Below the pieces are notes generated by a model that did not search any database, had not been told where the DNA came from, and was given only the letters and a program-made list of their open reading frames with translations. Made by a program: the position numbers and the translations under genes. Below, one piece after another: positions 1 to 64,000 of a DNA stretch of 64,000 nt. Position 1 is the first letter of the stretch. Each line of letters opens with the position of its first letter. Source of the DNA: Rhodobiaceae bacterium (GTDB lineage: Bacteria; Pseudomonadota; Alphaproteobacteria; Parvibaculales; Parvibaculaceae). Where the stretch lies: the NCBI GenBank assembly GCA_003330885.1, contig CP030277.1, forward strand, positions 3,088,001 to 3,152,000, read 5' to 3'.

Positions 1-1139
1 TCCAGCCCGGACAGGACCCGATCATGATGAGCATCGGGGAACCGCAACATGCGTTCCCGCAGTTTGTCTCTGACGTTCTGCGCGCCCATGAAAAGGACTA
101 TGGCAAATACCCACCCATCATAGGGACGACGCCCTTTCGCGATGCCGCCGCTGGATGGCTGGCCCGTCGCTATAATCTGCCGCCGGAAGTTTTGGAACCA
201 GATGCACGTATCCTGCCTGTGAACGGCACACGGGAGGCTCTGTTTAATCTGGCACTTGTTGCCTGCCCCACAGAGAAAGCAAGCAAACAACCGGCCGTCC
301 TGATGCCGAACCCTTTCTACCAGTGCTACGCCTCTGCAGCGATCGCAGCGGGCGCAGAACCACACTATATCGCCGCGACGGCTGAAAACGGGTTCCTGCC
401 GGATTTTGAAACGCTCGACAGCGACCTGCTCGCCCGCACTGCGATGATCTATTTCTGCTCGCCAGCAAACCCGCAGGGCACCGTTGCACCGCTGGATTAT
501 CTCAAGCGCCTGATCAGCCTTGCCCGCGAGCATGACATCACCCTGGTCATCGACGAATGCTATGCCGACATTTATGACCGGGATGAACCACCTGGCGGCC
601 TGCAGGCGGCTCTCGAACTTGCCGTGCCAAAGTCCGGTGATGTCTTTGAAAACATCATCGTCTTTCACTCGCTTTCCAAACGCTCGAACCTGCCAGGATT
701 GCGCACAGGCTTCTGTGCGGGCGACAAAGCACTGATCAATCGCTTCCGCGCCTTCCGCAACATCGCAGCGCCGCAAACACCCCTGCCCGTACTCGCCGCA
801 GCGACGGCCTGCTGGAACGATGATGCCCATTCAGCGGAGAACCGTGCCCGCTATCAGGTGAAAAACGACATTGCCGAGCGCATCATCGGGAACCGATATG
901 GCTTCTATCGTCCCGCCGGTGGCTTTTTCCTGTGGCTCGATGTCGGTGACGGAGTTGCTGTCACCAAACAGCTTTGGGCAGACGCTGGCTTGAAAGTATT
1001 GCCTGGCGGCTACCTCGCCCGCGACGACGCCACCCTTCCAGATGGAAACCCTGGCGCACGCTTCATCCGCCTGGCGCTTGTACAAGATGAGAAGACAGTT
1101 GAAGAAGCCCTCACCCGCCTCACCAATGTTTTGAGCTAG
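1..1139 (+). CDS. dapC: Succinyldiaminopimelate aminotransferase-like protein (5' truncated)
   Basis: This is a fold-type I PLP-dependent aminotransferase whose 5' end lies outside the window. The frame is open to base 3, and the residues before the first ATG (DPIM, then MSIGEPQH) match the N-terminal substrate-loop region of the family, so the true start is upstream. The Schiff-base lysine is expected in the [10 protein letters not shown] stretch (codon at 678-680), followed by the LRTGF motif. The expected reaction is glutamate-dependent transamination in the succinylase branch of lysine and diaminopimelate synthesis. Related aminotransferases cannot be separated with certainty by eye. ftsK starts 10 bases downstream on the same strand, so the two may be cotranscribed. 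Confidence 0.75.
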
Positions 1140-1149
1140 GGAAAAAACC

Positions 1150-3627
1150 ATGGCCCTCGTGCGATCCATTCCCAACCCGGTCAACTATCTGCCCATGGGT
1201 GTGCGGGTATTTTTCCGCCACCGCATGGCCGAAGCAACGGGGCTTGCTCTGTTGGCAATTGGGGGCTTCCTGGCTCTGGCATTCGCGAGCTGGTCCGCCG
1301 CCGATCCCAACTGGAACCAGGCAACGGGTGCGCCGCTTCAAAACTGGATGGGCGCAAGCGGCGCCGTCACCGCCGATCTCACCTATCAGCTTCTAGGGCT
1401 TGCCGGTCTTCTCCTTGTCCCCCTTGCAGCTATCTGGGGCTGGCGCTTGCTCACCCATACGCCCGTCGATCAGGTGCGCAGGCGAACATTGGTCGGACTC
1501 CTGGCACTCAGTGTAGTGGCTTTGTTGGCAAGCGTCCTGCCCACCACCGACAACTGGCCGCTCGCCGTTGGCTTTGGTGGTGTCATTGGAGACGCTCTCG
1601 CTTCGCTCACCGCAGGCAATCTGGGCATCCTTATCGGCGATGCCCCCGCGCACGCGCTCATCGGCGTCCTGGCGCTGGGCCTCGCGCTCTTCCTTCTAAG
1701 CTATGCAAGCGACATCAGCATTGATCAAGTGTCGGAACTGCGATGGCAGCTCGTCGACTCGTATTATGACTGGGCAGACGCACGGGCCGAACAGCGGGCA
1801 ATCAATGCAGATGCAGAACCAAGCCGCCTGCGCATCTTTTGGTATGCAGCAAGCGATCGCATGACCGGCCTCGTCGACCGGTTCCGGAAAGAGCCCACCT
1901 GGGACGACGACGAAGAAGAGTTCGATGACGAACCGACAGTGGCACCCCGCCGGCGTCTCGCCGTTGAACGCGAAATGCTGGACGAACCAGAGGAACCGCG
2001 CCGCCGCCAGCGCCGCGTGCCCGTCAAACGCTCATCAAAAAAGGCAAAGCCCAGCAAACGCGCAAAGGCTGAGCGCGAGCCCATGCTGGACCTACTGCCA
2101 GCAGAAGATTTCGATCTCCCGGCCCTCTCCATCCTGAATGCGGTGAAGCGCCAGGCGGCCGACGAAAGCCTCTCTGATGAAGCGCTGCAGCAAAATGCAC
2201 GACTGCTTGAAGGCGTGCTCGACGACTTTGGCATCAGGGGCGAGATCATCAATGTACGCCCCGGCCCTGTCGTCACACTCTATGAATTGGAACCGGCACC
2301 CGGGATCAAGTCATCCCGCGTGATCGCGCTTGCCGATGACATTGCCCGCTCCATGAGTGCGGTATCCGCCCGTGTCGCCGTCGTGCCCGGTCGCAACGCC
2401 ATCGGTATTGAACTGCCAAACGTGCGCCGCGAGATGGTGGGCCTGAAAGAAATTCTTTCCTCGTCTGAATATGACGCGTCCAAATCATCGCTTCCATTGG
2501 CGCTCGGCAAAAACATCGGCGGTGAACCCATCATCGCCGATCTCGCCCGCATGCCTCACCTCTTGATCGCGGGGACCACAGGCTCAGGTAAATCTGTCGG
2601 CATCAACACCATGATCCTCTCGCTCCTCTATCGGATGCGGCCTGATCAGTGCAAAATGATCATGGTCGACCCGAAAATGCTGGAACTCTCCATCTATGAC
2701 GGCATCCCGCATTTGCTGGCGCCCGTCGTGACCGATCCAAAGAAGGCAGTGGTAGCGCTGAAATGGGTCGTGAAGGAGATGGAAGACCGCTACCGCAAAA
2801 TGTCGAAAGTCGGTGTGCGGAATATTGACGGATTTAACACCCGCATCGCCGAAGCCATTGAAAACGAAGAACAGATCATCCGCACAGTCCAAACCGGCTA
2901 TGATCGCGACAGTGGCGAAGCCATCTACGAAGACGAAGAGCTGAGCCTTGAGCGCATGCCCTATATCGTCGTCATTGTTGACGAAATGGCTGACCTCATG
3001 ATGGTCGCAGGCAAAGAAATTGAAGCGGCGATCCAACGCCTCGCGCAAATGGCACGTGCCGCCGGCATTCACATGATCACTGCGACGCAGCGACCATCTG
3101 TGGACGTCATCACCGGTACCATCAAGGCAAATTTCCCGACCCGGATCTCTTTCCAGGTCACGTCCAAAATTGACAGTCGCACCATTCTGGGCGAGCAGGG
3201 TGCGGAACAATTGCTGGGGCAGGGTGACATGCTCTACATGGCAGGCGGCGGCCGCGTCTCCCGCGTGCACGGACCTTTCGTCTCCGACAGCGAAGTCGAG
3301 AAAGTTGTGAGCTTCCTGAAAAAACAGGGCACACCGGAATATCTCGATGCCGTCACAGAAGAGTCTGAGAATGACGACGTGAACGAGATCTTGGGGTTAG
3401 CGCCAGCGGGGTCTTCTGGCGATGATCTCTATGATCAGGCGGTTGCCATTGTCGGCCGCGACAAGCGCGCCTCCACGTCTTACATCCAGCGCAAACTCCA
3501 GATTGGCTACAACCGGGCAGCGCGCATTGTTGAGCAGATGGAAGAAGAGGGCGTCATCTCCAAGCCGAACCACGCAGGCAAACGCGAGGTGCTGATTGGC
3601 GATCCGGGTGAGGGTGTAAGGTATTAA
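1150..3627 (+). CDS. ftsK: DNA translocase FtsK
   Basis: This 825-residue protein is a septum-located ATP-driven DNA pump that moves chromosome termini across the division site and activates XerCD recombination at dif. The N-terminal 200 residues hold four hydrophobic segments that anchor it at the septum. A charged linker rich in Glu, Arg and Lys spans about 240-320. The RecA-like motor carries a Walker A motif GTTGSGKS near residues 475-482 and a Walker B region [12 protein letters not shown]. The last 70 residues form the winged-helix gamma domain that reads KOPS. The linker is short compared with E. coli FtsK, as usual in alphaproteobacteria. It follows the aminotransferase by 10 bases. 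Confidence 0.97.
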
Positions 3628-3710
3628 CCCCAAGTTCGGCTCAGAATCCGTTCATTTCCCAGACGTTTCAGCGCCCTTTTCATTCCTTCATTCCGCCACA
3701 AAGGTCTTCT

Positions 3711-4415
3711 ATGTTCCTCATCATGAGCGATTTTGGACGAGATAGCCGCAAGGCGGCACATGCCAGGACCCGCACCCTGGTGCTGGCAGCTATTGCAGGC
3801 GTCGCCATCCTGGCGCTGGCACTGCTGACGCCTTTGGCTGGCGCGCAGGCGGCACCACAAGGCGCGCCACTCGGCCCCCAGGACCGGGCGGATATTGACC
3901 GCATCACCGGCTATCTGAAATCCATTGAGCATTTGCAGGGCGGCTTTCTGCAGGTGGGACCGGATGGGTCCATTACAGAAGGCATGTTCTATCTTCGCCG
4001 GCCTGGCCGACTGCGGTTTGAATATGCACCGCCCACAGAGCTTGTGGTGGTGGCAGACGGCACCTGGGTGATCGTCAAGGAAGAAGACTACACGGCCCAG
4101 CGCTATCCCATTGGCGCGACACCACTCAACTTGCTGCTGGCGTCTGACGTGGACCTGTCACGATCCTCCGACGTCCGTGAAGTAAAGCGCGAACCGGGCC
4201 TGCTTCGGGTGACCCTGGCCGACCCGAGTGGCGAAGCGCCCGGTGACCTCACCCTCGTATTTGATGAGCCCCAGCTGCAGCTCCGGCAATGGATCGTGCG
4301 CGACGCGCAAGGCCTTCAAACAACCATTGCCCTTCGCAATATTGAAGGCGGCATCAAGGCCGACAACGCCCTCTTCGTCGTTCGCGACGAGCAACGCCCC
4401 GGCGGTAGACGATAG
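3711..4415 (+). CDS. lolA: LolA-like outer-membrane lipoprotein carrier
   Basis: The 234-residue product has an N-terminal hydrophobic segment (about residues 22-45, ending in GAQAAP) that reads as a signal peptide. The mature part matches LolA: a run with QGGFLQ, then FYLRRPGRLRFEY and a glycine- and tryptophan-containing VVADGTWVIV strand, the half-barrel that carries lipoproteins through the periplasm. AAAGG lies about 7 bases before the ATG at 3711, which supports this start, although an in-frame ATG at 3723 is possible. Placement after ftsK is common in alphaproteobacteria. LolA-fold proteins with other cargo cannot be excluded. Confidence 0.8.
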   Translation: MFLIMSDFGRDSRKAAHARTRTLVLAAIAGVAILALALLTPLAGAQAAPQGAPLGPQDRADIDRITGYLKSIEHLQGGFLQVGPDGSITEGMFYLRRPGRLRFEYAPPTELVVVADGTWVIVKEEDYTAQRYPIGATPLNLLLASDVDLSRSSDVREVKREPGLLRVTLADPSGEAPGDLTLVFDEPQLQLRQWIVRDAQGLQTTIALRNIEGGIKADNALFVVRDEQRPGGRR

Positions 4416-4424
4416 ATCACCCAA

Positions 4425-4440
4425 GGCCACGACCGTGGCC
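4425..4440. terminator. Short GC hairpin after lolA
   Basis: GGCCAC, a 4-base spacer and GTGGCC form a perfect 6-bp stem 10 bases after the lolA stop. There is no T-run on either side, so intrinsic termination is doubtful. It may only stall polymerase or protect the 3' end. Confidence 0.3.
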
Positions 4441-4590
4441 CGGTGCTCCTACGCCGCTTCCGCGAAGCAGGTCACCTTTGGTGGTCATGCGTGAGCGCAA
4501 AAAGAGGCCGTTCGAGTTCTTAAACACTTGAAGCGCACCCAATCTCCCCGCCCTTGACGCCCCCCCGGGGGCCCGTGATAGCCAAGATAC

Positions 4591-5388
4591 ATGGCTAAAA
4601 CGCACAAACGCCCACCCAGAAGGCCGATTGTTGGCATCCCCTGTGACATCAAAATGATGGGGGAGCATCCCTTCCACGCAGTGGGGGAGAAATACATCAA
4701 GGCCATTGCAGAAGGCGCAGACTGCACACCTTTCCTTATCCCTGTGCTTCCGGACCCGCTGGACCTGGAAGAGATCTTCGATGCCGTCGACGGCATCTTC
4801 CTGACGGGCTCCTGGTCGAACGTGCACCCAAGCGAATATGGCGGCGAGCCCTCAAGGGAAGGGACCCTGCACGACCCCCAGCGGGACGCCCTGACCCTGG
4901 AGCTTATCCGCCAGACTGTTGAGCGCGCCGTGCCTCTCTTTGCTGTCTGCCGGGGCTTTCAGGAAATGAATGTGGCCTATGGCGGCACGCTGCACCCCCA
5001 CATCCACGAAATTCCATCTGACGAGGGGTTTGCACCCCGCTTTGACCATCGCGAAGGCAAGGACGACCCGCTGGAGATCCAATACGGGCCCTCCCACACA
5101 GTCCAGCTGACACCCGAAGGTAAGTTTGCCAAGCTTCTGGGGACGCAGACCATTGAAGTTAACTCTCTCCACGGGCAGGGCATTGCAAAGCCCGGCGATC
5201 TGCTGACAATTGAAGGACGTGCCTTGGACGGCACAGCGGAAGCCCTGTCTCATAAGACAGCCAAGAATTTCGCCCTTGCTGTCCAGTGGCATCCGGAATG
5301 GAAGTTCTGGGAAAACCCGGTCTCAGAAAAACTGTTCCGGACCTTTGGAGATGCAGTAAGAAAAACTGTATCAGACAACAACAACTGA
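4591..5388 (+). CDS. puuD: Gamma-glutamyl-gamma-aminobutyrate hydrolase-like (peptidase C26)
   Basis: A class I glutamine-amidotransferase-like hydrolase of 265 residues. The nucleophile is Cys120 in AVCRGFQEMN, and the His-Glu pair lies in AVQWHPEW near residues 233-235. An HGQGI segment near 190 completes the family pattern. PuuD cleaves gamma-glutamyl-GABA to glutamate and GABA at the end of the glutamylated putrescine pathway. The next gene, 11 bases downstream, is a PuuA-like ligase that makes the first intermediate of that pathway, which strengthens the assignment. The substrate is inferred from family and context. Confidence 0.82.
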   Translation: MAKTHKRPPRRPIVGIPCDIKMMGEHPFHAVGEKYIKAIAEGADCTPFLIPVLPDPLDLEEIFDAVDGIFLTGSWSNVHPSEYGGEPSREGTLHDPQRDALTLELIRQTVERAVPLFAVCRGFQEMNVAYGGTLHPHIHEIPSDEGFAPRFDHREGKDDPLEIQYGPSHTVQLTPEGKFAKLLGTQTIEVNSLHGQGIAKPGDLLTIEGRALDGTAEALSHKTAKNFALAVQWHPEWKFWENPVSEKLFRTFGDAVRKTVSDNNN

Positions 5389-5399
5389 TCAGGTGATCC

Positions 5400-6830
5400 A
5401 TGCCAGCGGCAAAAAATTCCGCAGCGAAGAAGTCAAACACCAAAAAGGCACCTGCAAAAGCAGCAGAGCCTGAACTCAACACCAAGGCTCAGATTGCCAA
5501 ATGGCTGCGCGATCGGCGCGTCACGGAAGTCGAATGCATGGTGCCGGACATGTCGGGCATTGCCCGCGGCAAAATTCTTCCGACAGAAAAATTCCTGACC
5601 GCTGTCGACAGCGACAGCCTGCGCATTCCTGAAAGTGTCTTCGGGCAGACAGTGACAGGTGACTATATTGACGAGAGCGACTACATCCAGTGGACGGAGC
5701 CCGACTGCATTCTCACACCTGACGGCAGCACGCTGCGCATGGTGCCCTGGTATGAGGAACCAACGGCGCAGGTTATCTGCGACGCGGAAACGCGCGAGGG
5801 CAAACCCGTCCCCATTTCACCGCGCGCGGTCCTGAAGAATGTGCTCGCCCTTTATGAGGCGAAAGGCTGGAAACCCATTGTGGCGCCGGAGCTTGAGTTT
5901 TATCTCGCCGCCAAGAACATTGATCCCGATAATCCGTTAGAGCCCCCTATTGGGGCAAGCGGGCGTCAGGAAACCGGCCGCCAGTCCTACGGCATCGATG
6001 CGGTGAACGAATTCGATCCGATCTTTGAGGACATGTACGATTATTGCGAAGCCCAGGAACTGGATGTGGACACGCTCATCCATGAAGCAGGGCCCGCGCA
6101 GGTAGAAATCAATTTCAACCATGGCGACCCGCTCGCGCTCGCCGACCAGGCCTTCCTGTTCAAGCGCACAGTGAGACAGGCCGCGATCCGCCACGGCATC
6201 TATGCCACATTCATGGCGAAGCCCTATGGCGGTCAGCCCGGCTCCTCCATGCATCTGCATCAATCGATCGTGGACACAAAGACCGGCAAGAATCTCTTCG
6301 CCGACAAAAAGGGTGAGGACACGGAACTCTTCCACGCCCACATTGCCGGGCTGCAAAAGCACCTGATCTCGGCGATGGCGCTTATCGCTCCGAACGTCAA
6401 TTCCTACAGGCGCTTTGTGATCTGGAACGCGGCCCCCATCAACACACACTGGGCGGTGGAAAACCGCACCGTGGGTCTGCGCGTGCCCATCTCTGAAGGC
6501 AACGCGCGGCGCATCGAAAACCGCGTCGCGGGCGCTGATGCCAATCCCTACATCGCCATCGCCGCATCACTCGCCTGTGGTTATCTCGGCATGGTGAACA
6601 ATCTCACCCCGTCAAAACCGAAAGAAGGCAATGCTTATGAAAGCAAAACCTTCGCGCTGCCGAAACATCTGCTGGATGCACTCAACAAGCTCGACGCCAA
6701 CAAGGAACTGGCCGAGGTATTGGGCCAGGAGTTCATCACCGTCTACACGGAAGTGAAAATGGTGGAGCACGACGCCTACCAGCAGGTCATCTCCGCCTGG
6801 GAACGGGAGCACCTTCTCCTGAATGTGTGA
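5400..6830 (+). CDS. puuA: Glutamine synthetase family protein, PuuA-like
   Basis: A 476-residue member of the glutamine synthetase superfamily, type III-like gamma-glutamyl-amine ligases. Motifs visible include EINFNHGDPL, SSMHLHQS, the ATP/glutamate-binding WNAAPINTHW and the ENRVAGADANPY segment. PuuA uses ATP to join glutamate to putrescine. An N-terminal tail of about 27 residues is almost entirely Ala, Lys, Pro and Asn (MPAAKNSAAKKSNTKKAP) and precedes the catalytic domain. No other ATG lies near the domain start, so the tail appears genuine. The gene sits 11 bases after the PuuD-like gene and likely forms an operon with it. Ligases for other amines or ethanolamine are alternatives. Confidence 0.82.
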   Translation: MPAAKNSAAKKSNTKKAPAKAAEPELNTKAQIAKWLRDRRVTEVECMVPDMSGIARGKILPTEKFLTAVDSDSLRIPESVFGQTVTGDYIDESDYIQWTEPDCILTPDGSTLRMVPWYEEPTAQVICDAETREGKPVPISPRAVLKNVLALYEAKGWKPIVAPELEFYLAAKNIDPDNPLEPPIGASGRQETGRQSYGIDAVNEFDPIFEDMYDYCEAQELDVDTLIHEAGPAQVEINFNHGDPLALADQAFLFKRTVRQAAIRHGIYATFMAKPYGGQPGSSMHLHQSIVDTKTGKNLFADKKGEDTELFHAHIAGLQKHLISAMALIAPNVNSYRRFVIWNAAPINTHWAVENRTVGLRVPISEGNARRIENRVAGADANPYIAIAASLACGYLGMVNNLTPSKPKEGNAYESKTFALPKHLLDALNKLDANKELAEVLGQEFITVYTEVKMVEHDAYQQVISAWEREHLLLNV

Positions 6831-6876
6831 CTAGGGCCTAACGTCTCTTCGCGCGGACATCCCTACCCACACGCCG

Positions 6877-7099
6877 TGTCACCCTCGGGCTTGACCCGAG
6901 GGTCCATGCAGCACCCCGAAAAACAGAAGTGTCATTACCCGGCTTGGCCGGGTAATCCAGGGTGAGAAACTTCAAACAGTCGGCAAATATATCCCGCTGT
7001 GGACCTCACACATCCACCTACCACACGGCCACGCTCTCGTAACCACGCCATGCCAACACCCTCCGCCCCTGGATTGCCCGAATAAATCGGGCAATGACA
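6877..7099. repeat. Cluster of three REP-like hairpins between puuA and a TPR gene
   Basis: Three short palindromes lie in this 310-bp gap. Stem 1 is 6881-6903 (ACCCTCGGG with its complement). Stem 2 is 6934-6956 (ATTACCCGGC, loop TTG). Stem 3 is 7073-7095 (ATTGCCCGA, 5-base loop). Stems 1 and 2 are preceded by GTCA and followed by TCCA. Stem 3 has the same flanks in reverse complement (TGGA before, TGAC after). Stem sequences differ while pairing is kept. Stems 2 and 3 face each other in inverted orientation, like a bacterial interspersed mosaic element. No protein is apparent in the gap. Confidence 0.75.
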
Positions 7100-7149
7100 G
7101 CTTGTGTTTTACCTTCCCGTCAAAACATTCATCTCGCTATAGTGAGTGG

Positions 7150-8313
7150 ATGGAATGGTTTGAACCCGCAAAGACTTGGCTCACGGACAATGCGATTGTC
7201 TTGGGCGCGCTGGTGGCTGTTCTCGCGTTGGTCGAGTATTTCCTGAAGCCTTATAGGTCATTCTTTAAACGCACGAACGGAATTCGTGACAACGCCTTCG
7301 TCGAAAAAGTCTATGACGACCTTAGAGAGGCGAGAGCGCAGAGAGATGATCATGCCACCGCCGCTCAGTATCTGCAGTCGGAGTTGCATTCAGTACAGGA
7401 CGAAAACAAAGGCCTCAAGAAAGCCATCGCTGATCTTGTCGCTAAGGAAAGCCCACAAGCCGATGACGCGATTGAACACCTTAGAAGGGGCGACACAGAT
7501 CAAGCAAAACGACTCTACAGGCAGATTGGCGAGGCAAAAGAGAACCAAGGCATAGCCTCCAACAAAGAAGCCGCAAAGGCCTATGTCAATCTGGGTGCCA
7601 TTGCGTCCCTCAACAACACAGACGAAGCCCTCGCCGCCTACACCAAAGCAACAGAACTCGACAACTCCAATGTCCGTGCATGGAACGAACTCGGCGGTGT
7701 CCAGTTGAGCAAAAACATTCTGGATGCAGCTAAGGACAGCTACACTCGTGTGCAGTCACTCAGCAAAAACAAATTGTGGGCAGCAACAGCCCTATGCAAT
7801 CTCGGACTCATTGCAATAAAGGAAGGGGACCAGACCACCGCTGAGGACTTACTCAATCTCTCCCTCAATTTGCACGAGCAAATGGGGGACAAAGAGGGTA
7901 AAGCCACGGTGCTCGGCAACTTGGGTGTCATTCACAGTGACCGCGGCAACTACACGGCGGCAAAAGACTTGTTTGATTCATCCCTTTCTTTGAACGAAGA
8001 ACTCGGCAACAAGCGAGGCACCGCTGCAAATCTTCTTAACCTAGGAATTTTGATACTAGGAACTGGCGACCTCGATGCCGCAGAAAAATTCTTCGAGCGA
8101 GCTTTCGACCTAAGTCAGCGTCTGGGATTCAAATTTTACATGGCTGACTCTCTTTCCAATATTGGACATATCGCCAAAAAACGGGGCGAAGTCGAGAACG
8201 CGCGAAAGAAACTGACGCAAGCGCGTAGTTTTTATCTGGAAGCCGGCATGTCGCAGGAAGTCGAGAGAACTCAGAGCCAAATCGACGAACTCGATGACAA
8301 ACAGCCCCATTGA
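7150..8313 (+). CDS. Membrane-anchored tetratricopeptide-repeat protein
   Basis: A protein of 387 residues starting at MEWFEPAKTW. I preferred this start because the longer reading frame begins just downstream of REP-like DNA with no ribosome site. An N-terminal hydrophobic helix (about residues 15-32, IVLGALVAVLALVEYFL) is followed by a charged, probably coiled-coil stretch (about 45-105) and then about seven TPR units with paired Ala/Gly/Leu spacing, for example AAKAYVNLGAIASLNNTDEALAAY. TPRs build protein-binding solenoids. No catalytic domain is seen, so no function is assigned. It interrupts the putrescine genes, with hairpin repeats on its 5' side, which suggests a later insertion. Confidence 0.75.
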   Translation: MEWFEPAKTWLTDNAIVLGALVAVLALVEYFLKPYRSFFKRTNGIRDNAFVEKVYDDLREARAQRDDHATAAQYLQSELHSVQDENKGLKKAIADLVAKESPQADDAIEHLRRGDTDQAKRLYRQIGEAKENQGIASNKEAAKAYVNLGAIASLNNTDEALAAYTKATELDNSNVRAWNELGGVQLSKNILDAAKDSYTRVQSLSKNKLWAATALCNLGLIAIKEGDQTTAEDLLNLSLNLHEQMGDKEGKATVLGNLGVIHSDRGNYTAAKDLFDSSLSLNEELGNKRGTAANLLNLGILILGTGDLDAAEKFFERAFDLSQRLGFKFYMADSLSNIGHIAKKRGEVENARKKLTQARSFYLEAGMSQEVERTQSQIDELDDKQPH

Positions 8314-8513
8314 GCCCCGCTCAATCCCGCGCTAAGCTTCCCGCATGAGACAGGATCACAGTCATATTCCCAGCAAAACCAAGGGCGAGCTTTTGGTTCT
8401 TTGCGCGCGCATTGGATTCAATCCGTAAGTAAATCTCCCACGGCCCAACGCCGCCACCAATGTCAGTTTCATTTCATTGATTGAGGGACAGAACCGTCCC
8501 GGGAGAAAACAAA

Positions 8514-9887
8514 ATGTCTCAAGCAGCCACACTGTCAAACCAGACCAAACGCTGGCAGGAAATGGATGCCGCCCATCACCTGCACCCGTTCTCAACCCAC
8601 CATGAGCTTGCCGCCAAAGGCGCGCGAGTCATCACCCATGCTGAAGGCGTCTATCTTTATGACTCCGAAGGCCAGCGCCTGATCGACGGCATGGCAGGCC
8701 TCTGGTGCGTGAACGCGGGCTATGGCCGCAAAGAAATTGCCGAGGCAGGCGCCAAGGCGCTCACAGAACTGCCCTACTACAATAACTTCTTCCAGACGAC
8801 CAATCCGTATGTGGCGGAGCTTTCAGAAAAGCTCAGCACACTGACACCTGGAAACCTGAACCAGTTCTTCTTTGCCAATTCCGGCTCGGAGGCAAATGAC
8901 AGCGCGGTCAAAATGATCCGCTTCTTCTGGAATCTCCAGGGCAAGAAAACAAAGAAAACCATCATCGCCCGCAAGCAGGCATACCATGGCGTCACCATGA
9001 CGGCGGCCTCGCTGTCGGGCATTCCGTCCATGCACCCGCAGGCCGACCTGCCACTGCCTGGCTTCACACACATCGACTATCCATATTGGTATGGCGAAGG
9101 CGGGAACAGCGACCCTGCCGAGTTCGGGCTCCAAGTCGCCCAGGCGCTCGAAACCAAAATCCTGGAGCTGGGCGCCGACAATGTGGCCGCTTTCTTTGCA
9201 GAGCCCGTGCAGGGCGCCGGCGGTCTTGTGATCCCGCCTGAAACCTACTGGCCGGAAATCCAGCGCATCTGCAAAAAGCACGATGTACTGCTCCATGTAG
9301 ACGAAGTGATCTGCGGCTTTGGCCGCACCGGCAACTGGTTCGGCTCGCACACATACGGGATTGAGCCCGACAGCATGTCCATGGCGAAAGGCATGACGTC
9401 TGGCTATCAGGCCCTCTCTGCTGTTGCAGTGGGCCCGCGCATGGGAGACGCACTCTTCAACGCAGATGAAGAATGGTCCCACGGCTTCACCTATTCCGGC
9501 CACCCGGTTGCCTGCGCCGTGGCGCTTGCCAATATCGACATCCTGGAACGCGACCACCTGGTGGAGAAAACCGGCGGCGAGATCGGCGACTATTTCCAAG
9601 GGAAGCTTGGCGAGTTGAGCAATCATCCCATCATCGGTGAGACTCGTGGCGTGGGTCTTTTGGGCGCCATGGAGATTGTAAAAAACAAAGAGACCCGCGA
9701 ACGCTTTGGTGATGCCGGTGGCATCTGCCGAGATCATTGTTTTGAGAACGGTCTCATCATGCGCGCCATTGGCGACACCATGGTTCTCTCACCACCGCTC
9801 TCCATCACCAAGCCGGAAATTGATGAGCTTTTCGGTCTGGCGGTGAAGGCGCTGGACCTCACGGCAGAGAGCCTCGGCGTGTCCTAA
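8514..9887 (+). CDS. spuC: Class III aminotransferase, putrescine:pyruvate type (SpuC-like)
   Basis: A 457-residue omega-aminotransferase. The start at 8514 is preceded by GGGAGA at proper spacing. Recognisable parts are the N-terminal HPFSTH segment, NSGSEAND (PLP phosphate contacts), HVDEVICGFGRTGNWFG (Asp contacting the pyridine nitrogen) and the Schiff-base lysine Lys292 in SMAKGMTSGY. SpuC-type enzymes transfer an amino group from putrescine or related amines to pyruvate. Together with the PuuD- and PuuA-like genes upstream it would support putrescine breakdown. Beta-alanine or taurine transaminases are close relatives, so the substrate is uncertain. Confidence 0.8.
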   Translation: MSQAATLSNQTKRWQEMDAAHHLHPFSTHHELAAKGARVITHAEGVYLYDSEGQRLIDGMAGLWCVNAGYGRKEIAEAGAKALTELPYYNNFFQTTNPYVAELSEKLSTLTPGNLNQFFFANSGSEANDSAVKMIRFFWNLQGKKTKKTIIARKQAYHGVTMTAASLSGIPSMHPQADLPLPGFTHIDYPYWYGEGGNSDPAEFGLQVAQALETKILELGADNVAAFFAEPVQGAGGLVIPPETYWPEIQRICKKHDVLLHVDEVICGFGRTGNWFGSHTYGIEPDSMSMAKGMTSGYQALSAVAVGPRMGDALFNADEEWSHGFTYSGHPVACAVALANIDILERDHLVEKTGGEIGDYFQGKLGELSNHPIIGETRGVGLLGAMEIVKNKETRERFGDAGGICRDHCFENGLIMRAIGDTMVLSPPLSITKPEIDELFGLAVKALDLTAESLGVS

Positions 9888-9992
9888 ACCAAACTTCTGG
9901 TCGCACAGGGGATGGTGCCCCTTGATGCGTGATTGTCTGTCATGGTCTGCTGACCAGCAGACAATCACCACCACACGGAACGGGCATCACCC

Positions 9993-10379
9993 ATGAACCT
10001 CAAAAATGTGGAACTCGGCAATTTCTCTCTAAGCCTCGCCGTCAAGGACTTGGCCACCTCCCGCGCCTTCTACGAAAAGCTGGGCTTCACAGTGATTGGC
10101 GGCGACGCTGACCAGGGCTGGCTCATTCTGCAAAACCCCAGCTGCACAATCGGCCTCTTCCAGGGCATGTTTGAAAAGAACACCCTCACCTTCAATCCCG
10201 GCTGGAATGCCAAAGGCGAGACGCTCGAAAGCTTCACTGATGTAAGAGACCTCCAGAAACTATTGAAGGCAGATGGCGTGACCATTGCCAGCGAAGCAGA
10301 TGAGAGCACGCAAGGGCCCGCCAGCTGTATCGTCATCGATCCGGACGGCAACCCGATCCTGATCGACCAGCACGTATAA
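9993..10379 (+). CDS. VOC (glyoxalase/bleomycin-resistance) family protein
   Basis: A small protein of 128 residues with the vicinal-oxygen-chelate fold pattern: an N-terminal [20 protein letters not shown] strand-helix unit and a C-terminal [12 protein letters not shown] unit. Family members bind a metal and act as lyases, dioxygenases or drug-binding proteins. The substrate cannot be read from sequence. It stands alone, about 100 bases after the aminotransferase, and is followed by a 530-bp stretch carrying palindromes and a predicted small RNA. Confidence 0.8.
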
Positions 10380-10383
10380 ACTA

Positions 10384-10430
10384 GATCACGATTGTTTTGG
10401 GTTGAATCACCCAAAACGATGAACGTGATC
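10384..10430. repeat. Imperfect palindrome, GATCACG family
   Basis: GATCACG plus TTGTTTTGGGT at the left pairs with ACCCAAAACGATGAACGTGATC at the right around a TGAATC loop, with a three-base bulge. It lies 5 bases after the VOC stop codon, and in RNA it would cap the 3' end of that transcript. There is no clear U-run. Similar palindromes are common in alphaproteobacterial intergenic DNA. Confidence 0.6.
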
Positions 10431-10442
10431 GAAAACAAAAAG

Positions 10443-10487
10443 AGCGGGATCGGACAGAAAACCGCACACACTTTTCCTGATCCCGCT
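10443..10487. repeat. Dispersed palindrome, copy 1 (minus orientation)
   Basis: AGCGGGATC and GATCCCGCT form a 9-bp outer stem. The 27-base core between them, read on the minus strand, is almost identical to the core at 49872-49919 (AGGAAAAGTGTGT...GCGGTTTTC.GTCC). The outer stem differs between copies but still pairs in both. Confidence 0.75.
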
Positions 10488-10654
10488 ATAGAAATAAATC
10501 TTAAGGACTAGAGGCTTGGACAGGTTAAGACCGCGCAACAGGTCTTGCAAAATCTGGCGGTACACGGACAAATTCAGGACTAACGCCTTGAAAATAAAAG
10601 GGTTAACCGGCTATCACCCGTTTATAAACTGTTAGTGATTTTCGCCAGATTGCA

Positions 10655-10683
10655 TTGAATCAGCCCCATCAGAGTCCTATCTA
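10655..10683 (+). promoter_or_regulatory. Predicted sigma-70-type promoter of the small RNA
   Basis: TTGAAT (10655-10660) and TATCTA (10678-10683) are separated by exactly 17 bases. Transcription would begin near 10690-10692. The next recognisable structure downstream is a set of hairpins ending in an intrinsic terminator, with no open frame between. Confidence 0.5.
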
Positions 10684-10690
10684 TAGTCTC

Positions 10691-10838
10691 AGACAGGCGG
10701 AAAGCTTGAGGACCTCGTCCCCCCGAAACTCCTCGCAGTGAGTTTTCCGCCCGCCCCCGGCGCCGATCTATCCCCTCTCGGTGCCAGCGCAGAGTAAGCG
10801 CATGAACGCCCCGCCAGCCCCCTTAGGCGGGGCGTTTT
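10691..10838 (+). ncRNA. Predicted small RNA with pyrimidine-rich loops
   Basis: About 148 bases between a sigma-70-like promoter and an intrinsic terminator fold into serial hairpins. Hairpin 1 closes with GGCGGAAA (10696-10703) and TTTCCGCC (10744-10751). It encloses a C-rich stretch with CCUCGUCCCCCC and ACUCCUCGC, which resemble anti-Shine-Dalgarno sequences. Hairpin 2 pairs GGCGCCGA (10759-10766) with TCGGTGCC (10778-10785) around a UCUAUCCCCUC loop. A small GCGC hairpin follows, then the terminator. The layout suggests a trans-acting regulator that pairs with ribosome-binding sites. I cannot match it to a named family. It does not carry SRP, tmRNA or RNase P signatures, and a 6S-like long closing stem is absent. 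Confidence 0.5.
10805..10838 (+). terminator. Intrinsic terminator of the predicted small RNA
   Basis: ACGCCCCGCC (10806-10815) pairs perfectly with GGCGGGGCGT (10826-10835) and runs into TTTT. The 10-bp GC-rich stem with a T-run is a strong rho-independent terminator. It ends 75 bases before the next start codon. Confidence 0.8.
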
Positions 10839-10913
10839 CATGTCCGCCCCTCAAAGTGAGCCAACAGCGCTTAATCCCTTTAGGTGACCTTCCGGCCGCT
10901 ATATAAGGGGCCC

Positions 10914-11525
10914 ATGAGCATGGACTATTCAGGGGGCGAACCCCTTTCCGACGCAGAACTGGAAGAGCTGGCGCTTGAAATGCCAGCACTGGCCCTCCTG
11001 CGTGACTTTGGTCGCCAGGTGGCTGAGATCCCCTGGTTTACAGAACTCGGCACGCCGCTCCGTGGCGACAGCAAATCCGTGGGCCAGGCCTATCTCGACG
11101 CCCTGGGCTTCCCCGATGCGCGACCTGCCCGCATATCCAATTGGGACGATGCCATCATCGCCGCTGAAAGTGGTGACTGGAATGGCGGCGCGTGGGAGGC
11201 AGAGGAAGGTCTGCGTGCCTCCCTCTCAACAGACTTGCTCGATGTCTTGAGTGAAGAAGCCTTTGAGATTGGCTTTACCTATGCCGCGTCTGAAGCAGAG
11301 CCTGCGGTGCGCACAGCGGCAGAGACCGCCGCCAACATCTGGGGCGTGGAAGACATGGAAATCGCCATCGCCGCGGCAGGCGCTGCGATGCAGGCCGTCC
11401 ATGGGGCAGCGCTGGCAACAGCCATTGGCGCAGACGAAGATCACCCATTCTTACTGCGCCTTAAACTTTTCGAACAAGGGCGCTGGCCCATCGGCGTTGC
11501 AGGCCTTACCTTCAACATCTTCTGA
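10914..11525 (+). CDS. Conserved hypothetical protein
   Basis: Unrecognised acidic protein of about 203 residues. The start at 10914 has AAGGGG just upstream, and an ATG two codons later is equally possible. It is rich in Ala and Glu and appears largely helical. There is no signal peptide or membrane segment and no catalytic motif that I can name. A segment near the middle (WDDAIIAAESGDWNG) and the C-terminal half (AAETAANIWGVEDMEIAIAAAG) look like conserved helices. It precedes xthA by 68 bases, which may only be position. Confidence 0.65.
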   Translation: MSMDYSGGEPLSDAELEELALEMPALALLRDFGRQVAEIPWFTELGTPLRGDSKSVGQAYLDALGFPDARPARISNWDDAIIAAESGDWNGGAWEAEEGLRASLSTDLLDVLSEEAFEIGFTYAASEAEPAVRTAAETAANIWGVEDMEIAIAAAGAAMQAVHGAALATAIGADEDHPFLLRLKLFEQGRWPIGVAGLTFNIF

Positions 11526-11593
11526 TCACCGGTCATTTCTTTTCAGGCTTAGACTACCGATCTGTCGCACTCTTTTTCGCGAGGCTCCACCCT

Positions 11594-12412
11594 GTGCCAA
11601 AACTAAAAACACTTAAAGTCGCCACCTGGAACATCAACTCTGTGCGCCTGCGCATTGAGAGTGTCGAGAAATTCCTGAAGGAACAGAAACCCGACGTGCT
11701 CTGCCTGCAGGAGATCAAATGCCATAACGATGTATTCCCAGAGAAGGCCTTTAAGAAGGCAGGCTACGGCCACATCGCCCTTAACGGACAAAAGGCCTAT
11801 CACGGCGTCGCAACCGTGAGCCGTGTGCCACTTACCAATATCGAAGCGCGCGAATTCTGCAACAAAGGCGACGCGCGCCACGTTGCAGCGACCGTGCCGG
11901 ACGCCGGCGATGTGCGCATCCACAATTTCTATGTGCCCGCAGGCGGCGATGAGCCGGACGTGGATAAGAATGAAAAGTTTGCCCACAAGCTCGACTTCCT
12001 CAATGAGATGGAAGCCTGGTACAAAAACCACAAGAATAAGAAGACATCGAAAATGGTACTCGTGGGTGACCTCAACATCGCACCGTTCGAACATGATGTC
12101 TGGTCCCACAAACAGCTTCTAAAAGTCGTGAGTCACACGCCGATCGAGGTGGAACATCTTGAGCGGGTGCAGAAGTCCCATTCCTGGATCGACGTCATGC
12201 GCGAATTTGTTCCCCATGATGAGAAACTCTATTCCTGGTGGAGCTACCGCGCGAAAGACTGGAAGGCCGCGAACAAAGGCCGCCGCTTGGATCATATCTG
12301 GGTGACACCGGCCATGGAGGGCGCCGCCAAATCAATGGAAGTGGTGACAGATGCGCGCGGTTGGGAAAAACCCTCTGACCATGCCCCGGTCATCGCCACC
12401 TTCAAAGTCTGA
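11594..12412 (+). CDS. xthA: Exodeoxyribonuclease III
   Basis: A 272-residue AP endonuclease/3'-5' exonuclease of base-excision repair with a GTG start. The EEP-fold motifs are present in order: NINSVR near the N-terminus, LQEIKC with the metal-binding Glu near residue 37, GDLNIAP in the middle and the terminal SDHAPVIATF with the catalytic His. Length and motifs match XthA closely. The gene is followed 33 bases later by a hotdog-fold gene on the same strand. Confidence 0.95.
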   Translation: MPKLKTLKVATWNINSVRLRIESVEKFLKEQKPDVLCLQEIKCHNDVFPEKAFKKAGYGHIALNGQKAYHGVATVSRVPLTNIEAREFCNKGDARHVAATVPDAGDVRIHNFYVPAGGDEPDVDKNEKFAHKLDFLNEMEAWYKNHKNKKTSKMVLVGDLNIAPFEHDVWSHKQLLKVVSHTPIEVEHLERVQKSHSWIDVMREFVPHDEKLYSWWSYRAKDWKAANKGRRLDHIWVTPAMEGAAKSMEVVTDARGWEKPSDHAPVIATFKV

Positions 12413-12445
12413 CCCCACTTCTCACCTGTACATGACGAGATACAC

Positions 12446-13375
12446 ATGACGTTTGACACAGCGCTGACACTCTCTGGCCCCCTCCGCAAACCACGCCAGA
12501 TGCTGGCGGACCAGGAATATGGTGGCCACACGTCGATCCATGATGATGAGATGGCGGAGAAGCTTGGCTTCCAGGCCGGGCCGATTGAAGGGCCAACCCA
12601 CTTCTCTCAGTTCGATCCCTTATTGGTTCAGATATGGGGACAAGCTTGGTTTGAGCGCGGCTGCATTTCCTCTCACTTCAAAAACATGGTGGTGGAAGGC
12701 GAAGAAGTCCGCGCTTTTGTTGAAGCCCCAAAAGGCGGCGAAACATCTCTGCGCGCCTGGGCGGAAAAGGCCGACGGCACACCCGTACTGGAGGCGACAG
12801 CAAGCCTCGGACCCGACCACGGAGAAACCCTGCTGGAAGCCCGCCGCGCCAAACTCACACCGCCAGGTCCACTCGTCATTCTTGAAGACCTGGAAGTCGG
12901 CATGAAGGGTGCAAAAGATGAACATGTGCGCATGGACGCCGATCAGCATATGGGCGCACTCTATCCCTTCTCGCTGACGCAAAAGCTTACCGCCATTACA
13001 GAGACCTCGCCCTGGTATGCAGACGCCTCCACGTCCCCTTGGGGCCGAGCGATCATCCCGACAGAAATGGTGAGCGTGCTTGCGGAATATTCAAACCGGG
13101 AAGCAGGCTTCCCGACCAAAGGGCCCGCTGTCGGACTTTTTGCAGATCTTGAGATCCGCATGCTCAACGGACCGCTCTTTGTCGGCGAAGACTATCTGCT
13201 CCGTCGGGAAGTTGCCGCCATTGCAGAAAGCAAACGCACAGAGTCCTATTGGGTCCGCACCCGCATCTTTGACAAGAGCGGCGACACACAGGTCGCTGAG
13301 GTTATGTTGAACCACGCTGTCGTCAAAAATTCGTTTGAGAATTACGACGAGTTGCGTGCCGCACGAGAGGCTTAA
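12446..13375 (+). CDS. MaoC-like double-hotdog protein
   Basis: A protein of 309 residues with features of two hotdog folds. GPIEGPTHFSQFDPL in the first half is followed by a strand-rich VEGEEVRAFVEAP region, and the second half repeats the pattern with AVGLFADLEIRMLNGPLFVGEDYLL. Hotdog enzymes hydrate enoyl-CoAs or hydrolyse thioesters, and the catalytic pair Asp-His of MaoC hydratases is not evident here. It may act on an acyl thioester or only bind one. Two other hotdog proteins lie within 2.2 kb. Family assignment is fair, activity unknown. Confidence 0.55.
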   Translation: MTFDTALTLSGPLRKPRQMLADQEYGGHTSIHDDEMAEKLGFQAGPIEGPTHFSQFDPLLVQIWGQAWFERGCISSHFKNMVVEGEEVRAFVEAPKGGETSLRAWAEKADGTPVLEATASLGPDHGETLLEARRAKLTPPGPLVILEDLEVGMKGAKDEHVRMDADQHMGALYPFSLTQKLTAITETSPWYADASTSPWGRAIIPTEMVSVLAEYSNREAGFPTKGPAVGLFADLEIRMLNGPLFVGEDYLLRREVAAIAESKRTESYWVRTRIFDKSGDTQVAEVMLNHAVVKNSFENYDELRAAREA

Positions 13376-13434
13376 AGCATTTTCAGGTTGAGGACTATCG
13401 CGCCTTTGGTCAGAGCGATGGTCCAAACGGGCTT

Positions 13435-13454
13435 CCGGTTTTCCGTCCGAAATT
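13435..13454 (+). repeat. Fragment of the dispersed palindrome
   Basis: CGGTTTTCCGTCCG followed by AAATTGC matches the 3' half of the repeat at 49872-49919. The 5' half and the outer stem are not recognisable, so this appears to be a decayed copy in the gap between two convergent genes. Confidence 0.4.
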
Positions 13455-13473
13455 GCACAAGAAAGAAGGCTCG

Positions 13474-13956
13474 TCAGTCTTTCTTCTTCAGCGTAACAAA
13501 TGTCGCCGTTGAAGAACCCGTCGCCAGCACATTGCCGTCAGCATCTTTCAGCTCGCTCTCAATAAATCCAACAGACTTCCCACGCTTAATGACGGTACCG
13601 CTTGCATAGAGGCGACCGGGCCGCGCAGGCGCCAACATAGAGACTTTGATTTCAAGCGTTGGCGAAATCTGTCCCCAGTTGAGATCAAGACCAACGGCGA
13701 AGCTCATCACGTCATCAAGCATGGCCGCCACCATGCCACCTTGAATGCCGCCCCACATATTGCAGAGCTCTTCGGACGCGTTAAACGCAACCTGAACAGT
13801 CAGCGTTTCCATATCCACATCAAGAATTTCCAGCCCCAGATAGCGGCTGGCAGGCGACATCCGTTTGAACGCCGCTTGAATATTAGGCGGCCAGCCTTTG
13901 TCTTTTGCCTGGTCTAACGTCGTAACAGTCGCACTCTCACTCATTATTCTGCTCAC
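13474..13956 (-). CDS. PaaI-family thioesterase
   Basis: A single hotdog-domain protein of 160 residues. Family signs are ELCNMWGGIQGGMVAAMLDDVM, where the glycine-rich helix and acidic residue form the acyl-CoA site of PaaI-type thioesterases, and a C-terminal YASGTVIKRGKSVGFIESEL strand pair. A second ATG at the fifth codon is a possible start. Its first codons overlap the stop of the upstream cyclic-nucleotide-binding gene by four bases (ATGA), so the two are translationally coupled. It probably hydrolyses aromatic or fatty acyl-CoA; the substrate is not determined. Confidence 0.8.
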   Translation of the reverse strand: MSRIMSESATVTTLDQAKDKGWPPNIQAAFKRMSPASRYLGLEILDVDMETLTVQVAFNASEELCNMWGGIQGGMVAAMLDDVMSFAVGLDLNWGQISPTLEIKVSMLAPARPGRLYASGTVIKRGKSVGFIESELKDADGNVLATGSSTATFVTLKKKD

Positions 13957-14498
13957 TTAGGTAAGGGGCCGTGTGTTGGGTTTCTGGTCATCTGCCTTTC
14001 GCGGGAATCTCGGGCAATCTTCATGGCTTGCCGGGTGTCGCGCGCGCGGGCCAATCGACGGTCAAGATCACGCAGATCATCAGCCAGCGCAGTCACCTGG
14101 GCGTTCGCACTACGCAGGCAGCCTGATGCAATTTCCGGAAACTCATCAACCAGGCGCAGGAAAACCTCTCGCTCGAGCTTCAGCACCTCAACAGGTTGAG
14201 CCGCCCGTATTGTCGCCGACCAGGTAACTGGCTGCATCAGTGCCTGCTCACCTGCCAGACCGCCCCGGTCGAGACGCGCCGCACTTCCCCGCCCGTCTGA
14301 GCCAGTTGCCAGCATAATTGCTTCGCCAGACAGCATGAGAAAAGCACCATCTGCTTGCGTACCCTCCTCCACGAGGGTTTCCCCAGCGTCGAACGCCAGG
14401 TGGGTGCCCGTAAAGGCAAGCACCTCCAGACGCACTGGGTCGACACCTTCAAACAGGGGTGTTGCAGCCAACAGAGAAACAGCATCACGTAAACTCAT
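13953..14498 (-). CDS. Cyclic-nucleotide-binding domain protein without DNA-binding domain
   Basis: A 181-residue protein. Residues 10-120 form a Crp-like beta-barrel (PLFEGVDPVRLEVLAFTGTHLAFDAGETLVEEG, here cut by description rather than shown whole) with a phosphate-binding-cassette-like LAGEQALM segment. The remainder is a charged helix (about 125-175) ending in basic residues. The helix-turn-helix of Crp/Fnr regulators is missing. It could sense a nucleotide and act on a partner protein. The gene overlaps the PaaI thioesterase by four bases, suggesting a shared process. Confidence 0.7.
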   Translation of the reverse strand: MSLRDAVSLLAATPLFEGVDPVRLEVLAFTGTHLAFDAGETLVEEGTQADGAFLMLSGEAIMLATGSDGRGSAARLDRGGLAGEQALMQPVTWSATIRAAQPVEVLKLEREVFLRLVDEFPEIASGCLRSANAQVTALADDLRDLDRRLARARDTRQAMKIARDSRERQMTRNPTHGPLPK

Positions 14499-14658
14499 AG
14501 GCGAAAACTAAGCGGTTCTGGCGCCCGCGTCGAGTACCTGGGTCGAGTGCCTGCGGGGTTGCGCCAAAGAACAGCGGGACCGCGACGGCCCCTTGGCAGC
14601 TTCGCCCAAACCCCCTAAAGAGACAGTCTGTAGAGCACCACGTTCATGAGGACAGGTT

Positions 14659-15141
14659 ATGACAGAGAGCACATTGCCAGCCGATACCTGGGATTACCCA
14701 GACCCATTCATTGTGACGGTCACTGTCAAACCAGACTATATCGACGACTTTCAGCATACGAATAATGTGGTTTATCTCACCTGGATGGCCAAGGTGGCCT
14801 GGGAACACTCAAAAGCGCTCGGTCTTGACTTCGAGGCCTATGCCAAAATCGGAAAGGGCATGGTCGTACGAGCCCATGAGATGGAATATCTGGGCCCTTC
14901 TCACGAAGGGGAAAAGATCGACATCGCGACCTGGATCACCGGAAATGATGGCAAGCTCCGATTGCGCCGCCGCTTTCAGATGGTCAATGCGGAAACGGGA
15001 AAAACGCTGCTCAGGGGTAAGTCTGATTTTGTCTGCATCGATATCAAATCAGGCAAGCCCAAGCGCATGCCCCAAGGCTTCGTTGATGCCTATGCACTCA
15101 CCGCAGACGTACCCCACGACCAACCGAGCAACCAAAATTGA
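14659..15141 (+). CDS. Acyl-CoA thioesterase, 4HBT/FadM-like
   Basis: A 160-residue single hotdog protein of the 4-hydroxybenzoyl-CoA thioesterase group. The segment PDYIDDFQHTNNVVYLTWM holds the conserved Asp (in DDFQH) and Asn/Tyr pattern of that active site, and a later EYLGPSHEGEKI region follows the family layout. It probably releases free acids from acyl-CoA, and the chain preference cannot be told. It is transcribed divergently from the CNB/PaaI pair across a 160-bp gap. Confidence 0.8.
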   Translation: MTESTLPADTWDYPDPFIVTVTVKPDYIDDFQHTNNVVYLTWMAKVAWEHSKALGLDFEAYAKIGKGMVVRAHEMEYLGPSHEGEKIDIATWITGNDGKLRLRRRFQMVNAETGKTLLRGKSDFVCIDIKSGKPKRMPQGFVDAYALTADVPHDQPSNQN

Positions 15142-15249
15142 CACGCGGCGGTTTGCCACGTTGAGACGAGGCAACGAAAAAGCGATATCTCTTACGCAAA
15201 CCCGTGCGCTAGACTAAAGCGCTGTCAGCGTATCCTTTGAGGAGAAATC

Positions 15250-15453
15250 ATGTCGGCCGATCCCATAACCACCCCGGATCCTGATCGGGAAAAAGGGTTC
15301 CGCGCTCTCGCCTTTTTGGCGGTCGTGGTCCTGCTCTTGGTTCTTGGAACCTATTTCTTCGGTCTTGGCGTCCTGCTCATGATCGCCATAGTCGGATCAT
15401 TCGTCATGCTGGGCGTCCTGATTTACCTGTCAGCCCCAACACACAGGGTCTGA
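15250..15453 (+). CDS. Small two-helix membrane protein
   Basis: A 67-residue protein with a strong ribosome site (TTGAGGAG, 6 bases before ATG). It has two hydrophobic segments, about residues 19-38 and 40-60, the first rich in Leu/Val and the second in Ile/Met. The N-terminus is polar and acidic. No homolog is recognised. It would sit in the inner membrane as a hairpin. The C-terminus ends 18 bases before a convergent response-regulator gene. Confidence 0.6.
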   Translation: MSADPITTPDPDREKGFRALAFLAVVVLLLVLGTYFFGLGVLLMIAIVGSFVMLGVLIYLSAPTHRV

Positions 15454-15471
15454 CAGGCTCTTTCATGAGAC

Positions 15472-16158
15472 TTAGGGAACGAGCTTGTAGCCGCCTGCTT
15501 CCGTCACCAGCAATTCCGCATTGGACGGGTCCCGTTCAATCTTCTGACGTAGACGGTAGATATGGGTTTCCAGCGTGTGGGTGGTCACCCCAGAATTGTA
15601 ACCCCAGACTTCATGCAGCAGAATATCGCGGCCCACTGTCTTGACGCCCGTGCGATAGAGAAACTTGAGGATCGCTGTTTCTTTTTCCGTCAGGCGAACC
15701 TTCTTGTCACCATCATCAACGAGCATCTTGGCAGATGGCTTGAACGTATACGGACCAATTTTGAAAACAGCATCTTCACTTTGTTCGTGTTGACGAAGGT
15801 GCGCACGGATACGGGCCAGCAGCACGCCAAAACGGAATGGCTTAGTGACATAGTCATTGGCGCCCGCTTCCAGGCCCAGGATCGTATCGCTGTCGCTATC
15901 AGCACCCGTCAACATGATCACCGGCGCTTTAAGTCCGCCCTTACGCATCAGACGACAGGCTTCCCGTCCGTCCATGTCAGGCAGCCCAACATCTAACAGA
16001 ACGATGTCAACGTGATTGCCACGAACATGTTCGATACCTTCTGTCGCGCAGGTGGTTGCAGTACATGTAAATTCTTCATGCAACGCCAATTGCTCCACCA
16101 GGGATTCCCGCAGCGCATCATCATCATCAACAATCAGGATTTTTTTGATCGTGCTCAT
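15472..16158 (-). CDS. OmpR-family response regulator (CenR-like)
   Basis: A 228-residue two-domain regulator read from MSTIKKILIV; the open frame extends nine codons further with no better start. The receiver has the acidic pocket (VDDDD), the phosphorylated Asp in IVLLDVGLPDMDG and the switch Lys in VTKPF. The C-terminal winged helix contains LTEKETAILKFLYR and THTLETHIYRLRQKIE. The closeness of these motifs to the envelope regulator CenR of alphaproteobacteria is my recollection, not a search. No histidine kinase is adjacent. A wall transpeptidase gene 3 kb away would fit an envelope role. The minus-strand transcript starts after a hairpin at 16265-16299. Confidence 0.85.
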   Translation of the reverse strand: MSTIKKILIVDDDDALRESLVEQLALHEEFTCTATTCATEGIEHVRGNHVDIVLLDVGLPDMDGREACRLMRKGGLKAPVIMLTGADSDSDTILGLEAGANDYVTKPFRFGVLLARIRAHLRQHEQSEDAVFKIGPYTFKPSAKMLVDDGDKKVRLTEKETAILKFLYRTGVKTVGRDILLHEVWGYNSGVTTHTLETHIYRLRQKIERDPSNAELLVTEAGGYKLVP

Positions 16159-16264
16159 CTTAGGGTCAGCTCCCAGTCCTACCATCTTATCACCCGGGAC
16201 AAGCGTACCCCGCCCCCTTCGTTGCTGGTCATGTAGCTGTCATACCCCCTCTTGCCAACCACCT

Positions 16265-16299
16265 CACGGAACGCCTCACGTCCATTTGAGCGTTCCGTG
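16265..16299. terminator. Hairpin between TPR-sulfotransferase and response regulator
   Basis: CACGGAACGC (16265-16274) and GCGTTCCGTG (16290-16299) form a perfect 10-bp stem with a 15-base loop. It begins 7 bases after the sulfotransferase stop on the minus strand. No T-run follows, so it may be an RNA-stabilising stem or a protein-binding site rather than an intrinsic terminator. Confidence 0.45.
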
Positions 16300-16305
16300 A
16301 TCAGG

Positions 16306-18036
16306 TTAATCATACCCGAACTCGCCAACAAATGGTGCCAACCGGGGCAGAATACCATCTAAATGCGTCTCATACCGCCGCCAGCGGTCCGCGGCCCGGT
16401 CGTATAGGGGCTGTGTCACCTGACCGTAAGAAGGTGTCCGTATCGAACCGCGCGCTTGTGCATGGGCCACGTGATCGCTTTGACCCTCTTCCCAGATGAG
16501 CTCAAGTAAGGTCATCGCATCGGCGAGCGCAGCCTTTGGATCAGCGATAAGGTTTTCATATCGAACCTCAGCAACATTTAGAGACAGTAAGTCTCTGTAT
16601 TGACCCCAAAGCGACATGACGGCGTCATAAAGCGCCGCACTATCTTTGAGAGTGAGAAAATGCGCCATTGATGCATTCAACTGGAAATCCTGCATGAAAC
16701 AGGAAAGCACCGCGTCTGCTGGATGACGAAGAGCCAAAACGAACTTCGCCTCGGGGAACACGCGCGCAATCAATCCCACATGAATGATGTTGAGCGGTAG
16801 CTTATTGATCACTGTTTTTGCTGAAGTGTCGAAACCAGCTTGCTCAAGCTCTGACATGTAGAGACGACGAAGCTCATTGATCTTATCGACAGAAAGTTCC
16901 GCCAGCCCTTCAGGATAGCCTCCGCTGGCTTTCACTGCGTCGCGGACGGGCAGAAGAACGGGCAGCTCTTCGAGCACCTCGATCTGACTGTGCGCGTCAA
17001 GAAACTGATCCAGCAAAGTCGTGCCAGACCTCGGAAAGCCGACGAGAAAAACCGGAGCGGCGACAGGATCGAGATCAACTGGTTCGATCTGTGTCCAGGA
17101 CCGAACCCAGTCTGATGTGAACGCTTCTTTGAGATCGGTCACCTGAGTCATGTAGGAAGATTTGTCGATACCAGATTCAGTCAGCTGTTCAGCTGCCGCA
17201 TCATTCTGAGCAACGAAATGATCGAAGGCATCCGCTGCATCGTTAAGCCGGTCATAAACTTGAGCCAGCTCACCATGAATGAGTCGTCGACCACCCGGTG
17301 GCAGCTTGCCAACCGACACACGTTCAAGGCGATCCCGCGCTTCTTCTGCAGAGCCCTGGCGGCGTTTAACACTCGACCAGATCCGCAACGCTCCCGGCAG
17401 GTCAGGCATGATCTGGAGAACCTTTTCCGCAGCAACGAGTGCGCCGTCCAGATCCCCGAGACGTTCCAAAGAATTCGCCAACCCGAGCAGGAGCATAGGG
17501 CCCTCTGGGCGTTTTTCGAGGCCCGCTTCATAAGTAGCGCGGGCTTCTGCAAAATCCCCCTGCGCCAATCGAAACTGGCCCAGATTCAAGTAACCCTGAG
17601 GATCATTTGGCGTCAGGCGAATAACCGCCTCGAAGTCTTTGACGCACGCTTCAGCCTCGCCTTCTTCGGCGTTAAGCGTTCCTCGATTAATGTATGTCCC
17701 GGCAAAGTCTGGATCGAGTGCCGCCGCTTTGTCATAGGCCGCCCGGGCTTCTGCAGACTTTCCCTGCTGGCGCAGCGCATTTGCCAAATTGACCCTCAAA
17801 AAGGCTTTGTCCGGCAGAATGGAGATTGCCAGCCCAATCAGCTTTTCTGCACCTTGAGGGTTGCCGGTTTTGAGACAGATAAGTCCCATTAGATGCAACA
17901 CATCGGGATGATTGGGAGCCTGCTGGCGCAAAGCCTCCGCAAGCTTGGCCGCCTCGTGAATTTTGCCTTGATCGAAGAGTTGAAACGCCTCACGCAACAT
18001 GTCCTGAGGAGTTGCGGCGGCAGTCTTTTGTGTCAT
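16306..18036 (-). CDS. TPR-domain sulfotransferase
   Basis: A 576-residue fusion. The start at 18036 has AGGATC upstream; the longer frame lacks a ribosome site. Residues about 10-260 are tandem TPRs (for example GTLNAEEGEAEACVKDFEA and NLGQFRLAQGDFAEARATYE). From about 320 onward is a sulfotransferase domain with the PAPS 5'-phosphosulfate loop FLVGFPRSGTTLLDQFL and an LALRHPADAVLSC segment for the 3'-phosphate. It would transfer sulfate from PAPS to a peptide or glycan. Such TPR-sulfotransferases are common in marine alphaproteobacteria. The acceptor is unknown. Confidence 0.88.
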   Translation of the reverse strand: MTQKTAAATPQDMLREAFQLFDQGKIHEAAKLAEALRQQAPNHPDVLHLMGLICLKTGNPQGAEKLIGLAISILPDKAFLRVNLANALRQQGKSAEARAAYDKAAALDPDFAGTYINRGTLNAEEGEAEACVKDFEAVIRLTPNDPQGYLNLGQFRLAQGDFAEARATYEAGLEKRPEGPMLLLGLANSLERLGDLDGALVAAEKVLQIMPDLPGALRIWSSVKRRQGSAEEARDRLERVSVGKLPPGGRRLIHGELAQVYDRLNDAADAFDHFVAQNDAAAEQLTESGIDKSSYMTQVTDLKEAFTSDWVRSWTQIEPVDLDPVAAPVFLVGFPRSGTTLLDQFLDAHSQIEVLEELPVLLPVRDAVKASGGYPEGLAELSVDKINELRRLYMSELEQAGFDTSAKTVINKLPLNIIHVGLIARVFPEAKFVLALRHPADAVLSCFMQDFQLNASMAHFLTLKDSAALYDAVMSLWGQYRDLLSLNVAEVRYENLIADPKAALADAMTLLELIWEEGQSDHVAHAQARGSIRTPSYGQVTQPLYDRAADRWRRYETHLDGILPRLAPFVGEFGYD

Positions 18037-18276
18037 GAGATCCTGAAATGTAGGGGTGGCTGCCGCAGAGTGCGGCCAGACCAAATCGATGCCTAAGTTT
18101 GCCACAGGAGAGCTCAAATGCCCAACCGGCGGATGCTGCCCTTCATACACCCTCCAACTCGGCAATTTCTGCCGCCGCCGGCCAGATACAATTCACTAAG
18201 CCACTGGAAAACAAGCACAATATATCGGTCTCAGATTTGCATCGAACGGCACAGGATCAATCGGAGAACCGCCAGC

Positions 18277-19017
18277 ATGGAAGCCGTCGCCGCAGAGCTG
18301 CCGCTTTACCTTCAGATGAGCCGCTACACCAAGGGCTCAAAGGCCGTGATGGAGCTGCGGACGGAGCGCTATCTGGCAGATCAGGCCGCTGCGACCGCCA
18401 AGACAGAATCAAATGACGACAATCTGATAACCGGGTCGCTGCAGACTGAGGGCTCCGGAAAAGAGACTCCTGCCGGAACCGACGATGATGGCTTCTCCTT
18501 CGATGATTTCCTGGACATGATCAATCCGCTGCAACACCTGCCAATCGTCTCAACTCTCTATCGAGAGATGACTGGAGACGAGATGGAGCCAGCGGCTCGC
18601 ATTGTGGGTGGCGCAATTTATGGCGGGCCGATCGGCGCCGGGATTTCTGTTGCCGAAGCGGTTCTTGAACAAGCGACGGGCGACGATCTCGGCGGACATG
18701 TTATGTCGCTGCTTCAAGGTTCAGACACGCCGCCGACAATGACAGCGGCGACCACCCGCGAGAGCGCCCGTCCAGCTGCACAGTCTACCCCAATCAGCGC
18801 CGATGCTCCGGCTGCCCTAGCTGCAAGTGCGCCACTGCCGACCCTCAGCGCTGAAGCCTTCAATGCGCTTCTAACCAGCCCAGAAAACCCCACTCCCGCC
18901 AGGCCTGCACAACAGCATGCAACGACAGAGTATGAACAAAGCGGTGTAGCCGCCGCGATGGCAATGGCCCTGGACCAGTACAACAGCCTGAAAATTGTCG
19001 AAGAGCCAACCTACTAA
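18277..19017 (+). CDS. Conserved hypothetical protein with glycine-rich segment
   Basis: The open frame begins at 18118, but the first 53 codons look unconstrained, and ATG 18277 has GGAGAA 12 bases upstream. That start gives 246 residues. The clearest block is about residues 85-150: DDFLDMINPLQHLPIVSTLY, then RIVGGAIYGGPIGAGISVAE, a small-residue helix that could enter a membrane or pack as a dimer. The C-terminal third is Ala/Pro/Thr-rich and probably disordered. I recall this block from unnamed alphaproteobacterial proteins but cannot assign a role. It is divergent from the TPR-sulfotransferase. Confidence 0.65.
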   Translation: MEAVAAELPLYLQMSRYTKGSKAVMELRTERYLADQAAATAKTESNDDNLITGSLQTEGSGKETPAGTDDDGFSFDDFLDMINPLQHLPIVSTLYREMTGDEMEPAARIVGGAIYGGPIGAGISVAEAVLEQATGDDLGGHVMSLLQGSDTPPTMTAATTRESARPAAQSTPISADAPAALAASAPLPTLSAEAFNALLTSPENPTPARPAQQHATTEYEQSGVAAAMAMALDQYNSLKIVEEPTY

Positions 19018-19066
19018 GTCCCCACTACGGCTTGCAGCACTTCCCGTCCCTTTTTAGACTCACTCT

Positions 19067-19600
19067 ATGAATATCCTCGTGCGCGGCAAACCGGGTGCCT
19101 CAACCGGAACACTTACTTTTGAGGGCGAGACCGTCTCCTGCGCGCTTGGGCGGAGCGGCATCATATCTGAGGGCACAAAGAAGGAGGGCGACGGCGCAAC
19201 ACCAGCGGGGACCTGGCCACTTCGCAGGGTTCTCTATCGACCCGACAGACTGAGCGAACCCGCAACGAACCTCGCCACCCAACCCATCGCACCCGCAGAT
19301 GGTTGGTGCGACGATCCATCAGACCCGCTTTACAACAAACCAACACAACTGCCCTACCCCGCGAGCGCTGAAGAGCTATGGCGTGACGACGAGCTCTACA
19401 ATGTTTGCGTGATCCTGGGACATAATGACGATCCCGTCGTGCCCCATAAGGGAAGCGCCATTTTCTTTCATGTTGCCAAGGGAAAAGAGGGCAAGCTGTG
19501 TCCGACAGAGGGATGTGTAGCATTGCCTCAAGACACAATAGTCCGTATTCTGATGAACTGTGGGCCAGAAACAAGCTTGAGAATTGAGCTAGAAAGCTAA
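19067..19600 (+). CDS. L,D-transpeptidase (YkuD family)
   Basis: A 177-residue protein with the YkuD domain. The catalytic pattern is a His in FFHVAKG (about 136) and Cys150 in TEGCVALPQ, an S/TxGC variant of the family signature. GDGATPAGTWPLRRVLY near residue 45 is the usual first strand unit. YkuD enzymes make 3-3 peptidoglycan cross-links or attach lipoproteins to the wall. No signal peptide is evident, so export is unclear; the family contains short cytoplasmic-looking members. It is followed tail to tail by yggS, one base apart. Confidence 0.85.
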   Translation: MNILVRGKPGASTGTLTFEGETVSCALGRSGIISEGTKKEGDGATPAGTWPLRRVLYRPDRLSEPATNLATQPIAPADGWCDDPSDPLYNKPTQLPYPASAEELWRDDELYNVCVILGHNDDPVVPHKGSAIFFHVAKGKEGKLCPTEGCVALPQDTIVRILMNCGPETSLRIELES

Positions 19601-19601
19601 A

Positions 19602-20285
19602 TCAGGCCGGCGCTCGCACACCAAAAATGGCACTGCCAACACGAACATGGGTCGCCCCAAATTCGATCGCCGTTTCATAATCACTGCTCATGCCCATGCT
19701 AAGCTGAGCAAGTCCGTTTCGATTGGCTATTTTCTCGAGCAACGCAAAATGAAGCGCCGGCTCTTCATCAACGGGCGGAATACACATGAGCCCAACAACA
19801 GGTAAATCCAACTTCTCTCGGCAGAGCGCGATAAACGCATCTGCATCTTGAGGAAGGACACCCGCCTTTTGCGCTTCGGCGCCTGTATTCACCTGCACAA
19901 ATAGGTCCGGGAGGGTGTGGCCTTTATCTCGTTCAGCTGCCAGCGCCCGTGCGAGTTTCTCACGGTCCAACGTCTCAATGACATCAAAGAGAGAAACAGC
20001 ATCACCCACTTTATTGCTTTGCAGCGGGCCGATAAGATGCAACTCAACATCTGCATATTGCTCCTGCAACTCGGGCCATTTCCCATGAGCTTCCTGAACA
20101 CGGTTTTCACCAAAGACACGCTGCCCGGCATCAAGCACGGCGCGAACATCCTCCGCTGGGAAAGTCTTGGAGACGGCCACAAGCGTCACGTCGCCCGCCG
20201 GTCGGCCAGCATCTTTTTCAGCTTTGACAATGCTCTGTTCAACCGAAGCAAGGCGCTCGGAAAAAGGGGATTGGACATCAGACAT
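19602..20285 (-). CDS. yggS: PLP homeostasis protein YggS/ProSC family
   Basis: A 227-residue single-domain protein of the alanine-racemase-like TIM barrel. The PLP lysine is in LVAVSKTFP, followed by FGENRVQEA, the HLIGPLQSNK segment and SMGMSSDYETAIEFGATHVRVGSAIFG. Family members bind PLP without known enzymatic activity and buffer its level. The start at 20285 was chosen because homologs begin about there; a codon at 20321 extends it by 12 residues. It is divergent from the ThiE-like gene. Confidence 0.92.
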   Translation of the reverse strand: MSDVQSPFSERLASVEQSIVKAEKDAGRPAGDVTLVAVSKTFPAEDVRAVLDAGQRVFGENRVQEAHGKWPELQEQYADVELHLIGPLQSNKVGDAVSLFDVIETLDREKLARALAAERDKGHTLPDLFVQVNTGAEAQKAGVLPQDADAFIALCREKLDLPVVGLMCIPPVDEEPALHFALLEKIANRNGLAQLSMGMSSDYETAIEFGATHVRVGSAIFGVRAPA

Positions 20286-20314
20286 GGGGCGCACACTATG
20301 CGTGACGGTCGGCT

Positions 20315-20884
20315 GTGACAAGCAGACACAGACAGTTACCTGACCGGTTTGTGCTAACAGACGCCGCGCGAGACATTGATCCGTTCCAGCAACTCACACG
20401 CCTCAAATCAACCGATGCCCTGCTCTACCGCCACTATGAATGGCCGCGCAGCGACCGACTGGCGCTCGCGCGTGTTCTCCGCAAGACTTGCAAGGAGAAC
20501 GGAACACCTTTTCTGGTAGCCGGTGATTATCGTCTCGCCTGTGAGGTGGAAGCAGACGGACTTCACCTTCCCTCCTGGGCGACAAAGCGAGGCAGAAATT
20601 GGACGCGCCAAATTAGGCCCGGGTGGATCGTGACTGCGGCTGCGCATTCGGAAGTGGAGATAAGAAGCGCCGCCTTAGCAGGCGCCGCTGCAGTTCTGAT
20701 CTCGCCCGTGTTTGAGACGGAAAGTCATCCCGGAGCAAAACCTCTCGGTGTAATGCGGTTCGCTCAGCTCGCAGCCTCCGCAGCTATGCCTGTCTATGCT
20801 TTGGGTGGAGTTACATCTGGGTGCCTGAGGAGATTGGCGGAGGTCCCCAACCTTTCCGGGTGGGCAACAGTTTCTGCAATCTAG
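20315..20884 (+). CDS. ThiE/TenI-like (thiamine-phosphate-synthase family) protein
   Basis: A 189-residue TIM-barrel protein with a GTG start. Family features are AAAVLISPVFETESHPGAKPLG, the region that binds diphosphate, and VYALGGVTSG near the C-terminus. Canonical ThiE has QLREK and an INDR motif in its first half; here those places read LLYRHY and VAGDYR, so the pyrimidine and metal contacts differ. It may use another substrate or act as a TenI-type paralogue. It overlaps the sulfotransferase 3' end by four bases in convergent orientation. Confidence 0.7.
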   Translation: MTSRHRQLPDRFVLTDAARDIDPFQQLTRLKSTDALLYRHYEWPRSDRLALARVLRKTCKENGTPFLVAGDYRLACEVEADGLHLPSWATKRGRNWTRQIRPGWIVTAAAHSEVEIRSAALAGAAAVLISPVFETESHPGAKPLGVMRFAQLAASAAMPVYALGGVTSGCLRRLAEVPNLSGWATVSAI

Positions 20885-21717
20885 TAGCCCTCGGGAATAT
20901 AGTCGAAACGTCCCATTTGCTCGCGATGATCAGAGATGATCTGCTTGATTTGACCTTCTGTCAGCGCGTCACGCCATTGTTCGGTTTTGCCTTCCCGAAA
21001 GAAGGACTGCGCAAACTCCGATTTTTCCTTAAAGCCTTTTTGCTCTTCCTGCCGTTTCAGCGCCTTGAAAGAAGAGTTGCGGATAGACCGTTCCAGCCGT
21101 TCGCCCTTCACCTTAAGTCCGAGGAAATTCGTCACCTGCTTGAAAAATTTGCGCGGTTTGGCCTGCAAGTCTTCATATCGAACCACCAGCAATTGGGGGT
21201 TCGGCTGACCCGTCCAGCTCTTTACATGTGTTGACCAGGATGAGTGAAATTCAGGGACATGGGTCGCACCCGCTTCTGTGAGGGCGCCCTCATTTGCCAT
21301 CCGACGGATAGTTCCGTCGACATCATCTCCAAAGTGATGGGTCATTGAGAGGACGACATCAAGCGGATTGCGAACCACATAAATGCCACCAACTGTGACC
21401 TCCATATTGTGCAGCGGTACCCCGTGCCATTCGCCCAAGAAATTGTGGGTCTTCACAAAGACAGAGTCGGGAAAATAGTGAGTGTAATCCTCATGGACCT
21501 TCGGACGGAGTTTGGCGAGGGTTTCGTGGTCAATCTGGTCCACCGATGTGTCGGTGTACTTTCGGTACTGGCCCGACGCGGATTCCCCAATACAAAACTG
21601 ATCAAGCTCATTGATATCTACAGGCTCATGAGCATTCCGCAGCAGATTGTGCAGGAACGACCGCATCCAGGTGTTCCCGGATTTGGGATAAGACGCAAGC
21701 CAGATGATGCCGCCCAT
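20881..21717 (-). CDS. Sulfotransferase domain protein
   Basis: A 278-residue cytosolic-type sulfotransferase. The PAPS loop is in IIWLASYPKSGNTWMRSFL at the N-terminus, and the 3'-phosphate motif is in YVVRNPLDVVLSMTHHF near 115. A conserved-looking YEDLQAKP and the C-terminal FREGKTEQW follow the family. ATG 21717 has GGAGAC upstream; the open frame has a TTG one codon earlier. It would sulfate a small molecule or glycan. It is unrelated in sequence to the TPR-sulfotransferase 3 kb away but uses the same donor. Confidence 0.9.
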   Translation of the reverse strand: MGGIIWLASYPKSGNTWMRSFLHNLLRNAHEPVDINELDQFCIGESASGQYRKYTDTSVDQIDHETLAKLRPKVHEDYTHYFPDSVFVKTHNFLGEWHGVPLHNMEVTVGGIYVVRNPLDVVLSMTHHFGDDVDGTIRRMANEGALTEAGATHVPEFHSSWSTHVKSWTGQPNPQLLVVRYEDLQAKPRKFFKQVTNFLGLKVKGERLERSIRNSSFKALKRQEEQKGFKEKSEFAQSFFREGKTEQWRDALTEGQIKQIISDHREQMGRFDYIPEGY

Positions 21718-21826
21718 CAAACGTCTCCAATACTATAGAGGGATCAAAGAGACTGGCCTTTTAGCACAAAGTGCGGCGCAGCCAAAAAGCGAACAAACCC
21801 GAAGCACTGGCACATCTGCGCTCCAG

Positions 21827-21861
21827 ACAAAAAAAGAGAGCGGGCCGAAACCCGCTCTCTC
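21827..21861 (-). terminator. Intrinsic terminator of the porin gene
   Basis: On the minus strand GAGAGCGGG pairs with CCCGCTCTC around TTTCGG and runs into seven T residues. It lies about 25 bases after the porin stop and is the strongest intrinsic terminator in the window. Confidence 0.92.
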
Positions 21862-21883
21862 AAATTCTAGGCTTGGAAATTTC

Positions 21884-23011
21884 TTAGAAAGAAATTGCCA
21901 GAACAACACCAGCAGATGTGCTTTCAACTTCCGTTGCAGCAGCACCGCGTTGGTCTTCGATGAACTGGACATCCAGGCCAACATCAACACCAGCGCCGAG
22001 TGAGTAACCACCACCAACTTGGAGGAAGCTGTTTTCACCAACATTCACACCAGCTGTGTTTTCGGTTTCAGACTCGAAGTAGGCAGCGCCCACTGTCCAC
22101 GGGCCTGTGCCATAAGCAAGACCAACAGTCCATGTGTCAGACTCGTTGCCGGTCAGCACAGTTGCCTGTGTACGAGCAGCAATGTCTTCAACCTGAGTGT
22201 ATGCGCCGCCGAGAGTGAAACCACCCCAGCCAAGGCTAGCACCAACACCCTGTTCGGTTGGATCGCCAGTTGCGCCTGCGCCAGGTGCTTCACCTGTTAC
22301 GTAGAACACGTCTGCACCGATAGACACGCCACCGAATTCGCCCGCATAGTTCAGGGCAACTTCGAATACGTCTTCTACTGCACTGTTTGTTGCGCTCAGA
22401 CCGAAGCCGTTAGCAACTGGATCGTTTGCACCAACGTCAGGTGTGAACGATGCACCAAGCTGGAAGCCAGCGAGGCGAGGCGTGAAGTAAGAGATCTTGT
22501 TGTCGTCTTCAGCCAGCAACGAGAACGTTGATGTACGTGAAGAGAAGGTCACACCACCATTGTTCATGTTGTAGATGTTTGGTGAGTCAACGCCGTTGCC
22601 TGGAACGAACCAAGGAGACGTGTAGTGCATTTTGAATGCTGCACCATCAGTCGCACCAAGTTCTACACGACCGAAACCGCCTTCAAGGAATGTATAAACT
22701 TCCGAGAATGTTGCGTCATCGCCAGTGTTCAGTGCGTTACCTTCGTCATCGCCAAGCTGCACTTTAAGAGCAGCACCAGCAACCAGACCATTGTCCAGAG
22801 TGCCGGATGCAACGATGTCTACGTTACGTGCAACAACAGCAACTTTAGTGTCGTCAGCGTCGACGCCACCAACGGTGTCCATGTCGACGAAATAGAAGCC
22901 CGTTACAACGGAGCCGCTAACCGTAACGGTGAGCGGATCGCTTGCAAGAGCCGGACCGGCTACCAGACCAGCCGAGACGAGAGCTGTCGTCCCAAGAAGT
23001 GTCTTTTTCAT
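21884..23011 (-). CDS. Outer-membrane porin
   Basis: A 375-residue beta-barrel protein starting at MKKTLLGTTALVSAG, with GAGGAA upstream. The signal peptide ends at ALAS, about residue 23. The mature protein is poor in Lys, rich in Gly, Asp, Val and Thr, with alternating strands such as GGFGRVELGATDGAAF and ASLGWGGFTLGGAYTQ, and ends in Phe (VVLAISF), the usual outer-membrane insertion signal. It resembles the alphaproteobacterial general porin family. Transport preference is unknown. It has its own promoter and terminator, so it is monocistronic. Confidence 0.88.
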   Translation of the reverse strand: MKKTLLGTTALVSAGLVAGPALASDPLTVTVSGSVVTGFYFVDMDTVGGVDADDTKVAVVARNVDIVASGTLDNGLVAGAALKVQLGDDEGNALNTGDDATFSEVYTFLEGGFGRVELGATDGAAFKMHYTSPWFVPGNGVDSPNIYNMNNGGVTFSSRTSTFSLLAEDDNKISYFTPRLAGFQLGASFTPDVGANDPVANGFGLSATNSAVEDVFEVALNYAGEFGGVSIGADVFYVTGEAPGAGATGDPTEQGVGASLGWGGFTLGGAYTQVEDIAARTQATVLTGNESDTWTVGLAYGTGPWTVGAAYFESETENTAGVNVGENSFLQVGGGYSLGAGVDVGLDVQFIEDQRGAAATEVESTSAGVVLAISF

Positions 23012-23151
23012 TTGTTCCTCGCAGTTCAGCAATTAGCTGTTCAAATACAAAATGTCCAAATCAACGGAAACCGCTTTCTACATGAAAGCACCACTGCTCT
23101 GGTCCACTTCACCGCCGGGCCGACTTAATGCCCCCCCGAGCGCGTATGCCG

Positions 23152-23180
23152 ATTAATCCCGAGTAGGGTGCCATCGTCAA
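23152..23180 (-). promoter_or_regulatory. Predicted porin promoter
   Basis: On the minus strand TTGACG (23180-23175) and ATTAAT (23157-23152) are 17 bases apart. The leader to the porin ATG is about 135 bases, long enough for post-transcriptional control. Confidence 0.5.
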
Positions 23181-23623
23181 GCAAAGGTAGGTCCGTTTTG
23201 CCTCAAAACTGGCGCGATGTTGCGTAAACGTCACAAGTGGTTTCCATATGGTTAACAAAGTACTACCGGGCCCCATGCGCTTGAAACGTGAAGAGAATTT
23301 GCAATACCGACGAGCGGGCTAAAGTGACTTGTGACTTTTCTGCATCAGGTTGAGTGCCAGAGGACGATCCGATCTCCCACTCTTAGACCAAGAGGTCGCA
23401 GACGTGCGACCGGGGGGAAACCCGAAACCAGGCAGATCTGATGAATTAGCTCGGCACTTCAGCCATAGACGCAATCACCATTAGCCGATATAAACGCCTG
23501 AAATCAGAGGGAAAACTTGCTCATCGACTTACTTTCGGTCACGGTGAGCAAAATGAAGAAGCGGGCGGCCAAGACCCTGGCTGCACGCGGGAAACGCCCA
23601 AAAAGCTAGAGGCCAAGTCGACA
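23181..23623. other. Intergenic stretch without a recognised gene
   Basis: The 440 bases between the porin promoter and the DUF3576 gene hold no convincing coding frame. The one structure seen is GGTCGCA-GACG-TGCGACC (7-bp stem) near 23393, followed by GGGGGGAAACCCG. It has no T-run. I cannot assign a role. Confidence 0.4.
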
Positions 23624-24217
23624 ATGAGTTTTTCACCAAAATTTGCCGCAACGTCCGAAAAGACCGGAAATTCCGGGACCCTCAAAAAGGTTCTGGCGGC
23701 AGCCTCCGTTGCGCTCATGTTGGCAGCATGCGGGCCAAGCGACTCGAGCTTTCCCACCACAACCGGTGGCCGAGGCCCAACAAATCCGAACCCAGACCCA
23801 AATGCAGAGCGCGAAAGCATCTTTGGCGAAGATGGTTTGGTCCTGTTTGGTGGAGACAGCAATGAGGGATCAGGCGGCGGCGGCGGGATCGGCGTGAACA
23901 GCTTCCTCTGGCGTGCATCTCTGGACACAGTCTCCTTTGTTCCACTGGCCTCTGCCGATCCTTTCGGCGGCGTAATTATCACTGAATGGTATTCGGATCC
24001 GGCCTCGCCGACGGAGCGCTTCAAGCTCACCGTCTATATTCTCGATAAAAGGCTCCGTGCTGATGGCCTGAAAGTCGCTGTTTTCCGCCAGGAACGAGCT
24101 GGGGATGAATGGCGCGATGCAGGTGCGAATGCGACCACCAGCGTTCAGCTGGAGAATGCGATCCTCATGAGGGCAAGGGAACTTCGGGTCAACACGCTAG
24201 AAGCAGACGAAGGCTAA
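23624..24217 (+). CDS. DUF3576 domain lipoprotein
   Basis: A 197-residue lipoprotein. The signal segment (about residues 20-35, ending MLAAC) has a lipobox with Cys36. A Pro/Gly/Asn-rich linker follows, then the domain GVNSFLWRASLDTVSFVPLASADPFGGVIITEWYSD (cut here by description) and a C-terminal LDKRLRADGLKVAVFRQE region typical of DUF3576. The family is mostly alphaproteobacterial, usually beside leuS and lptE as here, which suggests an outer-membrane role. Function unknown. Confidence 0.85.
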   Translation: MSFSPKFAATSEKTGNSGTLKKVLAAASVALMLAACGPSDSSFPTTTGGRGPTNPNPDPNAERESIFGEDGLVLFGGDSNEGSGGGGGIGVNSFLWRASLDTVSFVPLASADPFGGVIITEWYSDPASPTERFKLTVYILDKRLRADGLKVAVFRQERAGDEWRDAGANATTSVQLENAILMRARELRVNTLEADEG

Positions 24218-24421
24218 TTGCCTATTCTCCCTCCTGGACGACACGCTTCGACCAGAACTCCTGAGAAGATAGGCGTGAGCAGTTCGTTCTGAACGATCAG
24301 GCGATGCGAACCTCGCCCCCAAACTTGCCCCTTGGCACATTCCGATGCAAAAGAGGCAGAGGGTTTCAGCAAGATTGCAGCTGATCCGCGCCAATCCAGT
24401 TTTCTAATTTGAAGAGTTCAT

Positions 24422-27028
24422 ATGTCCGCCGATCGCTACAACGCGAAAACCACAGAGACTAAATGGCAAAAAGTCTGGGAGAAATCTCAGACCTTTGTGG
24501 CGCCCGATCAGCCGCGTGAGGGAAGCGCCGGGAAATATTACGTCCTGGAGATGTTCCCCTACCCGTCCGGGCGCATTCATATGGGCCATGTGCGCAACTA
24601 CACCATGGGCGACGTCATTGCGCGCTTCAGGAAAGCACAAGGATATGACGTCCTGCATCCTATGGGCTGGGATGCATTTGGAATGCCGGCAGAAAACGCC
24701 GCCATGGAGAACAATGTTCACCCAGGCGAGTGGACCTACAAAAACATCGACGCCATGCGGGCCCAGCTCAAGCAAATGGGGTTGGCGATCGATTGGAGCC
24801 GCGAATTCGCAACCTGCGATCCAAGTTACTACGCCCAGGAACAACTGCTGTTCCTGGACATGCTGGACGCTGGTCTGGTAACCCGAAAAACCGCACAGGT
24901 GAACTGGGACCCAGTGGACATGACAGTCCTGGCCAATGAGCAGGTCATCGACGGTCGGGGCTGGCGGTCGGGTGCCATGGTGGAACGCCGCGAGCTAACC
25001 CAATGGTTCTTCAAGATCACTGATATGGCCGACGATCTGTTGGCGGGCCTCGACGAACTGGAGCGCTGGCCGGACAAAGTGCGCGTCATGCAACGCAATT
25101 GGATCGGTCGGTCAGAAGGCGCCCATGTTCAGTTCCCCATTGAGGGTCGGGATGCCCCGCTGGAGGTCTTCACGACAAGACCGGACACATTATTTGGTGC
25201 CAGCTTTTGCGCCCTATCATCTGGCCATCCGCTGACAAAAGAACTCGCTGAAAAAAGCAGCGAGCTGGCAAGCTTCGTCCGTGAATGCGAACAGCTGGGA
25301 ACCAGCGAAGAGGCGATCGAAAAAGCCGAGAAGCGCGGGTTCGATACAGGCCTCAAGGCACGCCATCCCTTTATCGAAGGCGCAACGCTGCCTGTCTATG
25401 TGGCAAACTTCGTGCTCATGGAATACGGCACGGGCGCCATTTTTGCCTGCCCGGCTCATGACCAGCGGGATCTGGATTTCGCCCGCAAATACAAGCTGCC
25501 TGTCACCACCGTAGTGGCACCCAAAAAGTTGGAAGGCACAGACCTCACGGCCTTTGTTGCAGAACAAGATGCCAGCGACACCGCCTTTGACGGCGATGGT
25601 GTCGCAGTGAACTCAGACTTCCTAAATGGTTTGGAAGTACAGGCTGCCAAAAGGGCCGCAATTGAAAAACTGGAAGCGCTTGGCCTCGGCGAAGGAACCG
25701 TGAACTATCGCTTGCGCGACTGGGGGATTTCACGTCAGCGCTATTGGGGTTGTCCGATCCCGGTCATTCATTGCAACGAGTGCGGCACCGTCCCTGTTCC
25801 CAAAGACCAACTCCCAGTCGTGTTGCCAGAAGATGTAACCTTCGACAAACCAGGCAATCCATTGGAGCATCATGCGACTTGGAAACATGTCGCTTGCCCG
25901 AAATGTAGCAAGGATGCGCTGCGCGAAACCGACACGTTTGACACGTTCGTGGACTCGTCCTGGTATTTCGCACGCTTCACCGCACCTCGCGCGAACAGCC
26001 CAACAGAGCCAGATCTTGCAAACCATTGGCTGCCGGTCGATCAATATATCGGTGGCGTTGAACATGCCGTTCTCCACCTGCTCTACTCACGCTTCTATTC
26101 CCGCGCCATGAAAGCAACCGGGCACATGGACATCCGTGAGCCCTTTGCAGGCCTCTTCACGCAAGGCATGGTGACCCACGAAACCTACAAAGCGACGGAT
26201 GGTCGATGGGTCTCACCTGAGGAACTCATTTGGGACGGCGATACACCTTATCTCGATGACAGCGGCAACCGCGCACCTATCACTGTGGGCGCCATCGAAA
26301 AGATGTCGAAGTCCAAGCGGAACACGGTCGATCCCTCCGCTATTATTGATCAATATGGCGCCGATACAGCCCGCTGGTTCATGCTGTCGGACAGCCCGCC
26401 AGAACGGGATGTCCAATGGACGGAAGAAGGCGTCGAAGGAGCCTGGCGCTTTACTCAGCGCCTGTGGCGACTGATCCAAACAACGCTTGACGATCTCGCT
26501 GCAGTTGGCGCGCCCATGCCGGAACTTGATGCGCCCGCCGAAGAACTTCGACGAACCGTCCACAAAACGCTAGAAGCAATCACAGGCGACCTGGATCAGC
26601 TAGGGTTCAACCGCGCCGTTGCAAAAATTTACGAGCTCAGCAATGCTCTCTCCGCTTTCAAAGCGGGAGACAAATTGGCGGCTGAGTGGGCGCGACGCGA
26701 GGCCGTTGAAATCCTGACCCAGCTTGTTGCCCCGATGATGCCGCATCTTGCAGAAGAAGCCTGGGCAGCGCTTGGCCATGAAACATTGATCGCTGATACG
26801 CCCTGGCCGGTTGCGGAGCCATCCCTGCTCGTGGAACACTCTGTCACCGTTGCCGTTCAGGTAAACGGAAAGCGGCGAGATGAAATCACCGTCGCTGTCG
26901 ATGCAGACAAGAAGACGGTGGAAGAAACCGCCCTGGCCCAGGAGAAAGTGCAACATGCCATTGGAGAGGCTACTGTCCGGAAAGTCATCGTCGTCCCAGG
27001 CAAGATTGTCAATGTCGTCGTTGGGTAA
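24422..27028 (+). CDS. leuS: Leucine-tRNA ligase
   Basis: An 868-residue class I aminoacyl-tRNA synthetase that charges tRNA-Leu. The HIGH-type motif is [11 protein letters not shown] near residues 43-53 and the KMSKS motif is at about 626-630 ([10 protein letters not shown]). The CP1 editing domain lies between, with the [15 protein letters not shown] segment whose Thr and Asp guard against isoleucine/norvaline. The C-terminal domain closes the gene. Length is normal. It is followed 10 bases later by lptE, so leuS, lptE and holA probably form one operon. Confidence 0.98.
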
Positions 27029-27038
27029 CAGAGCAGGG

Positions 27039-27545
27039 ATGAAGCGACTTCAGGTGATCGCGACAACACTGGTGCTCGGCCTGTTTGTCAGCGCCTGCGG
27101 CTTCACACCGCTCTATGCGCCCAGCAATCAGAGCGACGGTATTGTCGCCGGCCTGGGGTCTATCACCGTTCAGGCAGCGGGCGATCGGGTAAACCGGGCC
27201 CTGCGCATTGCTCTTGAAGACAAGCTGCACGCGAACGGCCTCGCTGCTCCGCAATTTGTGCTCGTGCTCACTTCGCAGCTGATAGAGTCAGATGTTGCAA
27301 TCCGGCAAGACACAGAAGTCACGCGGTCCAATTTGACGCTCAGAACGAGCTTTATTCTGAATTCCATCGAGACCGACGAAAACCTGTATGAAGCCAAGGC
27401 ATATGGGATTGTCGCCTATAACCGTGTGCCATCGGAATTTGCCAACATTATTGCTGAGCGCGACGCAGAAGCCCGCGTCGCAAGCCAGGTGGCCGAAGAG
27501 ATCCAGACAAAACTTGCCATCTATTTTGAGCGCCAAGGAATGTAA
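27039..27545 (+). CDS. lptE: LPS-assembly lipoprotein LptE
   Basis: A 168-residue lipoprotein with a signal peptide ending in FVSAC (Cys20) followed by GFTPLY, the typical start of alphaproteobacterial LptE. It would plug the LptD barrel at the outer membrane and help deliver lipopolysaccharide. The ATG at 27039 was chosen because it places the lipobox at the N-terminus; the open frame runs upstream inside leuS. It lies between leuS and holA, as in most relatives. Confidence 0.9.
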   Translation: MKRLQVIATTLVLGLFVSACGFTPLYAPSNQSDGIVAGLGSITVQAAGDRVNRALRIALEDKLHANGLAAPQFVLVLTSQLIESDVAIRQDTEVTRSNLTLRTSFILNSIETDENLYEAKAYGIVAYNRVPSEFANIIAERDAEARVASQVAEEIQTKLAIYFERQGM

Positions 27546-27592
27546 CCAGGTGTATCCCTGGATCCGCGACCAATACTGATCAAGGCGACCAC

Positions 27593-28633
27593 ATGAAACT
27601 GCGTGCAGGCGATATTGACCGGTTCGTTGCGAGCCCTGACCCAGCCGCGCAGGTCATTCTGATCTTCGGTCCGGACCAGGGCCTCGTTCGCGAACGCGCA
27701 AACCGGCTCGCCAAAACTGTGTTGGATGATCTAAGCGACCCTTTTCGCATGACCGACCTCTCCGATACGGATCTTAAGCAGGACCCTGCACGGCTCGCAG
27801 ATGAAGCCGCAGCCATTTCCATGATGGGAGGGCGCCGTGTCGTGCGGGTAAGGCACGCAGGTGACGCTCTTGCAAAAACGGTGAAGTCCTTTCTGGAGAG
27901 CCCAGCGGGAGACGCCCTCATCCTTCTGGAAGGCGGCGAGCTGACACCACGGTCGAGTTTGCGCAAAGCTTTGGAGGCGGCAAAAAATGGCGCCGCCCTA
28001 CCCTGCTATGCCGACGATGCGCGTACGTTGGAACGGGTTATCGAAGAGCGGTTGCGGCAATCTGGCCTCCGTGCCGACCCCGACGCCTTCGCCTATCTGA
28101 CCAGCCATTTGGGCAGCGACCGTGGAGTGACACTGCAAGAACTCGACAAACTGATCCTCTACATGCAATCAGATCCTGAAGCAGGAAGCATCACCCTCGC
28201 GGACGTCACCGCCTGCATCGGAGACACCGCCGCGACCCGGCTTGATGACATTGTCGATGCGGCCGCCATTGGGGACTTCGGTGCACTGGACGTGGCTTTG
28301 GCCAAAGCGTCCGAAGCAGACACGGCCCCGGTCGCCATCCTCATTGCCATGACCCGACACGTTCAGCAATTGCATTTGGTGCTTGGGCGCATGGAAGCAG
28401 GCAGCGACAGAGAAGCGGCGATAAAGGCACTGCGGCCACCGGTTCACTTCAAACGATCTGCGTCCATGAAAAGACAATGCGGACTGTGGGATCGAAAACG
28501 CCTGGAGCGCGCGCTCAGTCTTCTCGGCGATGCCGATCGACAATGCAAAACAACCGGCCTGCCCGATCGCGCCATCTGCGCCCAGGCCCTGATGCGCGTT
28601 GCACAAGGTGCGAGATCAGGCGTCCGGCGATAA
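27593..28633 (+). CDS. holA: DNA polymerase III subunit delta
   Basis: A 346-residue clamp-loader subunit that opens the beta clamp. The N-terminal region LIFGPDQGLVRERANRLAK corresponds to the P-loop-like part of the delta fold, which lacks true ATPase residues. The middle domain includes YLTSHLGSDRGVTLQELDKL and the C-terminal collar domain ends in GLPDRAICAQALMRVA. The product ends 63 bases before the convergent parB stop. Confidence 0.93.
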   Translation: MKLRAGDIDRFVASPDPAAQVILIFGPDQGLVRERANRLAKTVLDDLSDPFRMTDLSDTDLKQDPARLADEAAAISMMGGRRVVRVRHAGDALAKTVKSFLESPAGDALILLEGGELTPRSSLRKALEAAKNGAALPCYADDARTLERVIEERLRQSGLRADPDAFAYLTSHLGSDRGVTLQELDKLILYMQSDPEAGSITLADVTACIGDTAATRLDDIVDAAAIGDFGALDVALAKASEADTAPVAILIAMTRHVQQLHLVLGRMEAGSDREAAIKALRPPVHFKRSASMKRQCGLWDRKRLERALSLLGDADRQCKTTGLPDRAICAQALMRVAQGARSGVRR

Positions 28634-28676
28634 AAGCGTTTTGAAAGTGCTTGACGTTAGAGTCAACTAGAAGGAA

Positions 28677-28696
28677 CTCATCCGTAAACGGATGAG
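28677..28696. terminator. Hairpin between convergent holA and parB
   Basis: CTCATCCG, loop TAAA and CGGATGAG form a perfect 8-bp stem directly beside the parB stop codon. It has no T-run in either direction and may serve as a bidirectional RNA end. Confidence 0.5.
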
Positions 28697-29593
28697 CTAA
28701 ACTCTAGACAGGCGGCGGCAAATTTCATCAAGCTGCTCGAGCGAAGTATAGCTGACATTCACCGTACCGCCCTTCTCACCCTTATGGTTGATCGACACAC
28801 TCAAGCCCAGCGCATTCGTAATGTTCTTTTCAAGCGCCACTGTGTCGGCGTCTTTCAGCTTTGGCGACGATCCGCTTTTAGCCTTGGGTGAACTGGACTC
28901 TGGCTTGCGCGTAAGCGCTTCGGCTTCTCGAACAGACAGGCCCTTATCTGCAATTTCTTTCGCAAGCTTCTCCGCCTGTGGATGGCCAATCAAAGCCCTC
29001 GCATGCCCAGCGCTCAACGCACCACTCGACAGGAAATCTTGCACACCCGAGGGCAGACTAAGCAGCCGAAGCGTATTGGCAACATGCGACCGGCTCTTGC
29101 CGATCATCTTGGAGAGCTGGTCCTGGGTGTAGGTGAATTGGTCCACCAGACGCTGATAGCCGGCCGCTTCTTCAATCGGATTAAGATCTGCACGTTGCAC
29201 ATTCTCAATAATCGCAATTTCAAGCGATTCATTGTCATTCAGGTCTTTGACGACAATTGGCACGTCATGGAGCTGCGCTGCTTGCGCGGCCCGCCAGCGG
29301 CGTTCACCAGCGACAATCTCAAACTCGTTCTCAGATCCGCCTGGCGCAGGACGCACCATAATGGGCTGCAAAATACCCTTCTCTCGGATCGATTCCGTCA
29401 GATCATCCAAATCGCCTGTTCTAAAGATCTGGCGCGGCTGAAAGGGATTTGCGCGCAAAAACTCAATGGGAACCTCTCGGACACCTTTGGGCACCGGCGC
29501 CGTCTCATCCCCGAGTGCAACCGCTGCATCATCGCCGATCAACGCGGCAAGCCCGCGGCCCAGTCGATTTTTTCCAGCACTCTCATCGACCAT
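28697..29593 (-). CDS. parB: Chromosome-partitioning protein ParB
   Basis: A 298-residue CTP-dependent DNA clamp that loads at parS and spreads. The start at 29593 has GAGGAG upstream. Residues 40-130 form the CTP-binding domain with GERRWRAAQ at about 96-104. The helix-turn-helix domain follows with SRSHVANTLRLLSLP and a C-terminal dimerisation region. The N-terminus (KNRLGRGLAALIG) is the ParA-activating segment. Two perfect parS sites lie 1.7 and 3.7 kb upstream. It is cotranscribed with parA. Confidence 0.97.
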   Translation of the reverse strand: MVDESAGKNRLGRGLAALIGDDAAVALGDETAPVPKGVREVPIEFLRANPFQPRQIFRTGDLDDLTESIREKGILQPIMVRPAPGGSENEFEIVAGERRWRAAQAAQLHDVPIVVKDLNDNESLEIAIIENVQRADLNPIEEAAGYQRLVDQFTYTQDQLSKMIGKSRSHVANTLRLLSLPSGVQDFLSSGALSAGHARALIGHPQAEKLAKEIADKGLSVREAEALTRKPESSSPKAKSGSSPKLKDADTVALEKNITNALGLSVSINHKGEKGGTVNVSYTSLEQLDEICRRLSRV

Positions 29594-29749
29594 GACGGTC
29601 TCCTCTTTTCTTAAACAAGATAGAACCCTTGCGCTCGGACCCCGTCCTGCCACACCGCGGGTCTCACCTGGCGAGAACCCACGAATCCTTGAGTTTTTGA
29701 CGTAGGGGCTAAAAAGTAGGGCCCGGTAGCGCCATTTATGAATCTTTTC

Positions 29750-29769
29750 AAGACCTTAACGAAGGTCTT
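29750..29769. repeat. Hairpin between parA and parB
   Basis: AAGACCTT and AAGGTCTT form a perfect 8-bp stem around AACG, midway in the 230-bp parA-parB gap. A TTTT follows on the opposite side, so partial attenuation of parB relative to parA is possible. Confidence 0.5.
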
Positions 29770-29823
29770 TAAGAGTCATCAGATCTGAGTCGAACCCAGC
29801 TCTACAACACGTTGAAACTTATG

Positions 29824-30723
29824 TCATGCCGCCGTTTGACTCCGCAAAACACGTTCCCTCTGAATGAGCTCGGAGGCGAGCTTCATATAAGCCCGACTTC
29901 CCGCACATTGGTGATCATAAACCAGTGCTGGCTTGCCATAGGAAGGCGCTTCGGAAATCCGAACATTACGCGGAATGACTGTTTTATAAACCTTATCACC
30001 CAAATGAGCGCGCACATCCTGCGCCACCTGGCCTGAAAGATTGTTCCGCTGATCAAACATGGTGAGGACGATGCCCTGGATATCGAGCCGCGGATTGAGA
30101 CTAGTGCGAACCCGTTCAACGGTCCGCAACAATTGGCTGAGGCCCTCCAGCGCGAAGAATTCACACTGCAGCGGAACCAGGATGGAGTCCGCAGCGGTCA
30201 TGGCATTGATCGTGAGCAGGTTCAGAGACGGTGGGCAATCAATCAGAATATAGGTATACGGTCGGGCATTCATCTCTTCCGGCACACCATCAAGGTCTCG
30301 GCCGGAGGCCGGCATCCGTGCCAGCGCATCCCGCAACCGGTGCGAGCGCCGAGAGACGCTGGCAAGCTCCAGCTCGGCACCCAGCAGATCCATCGTCGAC
30401 GGCACCAGATCAAGACCGGGAACCTTCGTTGGCACAATTGCCGTTTCGATCAGCGCGGCACCGATGAGCACGTCATAGGTCGAAAGCGTCCGGTCAGCCC
30501 GGTCAACACCAAGGCCGGTACTGGCATTGCCCTGCGGGTCCAGATCAACCACGAGGACACGCTCGCCTACGGCGGCGAGCGCGGTTCCCAAATTGATGGC
30601 CGTCGTTGTTTTACCGACCCCACCCTTCTGATTTGCGAGCACAAGCACTCTGGGATGAGGCTGATCGGAAGCTGTCGACGCCTCCGCGATAGAGTCAGCT
30701 GTAGTCGATGGATTGTCAGACAC
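29824..30723 (-). CDS. parA: Chromosome-partitioning ATPase ParA
   Basis: A 299-residue deviant-Walker ATPase that forms gradients on the nucleoid and moves ParB-parS. The KGGVGKTTT motif near residues 33-41 contains the signature Lys, followed by VLVVDLDPQGNAS and YILIDCPPSLNLLT. The GTG at 30723 is preferred; a TTG two codons earlier has better spacing to GGTGGAG. Either way it overlaps the rsmG stop by a few bases, implying coupled translation. Confidence 0.97.
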   Translation of the reverse strand: MSDNPSTTADSIAEASTASDQPHPRVLVLANQKGGVGKTTTAINLGTALAAVGERVLVVDLDPQGNASTGLGVDRADRTLSTYDVLIGAALIETAIVPTKVPGLDLVPSTMDLLGAELELASVSRRSHRLRDALARMPASGRDLDGVPEEMNARPYTYILIDCPPSLNLLTINAMTAADSILVPLQCEFFALEGLSQLLRTVERVRTSLNPRLDIQGIVLTMFDQRNNLSGQVAQDVRAHLGDKVYKTVIPRNVRISEAPSYGKPALVYDHQCAGSRAYMKLASELIQRERVLRSQTAA

Positions 30724-31366
30724 GGGCAAGTTGCTCCACCTTTAGGACACACCCGTCTGGGTCCGCCTGGCTCGGATAGGAAGTAACCCTAAATGTCCAC
30801 GATTTCCGCGCCACGGTCAATTCTTCATCCGCTTGTGCGCCCTTTAGAAAGAACGCCTCTGTTTCAGGGCCAAAATAGGGTTCCGCCCACCCCATAAGAC
30901 GATCCAGGGGCGCGCAGGCGCGGGCAGAAAGCGCGTCACAAGTCCCGATGGCGGCAATCGTCTCAGGAGATTCTATCCGGGACGTGTGAACCACCGCCGG
31001 AGCACCGGTTTCCCGGATGACTTCTCGCAAGAACACCGACTTGCGCTGATCGCTTTCCACCAGGTTCATCTGAAATCCGACCCTGTCCCGGGCCAGAATG
31101 GCGAGAACCAAGCCGGGAAAACCTGCTCCACTGCCAAAATCCGCCCATTTCAGGTGTCTATCAGAAGACAGATCCAGCAATTGCGTCGAATCCAGGAAAT
31201 GGCGCCGCCAAACATCTTCCAGGGTCGATTTAGACACCAGATTGATGGAACCCTGCCACTTCCTCAATAGAGACTCGTATACCGAGAGTCGGTCCATTGT
31301 TTCACGTGAAACATGTGCGAGCTCGAAAAAGGATTCCGCATCAAGCACTTGCTGACCTTTATCCAC
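30716..31366 (-). CDS. rsmG: 16S rRNA m7G527 methyltransferase RsmG
   Basis: A 216-residue SAM-dependent methyltransferase acting on G527 of 16S rRNA. The SAM site is in WADFGSGAGFPGLVLAI and the late LSARACAPLDRLM segment carries the catalytic arginine region. The start is GTG at 31366. Its fifth to eighth codon block contains an HVSRET stretch encoded by a perfect parS palindrome (31298-31313), so this coding segment is constrained twice. It overlaps parA by a few bases and follows mnmG by 4 bases. Confidence 0.95.
   Translation of the reverse strand: MDKGQQVLDAESFFELAHVSRETMDRLSVYESLLRKWQGSINLVSKSTLEDVWRRHFLDSTQLLDLSSDRHLKWADFGSGAGFPGLVLAILARDRVGFQMNLVESDQRKSVFLREVIRETGAPAVVHTSRIESPETIAAIGTCDALSARACAPLDRLMGWAEPYFGPETEAFFLKGAQADEELTVARKSWTFRVTSYPSQADPDGCVLKVEQLARV
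31298..31313. promoter_or_regulatory. parS site 1 (inside rsmG)
   Basis: TGTTTCACGTGAAACA is a perfect 16-bp palindrome equal to the consensus ParB loading site. It encodes part of the rsmG N-terminal region. Confidence 0.97.
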
Positions 31367-31367
31367 A
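31359..31367 (+). promoter_or_regulatory. Perfect DnaA-box sequence at the rsmG start
   Basis: TTATCCACA, an exact DnaA-box consensus, covers the GTG start codon of rsmG, 45 bases from parS site 1. It could be a regulatory DnaA site or chance; see findings. Confidence 0.45.
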
Positions 31368-31370
31368 GCG

Positions 31371-33236
31371 TCAGGCCGAGCGGCGCAGATTTCCGCGCTT
31401 TACAAAGAGAAGAAGGGTTGTAATCGCAGCGGGCGTAACACCCTCCACTCGTGAGGCCTGCCCGAGAGTGACCGGCCTGGCTTCGGCCAGTTTCTGTCGC
31501 ACCTCCTGGGACAGACCCGGCACCGCGTCATAGTCTAGAGCGGTTGGGATCACCAGCGCCTCGTCTTTGCGGAACGCACGGACATCTGCTGCCTGACGTT
31601 CGAGATAGACGGCATAGGTCGCATCAATCTCCAATTGCTCTGCAATTTCCGGCTCCAACTGGCCAAGCTCAGGCCATATAGGCAAAATATCTGTCAGACC
31701 AATCTCTGCATAGGCAAGCAAATCAAACGCTGAACGTCTTACACCGTCCTGATTGATTTTGAACCCAGCTTTTGCAAGCTTTGCAGGGGTTTCTGACAGT
31801 TCTTTTGCAAGATTGTGGGCAGCAGACAGTTTTTCCTGTTTAACGCTGAAAAGGGACCCCCTCTCAGCGCCGACACAACCCACCGCCATGCCCAACGGGG
31901 TCAATCTTTGATCCGCATTGTCAGCGCGAAGGCTCAAGCGATATTCTGCCCGAGATGTAAACATACGATACGGTTCCGAAACGCCCTTTGTGACAAGGTC
32001 ATCAATCATCACCCCTATATAGGCATCCGCCCGATCGAGAATGAAAGGCTCGCTATCTTGTACCGAGAGCGCCGCATTAAGGCCAGCCATCAGACCCTGA
32101 GCAGCCGCCTCTTCATATCCCGTCGTTCCATTTATCTGACCTGCGAGGTAGAGACCCTTTTGAGCCTTAGTCTCCAATGTCGGCAGCAATTCTCGCGGAT
32201 CCACATAATCATATTCGATGGCATAGCCCGGACGGATGATCTCAGCCTCTTCCAATCCCGGGATTGTTGCAAGAAAGGCTTTCTGAACATCCTCCGGCAG
32301 CGCTGTAGAGATCCCATTAGGGTAGACCGTGTGATCATCCAACCCTTCAGGCTCCAAAAAGATCTGATGGGACGGACGTTCTGAGAACCGCACCACCTTG
32401 TCTTCCACTGACGGACAATAGCGCGGCCCAACACCGTCTATACGCCCCCCATACACCGGAGACTCTTCGAGGTTCTCGCGAATGATGTCGTGGGTTTCAG
32501 GCGTGGTCCGGGTGATATGGCAGGAAATCTGTTTCTGTGGCACCTCCCTTGTCAGGAAAGAGAACGGAACCGCCGGATCGTCAGCAAATTGTTCCTCCAG
32601 CACGTCCCAATTGATGGTTCTTCCATCCAGCCGCGGTGGTGTCCCTGTTTTGAGCCGCCCCATCTTGAGGTTAAGCCCATAAAGCCGCTCAGAAAGGCCG
32701 AGCGCAGGAGCTTCCCCTACCCGACCTGCCGGGACACGTTCCCGGCCCAGATGGATCTCCCCATTCAGAAAGGTCCCGGTCGTCAAAATAACTTTCGGTG
32801 CATCGAACTGGCGACCATCGTCACACAGCAACCCTGAAACACAGCCGTCCTCAACAATGAGGTCGACAACAGCCCCCTCTTCAACCGAAAGGTTCTCCTG
32901 ATCGGTGATGGCCTTTTGCATCGCCTCCCGATAAAGCTTCCGATCACTCTGTGTCCGAGGACCGCGAACAGCAGGCCCTTTCCGTCGGTTCAACAGTCGA
33001 AATTGAATGCCGGACGCATCAGCTACCCGTCCCATAACGCCGTCCAGGGCATCAATCTCGCGAACCAGGTGGCCCTTCCCAAGACCGCCAATCGCAGGGT
33101 TGCAGGACATCTCACCGACGGTCGCCCATTTGTGGGTAATCAGAAGCGTGGCGGCTCCCAGACGCGCAGAAGCAGCCGCGGCTTCACAGCCAGCGTGTCC
33201 ACCGCCAATCACAATCACATCAAAACGATCCGCCAT
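31371..33236 (-). CDS. mnmG: tRNA uridine-5-carboxymethylaminomethyl modification enzyme MnmG
   Basis: A 621-residue FAD enzyme that with MnmE installs the cmnm5 group on wobble uridine-34. The FAD fold is in [16 protein letters not shown], the family signature is [13 protein letters not shown], and the second signature [15 protein letters not shown] lies near 350. It is followed by rsmG after 4 bases and preceded by mnmE after a parS-bearing 120-bp gap. Its partner mnmE is the neighbour upstream. Confidence 0.98.
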
Positions 33237-33340
33237 TCACCGACCCAGTTTTGGCCACCCAAGATCTATTGCCGACATCTAGGCCGAATAGAGGGCACAG
33301 TCAAAATCAATTCGCTGGCCTGTGGCCATTTAGACTCAAG

Positions 33341-33356
33341 TGTTTCACGTGAAACA
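33341..33356. promoter_or_regulatory. parS site 2 (between mnmE and mnmG)
   Basis: A perfect TGTTTCACGTGAAACA lies directly against the mnmE stop codon. Two more flanking bases each side keep symmetry, giving a 20-bp palindrome (33339-33358). Confidence 0.97.
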
Positions 33357-34673
33357 CTACTTCCCGATGCAAAAATCCCGAAACACCACATCAAGCAATT
33401 CTTCGACATCGACCCGTCCGGTAACCCGACCCACGGCCCTCGCAGCATGTCTCAGCTCTTCTGCGATAAGGGCCGTTTCGCCTCCGACTCGAAGTAAAGA
33501 CAAGGCGCCATCCAAAGCACCGGCACAAGCCTCAAGCTCTTTGCGGTGCCTGGCCCGAGTAATCAGGGGCTCCTCGCCCCGAACAAAAATTTCCTCAACC
33601 CGAGCACCGAGCGCTTCTTCAAAGGCAGCAACCCCGGAACCAGTCTTGATCGAAAGCTGAGCGATGTCCGGCGCAGCTAGAGGATTTGGAACCAGGTCAA
33701 CCTTGTTCACCAGCTTCAGGTCCTGCGGCTCCACCGTGGCAAAGAAATCCAGGGTCGCATCCTCCGCAGATTGCATCCAAACCCGCAAATCCGCCTCATC
33801 AGCCGTCTGCCGGGCTCTTCTGATACCTTCTTGCTCCACCACGCCGACCCCATCTCTCAGCCCTGCTGTATCGCAGACCGTTACAGGCAGACCCGCCATC
33901 TTCAATCGAACCTCAACGACGTCTCTTGTGGTCCCCGCTTCTTCAGACACGATCACGGCGTCCCGTCTTGCCAAAGCGTTAACAAGGCTCGACTTCCCCG
34001 CATTAGGAGGCCCTACCACCGCAACAAAGATCCCATCCCGGATCCGCTCACCTCTATGGTCGGACAGAAACCCCGACATTTCCTCACGGAGCGCGGTAAG
34101 TCCCGGTAGAACTGACGCCGCTAAATCCTCTGGAAGATCCTCATCAGCGAAGTCAATATCCGCCTCCACATAGGCAAGTGATCGAACCAATTGATCCCGC
34201 CACCCATCGCAGAGCACCCCAAAGGTGCCTTTCATCTGCCGAAGCGCCTGTACCTGCTGAGCAGAGGTCTCCGCTTCAATCAGGTCTGCAATACCTTCCG
34301 CTGCAGAAAGATCGAATTTCCCGTTCTCCACGGCACGGCGACTGAACTCTCCTGGCTCTGCAAACCTCAGCCCTGCAATTTTTCCGAGTCCCTCAACCAC
34401 CGAGTCAACCACAGCGAGTCCACCATGGAGATGAAGCTCCACGACATCTTCGCCGGTGAAGGAATGAGGTCCTTGGAAAAAAAGCACCAAGGCCAGGTCA
34501 AGTACGTTCTCTGATTGAGGGTCCCTGAGTTCACGAAGTTCAGCCAGTCTCGGCGCCCCAGGACCTTTCCCGGACAGCGCTTTCAAGGCCGAGTCCGCAT
34601 GCGGACCAGAGATACGGATAACCGCAACGCCACCTCGTCCACGGGCGGTTGCCGGCGCAAAAATCGTTTCCAA
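33357..34673 (-). CDS. mnmE: tRNA modification GTPase MnmE
   Basis: A 438-residue GTPase partner of MnmG. The N-terminal folate-binding domain carries FTGEDVVELHLHGG. The G domain has VVGPPNAGKSSLVN near 218-230, a DTAGLR switch II and NKVDL specificity motif. The C-terminal Cys in FCIGK is the conserved catalytic cysteine. Potassium-dependent dimerisation drives GTP hydrolysis in the family. It is upstream of mnmG on the minus strand. Confidence 0.98.
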   Translation of the reverse strand: METIFAPATARGRGGVAVIRISGPHADSALKALSGKGPGAPRLAELRELRDPQSENVLDLALVLFFQGPHSFTGEDVVELHLHGGLAVVDSVVEGLGKIAGLRFAEPGEFSRRAVENGKFDLSAAEGIADLIEAETSAQQVQALRQMKGTFGVLCDGWRDQLVRSLAYVEADIDFADEDLPEDLAASVLPGLTALREEMSGFLSDHRGERIRDGIFVAVVGPPNAGKSSLVNALARRDAVIVSEEAGTTRDVVEVRLKMAGLPVTVCDTAGLRDGVGVVEQEGIRRARQTADEADLRVWMQSAEDATLDFFATVEPQDLKLVNKVDLVPNPLAAPDIAQLSIKTGSGVAAFEEALGARVEEIFVRGEEPLITRARHRKELEACAGALDGALSLLRVGGETALIAEELRHAARAVGRVTGRVDVEELLDVVFRDFCIGK

Positions 34674-34778
34674 TCCGAATCGACTCCTATGATCTAACCC
34701 GCTGTGCCCGGTTGCACCTTGTGGCTGTAAACTTCCATGCTATCTCTTGAACAGCTTCCGCTCTTTGAAAGATCTTTC

Positions 34779-36803
34779 ATGAACCACCTGTCAGCCGAAA
34801 CAAGCCCTTACCTGCTTCAGCACAAAGACAACCCTGTCCACTGGCATCCATGGGGCCCCGACGCGCTCTCTCGCGCTAAGGCTGAGAACAAACCCATCCT
34901 ACTCTCAGTCGGCTACGCAGCCTGCCATTGGTGCCATGTCATGGCTCATGAGAGTTTCGAAAACGCAGCCACCGCCGAAATCATGAACCGGCTCTATATC
35001 AATATCAAAGTAGACCGGGAAGAACGCCCCGACATCGACACCATCTATATGAGTGCTCTCCACGCACTCGGTGAGCAAGGTGGCTGGCCGCTGACCATGT
35101 TTCTCACCCCCGACGGAGAACCCTTCTGGGGCGGCACATATTTTCCACCAGAACCAAAATTCGGACGGCCAGGCTTCCCGCAAGTCCTGGAAGAGATTGC
35201 GCGCCTTTATACACAAGAGCCGGAAAAAATCCATGGCAACAAAGAGGCGCTCAAAAACGCCCTGAGCCGCATTGAAGACACAAGCGGCCAGCCCCCATTG
35301 GATATGTTACTTGGTGTCGCCAACCAGCTTATGGATGTCATGGACATGGATAAGGGCGGCCTAAAAGGCGCCCCCAAATTCCCGCAAACAGGGTTGCTGG
35401 ACGTGCTCTGGCGTGGCCACATTGCAACCGGCAACGACCAACTCCGCACAGCTGTAACCACCGCTCTGACCCACATGTGTGAAGGCGGCATCTATGATCA
35501 TCTGGGCGGTGGCTTCGCCCGCTATTCCGTCGACGCCGACTGGCTTGTCCCGCATTTCGAGAAAATGCTCTACGACAATGCCCTCCTTATCGACCGCCTC
35601 ACAGAGGTGTGGCAGGAGACCAAAGACCCTCTTTATGCCACCCGCATTGACGAGACCATCACCTGGATCGCCCGCGAAATGACAACGGCAGAAGGGGCCT
35701 TTGCCGCCAGCATCGATGCGGACAGCGAAGGTGAAGAAGGCAAATTCTATGTCTGGACCGCCAATGAGATCGACGCCGAACTCGGCGACATGGGTCCCTG
35801 GTTCAAAGAGCAATATGACGTGACGCCGGAAGGCAATTGGGAAGGCAATGCCATTCTCAATCGCCTCCATCTCATAGATCAGAGCCTTACTTCTGAGGAA
35901 GAAACCAGGCTCAAAACCTTGCGCCAAAAACTCTTCGACAAACGCGCATCCCGCATAGCGCCCGGTCTTGATGACAAAGTTTTACTCGATTGGAACGGAT
36001 TGGCCATCGCCGCCATTGCCAATGCCAGCATGGTATTCAAGCGAAAAGACTGGCTGGCTTTGAGTCAAACCGCCTATCGTTTCGTGGCCGAATCCATGAA
36101 GCGCGACGGCCGTATGCATCACGCTTATCGCGCCAACCGTCTCCAGCACCGTGCCATGTCCGATGGCCTCGCAAACATTTGTGCGGCAGCTCTGGCACTG
36201 TTCGAAGCTACCATGGACTGGACCTATGTCGATGACGCCCAAGGCTTCGTCACAGAACTCGACGCGCACTATTGGGATGAAACAAATGGCGGCTATTTCT
36301 TCTCCGCTGATGATGCTGAAGCCCTTCTTGTGCGAACGCGCACGGCAGCAGATGACGCGACCCCGGCAGCCAACGGCACCCTGCCCGGCCTCCTGGTCCG
36401 CCTCTACGGCCTCACCGGCGACGAACATTACCGCGATCGCGCCGATCAGCTGATCCTCGCTTTTGGGGGTGCCGTCACCAAGAACGCTTTCCCCCACGGC
36501 AGCTGGCTCGCAAGCCTCGATACAGCGGTTAATCTCACCCAGATCGTCATCATCGGCGAGAAAGCCGACCCTAAAAGAGAGGCACTCAAAGACACAGTCC
36601 TCAGCCTCTCCCTTCCAACAGGACTGCTCATTGATCTCGATCCAGGCACCGACTTGCCTGACGGCCACCCAGCCATGGGCAAAACCATGCTGGAGGGTAA
36701 AGCCACGGCCTATGTCTGCACCGGCCCCGTCTGCTCCGCGCCGGTCACAGATCCAGGCGATCTCCGCGCTGCTCTGCAAGCCAGCCGCCTTGCACCGGAA
36801 TGA
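34779..36803 (+). CDS. Thioredoxin-domain (YyaL/DUF255, spermatogenesis-associated 20-like) protein
   Basis: A 674-residue protein. The N-terminal thioredoxin-like domain has [17 protein letters not shown] with the pair Cys49/Cys52, then [10 protein letters not shown] and [13 protein letters not shown]. The rest is an (alpha/alpha)6 barrel similar to glycan-binding enzymes, including [14 protein letters not shown] and [14 protein letters not shown]. Family members are widespread, and their substrate is unknown. The start at 34779 fits homologs; the frame extends 14 codons further. It stands alone on the plus strand, divergent from mnmE. Confidence 0.9.
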
Positions 36804-36935
36804 CCAGCCCCTGATCCAAGAAACACCCTCGCAACGAGGCGACGGGCCCGTTACGCTACTGCCAAAATAATCAGCCAAAACAATCAGGCAGTGTGAAACC
36901 ACACGCCCAACATCATTCTCTGACAGGAGGCCCTC

Positions 36936-37634
36936 ATGAGCTCAGAAACAATCACCATCAACGGTCCCGACGGCAGTTTTTCCGGATACCTGGCCAAACC
37001 TGCAGGTGACGGCCCCTTCCCCGCTATCGTGGTCATCCAGGAAATCTTTGGCGTCAACGCCGTCATGCGGGGCATCTGCGATGATCTTGCAAAACAGGGC
37101 TATCTCGCCCTTTCGCCTGATCTTTTCTGGCGCATTGAGCCAGGCATCGACATTACAGACCAGTCGGAAGAAGAATGGGCCAAGGCCTTTGAATTGTTCA
37201 ACGCTTTCGACGTCGACAAAGGCATGCTGGACGTCCAGGCCACCATCGATACCGCCCGGAAGCTTCCGGGCGCAAATGGCAAAGTCGGCGCCGTTGGCTA
37301 TTGCCTCGGCGGACAGCTCGCCTACCTCACAGCAGCCCGAACCGACGCAGATGCCGCAGTGGGCTTTTATGGTGTCAACCTGCAGAACCGAACAGATGAA
37401 GCCAACAACATCACCAAACCATTGATGCTGCACATCGCCGGCAAAGATGAATTCGTCCCCGCTGACGCTCAGGCCGCTATCCATGCAGGCCTGGACACTC
37501 ACACACAGGTCACACTCCATGACTACCCAGAGCGCGATCATGCCTTCGCGCGCGTTGGTGGCGCGCACTTTGATAAGGGCGATACGGATCTTGCCAATGG
37601 CAGAACCCTCGACTTCTTCAAGGCGAACCTCTAG
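36936..37634 (+). CDS. Dienelactone hydrolase family protein
   Basis: A 232-residue alpha/beta hydrolase. The nucleophile is Cys123 in AVGYCLGGQ, with Asp in GKDEFVP (about 171) and His in ERDHAFAR (about 203), the Cys-Asp-His triad of dienelactone hydrolases. VVIQEIFGVN near residue 31 holds the family Glu. It may open lactones in aromatic degradation or act on other esters, and no ring-cleavage genes are near. A clean AGGAGG lies upstream. It precedes a quinone oxidoreductase by 92 bases. Confidence 0.88.
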   Translation: MSSETITINGPDGSFSGYLAKPAGDGPFPAIVVIQEIFGVNAVMRGICDDLAKQGYLALSPDLFWRIEPGIDITDQSEEEWAKAFELFNAFDVDKGMLDVQATIDTARKLPGANGKVGAVGYCLGGQLAYLTAARTDADAAVGFYGVNLQNRTDEANNITKPLMLHIAGKDEFVPADAQAAIHAGLDTHTQVTLHDYPERDHAFARVGGAHFDKGDTDLANGRTLDFFKANL

Positions 37635-37726
37635 CGCGAGTCATACAAAACAACGTTCCGTATCCGAATCAAATATTCCGGCCCCCAGACTCATGGATAG
37701 GCCGACAAAAGAAGCAGGAAGCATCC

Positions 37727-38701
37727 ATGGTAAAGGCAATTCGCATTCACGAAACCGGCGGTCCGGAAGTCATGAAGCTCGAAGACGTGGATTTACCTGA
37801 TCCGGGTCCGGGCCAGGCGCGTGTTAAACACACTGCGATTGGCCTGAACTATATCGACACCTACCACCGCTCAGGTCTCTACCCTATCGCCCTGCCATCC
37901 GGTCTGGGCCTCGAGGCAGCCGGTGTCGTCGAAGCCGTTGGCGAGGGCGTCACGAATGTCGCTGAGGGTGATCGCGTTGCCTATGGCTCTGGACCGCTTG
38001 GCGCTTATTCAGAAGCGCAGAATTGTTTCGCCGCCGGTCTGATCAAACTCCCAGCCGGGGTCAAAGAGGATGAAGCAGCAGCTCTCATGATGAAGGGGCT
38101 GACAGTTCGCTATCTCTTCAAAGAGACCTACAAAGTCAAAGCCGGTGAAACCATCCTCTTCCATGCAGCGGCCGGCGGCTGTGGTCTTGTTGCCTGCCAG
38201 TGGGCCAGGGAACTCGGCGTCACCATGATCGGTACCGTAGGCTCTGAGGAAAAAGCAGAGCTCGCCCGCGCCCATGGCTGCGCCCACGTGATCAACTATT
38301 CAACCGAGAACGTGCCCGAGCGTGTTGCCGATATTACCAATGGCGCTAAGGTGCCCGTGGTCTATGACGGCGTCGGAAAAGATACATTTGAAATGTCCCT
38401 TGATTGCCTGGCACCGCGCGGGCTGCTCGCGAGCTTTGGCAATGCATCGGGTCCGGTCACCGGTGTGGATCTCAGCACGCTTCAGAACAAAGGGTCTCTT
38501 TATGTAACCCGGCCAACCATGCTGCACTACATGATGAGCCCGGATCAGGTTGCCGAAGCCACCGCGGATCTCTTTGACGTTGTCGCCCGCGGCGCGGTGA
38601 AAGTAGACATCAACCAGCGCTATGCCCTGGCCGATGCCGCCCAGGCACACATTGATATTCAAGGACGCAAAACCACCGGAGCCACAATCATCGAACCCTG
38701 A
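37727..38701 (+). CDS. NADPH:quinone oxidoreductase (zinc-independent MDR family)
   Basis: A 324-residue medium-chain reductase of the QOR branch. GLNYIDTYHRSGLYP is the family N-terminal unit, GLEAAGVVEAVGEGV follows, and the cofactor fold is in HAAAGGCGLVACQWARELG with the TVGSEEKAELARAHG region. The zinc-ligand cysteines of alcohol dehydrogenases are absent. It probably reduces quinones one or two electrons at a time with NADPH. No operon partner is evident. Confidence 0.9.
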   Translation: MVKAIRIHETGGPEVMKLEDVDLPDPGPGQARVKHTAIGLNYIDTYHRSGLYPIALPSGLGLEAAGVVEAVGEGVTNVAEGDRVAYGSGPLGAYSEAQNCFAAGLIKLPAGVKEDEAAALMMKGLTVRYLFKETYKVKAGETILFHAAAGGCGLVACQWARELGVTMIGTVGSEEKAELARAHGCAHVINYSTENVPERVADITNGAKVPVVYDGVGKDTFEMSLDCLAPRGLLASFGNASGPVTGVDLSTLQNKGSLYVTRPTMLHYMMSPDQVAEATADLFDVVARGAVKVDINQRYALADAAQAHIDIQGRKTTGATIIEP

Positions 38702-38825
38702 GCGGTTATGGCATCCATCTCACCCGTTACAGGATTGACGAATGTTACTGCTTGATCTCTCTCGGTCACTTGCGGAAGACTGGCCTCGCGCTCGTCAGAA
38801 CCACGATCATCCAAGGTAGGTCCGC

Positions 38826-39659
38826 ATGAACCGTTCATTTTCCGCCGCCATCATTCTGGGCTCTCTTACCCTTGGTGGCGCAGCGCTCGCTGAAAGCACT
38901 GATGCCACCGCAACATCCATCGAGGATGCGGAGGCGGGGATCTGTGTTGGCTATGGTCCGCAAACGCCCCGCGACATTGGCAGCGTACACGGCTTGAATG
39001 AGCGTTTCTTCTCGCTCTCCCCGGCGGCAGCGAAAATGAACCTCTGCAACATCCACACCCACACAAATGCCGAGCATAAAGGTCCCGGTTTTTCACTCTT
39101 TGCAGGTGCTGGTGACCATGGCGGATATCAATGCAACGCCACAGCGGATCTGACGGAGGCCGAGCTTGTTGATCCAGCAGATGGTCAAGGCGCCTTCAAG
39201 GGCGTGAAGCCAGGCGACACAATTGAGGTCCATTGGGTCCACACGTCATGTGACGTGGCGCCCGGCGAAGGGCTTGGTTCCTGCCTGAGCGAAAAATGCG
39301 CAAACCCCAATTTGAGAGTAGAGGCCCAGGCCTTTTTGGTGGTGAACGACCCCGACGCCCTCGACTTCGCAGACTTCGCTTATGGCGGCAATATTGTGGA
39401 TGGGTTGCATCAGCCCCGGTCCATGCCCTCTGACACAGGCGCGCCTATTGTCTTTGGCGGATCCACCACCGGCCCGTCTTACACGCAGGCCCAATGCTCG
39501 CCGCTCAAGGTGACGTGGAGCGTGCGCCCGCAATGCGCAAAGCTGGATATATCATCTCTCAACAGGTGGGCAGAAGAAGGCAATGTCTTCAACGAAACCC
39601 ATTCCCATGGGGTTCGTCAATTGGTGACAGCGCCAGAACTTCTCGCACCGATCGAATAG
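38826..39659 (+). CDS. Delta-class carbonic anhydrase-like protein, secreted
   Basis: A 277-residue periplasmic protein. The signal peptide ends at ALA before Glu23. The core carries CNIHTHTNAEHKGPGF (His77, His79, Glu83, His84) and DTIEVHWVHTSC (His136, His139), then GLGSCLSEKCANPNLRVEAQ with an unusually dense set of cysteines (142, 153, 158). This pattern is what I recall of the delta-class carbonic anhydrase family, first found in diatoms, with three His ligating zinc. It would hydrate CO2 in the periplasm. The assignment rests on recalled motifs, not a search. Confidence 0.75.
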   Translation: MNRSFSAAIILGSLTLGGAALAESTDATATSIEDAEAGICVGYGPQTPRDIGSVHGLNERFFSLSPAAAKMNLCNIHTHTNAEHKGPGFSLFAGAGDHGGYQCNATADLTEAELVDPADGQGAFKGVKPGDTIEVHWVHTSCDVAPGEGLGSCLSEKCANPNLRVEAQAFLVVNDPDALDFADFAYGGNIVDGLHQPRSMPSDTGAPIVFGGSTTGPSYTQAQCSPLKVTWSVRPQCAKLDISSLNRWAEEGNVFNETHSHGVRQLVTAPELLAPIE

Positions 39660-39667
39660 CCCGACAG

Positions 39668-40267
39668 CTATTCAGCAGCGGCGGCCGAGCCCTTATAGAT
39701 GCTGGCCCGCGGCCGTTCCATGACCCGCTGAACCATTGGCTCAAAAGCGTCGAGCGGCATCGTGTCATAGTTCGGATCAAACGCGTTCTGGTCGAACAGA
39801 TGACAGAACTGCGCTGTATGCTCGAACGCCTGATGGCCGCGATACTCATCGCGCATGTCGCGATCAAGCCCGATATGATGGAAGAAATAATAGCCTTGGA
39901 AGATCCCGTGATGCTCAAGCATCCAGTGATTATCTTCTGACACGAAGGGTTTCAGGATCGCCGCGCCAATTTCAGCGTGATTAAAAGTCCCAAGCGTATC
40001 GCCGATGTCATGGAGAAGCGCGCAGACCACATATTCTTCGTCTTTGCCTGCCCGATGCGCGAGAGTTGCTGATTGCAGGGAGTGCTCAAGGCGGTCAACA
40101 GCGAAGCCACCAAAGTCACCGTCCAGCAACTTCAGATGCGCGAGCACACGATCAGGCAGACCTTTGGAGAATTCACCATTATTAGCGGCAATCAACTGCC
40201 ACTCTTCCTGACTGCTGTCAGCCATGGTTTTAAACGTGGCGCGGCCATCAATGATTTTTTCGGACAT
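39668..40267 (-). CDS. HD-domain protein related to PhnZ-type proteins
   Basis: A 199-residue protein with His62 in EHSLQSATLA, the His86-Asp87 pair in LLHDIGD, His97 in FNHAEIGA and His119/120 in LEHHGIFQ, an HD-domain metal site. Spacing from His62 to His86 equals that recalled for the di-iron oxygenase PhnZ. The PhnZ Tyr and Glu (10 and 7 residues before the first His) are Phe52 and Phe55 here, so a phosphonate-oxygenase role is not supported. It may be a phosphohydrolase or other oxygenase. It lies convergent to the carbonic anhydrase gene. Confidence 0.75.
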   Translation of the reverse strand: MSEKIIDGRATFKTMADSSQEEWQLIAANNGEFSKGLPDRVLAHLKLLDGDFGGFAVDRLEHSLQSATLAHRAGKDEEYVVCALLHDIGDTLGTFNHAEIGAAILKPFVSEDNHWMLEHHGIFQGYYFFHHIGLDRDMRDEYRGHQAFEHTAQFCHLFDQNAFDPNYDTMPLDAFEPMVQRVMERPRASIYKGSAAAAE

Positions 40268-40308
40268 CGGGTTAGCTCCTCCTAGATTATCTTTGGAGAG
40301 AGCCTAGA

Positions 40309-40351
40309 GCATTTCCGGCGGAAGGGGCAGCACTTCAGCATTCAGAAATGC
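40309..40351. repeat. Palindromic repeat, GCATTTC family
   Basis: GCATTTC... and ...GAAATGC are the ends of an imperfect hairpin whose middle pairs GGAAG with CTTC. The element at 51305-51346 has the same ends and GAAG...CTTC middle. It lies in the 154-bp gap between the HD and PAS genes. Confidence 0.55.
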
Positions 40352-40421
40352 AACAAAAGGGAGAGTGTTTTTCAGCATAGGAAATGGTTGAGCGCTACGA
40401 AACCAGAATCACCAGTCTCAG

Positions 40422-41072
40422 TTACGGTATGCCATGACCAACATCGACAAACAGCGCGTCGTGGAAATCCAGGTGCTTTTCCATATCCATGGTCTTGTCC
40501 CAAACCTCGGGCACTTCTTCGGGCTTCATAACAGGCATCACCGTGCCAATGATCCGGTCTTTCCCATCTGAGCCTGGCCCAATGGGAAGCGTCATCATTT
40601 CCAGCAGATGTGGCATGCCGTTCTGATCCGTAATGTTCCAGAACGCTATAACGCCGCACGGGTGTTTTGGGAGCAGTTTCAACCGCGCAATATCTCGCTT
40701 CTTGTTCTCATATTCGCCAAACGAAAAGAGGTCGATGCCCCTCAGGTCCATGCCGGCTGATTGACAAAGAGCACTGCCAAACACGCGGATCACGAGAGAC
40801 TCCTCCCCCTCCCAGCTCATATATCGAATGTAGGGGGTAAGCTCCACAAGACTGCGAAGGTCTACATCATCGGCTGTCGGAATATGTTGGTCTCCCCGCA
40901 CACTCAACCACCAGCACAGCATTTCCCGCGCAGGATGAGTAAGACTGTAACCAGAAACCTTACGGGGAACAGCAGGGCGCGGCTCAGGCACCCGTGCCTG
41001 AATTTGCGCAATATGGCGTTGGTTGAGATAGGTAGAAACCCAACGCGGCGACAGTCCCGATTTATCGTCCAA
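40422..41072 (-). CDS. PAS_5-family sensor-like protein
   Basis: A 216-residue protein with TTG start preceded by GGGGAAAGAG. Recognisable blocks are PAREMLCWWLSVRGDQHIP, LVELTPYIRYMSWEGEESLVIRVFGSAL and GIDLFSFGEYENKKRDIARL, matching the single-PAS family once called DUF1457 (PAS_5). No catalytic domain is attached. It probably binds a ligand and signals through a partner. It shares about half its residues by eye with the next gene upstream, which makes the pair a tandem duplicate. Confidence 0.78.
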   Translation of the reverse strand: MDDKSGLSPRWVSTYLNQRHIAQIQARVPEPRPAVPRKVSGYSLTHPAREMLCWWLSVRGDQHIPTADDVDLRSLVELTPYIRYMSWEGEESLVIRVFGSALCQSAGMDLRGIDLFSFGEYENKKRDIARLKLLPKHPCGVIAFWNITDQNGMPHLLEMMTLPIGPGSDGKDRIIGTVMPVMKPEEVPEVWDKTMDMEKHLDFHDALFVDVGHGIP

Positions 41073-41260
41073 ACTCTTTCCCCAAACTCATACACTCGAA
41101 GACCGAGCCTGAATTCGGGAAAAGCTTTGCACGGCACATGTAAAGGGACTGTAAAACCTTAGAACTATCGAAAACCGCAGGCCTCTGCCATATCGGCATT
41201 CAGTCATCGGGGAATTCAGTCTTTTTCATGGTTTGATCAAAGTCGGCCGGTGCGCCCGCA

Positions 41261-41950
41261 TCATCTACCGATAACCGATCCGTCAGGAGATGAGGTTGGA
41301 ATGCCGTGCCCCAAATCCACATACAACACATCATGAAGGTCCTGATATTCCTTCACATTCAGTCTTCTCTCCCAAAGTGTCGACCTGTTTGAAGACACAT
41401 CGACAGGGATCACCGTGCTGATGATACGCTTCTTTCCGTCAGCCCCCGGCTCGATGGGGAGCGTCATCATCTCAACAAGTGCTGCAGCACCTGTCTGATC
41501 CTGAATATGTCGAAAGATAACCGCTCCACAGGGCAGATCACCAATCAGCTTCAACCGCGCGATATCTTGGGATCTTTCATCACCCTGGCTGAGGGAAAAT
41601 ATATCAACGCCGGTGGGGTCCAGGCCGATAGCTTCGCAAAGAGCACTGCCAAACAAACGAATTACAAGCGCCTCTTCACCCTCCCAGCTGAGATAGCGAA
41701 GATAAGGCGAGAGTTCGACAAGGCTTGGTAACTCAACATCTTCAGCTGTGGGTGGTGCATCACCCTGCCGGACGCTCAGCCACCAGGTTAAAAGCTCACG
41801 TCCAGGGCGGCTGAGTTTATATCCATTGATTTCATCAGGTGCGTCTGGTCGAACCCCAGAAATCCGGGCACGAATGTTTGCGACGTGACGGGTGTCCAAA
41901 TAGGCAGCAACCCAGGCAGGCATCACCCCAGCTTCATCATCATTCGCCAT
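41261..41950 (-). CDS. PAS_5-family sensor-like protein, paralogue
   Basis: A 229-residue paralogue of the protein at 40422-41072, aligning through WVAAYLDTRHVANIRARI, RELLTWWLSVRQGDAPPTAEDVEL, PSLVELSPYLRYLSWEGEEAL and HDVLYVDLGHGIP. The first codons are uncertain; ATG 41950 is favoured over TTG 41965. The two genes lie on the same strand, separated by 188 bases with no obvious terminator. They may form a hetero- or homodimeric sensor pair. Ligand unknown. Confidence 0.78.
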   Translation of the reverse strand: MANDDEAGVMPAWVAAYLDTRHVANIRARISGVRPDAPDEINGYKLSRPGRELLTWWLSVRQGDAPPTAEDVELPSLVELSPYLRYLSWEGEEALVIRLFGSALCEAIGLDPTGVDIFSLSQGDERSQDIARLKLIGDLPCGAVIFRHIQDQTGAAALVEMMTLPIEPGADGKKRIISTVIPVDVSSNRSTLWERRLNVKEYQDLHDVLYVDLGHGIPTSSPDGSVIGR

Positions 41951-42053
41951 CTTCATCTCATCCAAACGTCGTTTGAAGATCTAGAAAATAGCAGTGCCAG
42001 ATGAAGAAGCGTTAAACGCTGCAGCTACCAAAAAAACCGGGCAGGTCAGCCTG

Positions 42054-43319
42054 TTAAGTATTCATGCTGTCGAAGAATTCACCGTTGTTTTTGGTCTGCT
42101 TGAGCTTATCAAGCAGGAACTCGATAGCATCAGTTGTTCCCATTGGGTTGAGAATACGGCGAAGCACATACATTTTTTGCAGCTCGACCTTGTCGACAAG
42201 CAGCTCTTCCTTCCGGGTCCCGGATTTCAGAATATCCATCGCCGGGAAGACGCGCTTATCAGCCACTTTGCGATCAAGTACAATTTCTGAGTTACCCGTG
42301 CCCTTAAATTCTTCAAAGATCACTTCATCCATCCGGCTGCCCGTATCGATGAGGGCAGTAGAGATAATCGTGAGCGAACCACCTTCTTCGATGTTCCGCG
42401 CCGCGCCGAAGAACCGTTTGGGACGCTGCAGGGCATTGGCATCCACACCACCAGTTAGCACCTTGCCGGAGCTTGGCACCACGGTGTTGTAGGCACGACC
42501 GAGACGGGTAATAGAATCGAGCAAGATCACCACATCGCGTCCATGTTCCACCAGACGCTTTGCTTTTTCGATCACCATTTCGGCGACCTGCACGTGACGC
42601 ACCGCTGGCTCATCAAAGGTAGAGGAGACAACCTCACCCTTCACCGAGCGCTTCATATCCGTCACCTCTTCCGGCCGCTCATCGATCAGAAGTACGATCA
42701 GATAGGCTTCAGGATGGTTGGCAGAAATCGAATGCGCAATGTTTTGCAGCAGGACCGTCTTACCAGTCCGCGGCGGCGCCACAATGAGACCGCGCTGCCC
42801 CTTACCCAAAGGCGCCACAATATCGATCACCCGCCCGGACGTGTCTTTCCGGGTTGGGTCATCAATTTCCATTTCCAGTTTTTCTTCTGGATAGAGAGGC
42901 GTCAGATTGTCGAAGTGAACTTTGTGGCGGGCTTCTTCCGGATCAGCAAAATTGATGGAATTGACCTTGATAAGAGCAAAATACCGCTCACCTTCTTTTG
43001 GGCTGCGAATATCACCCTCTACCGTGTCCCCTGTGCGAAGAGAGAAACGGCGGATCTGCGACGGGGAAACATAAATGTCATCGGGACCCGGCAGATAGTT
43101 GGCTTCTGGTGACCGCAGGAAACCAAACCCGTCCTGCAGCACCTCGACGACGCCCTCGCCGATAATATCTGTTTCCCGTTCAGCATATTGCTTCAGGATT
43201 GCAAACATCAGCTCCTGGGTGCGGAGCGTGCTCGCGTTTTCTACTTCAAGCTCTTCGGCCACAACCAACAGTTCAGTGGGTGACTTTGCTTTCAGTTCTT
43301 GCAGTTTGATCTGCGTCAT
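42054..43319 (-). CDS. rho: Transcription termination factor Rho
   Basis: A 421-residue hexameric RNA helicase. The N-terminal domain includes [16 protein letters not shown], and the RNA-binding cold-shock-like fold has [29 protein letters not shown]. The motor has [16 protein letters not shown] (Walker A) and [16 protein letters not shown]. Nothing is unusual in length. It carries its own promoter and long leader at 43320-43663, and its 3' end holds a weak GC hairpin with a T-run before 42030. Confidence 0.98.
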
Positions 43320-43663
43320 ATTTTTTCTCGTGATGGGCTCATTGCCTTGGCGGCAAGAAGCAAAAGGAAGGTAAGAGGCGTCTTTGAATTTAAAATTCGG
43401 GACTTGAGAGTCTTGAGAATTGAAATTCTGGTGAATTCAGTGAGATCTGTCTGTCGGTCTGCGGGTGAACCGCTGAGGAGAAATCTGGAACGCAGCCCCG
43501 AAAGAAATATCGTGGTGCGGAAATGAAAGTCCCAAAAGGCGCCGTATGTATTCAGGTCTTCAAAGTGGGAAGGTCGGCAGCCCGGCGCCCAATCATGGTC
43601 GCGCTCCGGAAGGAACCCGGCGGGTGTTAAACATCATATAGCCTTTGGGCGTCGAGGCGACAA
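43320..43663 (-). promoter_or_regulatory. Predicted rho promoter and long 5' leader
   Basis: On the minus strand TTGTCG (43663-43658) and TATATG (43640-43635) are 17 bases apart, giving a leader of about 310 bases before the rho ATG. A stem GGCGCCG...CGGCGCC spans about 43540-43595, ending in TTTT. The region has no recognisable protein. Rho controls its own mRNA by premature termination in other bacteria, and a long leader would suit that. Confidence 0.45.
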
Positions 43664-43703
43664 GCCAAAAAGCACCTTCGCAGCAGATCTCGTCAGAGCG
43701 AAA

Positions 43704-44153
43704 TCAGAATGGTCGAACAATCACCAGGATCACGATGAAGATGGTGAGCACTGGGGGCACCTCGTTCAGAATACGCATCTGACGAGACGTGTAGGGTCGC
43801 TCATCCCGGGCAAAGGCCTTCCGCCACCGCGACAGAAATCCGTGATAAGCCGCCATGGCAGTGACAAGCAGCAGTTTCACATGGAACCAGGCATCTGATC
43901 CGATGCTGTCCCATAGAAGCCAGGCAAGGGTGAGCCCGAACACCCAGGCCGCGATCATCGCTGGATTGATGATCCGCCGAAGCAGCAACTCTTCCATCTT
44001 CTTGTAGTTTTCAGAGAGCTCAGAGCCTGGTTCCGTCTCCGTATGATAGACGTAAAGCCGCGGCAGGTAATACATGCCCGCCATCCAGAAAATCACACTG
44101 ATGATGTGAAATGCTTTGATCCAGGGATATAGATTGAGCAGAAAGTCAGTCAT
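43704..44153 (-). CDS. hemJ: Protoporphyrinogen oxidase HemJ
   Basis: A 149-residue membrane protein with four hydrophobic segments. Family features are AFHIISVIFWMAGMYYLPRLYVYH near the N-terminus, with the heme-ligand His, and WFHVKLLLVTAMAAYHGFL in the third segment. HemJ oxidises protoporphyrinogen IX in many alphaproteobacteria that lack HemY/HemG. Its position beside hemH and hemE in one minus-strand run supports this. The stop is followed by the rho promoter. Confidence 0.93.
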   Translation of the reverse strand: MTDFLLNLYPWIKAFHIISVIFWMAGMYYLPRLYVYHTETEPGSELSENYKKMEELLLRRIINPAMIAAWVFGLTLAWLLWDSIGSDAWFHVKLLLVTAMAAYHGFLSRWRKAFARDERPYTSRQMRILNEVPPVLTIFIVILVIVRPF

Positions 44154-44186
44154 TTCGTTCTCAAAACAAATTATATAGAAGCTAAT

Positions 44187-45248
44187 CTAAAGGCGATTTC
44201 CGGGGCAGACGCCGCCTGCAAGCTCCTCTGGACAGATGACGTCATCACTTGTCAGCACCGCCCGAATTTGATCGCCCAATTCCCGGACAAAGGCCGGGTG
44301 AGTGCCCACGGCTGGCACCCGAATATAGGTTTCAACACCAGATTTCTTAGCAAGGTCTCCATACTCAATATCGAGCTCAACCAAGGTCTCTGAATGTTCG
44401 GAAACAAAAGCGATGGGGGCCAGGACAATTTTGCGGCCATCTCTGCCAGCTCGCTCAATTTCATCATCTGTTGAGGGCCCAATCCATTCCAAAGGCCCCA
44501 CTCGGCTTTGATAGCAGGTGACCCAATCAAGATCTGGAATGTTCAGTTCCTTCGCAACCGCGGCGCAGGTGCGCTCCACTTGGGCCTGGTAGGGATCGCC
44601 CCCCTCCACGACTTTTTTTGGCAGCCCGTGAGCTGAAAAGAGAACCCTTACCTTGTCTAGACCACCGGCTTGATCAATGCCTTGGCGAATGAGAGAGGCT
44701 TGTGCTTCAACCCAGCCTGACGCTTCTGGATAACAACAAATCTCTTTTGTTTCCAAGGACTTAGATAAAGTACTACCCGGCCCTACCTGTTTCCCCCAGG
44801 CCTGCTGCCAGTCCTTAAGAGATGAAGCGGTGGTCGTGGTCGAATATTGCGGATAGAGCGGCAGAAGCACGATCTTGTCGGGATTAAAGGCCGCAACTTT
44901 GGCCGCGGCTTCTCCTGAAAACGGATGCCAGTACCGCATGGCGATGAAACATTTCAACTCACCCAAATCTGAGAGAACCCGTTCAATGGCTTCTGCCTGA
45001 CGTTCTGTTTCCGGAACGATCGGTGATCTGCCTCCAATATGACCATAAATCTCGCGAGCAATCGGTGCCCGCCGCGAAGAGATAATCTTGGCAATCAGCC
45101 AGCGAAAAGGTTGGGGAACGCTGATGATCGCCTTGTCAGAGAAGAGGTTAAACAGAAAAGGTTTCACCGCTTCTGGCTTATCCGGCCCACCCAGATTGAA
45201 CAGCACCACCGCGATGCGTTGACCCCCAGCTCCAACCGTTTCTGACAT
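44187..45248 (-). CDS. hemH: Ferrochelatase HemH
   Basis: A 353-residue enzyme inserting Fe2+ into protoporphyrin IX. Family signs are LFNLGGPDKPEAVKPFL at the N-terminus, VRVLFSAHGLPKKVV with the metal-site His, and FVSEHSETLVELD with the conserved Glu. The C-terminus ends with two cysteines in VICPEELAGGVCPG, which could bind a cluster. It starts 2 bases after hemE stops, so they are translationally coupled, and hemJ follows 33 bases later. Confidence 0.96.
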   Translation of the reverse strand: MSETVGAGGQRIAVVLFNLGGPDKPEAVKPFLFNLFSDKAIISVPQPFRWLIAKIISSRRAPIAREIYGHIGGRSPIVPETERQAEAIERVLSDLGELKCFIAMRYWHPFSGEAAAKVAAFNPDKIVLLPLYPQYSTTTTASSLKDWQQAWGKQVGPGSTLSKSLETKEICCYPEASGWVEAQASLIRQGIDQAGGLDKVRVLFSAHGLPKKVVEGGDPYQAQVERTCAAVAKELNIPDLDWVTCYQSRVGPLEWIGPSTDDEIERAGRDGRKIVLAPIAFVSEHSETLVELDIEYGDLAKKSGVETYIRVPAVGTHPAFVRELGDQIRAVLTSDDVICPEELAGGVCPGNRL

Positions 45249-45250
45249 AA

Positions 45251-46288
45251 TCAGCCTCGTACCCGTTTGATCAGCCGTTCGACATTTTCCGGTGGGGCCT
45301 GGGGCACAATCCCGTGGCCAAGATTAAAGATCCAGGGACCCTTGCCCAGCGTTTCAAGCAGGTGATCAATCGCCCGGTCCATTTCAGAACCACCCGCCAC
45401 CAGGAGCAGAGGATCCAGATTGCCCTGAACAGGCCCGATCGGTTGCAATACCTTGGCCGCCCAGACCGGATCAACGGACGTATCGAGACTGATCGCACTC
45501 ACACCTGTCTCTCTGAAATAGGTCTCATAGGCCGCCCCTGCCCCTTTTGGAAAAGCGATCACAGGCACATCAGGACAGGATTTTTTGAGCCGAGCGCGGA
45601 GGGTCTTAATGGGCTCAAGGCAGAACCGCCGGAACTGATCCGCCGGCAAGGACCCAGCCCAGGTATCAAAAATCTGCAGCACTTCAGCGCCCGCTTTCAC
45701 CTGTGCCTCAAGATAATCGCCCGTCACTTCTGTCAGCAGGTCGATGAGCAATTGAAAGCCTTCAGGATCGCCATAGGCCCACGCCTTGGCAGCGCCCTGA
45801 TCTGGCGAGCCTCTACCCCCCACCATGTAAGTCGCCACCGTCCAGGGTGCCCCTGCAAAGCCAATAAGCGTTGTTTCTTTTGGAAGTTCCTGCCGCAATC
45901 CTTTGACCGTCTCAAAGACTGGCTTCAGGTGATCGAGAACCCGAGATCTGTCGAGTTGCTTCAGCCCTTCCACCTGGGTGATCGGATCAAGACGAGGTCC
46001 GACACCTTCCTCAAACCAGACCTTTTGTCCCAGAGCATCCGGCACAACAAGAATATCTGAAAAGAGGATGGAAGCATCAAAGCCATATCGCCTGATGGGT
46101 TGCAGCGTTACTTCAATCGCAAGCTCTGGCGTGTAGCAGAGATTTAGAAAGCTGCCTGCTTGTGCCCGTGTCTCCCGATATTCCGGAAGGTAACGCCCTG
46201 CCTGCCGCATCAGCCAGATAGGGGGATGGTCGAAGACTTCTCCTGACAGAGCCCGCAGGAATTTTTTATCTGAAGCTGGTTTGCTCAT
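45251..46288 (-). CDS. hemE: Uroporphyrinogen decarboxylase HemE
   Basis: A 345-residue enzyme of heme synthesis. The signature [18 protein letters not shown] is near the N-terminus and the second [14 protein letters not shown] near 140. ATG 46288 was chosen because AGAAGGTG precedes it; the open frame starts 22 codons earlier. In alphaproteobacteria hemE borders the replication origin, as it does here. It heads the hemE-hemH-hemJ run. Confidence 0.97.
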
Positions 46289-46585
46289 AACACCTTCTGG
46301 GTTTCTGACGGGTGCACGGACCCTTTGAAAGTCCTCTTGAGGGACGTGCGTCACACACTTATCCCGCGTTCCGCCTCTTATATAGAATCTTATAAAAGGA
46401 TGTAGTGGATAGTGGATGCCTGTGGAGATTGGGGATTAAATTTTGTCCCCGAAACTGCCCGAAACTATTAGGCGTTTTGTCACAGGCGCCAGGCATGCGG
46501 GATTGAGGCTGCGAATGTGAGTGACTCCTACCCATCTAAAAAGAGTCCATGAACAAATAGGGACTTGGACTGTGCAGAACGCCGA

Positions 46586-46594
46586 TGTGGATAA
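46586..46594 (-). promoter_or_regulatory. Exact DnaA box
   Basis: TGTGGATAA, the reverse complement of TTATCCACA, lies in the candidate oriC, with a TGGGGATAA box 10 bases further. Confidence 0.85.
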
Positions 46595-46759
46595 ATCGAA
46601 CCATGGGGATAAGTCGAAGTGATAGGGCTTTGCCCTACTTGTCCCCGTTTTCCCCATCCCCTGGAAGGGCGTTTGTTAACGATGAACAGAACGGTCGATG
46701 AAAAAAGAAACACGGGTATGACCAGGTAGGGCCTTAACAAAACCGGGGACTTATGCCGG

Positions 46760-46778
46760 TTTTCCACACTCATCCACA
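46760..46778 (+). promoter_or_regulatory. Adjacent near-consensus DnaA boxes
   Basis: TTTTCCACA (46760-46768) and TCATCCACA (46770-46778) each differ from the DnaA-box consensus by one base and are 10 bases apart, on the same face of the helix. Confidence 0.65.
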
Positions 46779-46933
46779 GGGCCTCACGTTCCTCATCTTT
46801 GCTTAAGAGCTCTTAACGAAAGTCTGGCTATCAACCGCGAGCCCCGATAGTTTTAGGCAGCTTTTGCGCCGAAACCTTAATCGCTCTTCAAACGTCCAAA
46901 TAGCACCGGAACGGTGCCCGGAATTCAAACCAC

Positions 46934-47746
46934 ATGACAAGCCGTCGACTCTTTCATCTGCATCTCGTCTCCGATGCGACAGGCGAGACATTGAATGCCG
47001 TCGCCCGCGCCGCCTGTGCGCAATATGAAGATGTGAGCCCCGTCGAGCACATCTATGCGTTGGTGCGTGGACCCAAACAGCTGGATCGGGCGATTGCAGA
47101 GATTGAGCGCGAGCCGGGGCTCGTCATGTTCACGATGGTGAACGAAAAACTCCGCGATCAATTGCTCGAGCGCTGTGGTGAGATGGACATTCCTTGCATC
47201 TCCGTTCTGGACCCGGTGATCAACGCCCTGGGCACCTATCTCGGACGGGAAATTTCTCACAAACCCGGCGTACAGCACGAAATGAATGCGGAATATTTTG
47301 ACCGCATTGCAGCCTTGAATTTCACCATGGCCCATGATGATGGGCAGACCGCAGGCGATCTGGATGATGCAGACATTATCCTCGTGGGTGTGAGCCGGAC
47401 GTCAAAAACACCCACCTGTATCTATCTTGCAAACCGCGGCATCAAAGCGGCAAACGTACCCTTCGTGCCCAACACGCCGTTGCCGCCAGATTTAGAAACC
47501 GCGACCAGTCCTTTAATCGTCGGGCTTGTCGCCAGTGTTGATCGGCTCTCGCAAATTCGCAAAAACCGGTTGCTCTCCTTAAATGAGCAAACCGAAACCG
47601 ATTATGTGGACAAGGATCTGATCACCTCAGAGCTTGCCGAAGCCCGTCGGTTTTTCAATAAACATGGCTGGCCCGTGATTGATGTGACAAGGCGCTCGGT
47701 TGAAGAAACCGCCGCCGCCATTCTCAATCTCTACAGCCGCCAATAG
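46934..47746 (+). CDS. Pyruvate, phosphate/water dikinase regulatory protein (PPR, DUF299)
   Basis: A 270-residue bifunctional kinase/pyrophosphorylase that switches PPDK or PEP synthase off and on by threonine phosphorylation. The family start is FHLHLVSDATGETLN and the P-loop-like motif GVSRTSKTPTCIYLANRG is at about 154-171. This is the gene known as RP001 in Rickettsia, adjacent to the origin in alphaproteobacteria. The partner dikinase is not in the window. Confidence 0.94.
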   Translation: MTSRRLFHLHLVSDATGETLNAVARAACAQYEDVSPVEHIYALVRGPKQLDRAIAEIEREPGLVMFTMVNEKLRDQLLERCGEMDIPCISVLDPVINALGTYLGREISHKPGVQHEMNAEYFDRIAALNFTMAHDDGQTAGDLDDADIILVGVSRTSKTPTCIYLANRGIKAANVPFVPNTPLPPDLETATSPLIVGLVASVDRLSQIRKNRLLSLNEQTETDYVDKDLITSELAEARRFFNKHGWPVIDVTRRSVEETAAAILNLYSRQ

Positions 47747-47783
47747 TCGAAACAGGTAAGTCCCCCTATGATTGGTATTCCAA

Positions 47784-48380
47784 ATGTCTGATACGCCCAC
47801 CCTTGTTCTCGCGTCACGCAGTTCTGTGCGTGCCATGCTGCTTGAAAATGCCGGCGTGTCCTTTCGCGTTGAAGTGTCGCCCGTCGATGAAGCCGAAGCG
47901 AAAATGGGCTTTGAAGGAAATGGCACCGCGCTCGCGCAACACCTGGCGGAGCTAAAAGCACAAGCTGTCAGTGCAGAGGCGCGCGATCAGTTTGTTATTG
48001 GCGCAGATCAGGTCCTCACCTGCGACGCACGGCTTTTTGACAAACCACGAGATCTGGATGAGGCGCGAAAAAATCTCAGCTTTTTCCGCGGCAAAACACA
48101 CACGCTCCACAGCGCCGTTGCAATTGCGCGCAGCGGGGACATTGTCTGGGGCCATGTCACCCAGGCCCATCTCACCATGCGTGAATTTTCAGACGATTAT
48201 CTCGATCACTATATAAGACGCACCGGCGAAAAGATTCTTTCAAGCGTTGGTTGCTATCAGCTGGAAGGTCCAGGCGTTCAATTGTTTGAACGCATAGAGG
48301 GCGACTATTTTACGATCCTGGGCCTGCCGCTCATGCCGCTCTTTGACTATCTGCGGAAAGAAGGCGCTCTCGAGACATGA
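47784..48380 (+). CDS. maf: Maf-family nucleotide pyrophosphatase
   Basis: A 198-residue house-cleaning pyrophosphatase. [16 protein letters not shown] is the N-terminal signature, with [12 protein letters not shown] and [29 protein letters not shown] (cut here by description) later. The ATG at 47784 fits homologs. It overlaps aroE by four bases. Maf proteins hydrolyse non-canonical dNTPs. Confidence 0.95.
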
Positions 48381-49228
48381 GTGATCCGTCTCGTGTCTGG
48401 GTGTTGGGCTGGCCGGTTACGCACTCCCGATCGCCGCTGATCCATAACTATTGGATCGAAAAATTGGGCATCAAAAACGCCGTTTATGAAAAGCATGGCG
48501 TGCCGCCAGAAGAGTTAGGCGCAACACTGTCATCTTTTCGGGGTGAGGGCGTGATCGGGGCGAATGTCACCGTGCCGCACAAGGAAGCCGTGTTTGCTGC
48601 ACTCTCTCATCATGATGATGCAGCCCGCCGGTTGAAAGCTGTCAACACGATTGTGGATTGCGGCACGCATTTCGAAGGGCGCAATACAGACGGCTATGGC
48701 TTCATGGCGAACCTGAAAGCAGAAGCACCAGATGCTGATTTTACACCAAAGCCCGCGATGGTTTTGGGTGCTGGCGGCGCAGCGCGCGCGGTCCTGGTGG
48801 CGCTTGCAGATGCGGGCGTCCCGGAAATCCGCCTTGTAAACCGCACTGTCGAAAAAGCAGCTGAGTTGCTCACCGAACTTGACGTGAACGGGGCAGCGCT
48901 TTCCTGGGACGAGGCGCCGAACGCGCTTGAAGGAGTGGGCCTTTTGGTCAACACATCCTCTTTGGGCATGACCGGCATGGACCCCTTGGAGCTGTCACTT
49001 GAAAAACTCGACCCGTCAGCACTGGTAACAGACATTGTTTATTCGCCCCTTGAAACCGACTTGCTGGCCCGTGCTCGTACCCGAGGGAATGTCACTGTAG
49101 ATGGCCTTGGCATGCTCTTGCATCAAGCCGTGCCAGGTTTTGAAGCCTGGTTCGGTGTGCGGCCGGAAGTAACACCGGACCTGCGGGCACTCATATTGGA
49201 AGACTTGAACCGACAAGATGGGGAATAA
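48377..49228 (+). CDS. aroE: Shikimate dehydrogenase AroE
   Basis: A 283-residue NADPH enzyme of the aromatic amino-acid pathway. The substrate site is in [15 protein letters not shown] and [12 protein letters not shown], with catalytic Lys in VPHKE. The NADP fold is [13 protein letters not shown] at about 131-143 with NRT specificity following. The start ATGA overlaps the maf stop. Confidence 0.97.
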
Positions 49229-49234
49229 AACCAG

Positions 49235-49855
49235 ATGCTCTTAATTGGCCTTACAGGCTCCATCGGCATGGGGAAATCGGAAACCGCCAAAATGTTCGCG
49301 GCAGAAGGTATCCCCGTCTATGACGCAGACGCTGAAGTGCACAAACTCTATGCGCCCGGCGGCGCTGCCGTTGCACCCCTGGAGGAAGCGTTTCCCGGTG
49401 TTGTAAAAGACGGCGCGGTGGACCGCACACTTCTTTCCAAGGAGGTGATCGGCAAACCGGACGCGCTCAAAAAACTTGAGAGCATTGTGCATCCTCTCGT
49501 GGGACAGGCGAACCGCGCCTTTCTCGAAAACGCCGTGAAAGACGGTGCGGGGATGGTCTTGCTCGACATTCCGCTGCTCTTTGAAACCGGCGGCCGCGAA
49601 CGTGTCGATGTGATTGTCGTTGTGAGTGCGCCTTACGAGTTGCAGCGCGAACGCGTGCTGGCCCGCCCGGATATGAGCGAAGAGAAATTTGAGGAAATCT
49701 TTGCCAAGCAGGTGAGCGATGCCGACAAGCGTGCCGGCGCAGACTATATTGTGGAGAGCGACAAAGGGCTCGACCATGCGCGCGCGCAGGTCCGCGAAAT
49801 CATTGCAGACCTGAAAGGCCGCGACGGTGAGGTTCTGAAAAAGCTTTTGGGATAA
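49235..49855 (+). CDS. coaE: Dephospho-CoA kinase CoaE
   Basis: A 206-residue kinase that completes CoA synthesis. The P-loop is [12 protein letters not shown] at the N-terminus, followed by [12 protein letters not shown] and [12 protein letters not shown]. It starts 7 bases after aroE. The 3' end is followed by a dispersed palindrome before dnaQ. Confidence 0.97.
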
Positions 49856-49871
49856 TTGCTGTAGGGGCAAA

Positions 49872-49919
49872 CAGCGGTTCCAGGAAAAGTGTGTAGCGGT
49901 TTTCCGTCCGGAACCGCTG
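49872..49919. repeat. Dispersed palindrome, copy 2
   Basis: CAGCGGTTCC (49872-49881) and GGAACCGCTG (49910-49919) form a 10-bp stem around the core AGGAAAAGTGTGT, then AGCGGTTTTCCGTCC. The core equals that of the copy at 10443-10487 read on the minus strand. It lies between coaE and dnaQ. Confidence 0.8.
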
Positions 49920-49940
49920 CGAAAAAGAGTGGGGAATTTA

Positions 49941-50633
49941 ATGCGCGAGATCGTGCTTGATACAGAAACGACGGGGATCAGTCCGAAAGAAGGCCACCGT
50001 CTGGTGGAGATCGGCTGTGTGGAACTTGAAAACCACATGCCCACCGGCGAGACCTATCACGTCTATATCAATCCCGAACGTGAGATGTCCGAAGGGGCAT
50101 TTCAGGTCCATGGCCTGTCTGACGAATTCCTCGCCGACAAACCAAAATTCGACGAAGTCGCCGATGACTTCTTGGCTTTTGTAAAAGATGCGCCGCTCGT
50201 TATTCACAATGCGTCCTTTGATATGGGCTTTTTGAATCACGAACTGAAAATGGTGAACAAGCCACTGCTGCCTGATGCCCAGGCTGTCGACACACTGGCC
50301 ATGGCACGGAAAAAATTTCCCGGTGGCCAGAACAGTCTCGACGCGCTTTGCCGCCGCTTCAATGTCGACAATTCAAACCGGGTAAAGCACGGCGCGCTTC
50401 TCGACAGCGAATTGCTGGCAGAGGTCTATCTGGAACTCATTGGTGGTCGCGAGCCAGGTCTGAGCCTTGCTGCCGAAGCGGTCAGCGGCACAGATGCCAG
50501 CGGCAAGATCAGCCATGTGGTGCGCAAACAGCGGCCAAAGCCACTCGGGTCTCGCATCACCGACGAGGAACGCACTGCTCATCAGGCTTTCGTGGCGACC
50601 CTTGGCGAAGAAACGCTCTGGAAAGACACCTAG
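49941..50633 (+). CDS. dnaQ: DNA polymerase III subunit epsilon (proofreading)
   Basis: A 230-residue 3'-5' exonuclease of the replisome. LDTETTG (Asp7, Glu9) opens the active site, with HNASFDMGFL and KHGALLDSELLAEVY carrying the Exo II and III acidic and His residues. The C-terminus includes a short tail that binds the alpha subunit. GTGGGG lies upstream of ATG 49941. The gene ends before a hairpin at 50671-50706. Confidence 0.95.
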   Translation: MREIVLDTETTGISPKEGHRLVEIGCVELENHMPTGETYHVYINPEREMSEGAFQVHGLSDEFLADKPKFDEVADDFLAFVKDAPLVIHNASFDMGFLNHELKMVNKPLLPDAQAVDTLAMARKKFPGGQNSLDALCRRFNVDNSNRVKHGALLDSELLAEVYLELIGGREPGLSLAAEAVSGTDASGKISHVVRKQRPKPLGSRITDEERTAHQAFVATLGEETLWKDT

Positions 50634-50670
50634 CCTCGCGACTAGCTAATCGGTGTCATTTTGAGAAACG

Positions 50671-50706
50671 AAAAAGCCCTCGGCGATAAACGCTGAGGGC
50701 TTCTTC
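50671..50706. terminator. Bidirectional intrinsic terminator between dnaQ and secB
   Basis: AGCCCTCGGCG and CGCTGAGGGCT form the stem around ATAAA with one mismatch. The minus-strand side ends in TTTTT (secB), the plus-strand side in TTCTTC (dnaQ). Confidence 0.85.
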
Positions 50707-50756
50707 AAAAACATCATTCGCTAACTCTACCGCTAGCTCAAACAGGGTGCCGGCAA

Positions 50757-51260
50757 TCAAGCGTCGGGGCGTTCTTTCTCGCCGGCTTCCTGCTGCGCCT
50801 GCATCTGCTGACGGAACAGCTGCGCGAAATCGATCGGGTCCACCATCAATGGCGGGAAGCCACCATCTCGTGTGACGTCTGCGATAATGCGGCGGGCGAA
50901 CGGGAAGATGAGGCGTGGGCATTCAATGAGCAAAACTGCCTGCATGCTTTCCTGGGGAATGTTGGCGACTTTAAAGACACCGGCATATTCAAGCTCGGTC
51001 AGAAAGAGCTGTTTGCCATTTACTTTCGCATCCACTTTCAGCTTCAACACAACTTCGAAGTCGGTTTCCGCAAGCGGGTTCACCCCAACGTCGACATTGA
51101 CGCTGATCTGCGGCGCATCATCCTGCGGCGCCAGGCTTCCGGGAACGTTTGGGCTCTCAAAGGAAAGATCCCGAACATATTGAGTGATCACCCGAAGCTG
51201 CGGACCAGCCTGTCCGTCACTGCCTGCGTTTCCTGCTTCTGCTTGATCTGTCTCTGCCAT
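50757..51260 (-). CDS. secB: Protein-export chaperone SecB
   Basis: A 167-residue homotetrameric cytosolic chaperone that delivers preproteins to SecA. Start 51260 has GGGAGA upstream. The core runs from [14 protein letters not shown] through [12 protein letters not shown] to [32 protein letters not shown] (cut here by description), with a Gln-rich tail. It is in opposite orientation to dnaQ across the terminator. Confidence 0.97.
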
Positions 51261-51304
51261 GCCGTCTCCCGTTCTGCGGATCAACTTAAGCGTCCGCTTA
51301 CACA

Positions 51305-51346
51305 GCATTTCCAGCTGAAGTTGCAGACTTCAGCGCCCGGAAATGC
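51305..51346. repeat. Palindromic repeat, GCATTTC family, copy 2
   Basis: GCATTTCC with GCTGAAG on the left matches CTTCAGC with GGAAATGC on the right. It has the same ends and GAAG...CTTC middle as 40309-40351. Confidence 0.6.
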
Positions 51347-51361
51347 GCTAGAAAATGTAAC

Positions 51362-51401
51362 AGAGCGATTCACCTAAACCTGTCTAAAGGTGAACCGCTC
51401 T
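51362..51401. repeat. Palindrome AGAGCG...CGCTCT
   Basis: AGAGCGATTCACCT and AGGTGAACCGCTCT pair with one mismatch around a 12-base loop. It sits 16 bases from the preceding repeat, upstream of secB and after fxsA. Confidence 0.6.
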
Positions 51402-51487
51402 GAATTGCGGACTTTGGCTATCACGGAATATGGGCGTTTCACAAGCGTGGCGCGCAGGTATGGTTACAGCCGAACGTCACCAGACGT

Positions 51488-52030
51488 TTAGTCTTTCGGG
51501 GGCACCCACCGTGTTGAGCCTGGGCCAGGCGCATCATCATTGTCAGCGTCGGGTGCGTGAGGGTCCACCTCTTCTGCTTCACCGTCGACAATTGTTGCAT
51601 CAGATGTTTGTCCGCGCGGATCTGTTCCAGGTGGGGGGTGACCAAACCCGGCATTGGAATGCATATGAACAGTTCCGTTTTTCGCAAACCACTTCATCGC
51701 GGCCCGTGCCAGCATCAACCGGACGGGATGGACGAAGAGCAGAAATCCGGCAAGGTCGGTAAGGAAACCAGGGGTTAAAAGAAGCGCACCGGCAATCACC
51801 AGACAAAAGCCATGCACCACTTCTTCGACGGGAAGCCGTCCTTCGCTCATGGCGGCTTGAGCTCGGCCGAAAGCCGCCAAACCTTGGGCGCGCAAAAGGC
51901 TTGTTCCCAGGAGCGCTGTCAGGATCACAATCCCCAAAGTCGGCCACAAGCCGATTATACCGCCGACCTCAATGAAGACAGCTATCTCCGCAATTGGAAC
52001 AAGGACAAAAGCGAGAAAAACGAAGGGCAT
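51488..52030 (-). CDS. FxsA-family membrane protein
   Basis: A 180-residue protein with three hydrophobic segments. Family marks are AEIAVFIEVGGIIGLWPTLGIVILTALLG near the N-terminus and GALLLTPGFLTDLAGFLLFV. The C-terminal 60 residues are polar and disordered. FxsA in E. coli counters F-plasmid exclusion of T7; the general role is unknown. It is divergent from the Tim44-like gene. Confidence 0.88.
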   Translation of the reverse strand: MPFVFLAFVLVPIAEIAVFIEVGGIIGLWPTLGIVILTALLGTSLLRAQGLAAFGRAQAAMSEGRLPVEEVVHGFCLVIAGALLLTPGFLTDLAGFLLFVHPVRLMLARAAMKWFAKNGTVHMHSNAGFGHPPPGTDPRGQTSDATIVDGEAEEVDPHAPDADNDDAPGPGSTRWVPPKD

Positions 52031-52320
52031 GGGCGACCTTTAAGCATGTCTGGGCGGGGTGAAGCGGCTTGGCCAATCAAATGGAACCAGACAGGAAAAC
52101 ACCAGATTAGACCAGTTCCGTTGATTTCGAACAAAACAGGCCGTTCGTCAGGGCAATAAGTGGCAATAGAACACCATATGCCCTAGATTACCCTCAACAG
52201 ATAAGCGCTCCCCAGTTTGTTTCAAACAGGCTTGAAGCAAAGAGGGTGCGCCCTCCCCTTGCGGGTCCGCCGACAATCGACCGTCGGCAGTTGACCTCAA
52301 TGACAGGTAGCAATCGTTTT

Positions 52321-53028
52321 ATGGGCAGCGACTTTAGCATTATCAATTTGATCCTTCTGGTGGTCGCTGTTGTGGTCTTCCTGAAACTGCGCAGCGTGCT
52401 TGGCCGCCGTACAGGCGAAGAGCGCCGGCCGTTTGACCCCTACGCTGCTCATGAACAGTCTCAAGACAATGACAAAGACAATGTGATCAACCTGCCAGGC
52501 TCCCGCGCGCCCGATGCGCCGCGTGACCCAGCCGCAGAGGCGCCCTCACCACAAATCCGCGGTGTTGAGCCAGGCTCCGAGATTGAACAGCAACTGACAG
52601 AACTCACCTTGGCGGACCGCCGCTTTGACGGGGATGAATTCCTCGGTGGTGCCAAGCTCGCCTATGAGATGATTGTCACAGCCTTTGCGGCGGGTGATCG
52701 CACGACCTTGCAGCCTCTTCTGGCCGCAGAAGTTTTTGAAAGTTTCGACGGCGCGATTGATGCCCGCGAAAAGCGCGGCGAGACCATTGAGATGAGCTTT
52801 ATTGGCCTCAAATCAGGGGAATTTGTAAAAGCGCTGGTGAACGGCAATCAGTCTCTCATCACAGTCAAATTCGTGAGCGAGCAAACCTCATCGACAAAAA
52901 ACCAGGACGGTGTGGTGATCGAGGGAGACCCTGTCACCGTGCGCGAAGTGGTTGATGTTTGGACTTTTGAGCGTGATATCACGAGCCGCGATCCAAACTG
53001 GCATCTGGTCGCCACGGGCGGCGCGTGA
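52321..53028 (+). CDS. Tim44/TimA-like domain protein
   Basis: A 235-residue inner-membrane protein. One hydrophobic helix, about residues 6-24, is followed by a polar linker, then a Tim44-type domain with GDEFLGGAKLAYEMIVTAFAAGDRTTL and VVDVWTFERDITSRDPNWHLVATG. It faces the periplasm or the cytoplasm; topology is uncertain. This bacterial relative of the mitochondrial import subunit is common in alphaproteobacteria. AGGTAG precedes 52321. It is followed by mltA. Confidence 0.85.
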   Translation: MGSDFSIINLILLVVAVVVFLKLRSVLGRRTGEERRPFDPYAAHEQSQDNDKDNVINLPGSRAPDAPRDPAAEAPSPQIRGVEPGSEIEQQLTELTLADRRFDGDEFLGGAKLAYEMIVTAFAAGDRTTLQPLLAAEVFESFDGAIDAREKRGETIEMSFIGLKSGEFVKALVNGNQSLITVKFVSEQTSSTKNQDGVVIEGDPVTVREVVDVWTFERDITSRDPNWHLVATGGA

Positions 53029-53043
53029 GCGGACCCGGGTTTC

Positions 53044-54378
53044 GTGACCTTGAATGGCCCACCCTCTCCAGTGCGATCAGTCTCTCCAGTATCGGCATAT
53101 ACCGGCCCAGCGGCGCCTAAATCCACCAAATCCACAGTTGGCCCTACCGCGAAATATATATTTTCGACGCTCATTTTTGGCCTGTTTCTGGGGCTTACAG
53201 CCTGCACCGAACCAGATGCACCAGGGGACGATCAGGTGAGTGATCCAACAGGCCCTACTTTATCAGCAACGAGGTTTGAAGCCCTACCTGGCTGGGCAAG
53301 CGACGACCATGGGGCCGCTCTCGAGGCGTTCCGCAGGTCCTGCGAGCGCATCCTTGCAGCAAACCCGACAAGGGTCCTTGATGCGAAAACCGGCGACGCC
53401 ATCAACTATGGCGCCACCGGCGACTGGCAGCCGGTCTGCCGGGAGGCACTCTCAGCAGGCGCTGCCACCGACCCTCGCGGTTTTTTTGAAAAAGGGTTTC
53501 AAGCCTTCGCGGTGACAGCCGAAAACGGACCGAACGGTCTCATGACGGGCTATTATGAACCTGAAATTGAGGCGAGCTTGGTGCGCGAAGGCCCTTACCA
53601 GACGCCGCTCATGGCGAAACCAAGCGACCTGCAAAGACTCGATCTCGGCGAATTCGATCCAACCCTCAAAGGCGAGACCATTCGGGGCCGTTTGGACGGC
53701 GGGCGTTTTGTTCCCTACCCTGACAGGGCGGCCATCAATGATGGTGCGCTTGATCCTGGCGAGCTGGCTGTTGCCTGGGTGAAAGATCCGGTCGATGCCT
53801 TCTTCACCCATATCCAAGGCTCTGCGCGGCTTAAGCTGCCCGACGGGTCCGTTGCGCGGGTCGGTTTTGCAGAAAAAAATGGCCGCCCCTACACCGCCAT
53901 CGGCAAGGTTTTGATTGAGCGCGGCGCCCTTTCCCGCGAAACGGTCTCCATGGCGAGCATCCGTGATTGGCTGGCAGCAAATCCGAACGAAATGCAATCG
54001 GTCCTTGAAGCGAACCGCTCCTATGTCTTTTTCACCCGCAGAAATGTCAGTGACCCGGGCCTTGGGCCCGTCGGTGCCGGGGGTGTTGCGCTCTCACCGG
54101 GACGCAGCCTTGCGGTTGATCGGCGGACCCACGCGCTGGGCGCCCCCATCTGGTTTGAGGCTGTTTTGCCGGGTGATGGCGATCCGACCCAGAAATTGAT
54201 GGTGGCCCAGGACACGGGCTCCGCCATTCGCGGCGCTGTGCGCGGCGATTATTTCTGGGGCTCCGGCGCCGCTGCCGGCGCCAAGGCCGGTGAGATGAAA
54301 GCTGATGGCCGCTTCTGGGTGCTCTTGCCATCGACTTTAGCCACGAGACAACCGGCTTTAGCCGACAAGCAGAGGTAG
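53044..54378 (+). CDS. mltA: Membrane-bound lytic transglycosylase MltA
   Basis: A 444-residue lipoprotein with GTG start and lipobox LTAC (Cys54) after a basic tail. The MltA fold has GLMTGYYEPEIEAS, YPDRAAINDG and the double-psi-barrel RGDYFWGSGAAAG with the catalytic Asp expected in DTGSAIRGAVRGDYFWG. It cleaves peptidoglycan glycan chains to anhydromuropeptides. It sits 15 bases after the Tim44-like gene and 5 before the Smr gene. Confidence 0.94.
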   Translation: MTLNGPPSPVRSVSPVSAYTGPAAPKSTKSTVGPTAKYIFSTLIFGLFLGLTACTEPDAPGDDQVSDPTGPTLSATRFEALPGWASDDHGAALEAFRRSCERILAANPTRVLDAKTGDAINYGATGDWQPVCREALSAGAATDPRGFFEKGFQAFAVTAENGPNGLMTGYYEPEIEASLVREGPYQTPLMAKPSDLQRLDLGEFDPTLKGETIRGRLDGGRFVPYPDRAAINDGALDPGELAVAWVKDPVDAFFTHIQGSARLKLPDGSVARVGFAEKNGRPYTAIGKVLIERGALSRETVSMASIRDWLAANPNEMQSVLEANRSYVFFTRRNVSDPGLGPVGAGGVALSPGRSLAVDRRTHALGAPIWFEAVLPGDGDPTQKLMVAQDTGSAIRGAVRGDYFWGSGAAAGAKAGEMKADGRFWVLLPSTLATRQPALADKQR

Positions 54379-54383
54379 GGCCG

Positions 54384-55019
54384 GTGGCGCGAAAACCGAC
54401 CGATTTCTCGACCCCTACCGGGTATGACCGTAAAAAACGCAGAAGCTTAACGCGGGACGAAGCGGCTCTTTGGCGCAAAGTGACCGAGGATGCCACCCCA
54501 CGTCCTGGCCGAAAGCAGGAAGCGGCTGATCTCCCAGACGCCGCTGTTGAACCGCCTAAAAAAAACGTTCCTTTGTCGAAACAAGCTAAGCGCCCTAAAG
54601 CTCAAATGCCCATCCAGGCACCGACGCCAAAACGGCCCCCGGCTGCCCCACCGCTCAATGCTTTGGACAACCGCACCGCCAAACGGCTGGTTCGGGGCCA
54701 GTTAACGCCTGATGCCCGCCTTGATTTGCACGGAGCTACCCGGCACTCCGCCGAACCGACCCTTCTGCGCTTCGTGACCGACGCCAGAGCTCAGGGAAAA
54801 CGGCTTGTTCTGGTCATCACCGGAAAAGGAGCGCAGGGGCACATGCTCCATGGTCGAGATTTCCATGCTGATCCTGATCGTCGCTCGGTCCTGAGAGAGA
54901 TGGTGCCCCGCTGGCTGAATGAACCCCAGTTCCGTACCCATGTGGCGGGGTTTCAACCAGCCCATCCGAAACATGGCGGCGGCGGTGCCCTGTATCTTTG
55001 GCTGAGGCGGCACCGATGA
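54384..55019 (+). CDS. Smr-domain protein
   Basis: A 211-residue protein. A basic, Pro-rich first half with the sequence RRSLTRDEAALWRKVTEDA is followed by an Smr domain with RLDLHGATRHSAEPTLLRFV and LVLVITGKGAQG. The family is related to MutS2 nicking domains and bacterial mRNA surveillance nucleases. Its stop overlaps the XRE start by four bases. Confidence 0.92.
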   Translation: MARKPTDFSTPTGYDRKKRRSLTRDEAALWRKVTEDATPRPGRKQEAADLPDAAVEPPKKNVPLSKQAKRPKAQMPIQAPTPKRPPAAPPLNALDNRTAKRLVRGQLTPDARLDLHGATRHSAEPTLLRFVTDARAQGKRLVLVITGKGAQGHMLHGRDFHADPDRRSVLREMVPRWLNEPQFRTHVAGFQPAHPKHGGGGALYLWLRRHR

Positions 55020-55381
55020 CCCCCTTTGGCGTCCGACTTCGCGAACTTAGAGAGCAAAAAGGCGAAAGCCTCTCAAAACTCGCGGAGGCGGTGGGCGTGA
55101 GTGCCGCCTATCTCTCTGCGCTGGAACATGGCCGCCGGGGGCGACCCGGATTTCACCTGGTTCAGAAAATTATCGGCCATTTGGGCCTTATCTGGGACGA
55201 TGCAGAGGAGCTGGTTGAGCTTGCAAGGCTCTCCCATCCCAAAGTGACCGTGGAAACCGGCGGTTTGGACCCGCGGGCGACAGAGGCCGCGAACCGGCTG
55301 GCGCGCGATATCCGGAAACTCGACAGCCAAGCATTGGACCGTCTCCTAGCCCTCCTAAAAGATGAGTCCAGCGCGAGATAA
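55016..55381 (+). CDS. XRE-family HTH regulator
   Basis: A 121-residue protein with a helix-turn-helix, GVRLRELREQKGESLSKLAEAVGVSAAYLSALEHGRRGRPG, then helical residues to the end. It starts with ATGA overlapping the Smr stop. The C-terminal half has no known effector domain. Target unknown. Confidence 0.85.
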   Translation: MTPFGVRLRELREQKGESLSKLAEAVGVSAAYLSALEHGRRGRPGFHLVQKIIGHLGLIWDDAEELVELARLSHPKVTVETGGLDPRATEAANRLARDIRKLDSQALDRLLALLKDESSAR

Positions 55382-55680
55382 TCGTTTCGGCTTCGAATCG
55401 CTTTGAGCGAACCGGAGTCTTGCCAGAGGCCAATTTCATCGAAACAGCCTCATTCGTCGAACAAATACCCCTTTTTGACACCCAAATGATCCCAATCGAC
55501 AAAAGAAGCCGGATTCAGCTTTGTCTCAGGGTGAGACAGGGCGCAACGTTCTGGTCATCGATATGAGTCCATCGCAAACAATGCCACCGTCAAAGACTCG
55601 CCCATCGCGAATTGTCGTCACGGATGCGCAACAGGACGCAGTTTCGTTAAGGTTTGGGAAACCATAACAAGGGAGCTGAG
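55382..55680. other. Intergenic stretch, no gene found
   Basis: The 300 bases between the XRE gene and the hslU stop hold no convincing reading frame. A perfect inverted repeat TGTCTCA-GGG-TGAGACA is at 55522-55538 and could be an operator. Confidence 0.45.
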
Positions 55681-56988
55681 TTACAAAATGAACTTGGAGA
55701 GATCCGTATTGCTGGCCAGATCAGTCAGCTCGTTTTTCACATAAGTCGCATCGACGGTGACGGTTTCCCCTGCCCGGTCTGTGGCGGAAAAGCTGATCTC
55801 ATCAAGCACCCGCTCCATAATCGTATGAAGCCGCCGAGCGCCGATATTCTCAACAGTCGCGTTCACATCTGCAGCAATGTCTGCAAGTGCATCGATCCCG
55901 TCTTCCGTGATTTCCAGCGTGACCTCTTCAGTCGCCATCAGGCCCTTATATTGTTTGATAAGGCTCGCCTCGGGCTCCGTCAGAATGCGCCGGAAATCAT
56001 CGCGCGTGAGGGCCTTCAGCTCCACACGGATCGGCAGCCGTCCCTGCAGCTCTGGCAGCAGGTCGGATGGTTTGGAGAGATGAAAGGCGCCAGACGCAAT
56101 GAAAAGGATATGATCGGTCTTCACCGGCCCATGTTTCGTAGCAACGGTCGTGCCTTCGATGAGCGGCAACAGGTCTCGCTGCACCCCTTCCCGGCTGACA
56201 TCACCGCCCTGCCGGTCTGAACGCGCGCAGATCTTGTCCACCTCGTCCAGAAAGACGATGCCGCTATTTTCGACTTTGTGGATGGCATCTGCATTGACCT
56301 GGTCATCATCCAGCAGCTTGTCAGATTCCTCAGCGATCAAAAGGTCATAGCTCTCTTTGACATTCATTCGCCGCGGCTTGGTGCGATCGCCAAACGCTTT
56401 GCCCATAATGTCATTCAGATTGATCATGCCCATCTGCTGGCCCGGCATGCCCGGAATATCAAAACTCGGCATGCCGCCGCTTGCATCTGCGACCTGAATT
56501 TCAATTTCCTTGTCGTCCATCTCACCAGCGCGGAGTTTCTTGCGGAAGGCCTCTCGTGTGGCGGCACTCGCTTCCGCACCCACCAGCGCATCCAGCACGC
56601 GTTCTTCTGCCGCGCTATAGGCTTTGGCTTCCACTTCTTTGCGTTTGCTTTCACGCACCAGCCCGATAGAGGCTTCCACCAGATCGCGTACGATCTGCTC
56701 CACATCGCGGCCCACATAGCCGACTTCTGTAAATTTGGTGGCTTCCACTTTGATGAAAGGTGCTTGCGCAAGCTTCGCCAGGCGCCGCGAGATTTCAGTT
56801 TTGCCAACGCCGGTAGGTCCGATCATAAGAATGTTTTTCGGAAGCACCTCTTCACGCAGATCATCCCCCAATTGCTGGCGCCGCCACCGGTTGCGCAGCG
56901 CGATAGCAACAGCCCGTTTGGCGTCTGCCTGGCCGACAATGTAGCGGTCGAGCTCGGACACAATTTCGCGGGGGGTAAAGGCAGTCAT
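55681..56988 (-). CDS. hslU: ATP-dependent protease ATPase HslU
   Basis: A 435-residue AAA+ unfoldase for HslV. The Walker A is in [16 protein letters not shown], Walker B in [13 protein letters not shown], and the C-terminus KFIL inserts into HslV. The I domain between is of usual length. Start 56988 follows homologs; an upstream GTG adds 6 residues. It lies after the GNAT gene in the same run. Confidence 0.97.
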
Positions 56989-57005
56989 GGGCAGGTCTTC
57001 TTTCA

Positions 57006-57518
57006 CTAATCTTTGGGGAGGCGAGCGCTCAAAAGCAATACCGCACCCTCTTCTGGACTGCGGTCATAGCACAAGTGCTCGAAACCGGCTTTCCGATAGG
57101 CGGAGATCGCACGATGATTATTTGGCTTTGGATCAACAATCACATGGCCCACGCCATCAGCTTTGCATTGTCTTAGATAGGCACGAATGAAGGCGCTTCC
57201 ATGGCCTTGGCCCAGAAAGGCAGCAGGGCCGATAAACTGATCAATGCCAATCGCGCCGCGCGCCGCCACTGCATAAGGGTGGGAGCCATCCACCTCATAA
57301 GACTGCAGATAGCCAATCGGCATGTGCCCCTGCATCACCAGATAGGGGCGCACATCGCCCTCTTCGATATGATCGGCAATGTCCTCAAGCCCAGACGGAT
57401 CGCTATACCATTTCCGCACATGAGGTTCGTCAAACCAGCGCCGAAGCAAAGACAGATGGTGATATCCAAGAGGGATAAACCGATAGGACCTGTCGTTTGA
57501 CCCGTTAGCCATCCGCAT
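57006..57518 (-). CDS. GNAT acetyltransferase, AAC(6')-like
   Basis: A 170-residue GNAT protein. Marks are [41 protein letters not shown] with the acetyl-CoA loop, and [17 protein letters not shown]. The start overlaps the last codons of hslV. It lies between hslV and hslU. It resembles the aminoglycoside-6'-acetyltransferase group, but resistance is not proven. Confidence 0.85.
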
Positions 57519-58056
57519 CCAGTGTTTCAACAGTGAGCGAGGTGTTGGTGTAGACGCAAATGTCAGCCGCAATACCCATGGCTTTGCGCGCAATGTCTTC
57601 TGCGTTCATATCCATGTCGACCAAAGCACGGGCCGCTGAGAGCGCATAATTGCCGCCCGAGCCGATACCGGTCACCCCATGTTCCGGCTCAAGCACATCG
57701 CCCGTGCCGGTGAGCACCAAAGTGGTTTCTTTGTCCGCCACAATCATCATGGCTTCAAGTTTCCGCAGATAACGATCTGTTCGCCAGTCTTTGGCGAGCT
57801 CGACGCAGGCGCGAAGCAGCTGGTTGGGATATTGCTCAAGCTTGGCTTCCAGCCGCTCAAACAGGGTGAAGGCGTCGGCGGTGGCCCCGGCAAAGCCGCC
57901 AATAACAGTGCCGCCCGCGAGCTGGCGCACTTTGCGCGCACTGTTTTTGATCACCGTGTCGCCCATGGAAACCTGGCCATCGCCTGCGACCACAACCTTG
58001 CCGCCTTTGCGGACTGAAAGAATGGTCGTGCCGTGCCAAACGGGAGGGTTACTCAT
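57505..58056 (-). CDS. hslV: ATP-dependent protease subunit HslV
   Basis: A 183-residue peptidase. Removal of the leader before HGTTI leaves Thr10 as the N-terminal nucleophile. [21 protein letters not shown] and [16 protein letters not shown] are family blocks. It heads hslV-GNAT-hslU, in which overlapping starts suggest one transcript. Confidence 0.97.
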
Positions 58057-58183
58057 CGGGGTCGGGTCCTCAAAATCTCGGTTGAATAAGAGTTACATGT
58101 GGGCTGGAACGATTGCCCGGTCAAGAAGAAGTGGGGCAAGCAAGGAACCGCATAGCGAAAAGAGATCGGATTCGCTAACCGCC

Positions 58184-58723
58184 TCAGTCCCCAACATGGT
58201 CAAATTCGCCCGGATCGCCGCCAAGGTCGCGAACCTGGGTCTCCAGCGCCTTGATGCGGTTCTGCAGTCGGTCGAAAGCAGGCTCCAGAACGTCTGGCGA
58301 ATAACGCGGCGTGATATGCGCGGAACAATTCTCATCCCAGCGGGTCACCTTAAAGAGGATCGCGCGCTCAATCCGCGCACGGTATCCGGGATGAGCGAGG
58401 GAACGGGTGAGGGCAGGGTCAGTTTCCACGGCACGCGCCTCGCCCCAAAGTTTGATCCGGCGCCGGTTTACATAATCAATAAGGAAAATAAAGGCGGCGG
58501 GGTTCTCTTTCAGGTTCCCGAGCGTCACATATTGCTGATTGCCGCCAAAATCGGCGTAGCCGAGCTCATTCTCACTCAGGACCTTCAGGAAGCCGCGCGG
58601 ACCGCCGCGGTGCTGCAGATAGGGCGCGCCTTTAGCCGAGGCAGACGCAAAATAGAAATGATCGCGCTCAGCAATGAATTGGGCCAGGTCCTGTGTCAGG
58701 CGAGGGGTTCCGCGAGGTTCCAT
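58184..58723 (-). CDS. Pyridoxamine-5'-phosphate-oxidase-like FMN-binding protein
   Basis: A 179-residue split-barrel protein. FIAERDHFYFASASAKGAPYLQHRGG and GGNQQYVTLGNLKENPAAFIFLIDY form the FMN-binding pattern, and WGEARAVETDP ends the barrel. It overlaps the reading frame of the HPP gene only if a more upstream start is used. Substrate unknown. It follows HPP by 16 bases. Confidence 0.82.
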   Translation of the reverse strand: MEPRGTPRLTQDLAQFIAERDHFYFASASAKGAPYLQHRGGPRGFLKVLSENELGYADFGGNQQYVTLGNLKENPAAFIFLIDYVNRRRIKLWGEARAVETDPALTRSLAHPGYRARIERAILFKVTRWDENCSAHITPRYSPDVLEPAFDRLQNRIKALETQVRDLGGDPGEFDHVGD

Positions 58724-58739
58724 GGGGGATGTCTTTTCT

Positions 58740-59279
58740 TCAGCGGTTGGAGGGGGCATAGGCTCTGCGCAGAAGCGCGGCGATAAGATAGAGCAGGAAA
58801 GCGCCTGCGACACCGGGTAAAGCGATCAAAAGCACGGCATCCGTAAAACCAGCGCCGGAAAACATAAGAAGCAAAGGATTGGCGCCAGCTGGCGGATGAA
58901 CGGTTCGGGTGGCGAGCATCCCGGCGATGGCAAGACCTGTGCCGACGCCCGCGGCCAGGGTGGTGGCTAAGGGCGCGGGCAGGGCACCAGAGCCTGGCGC
59001 TACGAAACTGACACCAAAGAGACATAAAAGCCCAATAGACATAGAGAGGGCATGACCGCCCATGACATGGCGGGGGCCGGAGAGCGGGCTGTCGGGGAGG
59101 CCAAAAACCAGCACAGCGGTTGCGCCGAGCGGCGCCATCAGAAGGGCGCTTCCTGACAAGTGCATCAGGAGACCTAGCAACCCGATGGCCAACGCCCCGC
59201 CAAGGCCGGCATGCATGATCTGGCGCATGTCGGGCCGGACATAGGAAGTGGTAAGAAGAGAGGTGAGACGATCTGCCAT
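58740..59279 (-). CDS. HPP-family membrane protein
   Basis: A 179-residue protein with about four hydrophobic segments and the signature RTVHPPAGANPLL, which names the family. Bacterial HPP proteins are linked to nitrite transport in some lineages. AGAAAG precedes 59279. It is divergent from the TetR gene across 155 bases, which may let that regulator control it. Confidence 0.88.
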   Translation of the reverse strand: MADRLTSLLTTSYVRPDMRQIMHAGLGGALAIGLLGLLMHLSGSALLMAPLGATAVLVFGLPDSPLSGPRHVMGGHALSMSIGLLCLFGVSFVAPGSGALPAPLATTLAAGVGTGLAIAGMLATRTVHPPAGANPLLLMFSGAGFTDAVLLIALPGVAGAFLLYLIAALLRRAYAPSNR

Positions 59280-59434
59280 GACAGCTTTCTGAAAAATAAT
59301 GAGTCCAGCGCGAATTTCCCGACATATGGAGACTCGCGCAGAGCATACAAGACCGTTTGGTATCATTTAGTGTTTTCGGGCTAGACTGTCTATGGCAGTT
59401 TGAGCCGTCTGTCCGTCATCCAAGGAGTTCCCCC

Positions 59435-60019
59435 ATGCCGCGTCCGTCGCGCCGCAACGACCTGATTGAGACTGCCCAGACGCTTTTTAACTCAGAAGGG
59501 TTTCATGCCGTTGGGATCGAGCGGATCCTGAGCGAAGGCAATCTCGCAAAAATGACCCTCTACCGGCATTTTCCCTCAAAAAACGCCCTTATTCTGGGGG
59601 TCCTGGAGGCACGGGAAAAAGCAGTGAATGGCTGGTTCCGCGAAGTGCTCGCCGACCCAAATCTCAAGGGAAAGGGCCGTCTTTTGGCGATTTTTGATGC
59701 GCTGGAGACCTGGTTTGAGGACCGCTCGCCCTTGGGCAAGTTTTCTGGCTGCCTCTTTGTGCGCGCTTCTGGCGAATTCCCGCATCCCACAGACCCTGTC
59801 CATGTGGCAGCCGCTGATGCGAAACAGGCCTTCGTTGAGATGGTGGCAGCTGCCGCGGAACTGGAGCGCTTTAAGAAGCCCCGGCTGCTGGCGCGCGAGC
59901 TCACGCTTCTCAAAGAAGGTGCGATCACCCTGGCGCAAATTCAGGGAGCGTCAAAACCTGGGCTGGACGCGAAAGATGCCGCCGAGCGATTGCTCGCAGA
60001 TTGGCCCAGAAAGAAGTAA
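59435..60019 (+). CDS. TetR-family transcriptional regulator
   Basis: A 194-residue regulator. The helix-turn-helix is in DLIETAQTLFNSEGFHAVGIERILSEG and KMTLYRHFPSKNALIL. The ligand-binding half contains a GKFSGCLFVRASGEFPHP segment with Cys that recalls redox or thiol sensors. Start 59435 fits the HTH position. The next gene is a glutathione S-transferase, and HPP is divergent, so these are likely targets. Confidence 0.88.
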   Translation: MPRPSRRNDLIETAQTLFNSEGFHAVGIERILSEGNLAKMTLYRHFPSKNALILGVLEAREKAVNGWFREVLADPNLKGKGRLLAIFDALETWFEDRSPLGKFSGCLFVRASGEFPHPTDPVHVAAADAKQAFVEMVAAAAELERFKKPRLLARELTLLKEGAITLAQIQGASKPGLDAKDAAERLLADWPRKK

Positions 60020-60083
60020 GAAAAAAATAGACCCAGCAGCAATGAGCGCGGCGACCAAGGAACCCCAAGCAGAGGCGACGCAG

Positions 60084-60704
60084 ATGCTCAAAATATATCA
60101 CGTCCCAGGCACGCGGTCGGTCCGGCCCATCTGGCTTGCCTACGAACTGGACTTGGATTTTGAGATCGTGCCCATCGACTTCTCATCTGCTTATAGAGAT
60201 AGTTTGGAGTGGCGCTCTATTAGCCCAGCAGGAAAGGTTCCAGCTCTCACCGATGGCGATATCGCCATGTTCGAGTCCGGCGCCATGGTGGAGGTCATCC
60301 TGGATCGCTATGGCGAGGGCCGGCTGCGTCCTGAAAAGGGGACGGCCGAGAGTGTTGAATATTTGCAGTGGAGCTGGTTTGCTGAAGCAACCCTCTCACG
60401 ACCGCTTGGGTTCATGCGCGCCATGAAATTGGTGACCGTCATTAAACAGGGAAAGGAAGAGGTGGACGCCATTGCCGCCGACGGCGAGAAAAAGGCGCGA
60501 TCATCACTTGAGGCCGTGGAGCAAAGACTCGCTGATCGCGATTATTTATTGGCTTCAGGATTCACCGCCGCCGACATCATGGCGGGGTATTCCCTTGATC
60601 TGCTCAGCCACCTCTATGCGCTGGAAGAGTCTTATCCCAAGACGGCGGCCTATTTGAGCCGTCTCAAATCCCGCGACGCCTGCATAAAGGCGATAGCGGT
60701 CTGA
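60084..60704 (+). CDS. Glutathione S-transferase
   Basis: A 206-residue protein. The thioredoxin-like N-terminal domain has PGTRSVRPIWLAYELD, where glutathione binds near Ser/Arg, and SPAGKVPALTDGD with cis-Pro and the ESGAM loop. The helical C-terminal domain completes it. AGAGG at good spacing supports 60084 over an ATG at 60042. It would conjugate or reduce thiols under TetR control. Confidence 0.9.
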   Translation: MLKIYHVPGTRSVRPIWLAYELDLDFEIVPIDFSSAYRDSLEWRSISPAGKVPALTDGDIAMFESGAMVEVILDRYGEGRLRPEKGTAESVEYLQWSWFAEATLSRPLGFMRAMKLVTVIKQGKEEVDAIAADGEKKARSSLEAVEQRLADRDYLLASGFTAADIMAGYSLDLLSHLYALEESYPKTAAYLSRLKSRDACIKAIAV

Positions 60705-61058
60705 TCAGCCCAGAACGAAGACATACGAAAGATTCAATCCTTAACGTCTATATCTCAAGAACGCGGCCTAACCACATGAGTCCATAGCGAATTTTGCTCT
60801 GATGAAGGGATTCACAATTGGTTAACTATAGTGACTTGGACAGGGTCCTTGACATGTCACATTAACAATCGGGCAGGGTTAACGGGCCGACGGCGCTTTT
60901 GAGAGCAAAACCGGTTAACGCGTGTTAAACCCTTGTTAAGCATGAGCTTTCTACTGTTCGTGTAAGTGAAGCACGAGACTCGGCTGGCGGGGTTCCATGG
61001 AACCTGTTAGAACGCCCGCGATTGCGGCAGTTCCGCCGCCCCTATTGAGGAAGATTCC
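60705..61058. promoter_or_regulatory. hisB upstream region with TTAA-N7-TTAA site
   Basis: The 354-bp gap between the GST gene and hisB is rich in TTAA. TTAA-N7-TTAA (60925-60939) equals the CtrA full-site pattern. Another TTAA lies 6 bases before it (60915). Single TTAAs are at 60822, 60862 and 60879, and GATTC (CcrM type) at about 60730, 60810 and 61052. No coding frame is apparent. Confidence 0.5.
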
Positions 61059-61679
61059 ATGTCTGTTGAGGCTCAGACCGGCCAAGGCCGTGTAGCCACA
61101 GTTGAGCGCAAGACCAAGGAGACGGAAGTCTTTGTGTCGCTCGATCTGGATGGCAACGGCATTTACGACATTGATACCGGCATTGGCTTTCTCGACCACA
61201 TGCTCGAACAGCTCTCTCGCCACTCTCTGATCGACCTCAAAGTTCGCGTCGATGGCGACCTGCACATTGATATGCACCACACCACTGAAGACAGTGGCAT
61301 TGTTGTCGGTGAGGCGGTGAAGCAGGCTCTGGGTGACTTCAAGGGCATCAAACGCTATTCCAACGCGCTCATCCCTATGGATGAGACGCTGACCCGCTGC
61401 GCGATCGACGTTTCCGGGCGGCCCTATCTGATCTGGCGGGTGGACCTCCCCCGACCGAAACTGGGTGACATGGACACTGAGCTCTTTAAAGAGTGGTTTC
61501 AGGCCTTCGCTCAGGCGGCAGGCATTACTCTCCACATGGAAAACATCTATGGGGAGAACACGCACCACATTGTGGAGAGCTGCTTTAAGGCGCTCGCCAG
61601 GGCCTTGCGAGCCGCCGTAGAGATCGATCCGCGCACAGCGGACGTCGTGCCGTCAACCAAAGGCGTTATCGGGAGCTGA
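61059..61679 (+). CDS. hisB: Imidazoleglycerol-phosphate dehydratase
   Basis: A 206-residue Mn-dependent enzyme of histidine synthesis. The metal-binding motifs [11 protein letters not shown] and [17 protein letters not shown], plus the N-terminal [16 protein letters not shown], define HisB. It is the mono-functional type without a phosphatase domain. It begins the hisB-DUF2628-hisH-hisA-hisF run. Confidence 0.98.
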
Positions 61680-61804
61680 TCCGCTCAGGCTGCCAAGCCG
61701 CTGGCTTTTTGTTGGTGCTTGTCTTAAAGAACCCCAGATAAGGGAAGGCCCCTGCTTGGCCTGGTCCCACTATCGGCTGAAAGCCGTTCAACTTAAGTCA
61801 ACGG

Positions 61805-62392
61805 ATGTTGTCGATGCGCACCTATACGGTTCATGCAAATGCATCGCTCCCGCGAGCAGAAGACCATCTGCGCCTTGTGAAAGAAGGCTTGGCACGTTGG
61901 GCAATCGTGTCGCCTTTGATCTGGTTTCTCTATCACCGCATGTGGTGGGAGGGCGCTGCCTATTTCGGCCTCTCGATTTTGATTGCTCTGGCAGGCGGTG
62001 CTGTTGGTCTCAATGAGAACATCACCGTTCTGTTGGGCCTCGGGCTGCAACTCCTTGCGGCCCTGGAGGCAAACGACCTCCGCCGTCTGGCGCTTGCCAG
62101 AAAAGGCTATCAGACGATTGCGATTGTTCATGGCGCTGATGAGGAAGAAGCCGAGGCGCGCTTTTTTGCCAGTTGGAGTCATGCTCTACCGCAAGCTTCT
62201 GACAACCCGGTGACGAGCGCTGTGATGGACAGAAGCGGTTCCGCTATTGCAGTAGGACCCACAGCGACTTACACGAAACCCAAAGGTCCGGTTTGGCCGA
62301 AGCGCTCGGCCATGACTGAGGAACCACCACAGCCTGCGGCGCCAGCAGGTGAGGTCCTTGGCCTTTTCCCCAAACCCCCGTCTTTAAACTAG
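61805..62392 (+). CDS. DUF2628 domain membrane protein
   Basis: A 195-residue protein with a soluble start (MRTYTVHA) and hydrophobic segments about 35-75, followed by an alpha-helical tail (LRRLALARKGYQTIAIVHG). DUF2628 proteins in this position between hisB and hisH are common in alphaproteobacteria, without known function. An internal ATG at 61814 is an alternative start. Confidence 0.85.
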   Translation: MLSMRTYTVHANASLPRAEDHLRLVKEGLARWAIVSPLIWFLYHRMWWEGAAYFGLSILIALAGGAVGLNENITVLLGLGLQLLAALEANDLRRLALARKGYQTIAIVHGADEEEAEARFFASWSHALPQASDNPVTSAVMDRSGSAIAVGPTATYTKPKGPVWPKRSAMTEEPPQPAAPAGEVLGLFPKPPSLN

Positions 62393-62425
62393 AAAACTAG
62401 AGTCCCACTCCAGGAAGCCCCTTCC

Positions 62426-63064
62426 ATGAAAACAGTCATCATCGATTATGGCTCCGGCAATCTCCGCTCCGCGGAAAAGGCGTTTGAGCGGTCGGTCCAT
62501 GAGCTCGGGCTTTCCATGGACATCGAGGTAAGCGGGGACGCCGACATGGTTCGTGCCGCTGACCGCATTGTCTTGCCAGGCGTTGGCGCTTTTGGGGATT
62601 GCAGGCGGGGGCTAGACGCCGTGCCGGGTCTTACTTTGGCGCTGGAAGAGGCCGTGCGAGAAAAGGCGCGGCCCTTTCTTGGCATTTGCGTCGGCATGCA
62701 GCTTATGGCAACACGCGGCCTGGAGCACGGGGAACATAAAGGTCTTGGATGGATCCCAGGCGATGTTGTGGAAATGACACCCAGCGACACGAGCCTCAAA
62801 ATTCCGCACATGGGATGGAACGAGCTGCAGATCGAAAAGCCCCACCCGGTGCTCATGGACCTGCCGGTGACCCATGCCTATTTCGTGCACTCCTATCACC
62901 TGCAGCCTGCAGAAGAGGGTGATGTCATTGCACGCACGGAGTATGGCGGACCGGTTACGGCCGCGGTCGCCCGTGACAATATGGTGGGCACGCAATTCCA
63001 CCCGGAAAAGAGCCAGGCACTCGGTCTCGCTCTCATCCGAAATTTTCTACAATGGAAGCCTTAA
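62426..63064 (+). CDS. hisH: Imidazole glycerol-phosphate synthase, glutamine amidotransferase subunit
   Basis: A 212-residue class I amidotransferase feeding ammonia to HisF. The nucleophile is in [11 protein letters not shown] (about Cys87), with the His-Glu pair in QFHPEKSQ (about 191-193). The hisA start lies 5 bases after its stop. Confidence 0.97.
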
Positions 63065-63069
63065 GCACC

Positions 63070-63822
63070 ATGAGTTCTGTGAAAACATCATTGACCCTTT
63101 TCCCTGCCATCGACCTGAAGGATGGCGAGTGCGTACGTCTGGTGCGCGGTCTTATGGAAGAAGCAACGGTCTTCAATGACAATCCGGCAGGCCAGGCGCG
63201 CGCCTTCCAGGATGCGGGCTTTGACTATCTGCATATGGTGGACCTGAACGGCGCTTTTGAAGGAAAGCCGGTGAATGCTGGTGCCGTCGAGGCGATTTTG
63301 AAAGAGATCACCATTCCAGCCCAGCTTGGTGGCGGCATTCGCGATCTGTCCACCATTGAGATGTGGATTGAAAAGGGCGTCGCCCGCGTGATCATCGGGA
63401 CAGCTGCAGTGAAAGACCCCGACCTGGTGCGCGAGGCTTGCAAACATTTCCCTGGTCAGATCGCTGTGGGCCTTGATGCCAAAGGCGGCAAGGTGGCCGT
63501 GGAAGGCTGGGCTGAAGTCTCAGACCTCACCGTCCTTGAGATGGCCAAACAGTTCGAAGATGCGGGCGTTGCCGCCATTATCTATACCGACATTGATCGT
63601 GACGGCGTGCTTGAGGGCTTGAACCTCGCCTCCACAGTCGCTTTGGCAGAGGCCATTTCAATCCCCGTGATCGCAAGTGGCGGCCTTTCCTCCATTGACG
63701 ACATCAAGGCTTTGATTGCAGCGGATTGTGCGGGCCTCGAAGGCGCCATTTCAGGGCGCGCCCTCTATGACGGACGTCTCGATCCAGCAGAAGCAATTGC
63801 GCTTCTCAAAGGAGCCGACTGA
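63070..63822 (+). CDS. hisA: Phosphoribosylformimino-AICAR isomerase HisA
   Basis: A 250-residue TIM barrel catalysing the Amadori rearrangement before His[18 protein letters not shown] starts the barrel with the catalytic Asp, and [13 protein letters not shown] closes it with a phosphate loop. It starts at 63070 and ends one base into hisF (TGATG). Confidence 0.97.
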
Positions 63823-64000
63823 TGCTCAAAGCCCGCGTGATCCCTTGTCTCGACGTGAAAGATGGCCGTGTGGTGAAGGGTGTGAACTTTGTCGATCTGG
63901 TGGATGCCGGTGACCCCGTCGAGGCTGCCCGGGCCTATGACGCCGCAGGCGCTGATGAGCTCTGTTTTCTCGATATCACCGCCTCTCATGAGGATCGCTC
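63822..64000 (+). CDS. hisF: Imidazole glycerol-phosphate synthase cyclase subunit HisF (3' truncated)
   Basis: The first 59 codons of HisF, cut by the window edge. The sequence [20 protein letters not shown] with Asp11 of the active site, then [18 protein letters not shown], is unmistakable. It overlaps the hisA stop by one base. Confidence 0.97.

Follow-up and report, generated by a model that had tools for sequence, protein, structure and literature searches.

A predicted small RNA gene in the lolA-xthA region of a Rhodobiaceae bacterium, most likely a counterpart of Caulobacter RusT

The window, i.e. the whole 64,000-nucleotide stretch of Rhodobiaceae DNA that was analyzed, carries an ftsK gene (1135-3624; Pfam FtsK) just before lolA (3612..4412, + strand; Pfam LolA). 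Downstream of lolA, and standing between it and the element described here, are puuD, aminotransferase, and glyoxalase-like genes. They are followed by a predicted small RNA (sRNA) of ~148 nt (10691..10838, + strand), by hyp213 (10914..11525, + strand), which encodes a conserved hypothetical protein, and by the exodeoxyribonuclease III gene xthA (11594..12412, + strand; TIGR00195, 201 bits, above the cut-off). Both hyp213 and xthA are syntenic neighbours of the sRNA, and lolA is its ancestral upstream neighbour, an adjacency seen in other families. The hyp213 product does not match any Pfam or NCBIfam family, and its gene stays next to xthA across many families of the class. Two further features lie upstream of the sRNA. 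At 10443-10490, an inverted repeat, AGCGGGATC...GATCCCGCT, forms a terminator-like hairpin 3' of the glyoxalase-like gene. A block at 10505-10590 (GGTTAAGACCGCGCAAC..TCTTGCAAAA), ~100-150 bp 5' of the sRNA promoter, is strongly conserved in two congeners (G001 and G002) and partly in a third (G005); it is possibly a regulatory element or a second transcript.

The putative promoter (10655..10683, + strand) can be read directly in the window as a -35 box TTGAAT (10655-10660), a 17-nt spacer (10661-10677), and a -10 box TATCTA (10678-10683), the very sequence given by the preliminary description, whose coordinates for the whole element are correct. It was missed by a generic sigma-70 scan of the window; nonetheless, a TTGAAN-N17-TATCTA-like promoter with the 17-nt spacing is kept at an unchanged distance in nearly all family homologues, those of four family genera included. 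The RNA would start at position 10691, ~7 nt past the -10 box. Folding of 10691-10845 yields a minimum free energy of -73.7, compared with -49.2 +/- 4.1 for dinucleotide shuffles (z = -6.0), and returns the serial hairpins with unpaired C-rich stretches that had been proposed, which are also conserved in relatives. Hairpin 1 (hp1, 10696..10751, + strand) has a C-rich apical loop with CCCCCC at 10719-10724, at the place of the class-wide loop core UUGCCCCCCCGCU, and its stem displays compensatory changes. Hairpin 2 (hp2, 10759..10785, + strand), in which five of the six core pairs exhibit compensatory changes class-wide, exposes the loop UCUAUCCCCUC (10767-10777), with an invariant CCCCU, as the presumed main seed. 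A further, small hairpin, hp3 (10787..10801, + strand), which brings the total to four, folds as GCGC-AGAGUAA-GCGC, and in an alignment of 28 sequences 88% of its cells are paired. Lastly, the intrinsic terminator (10804..10838/10839, + strand) is strong, and its stem comprises 12 bp and not the 10 previously stated; it bears the C-rich loop AGCCCCCUUA and a short U tail, and eight of its 12 pairs are compensatory in the 28 sequences. The loops read directly in the window sRNA are thus CCCCCC, UAUCCCCUCU, and CCCCCUUA. No conserved coding frame covers the element, and the overlapping ORFs are purely mechanical, as the description of a gap devoid of coding frame implied.

Within the genus, six congeners carry the element; identity is 76-93% and covers the promoter wherever the match extends that far. 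Stem changes among them are compensatory in hp1 and hp2 and at the base of the terminator, and all seven genus sequences have an identical TATCCCCTCT loop. A covariance model built from these seven sequences (R1), used without any positional information, matches 39 of 40 family genomes, a set that includes Parvibaculum-labelled records, at E<=10, and in ~30 of these the E-value drops under 1e-3, the E-values of all the covariance models being rough because of a shortened calibration. The 23 loci fetched from other family genera all adjoin the aminotransferase gene, hyp213, or xthA, in the order aminotransferase - sRNA - hyp213 - xthA wherever the contig is long enough. Models R1-R3 recover one unit, of 146-158 nt among family homologues, in which the promoter, the four hairpins, and the three C-rich loops all recur. 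The pair counts, here and below, come from MAFFT alignments whose rows were picked by covariance models, a procedure that favours structure: among 28 sequences, 14 of the 24 pairs of hp2, hp3, and the terminator are changed on both sides, a number equalled in none of 500 shuffles, and the signal collapses when the partner is slid by one column. RNAalifold reports double changes for 8 of the 17 hp1 pairs in the Parvibaculum-like sequences, and folding predicts unpaired C-runs in loops 1 and 2 of nearly all members. A leaderless peptide starting from an ATG at the 5'-end of the Parvibaculum-like homologues was considered and dismissed, as the frame is missing in the window genus and soon stopped in some members. 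In one congener (G003, L004:1367-1525), a 46-bp unit containing half of the terminator (GGCGGGGCGTTTTCATGTCC) is repeated 3.5 times just 3' of the sRNA terminator, and partial copies resembling this unit also lie 3' of the sRNA in G001 and G002.

Beyond the family, a wider covariance model (R2) matches 60 of the 289 class genomes searched at E<=1. All 27 fetched R2 loci lie next to one or more of the genes ftsK, lolA, puuD, aminotransferase, hyp213, and xthA; three are training sequences and the other 24 are new, each of these 24 being syntenic. As controls, 17 weak R1 matches and 28 matches of the model of the Rfam family alpha-r7 (RF02342) were inspected, and not one adjoins those genes. This synteny result is free of the row-selection bias mentioned above. 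Among eleven weaker R2 loci, four adjoin puuD and xthA and two more adjoin puuD, and at one of the eleven lolA is distant and on the opposite strand. A scan of 398 phylum genomes with R3 returned syntenic loci for 18 of 24 matches inside the class and for none of five outside. A pattern match in a Paeniglutamicibacter-titled record (L110) is devoid of synteny and was discarded as a chance hit. In the class-wide alignment A6 (23 sequences), 15 of the 17 pairs of hp2 and the terminator are changed on both sides, with 0/500 shuffles as good and loss of the signal in slid controls, and most rows carry UUGCCCCCCCGCU in hp1 and AUCCCCUCCCGG in hp2. Substitutions in relatives, which the preliminary description had envisaged as breaking both hairpins if the prediction were wrong, are compensatory instead, and its proposal of a small RNA whose loops are C/U-rich and anti-Shine-Dalgarno-like is supported by comparative evidence. 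Covariation and synteny place the feature far beyond chance. GC-rich sequence folds readily, and one could imagine fortuitous hairpins or a repeat element without RNA function; however, the compensatory changes, the conserved promoter, and the class-wide synteny make such an origin scarcely conceivable. Judged from sequence comparison, this is a true gene for a small regulatory RNA, which many alphaproteobacterial lineages have retained at one chromosomal site, between lolA and xthA. The ancestral order would be ftsK - lolA - sRNA - (hyp213) - xthA, with puuD and the aminotransferase gene inserted in some lineages, including that of the window.

Since the element usually stands 5' of hyp213 or xthA, with its terminator preceding the gene, it might alternatively act in cis on hyp213-xthA, as a 5' leader or an attenuator. 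However, a TATATAAG box (10900-10907, within the feature 10900..10916, + strand) lies close 5' of the hyp213 ATG (10914), and TATAAG or TATAAA is found 6-8 nt 5' of this ATG in seven genus genomes and in several Parvibaculum-like genomes. This box is likely a separate, leaderless promoter of hyp213 in the genus; separate transcription of hyp213 being probable, the leader reading becomes unlikely. Moreover, the gap between terminator and gene varies widely, hyp213 is undetected beside the sRNA in some lineages, and the RNA described next was shown to act in trans (PMC11005374). Taken together, a leader function is very improbable.

A literature search reports one sRNA at the lolA-xth locus, RusT (CCNA_R0199) of Caulobacter crescentus, a 118-nt RNA encoded between lolA (CCNA_03820) and xth (CCNA_03821) (PMC11005374). 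Its structure, which has been probed, comprises four stem-loops, the last one being the terminator, and Hfq, which RusT needs for repression, contacts stem-loop 3 (PMC11005374). Iron chelation or an excess of zinc induces RusT, and NtrX represses it (PMC11005374). TonB-dependent receptors and other transporters make up most of its targets, the mRNAs of outer-membrane transporters being repressed, and its seed lies in the conserved stem-loop 2 loop, for which compensatory mutations supported direct pairing with two targets (PMC11005374). The preliminary description left the family unnamed; synteny and architecture now point to RusT (PMC11005374). The class-wide matches adjoin lolA and/or xthA, as the RusT gene does. 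The window RNA and its homologues fold into four stem-loops, with the terminator last and a small stem-loop 3, and the hp2 loop, placed as in RusT stem-loop 2, is among their most conserved parts, as compared by description. In contrast, the window RNA is longer (~148 versus 118 nt), and the window order is ftsK-lolA-...-sRNA-hyp213-xthA, with inserted genes and with hyp213 between the sRNA and xthA. The short U tail of the window terminator, UUUUC, is atypical of Hfq-bound sRNAs and counts against a RusT-like reading. On locus, number and order of stem-loops, and the conserved hp2 loop, the window RNA is most likely the counterpart of RusT, and hp3 would then be the positional equivalent of the Hfq-binding stem-loop 3, a role carried over from RusT alone. 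An unrelated C-rich-loop trans sRNA could also occupy this site, if the lolA-xth interval independently hosted different sRNAs in each lineage. The likeness to RusT is one of locus and architecture, the homologues reported by its authors are from close Caulobacteraceae (PMC11005374), and some class matches share mainly the terminator and hp2, with weak scores. However, gene slot, stem-loop number, and presumed seed position are the same as in RusT, and from family to family this slot holds a graded series of intermediates, so that we regard independent origins as unlikely. Rather than being peculiar to the Caulobacteraceae, RusT probably belongs, as one branch, to an ancient sRNA family that spans the alphaproteobacterial class at the ftsK-lolA-xthA locus and has no Rfam entry; its members would bear up to three C-rich anti-Shine-Dalgarno-like loops, those of hp1 and hp2 being nearly unchanged across many families. 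It appears that one member, RusT, has already been characterised and that the breadth of the family is undescribed.

With the RusT counterpart as the preferred reading, the stretch 10655-10839 is very likely an independent, trans-acting base-pairing sRNA of a Parvibaculum-related lineage. Three exposed C-rich loops, nearly invariant while the stems vary, typically mark RNAs whose pairing partners are G-rich translation starts, and such pairing of C-rich loops with G-rich start regions has been shown for sX13 (PMC3771888), NfeR1 (PMC10746234), and RusT loop 2 (PMC11005374). The RNA would be transcribed from the TTGAAT-N17-TATCTA promoter and would act mainly through the invariant hp2 loop, (U)AUCCCCUCU/C, assisted by the C-rich loops of hp1 and the terminator. 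Pairing with G-rich Shine-Dalgarno or nearby sequences would block translation of target mRNAs, which by analogy with RusT may encode outer-membrane transporters; Hfq would probably bind at hp3, and the RNA would probably respond to iron or envelope stress. Loop 2 was searched for complementary G-rich start sites across the genus, and no conserved target emerged. The petB start region of one congener (G001, L194) contains a 13-nt perfect complement of the hp2 loop, in that congener only, and petB was rejected because its orthologues in the other genus genomes carry mismatches. Similarly, a small lipoprotein gene with GAGGGGATA before its ATG is common to three congeners and was not seen in the others, and it is not claimed as a target. 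An unnamed cluster of hairpins can now be treated as an sRNA gene whose candidate relative has a name and whose proposed mechanism lends itself to testing. The findings also suggest that a single RNA regulator, of the cell envelope or of the iron response, has stayed beside lolA and xthA across the full depth of the Alphaproteobacteria, its loops nearly invariant, and the models, together with the synteny rule, would allow the family to be annotated and the RusT/NtrYX link to be examined in other lineages.

Other known sRNAs with C-rich loops resemble the window RNA to various extents. The sX13 RNA of Xanthomonas (RF02232) also possesses three stems with C-rich apical loops that pair with G-rich motifs near translation starts, but it is gammaproteobacterial, polA-linked, and Hfq-independent (PMC3771888), and its model scores 15.3 bits on the window, under the 50-bit cut-off. 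The alpha-r14 RNA, or NfeR1 (RF02344), shares three hairpins with anti-Shine-Dalgarno motifs; however, all its loops carry an identical CCUCCUCCC motif (PMC10746234), whereas the window sRNA loops differ from each other. These three motifs are not in the window sRNA, nor did the Rfam scan report a match with this family. Likewise, the Caulobacter GsrN is a C-rich loop sRNA, but it has a Sigma-T (EcfG) promoter and lies near the general-stress locus in most relatives (PMC5869019); a promoter of this type was rejected here, as there is no GGAAC-CGTT (sigma-EcfG) at the window sRNA. The Rfam scan that the preliminary description called for reports no family reaching threshold, either for the element in the window or in the scanned homologous loci. 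The best match, along the full length, is alpha-r7, with 21.8 bits against a cut-off of 60. This RNA (SmrC7, sra03; PMC2780559, PMC2245857) shares with the window sRNA three large hairpins, a length of ~148-150 nt, C-rich loops, and a strictly conserved central loop, but belongs to the polA locus and has no detected sequence relation to it. The window sRNA might then be an alpha-r7 member moved from polA, and the alpha-r7 model does find its best match at the sRNA locus in the window's own genome and in some congeners. However, in Parvibaculum-like genomes its best matches are elsewhere, none of 28 alpha-r7-model matches lies at the sRNA locus, and the family profile HMMs score the alpha-r7 consensus no higher than shuffles. 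The genome's own polA is ~240 kb away, with no alpha-r7 or R1 match near it. Membership in alpha-r7 was therefore rejected, on a score under the cut-off, an unshared locus, and negative HMMs, the resemblance being architectural, and a relocated alpha-r7 is highly improbable. In two Parvibaculum-like genomes, the best alpha-r7 matches (L114:3082-3215, - strand, and L117:3036-3132, + strand) are pairs of C-rich hairpins with a terminator located just past a gene end, and these are candidates for another sRNA.
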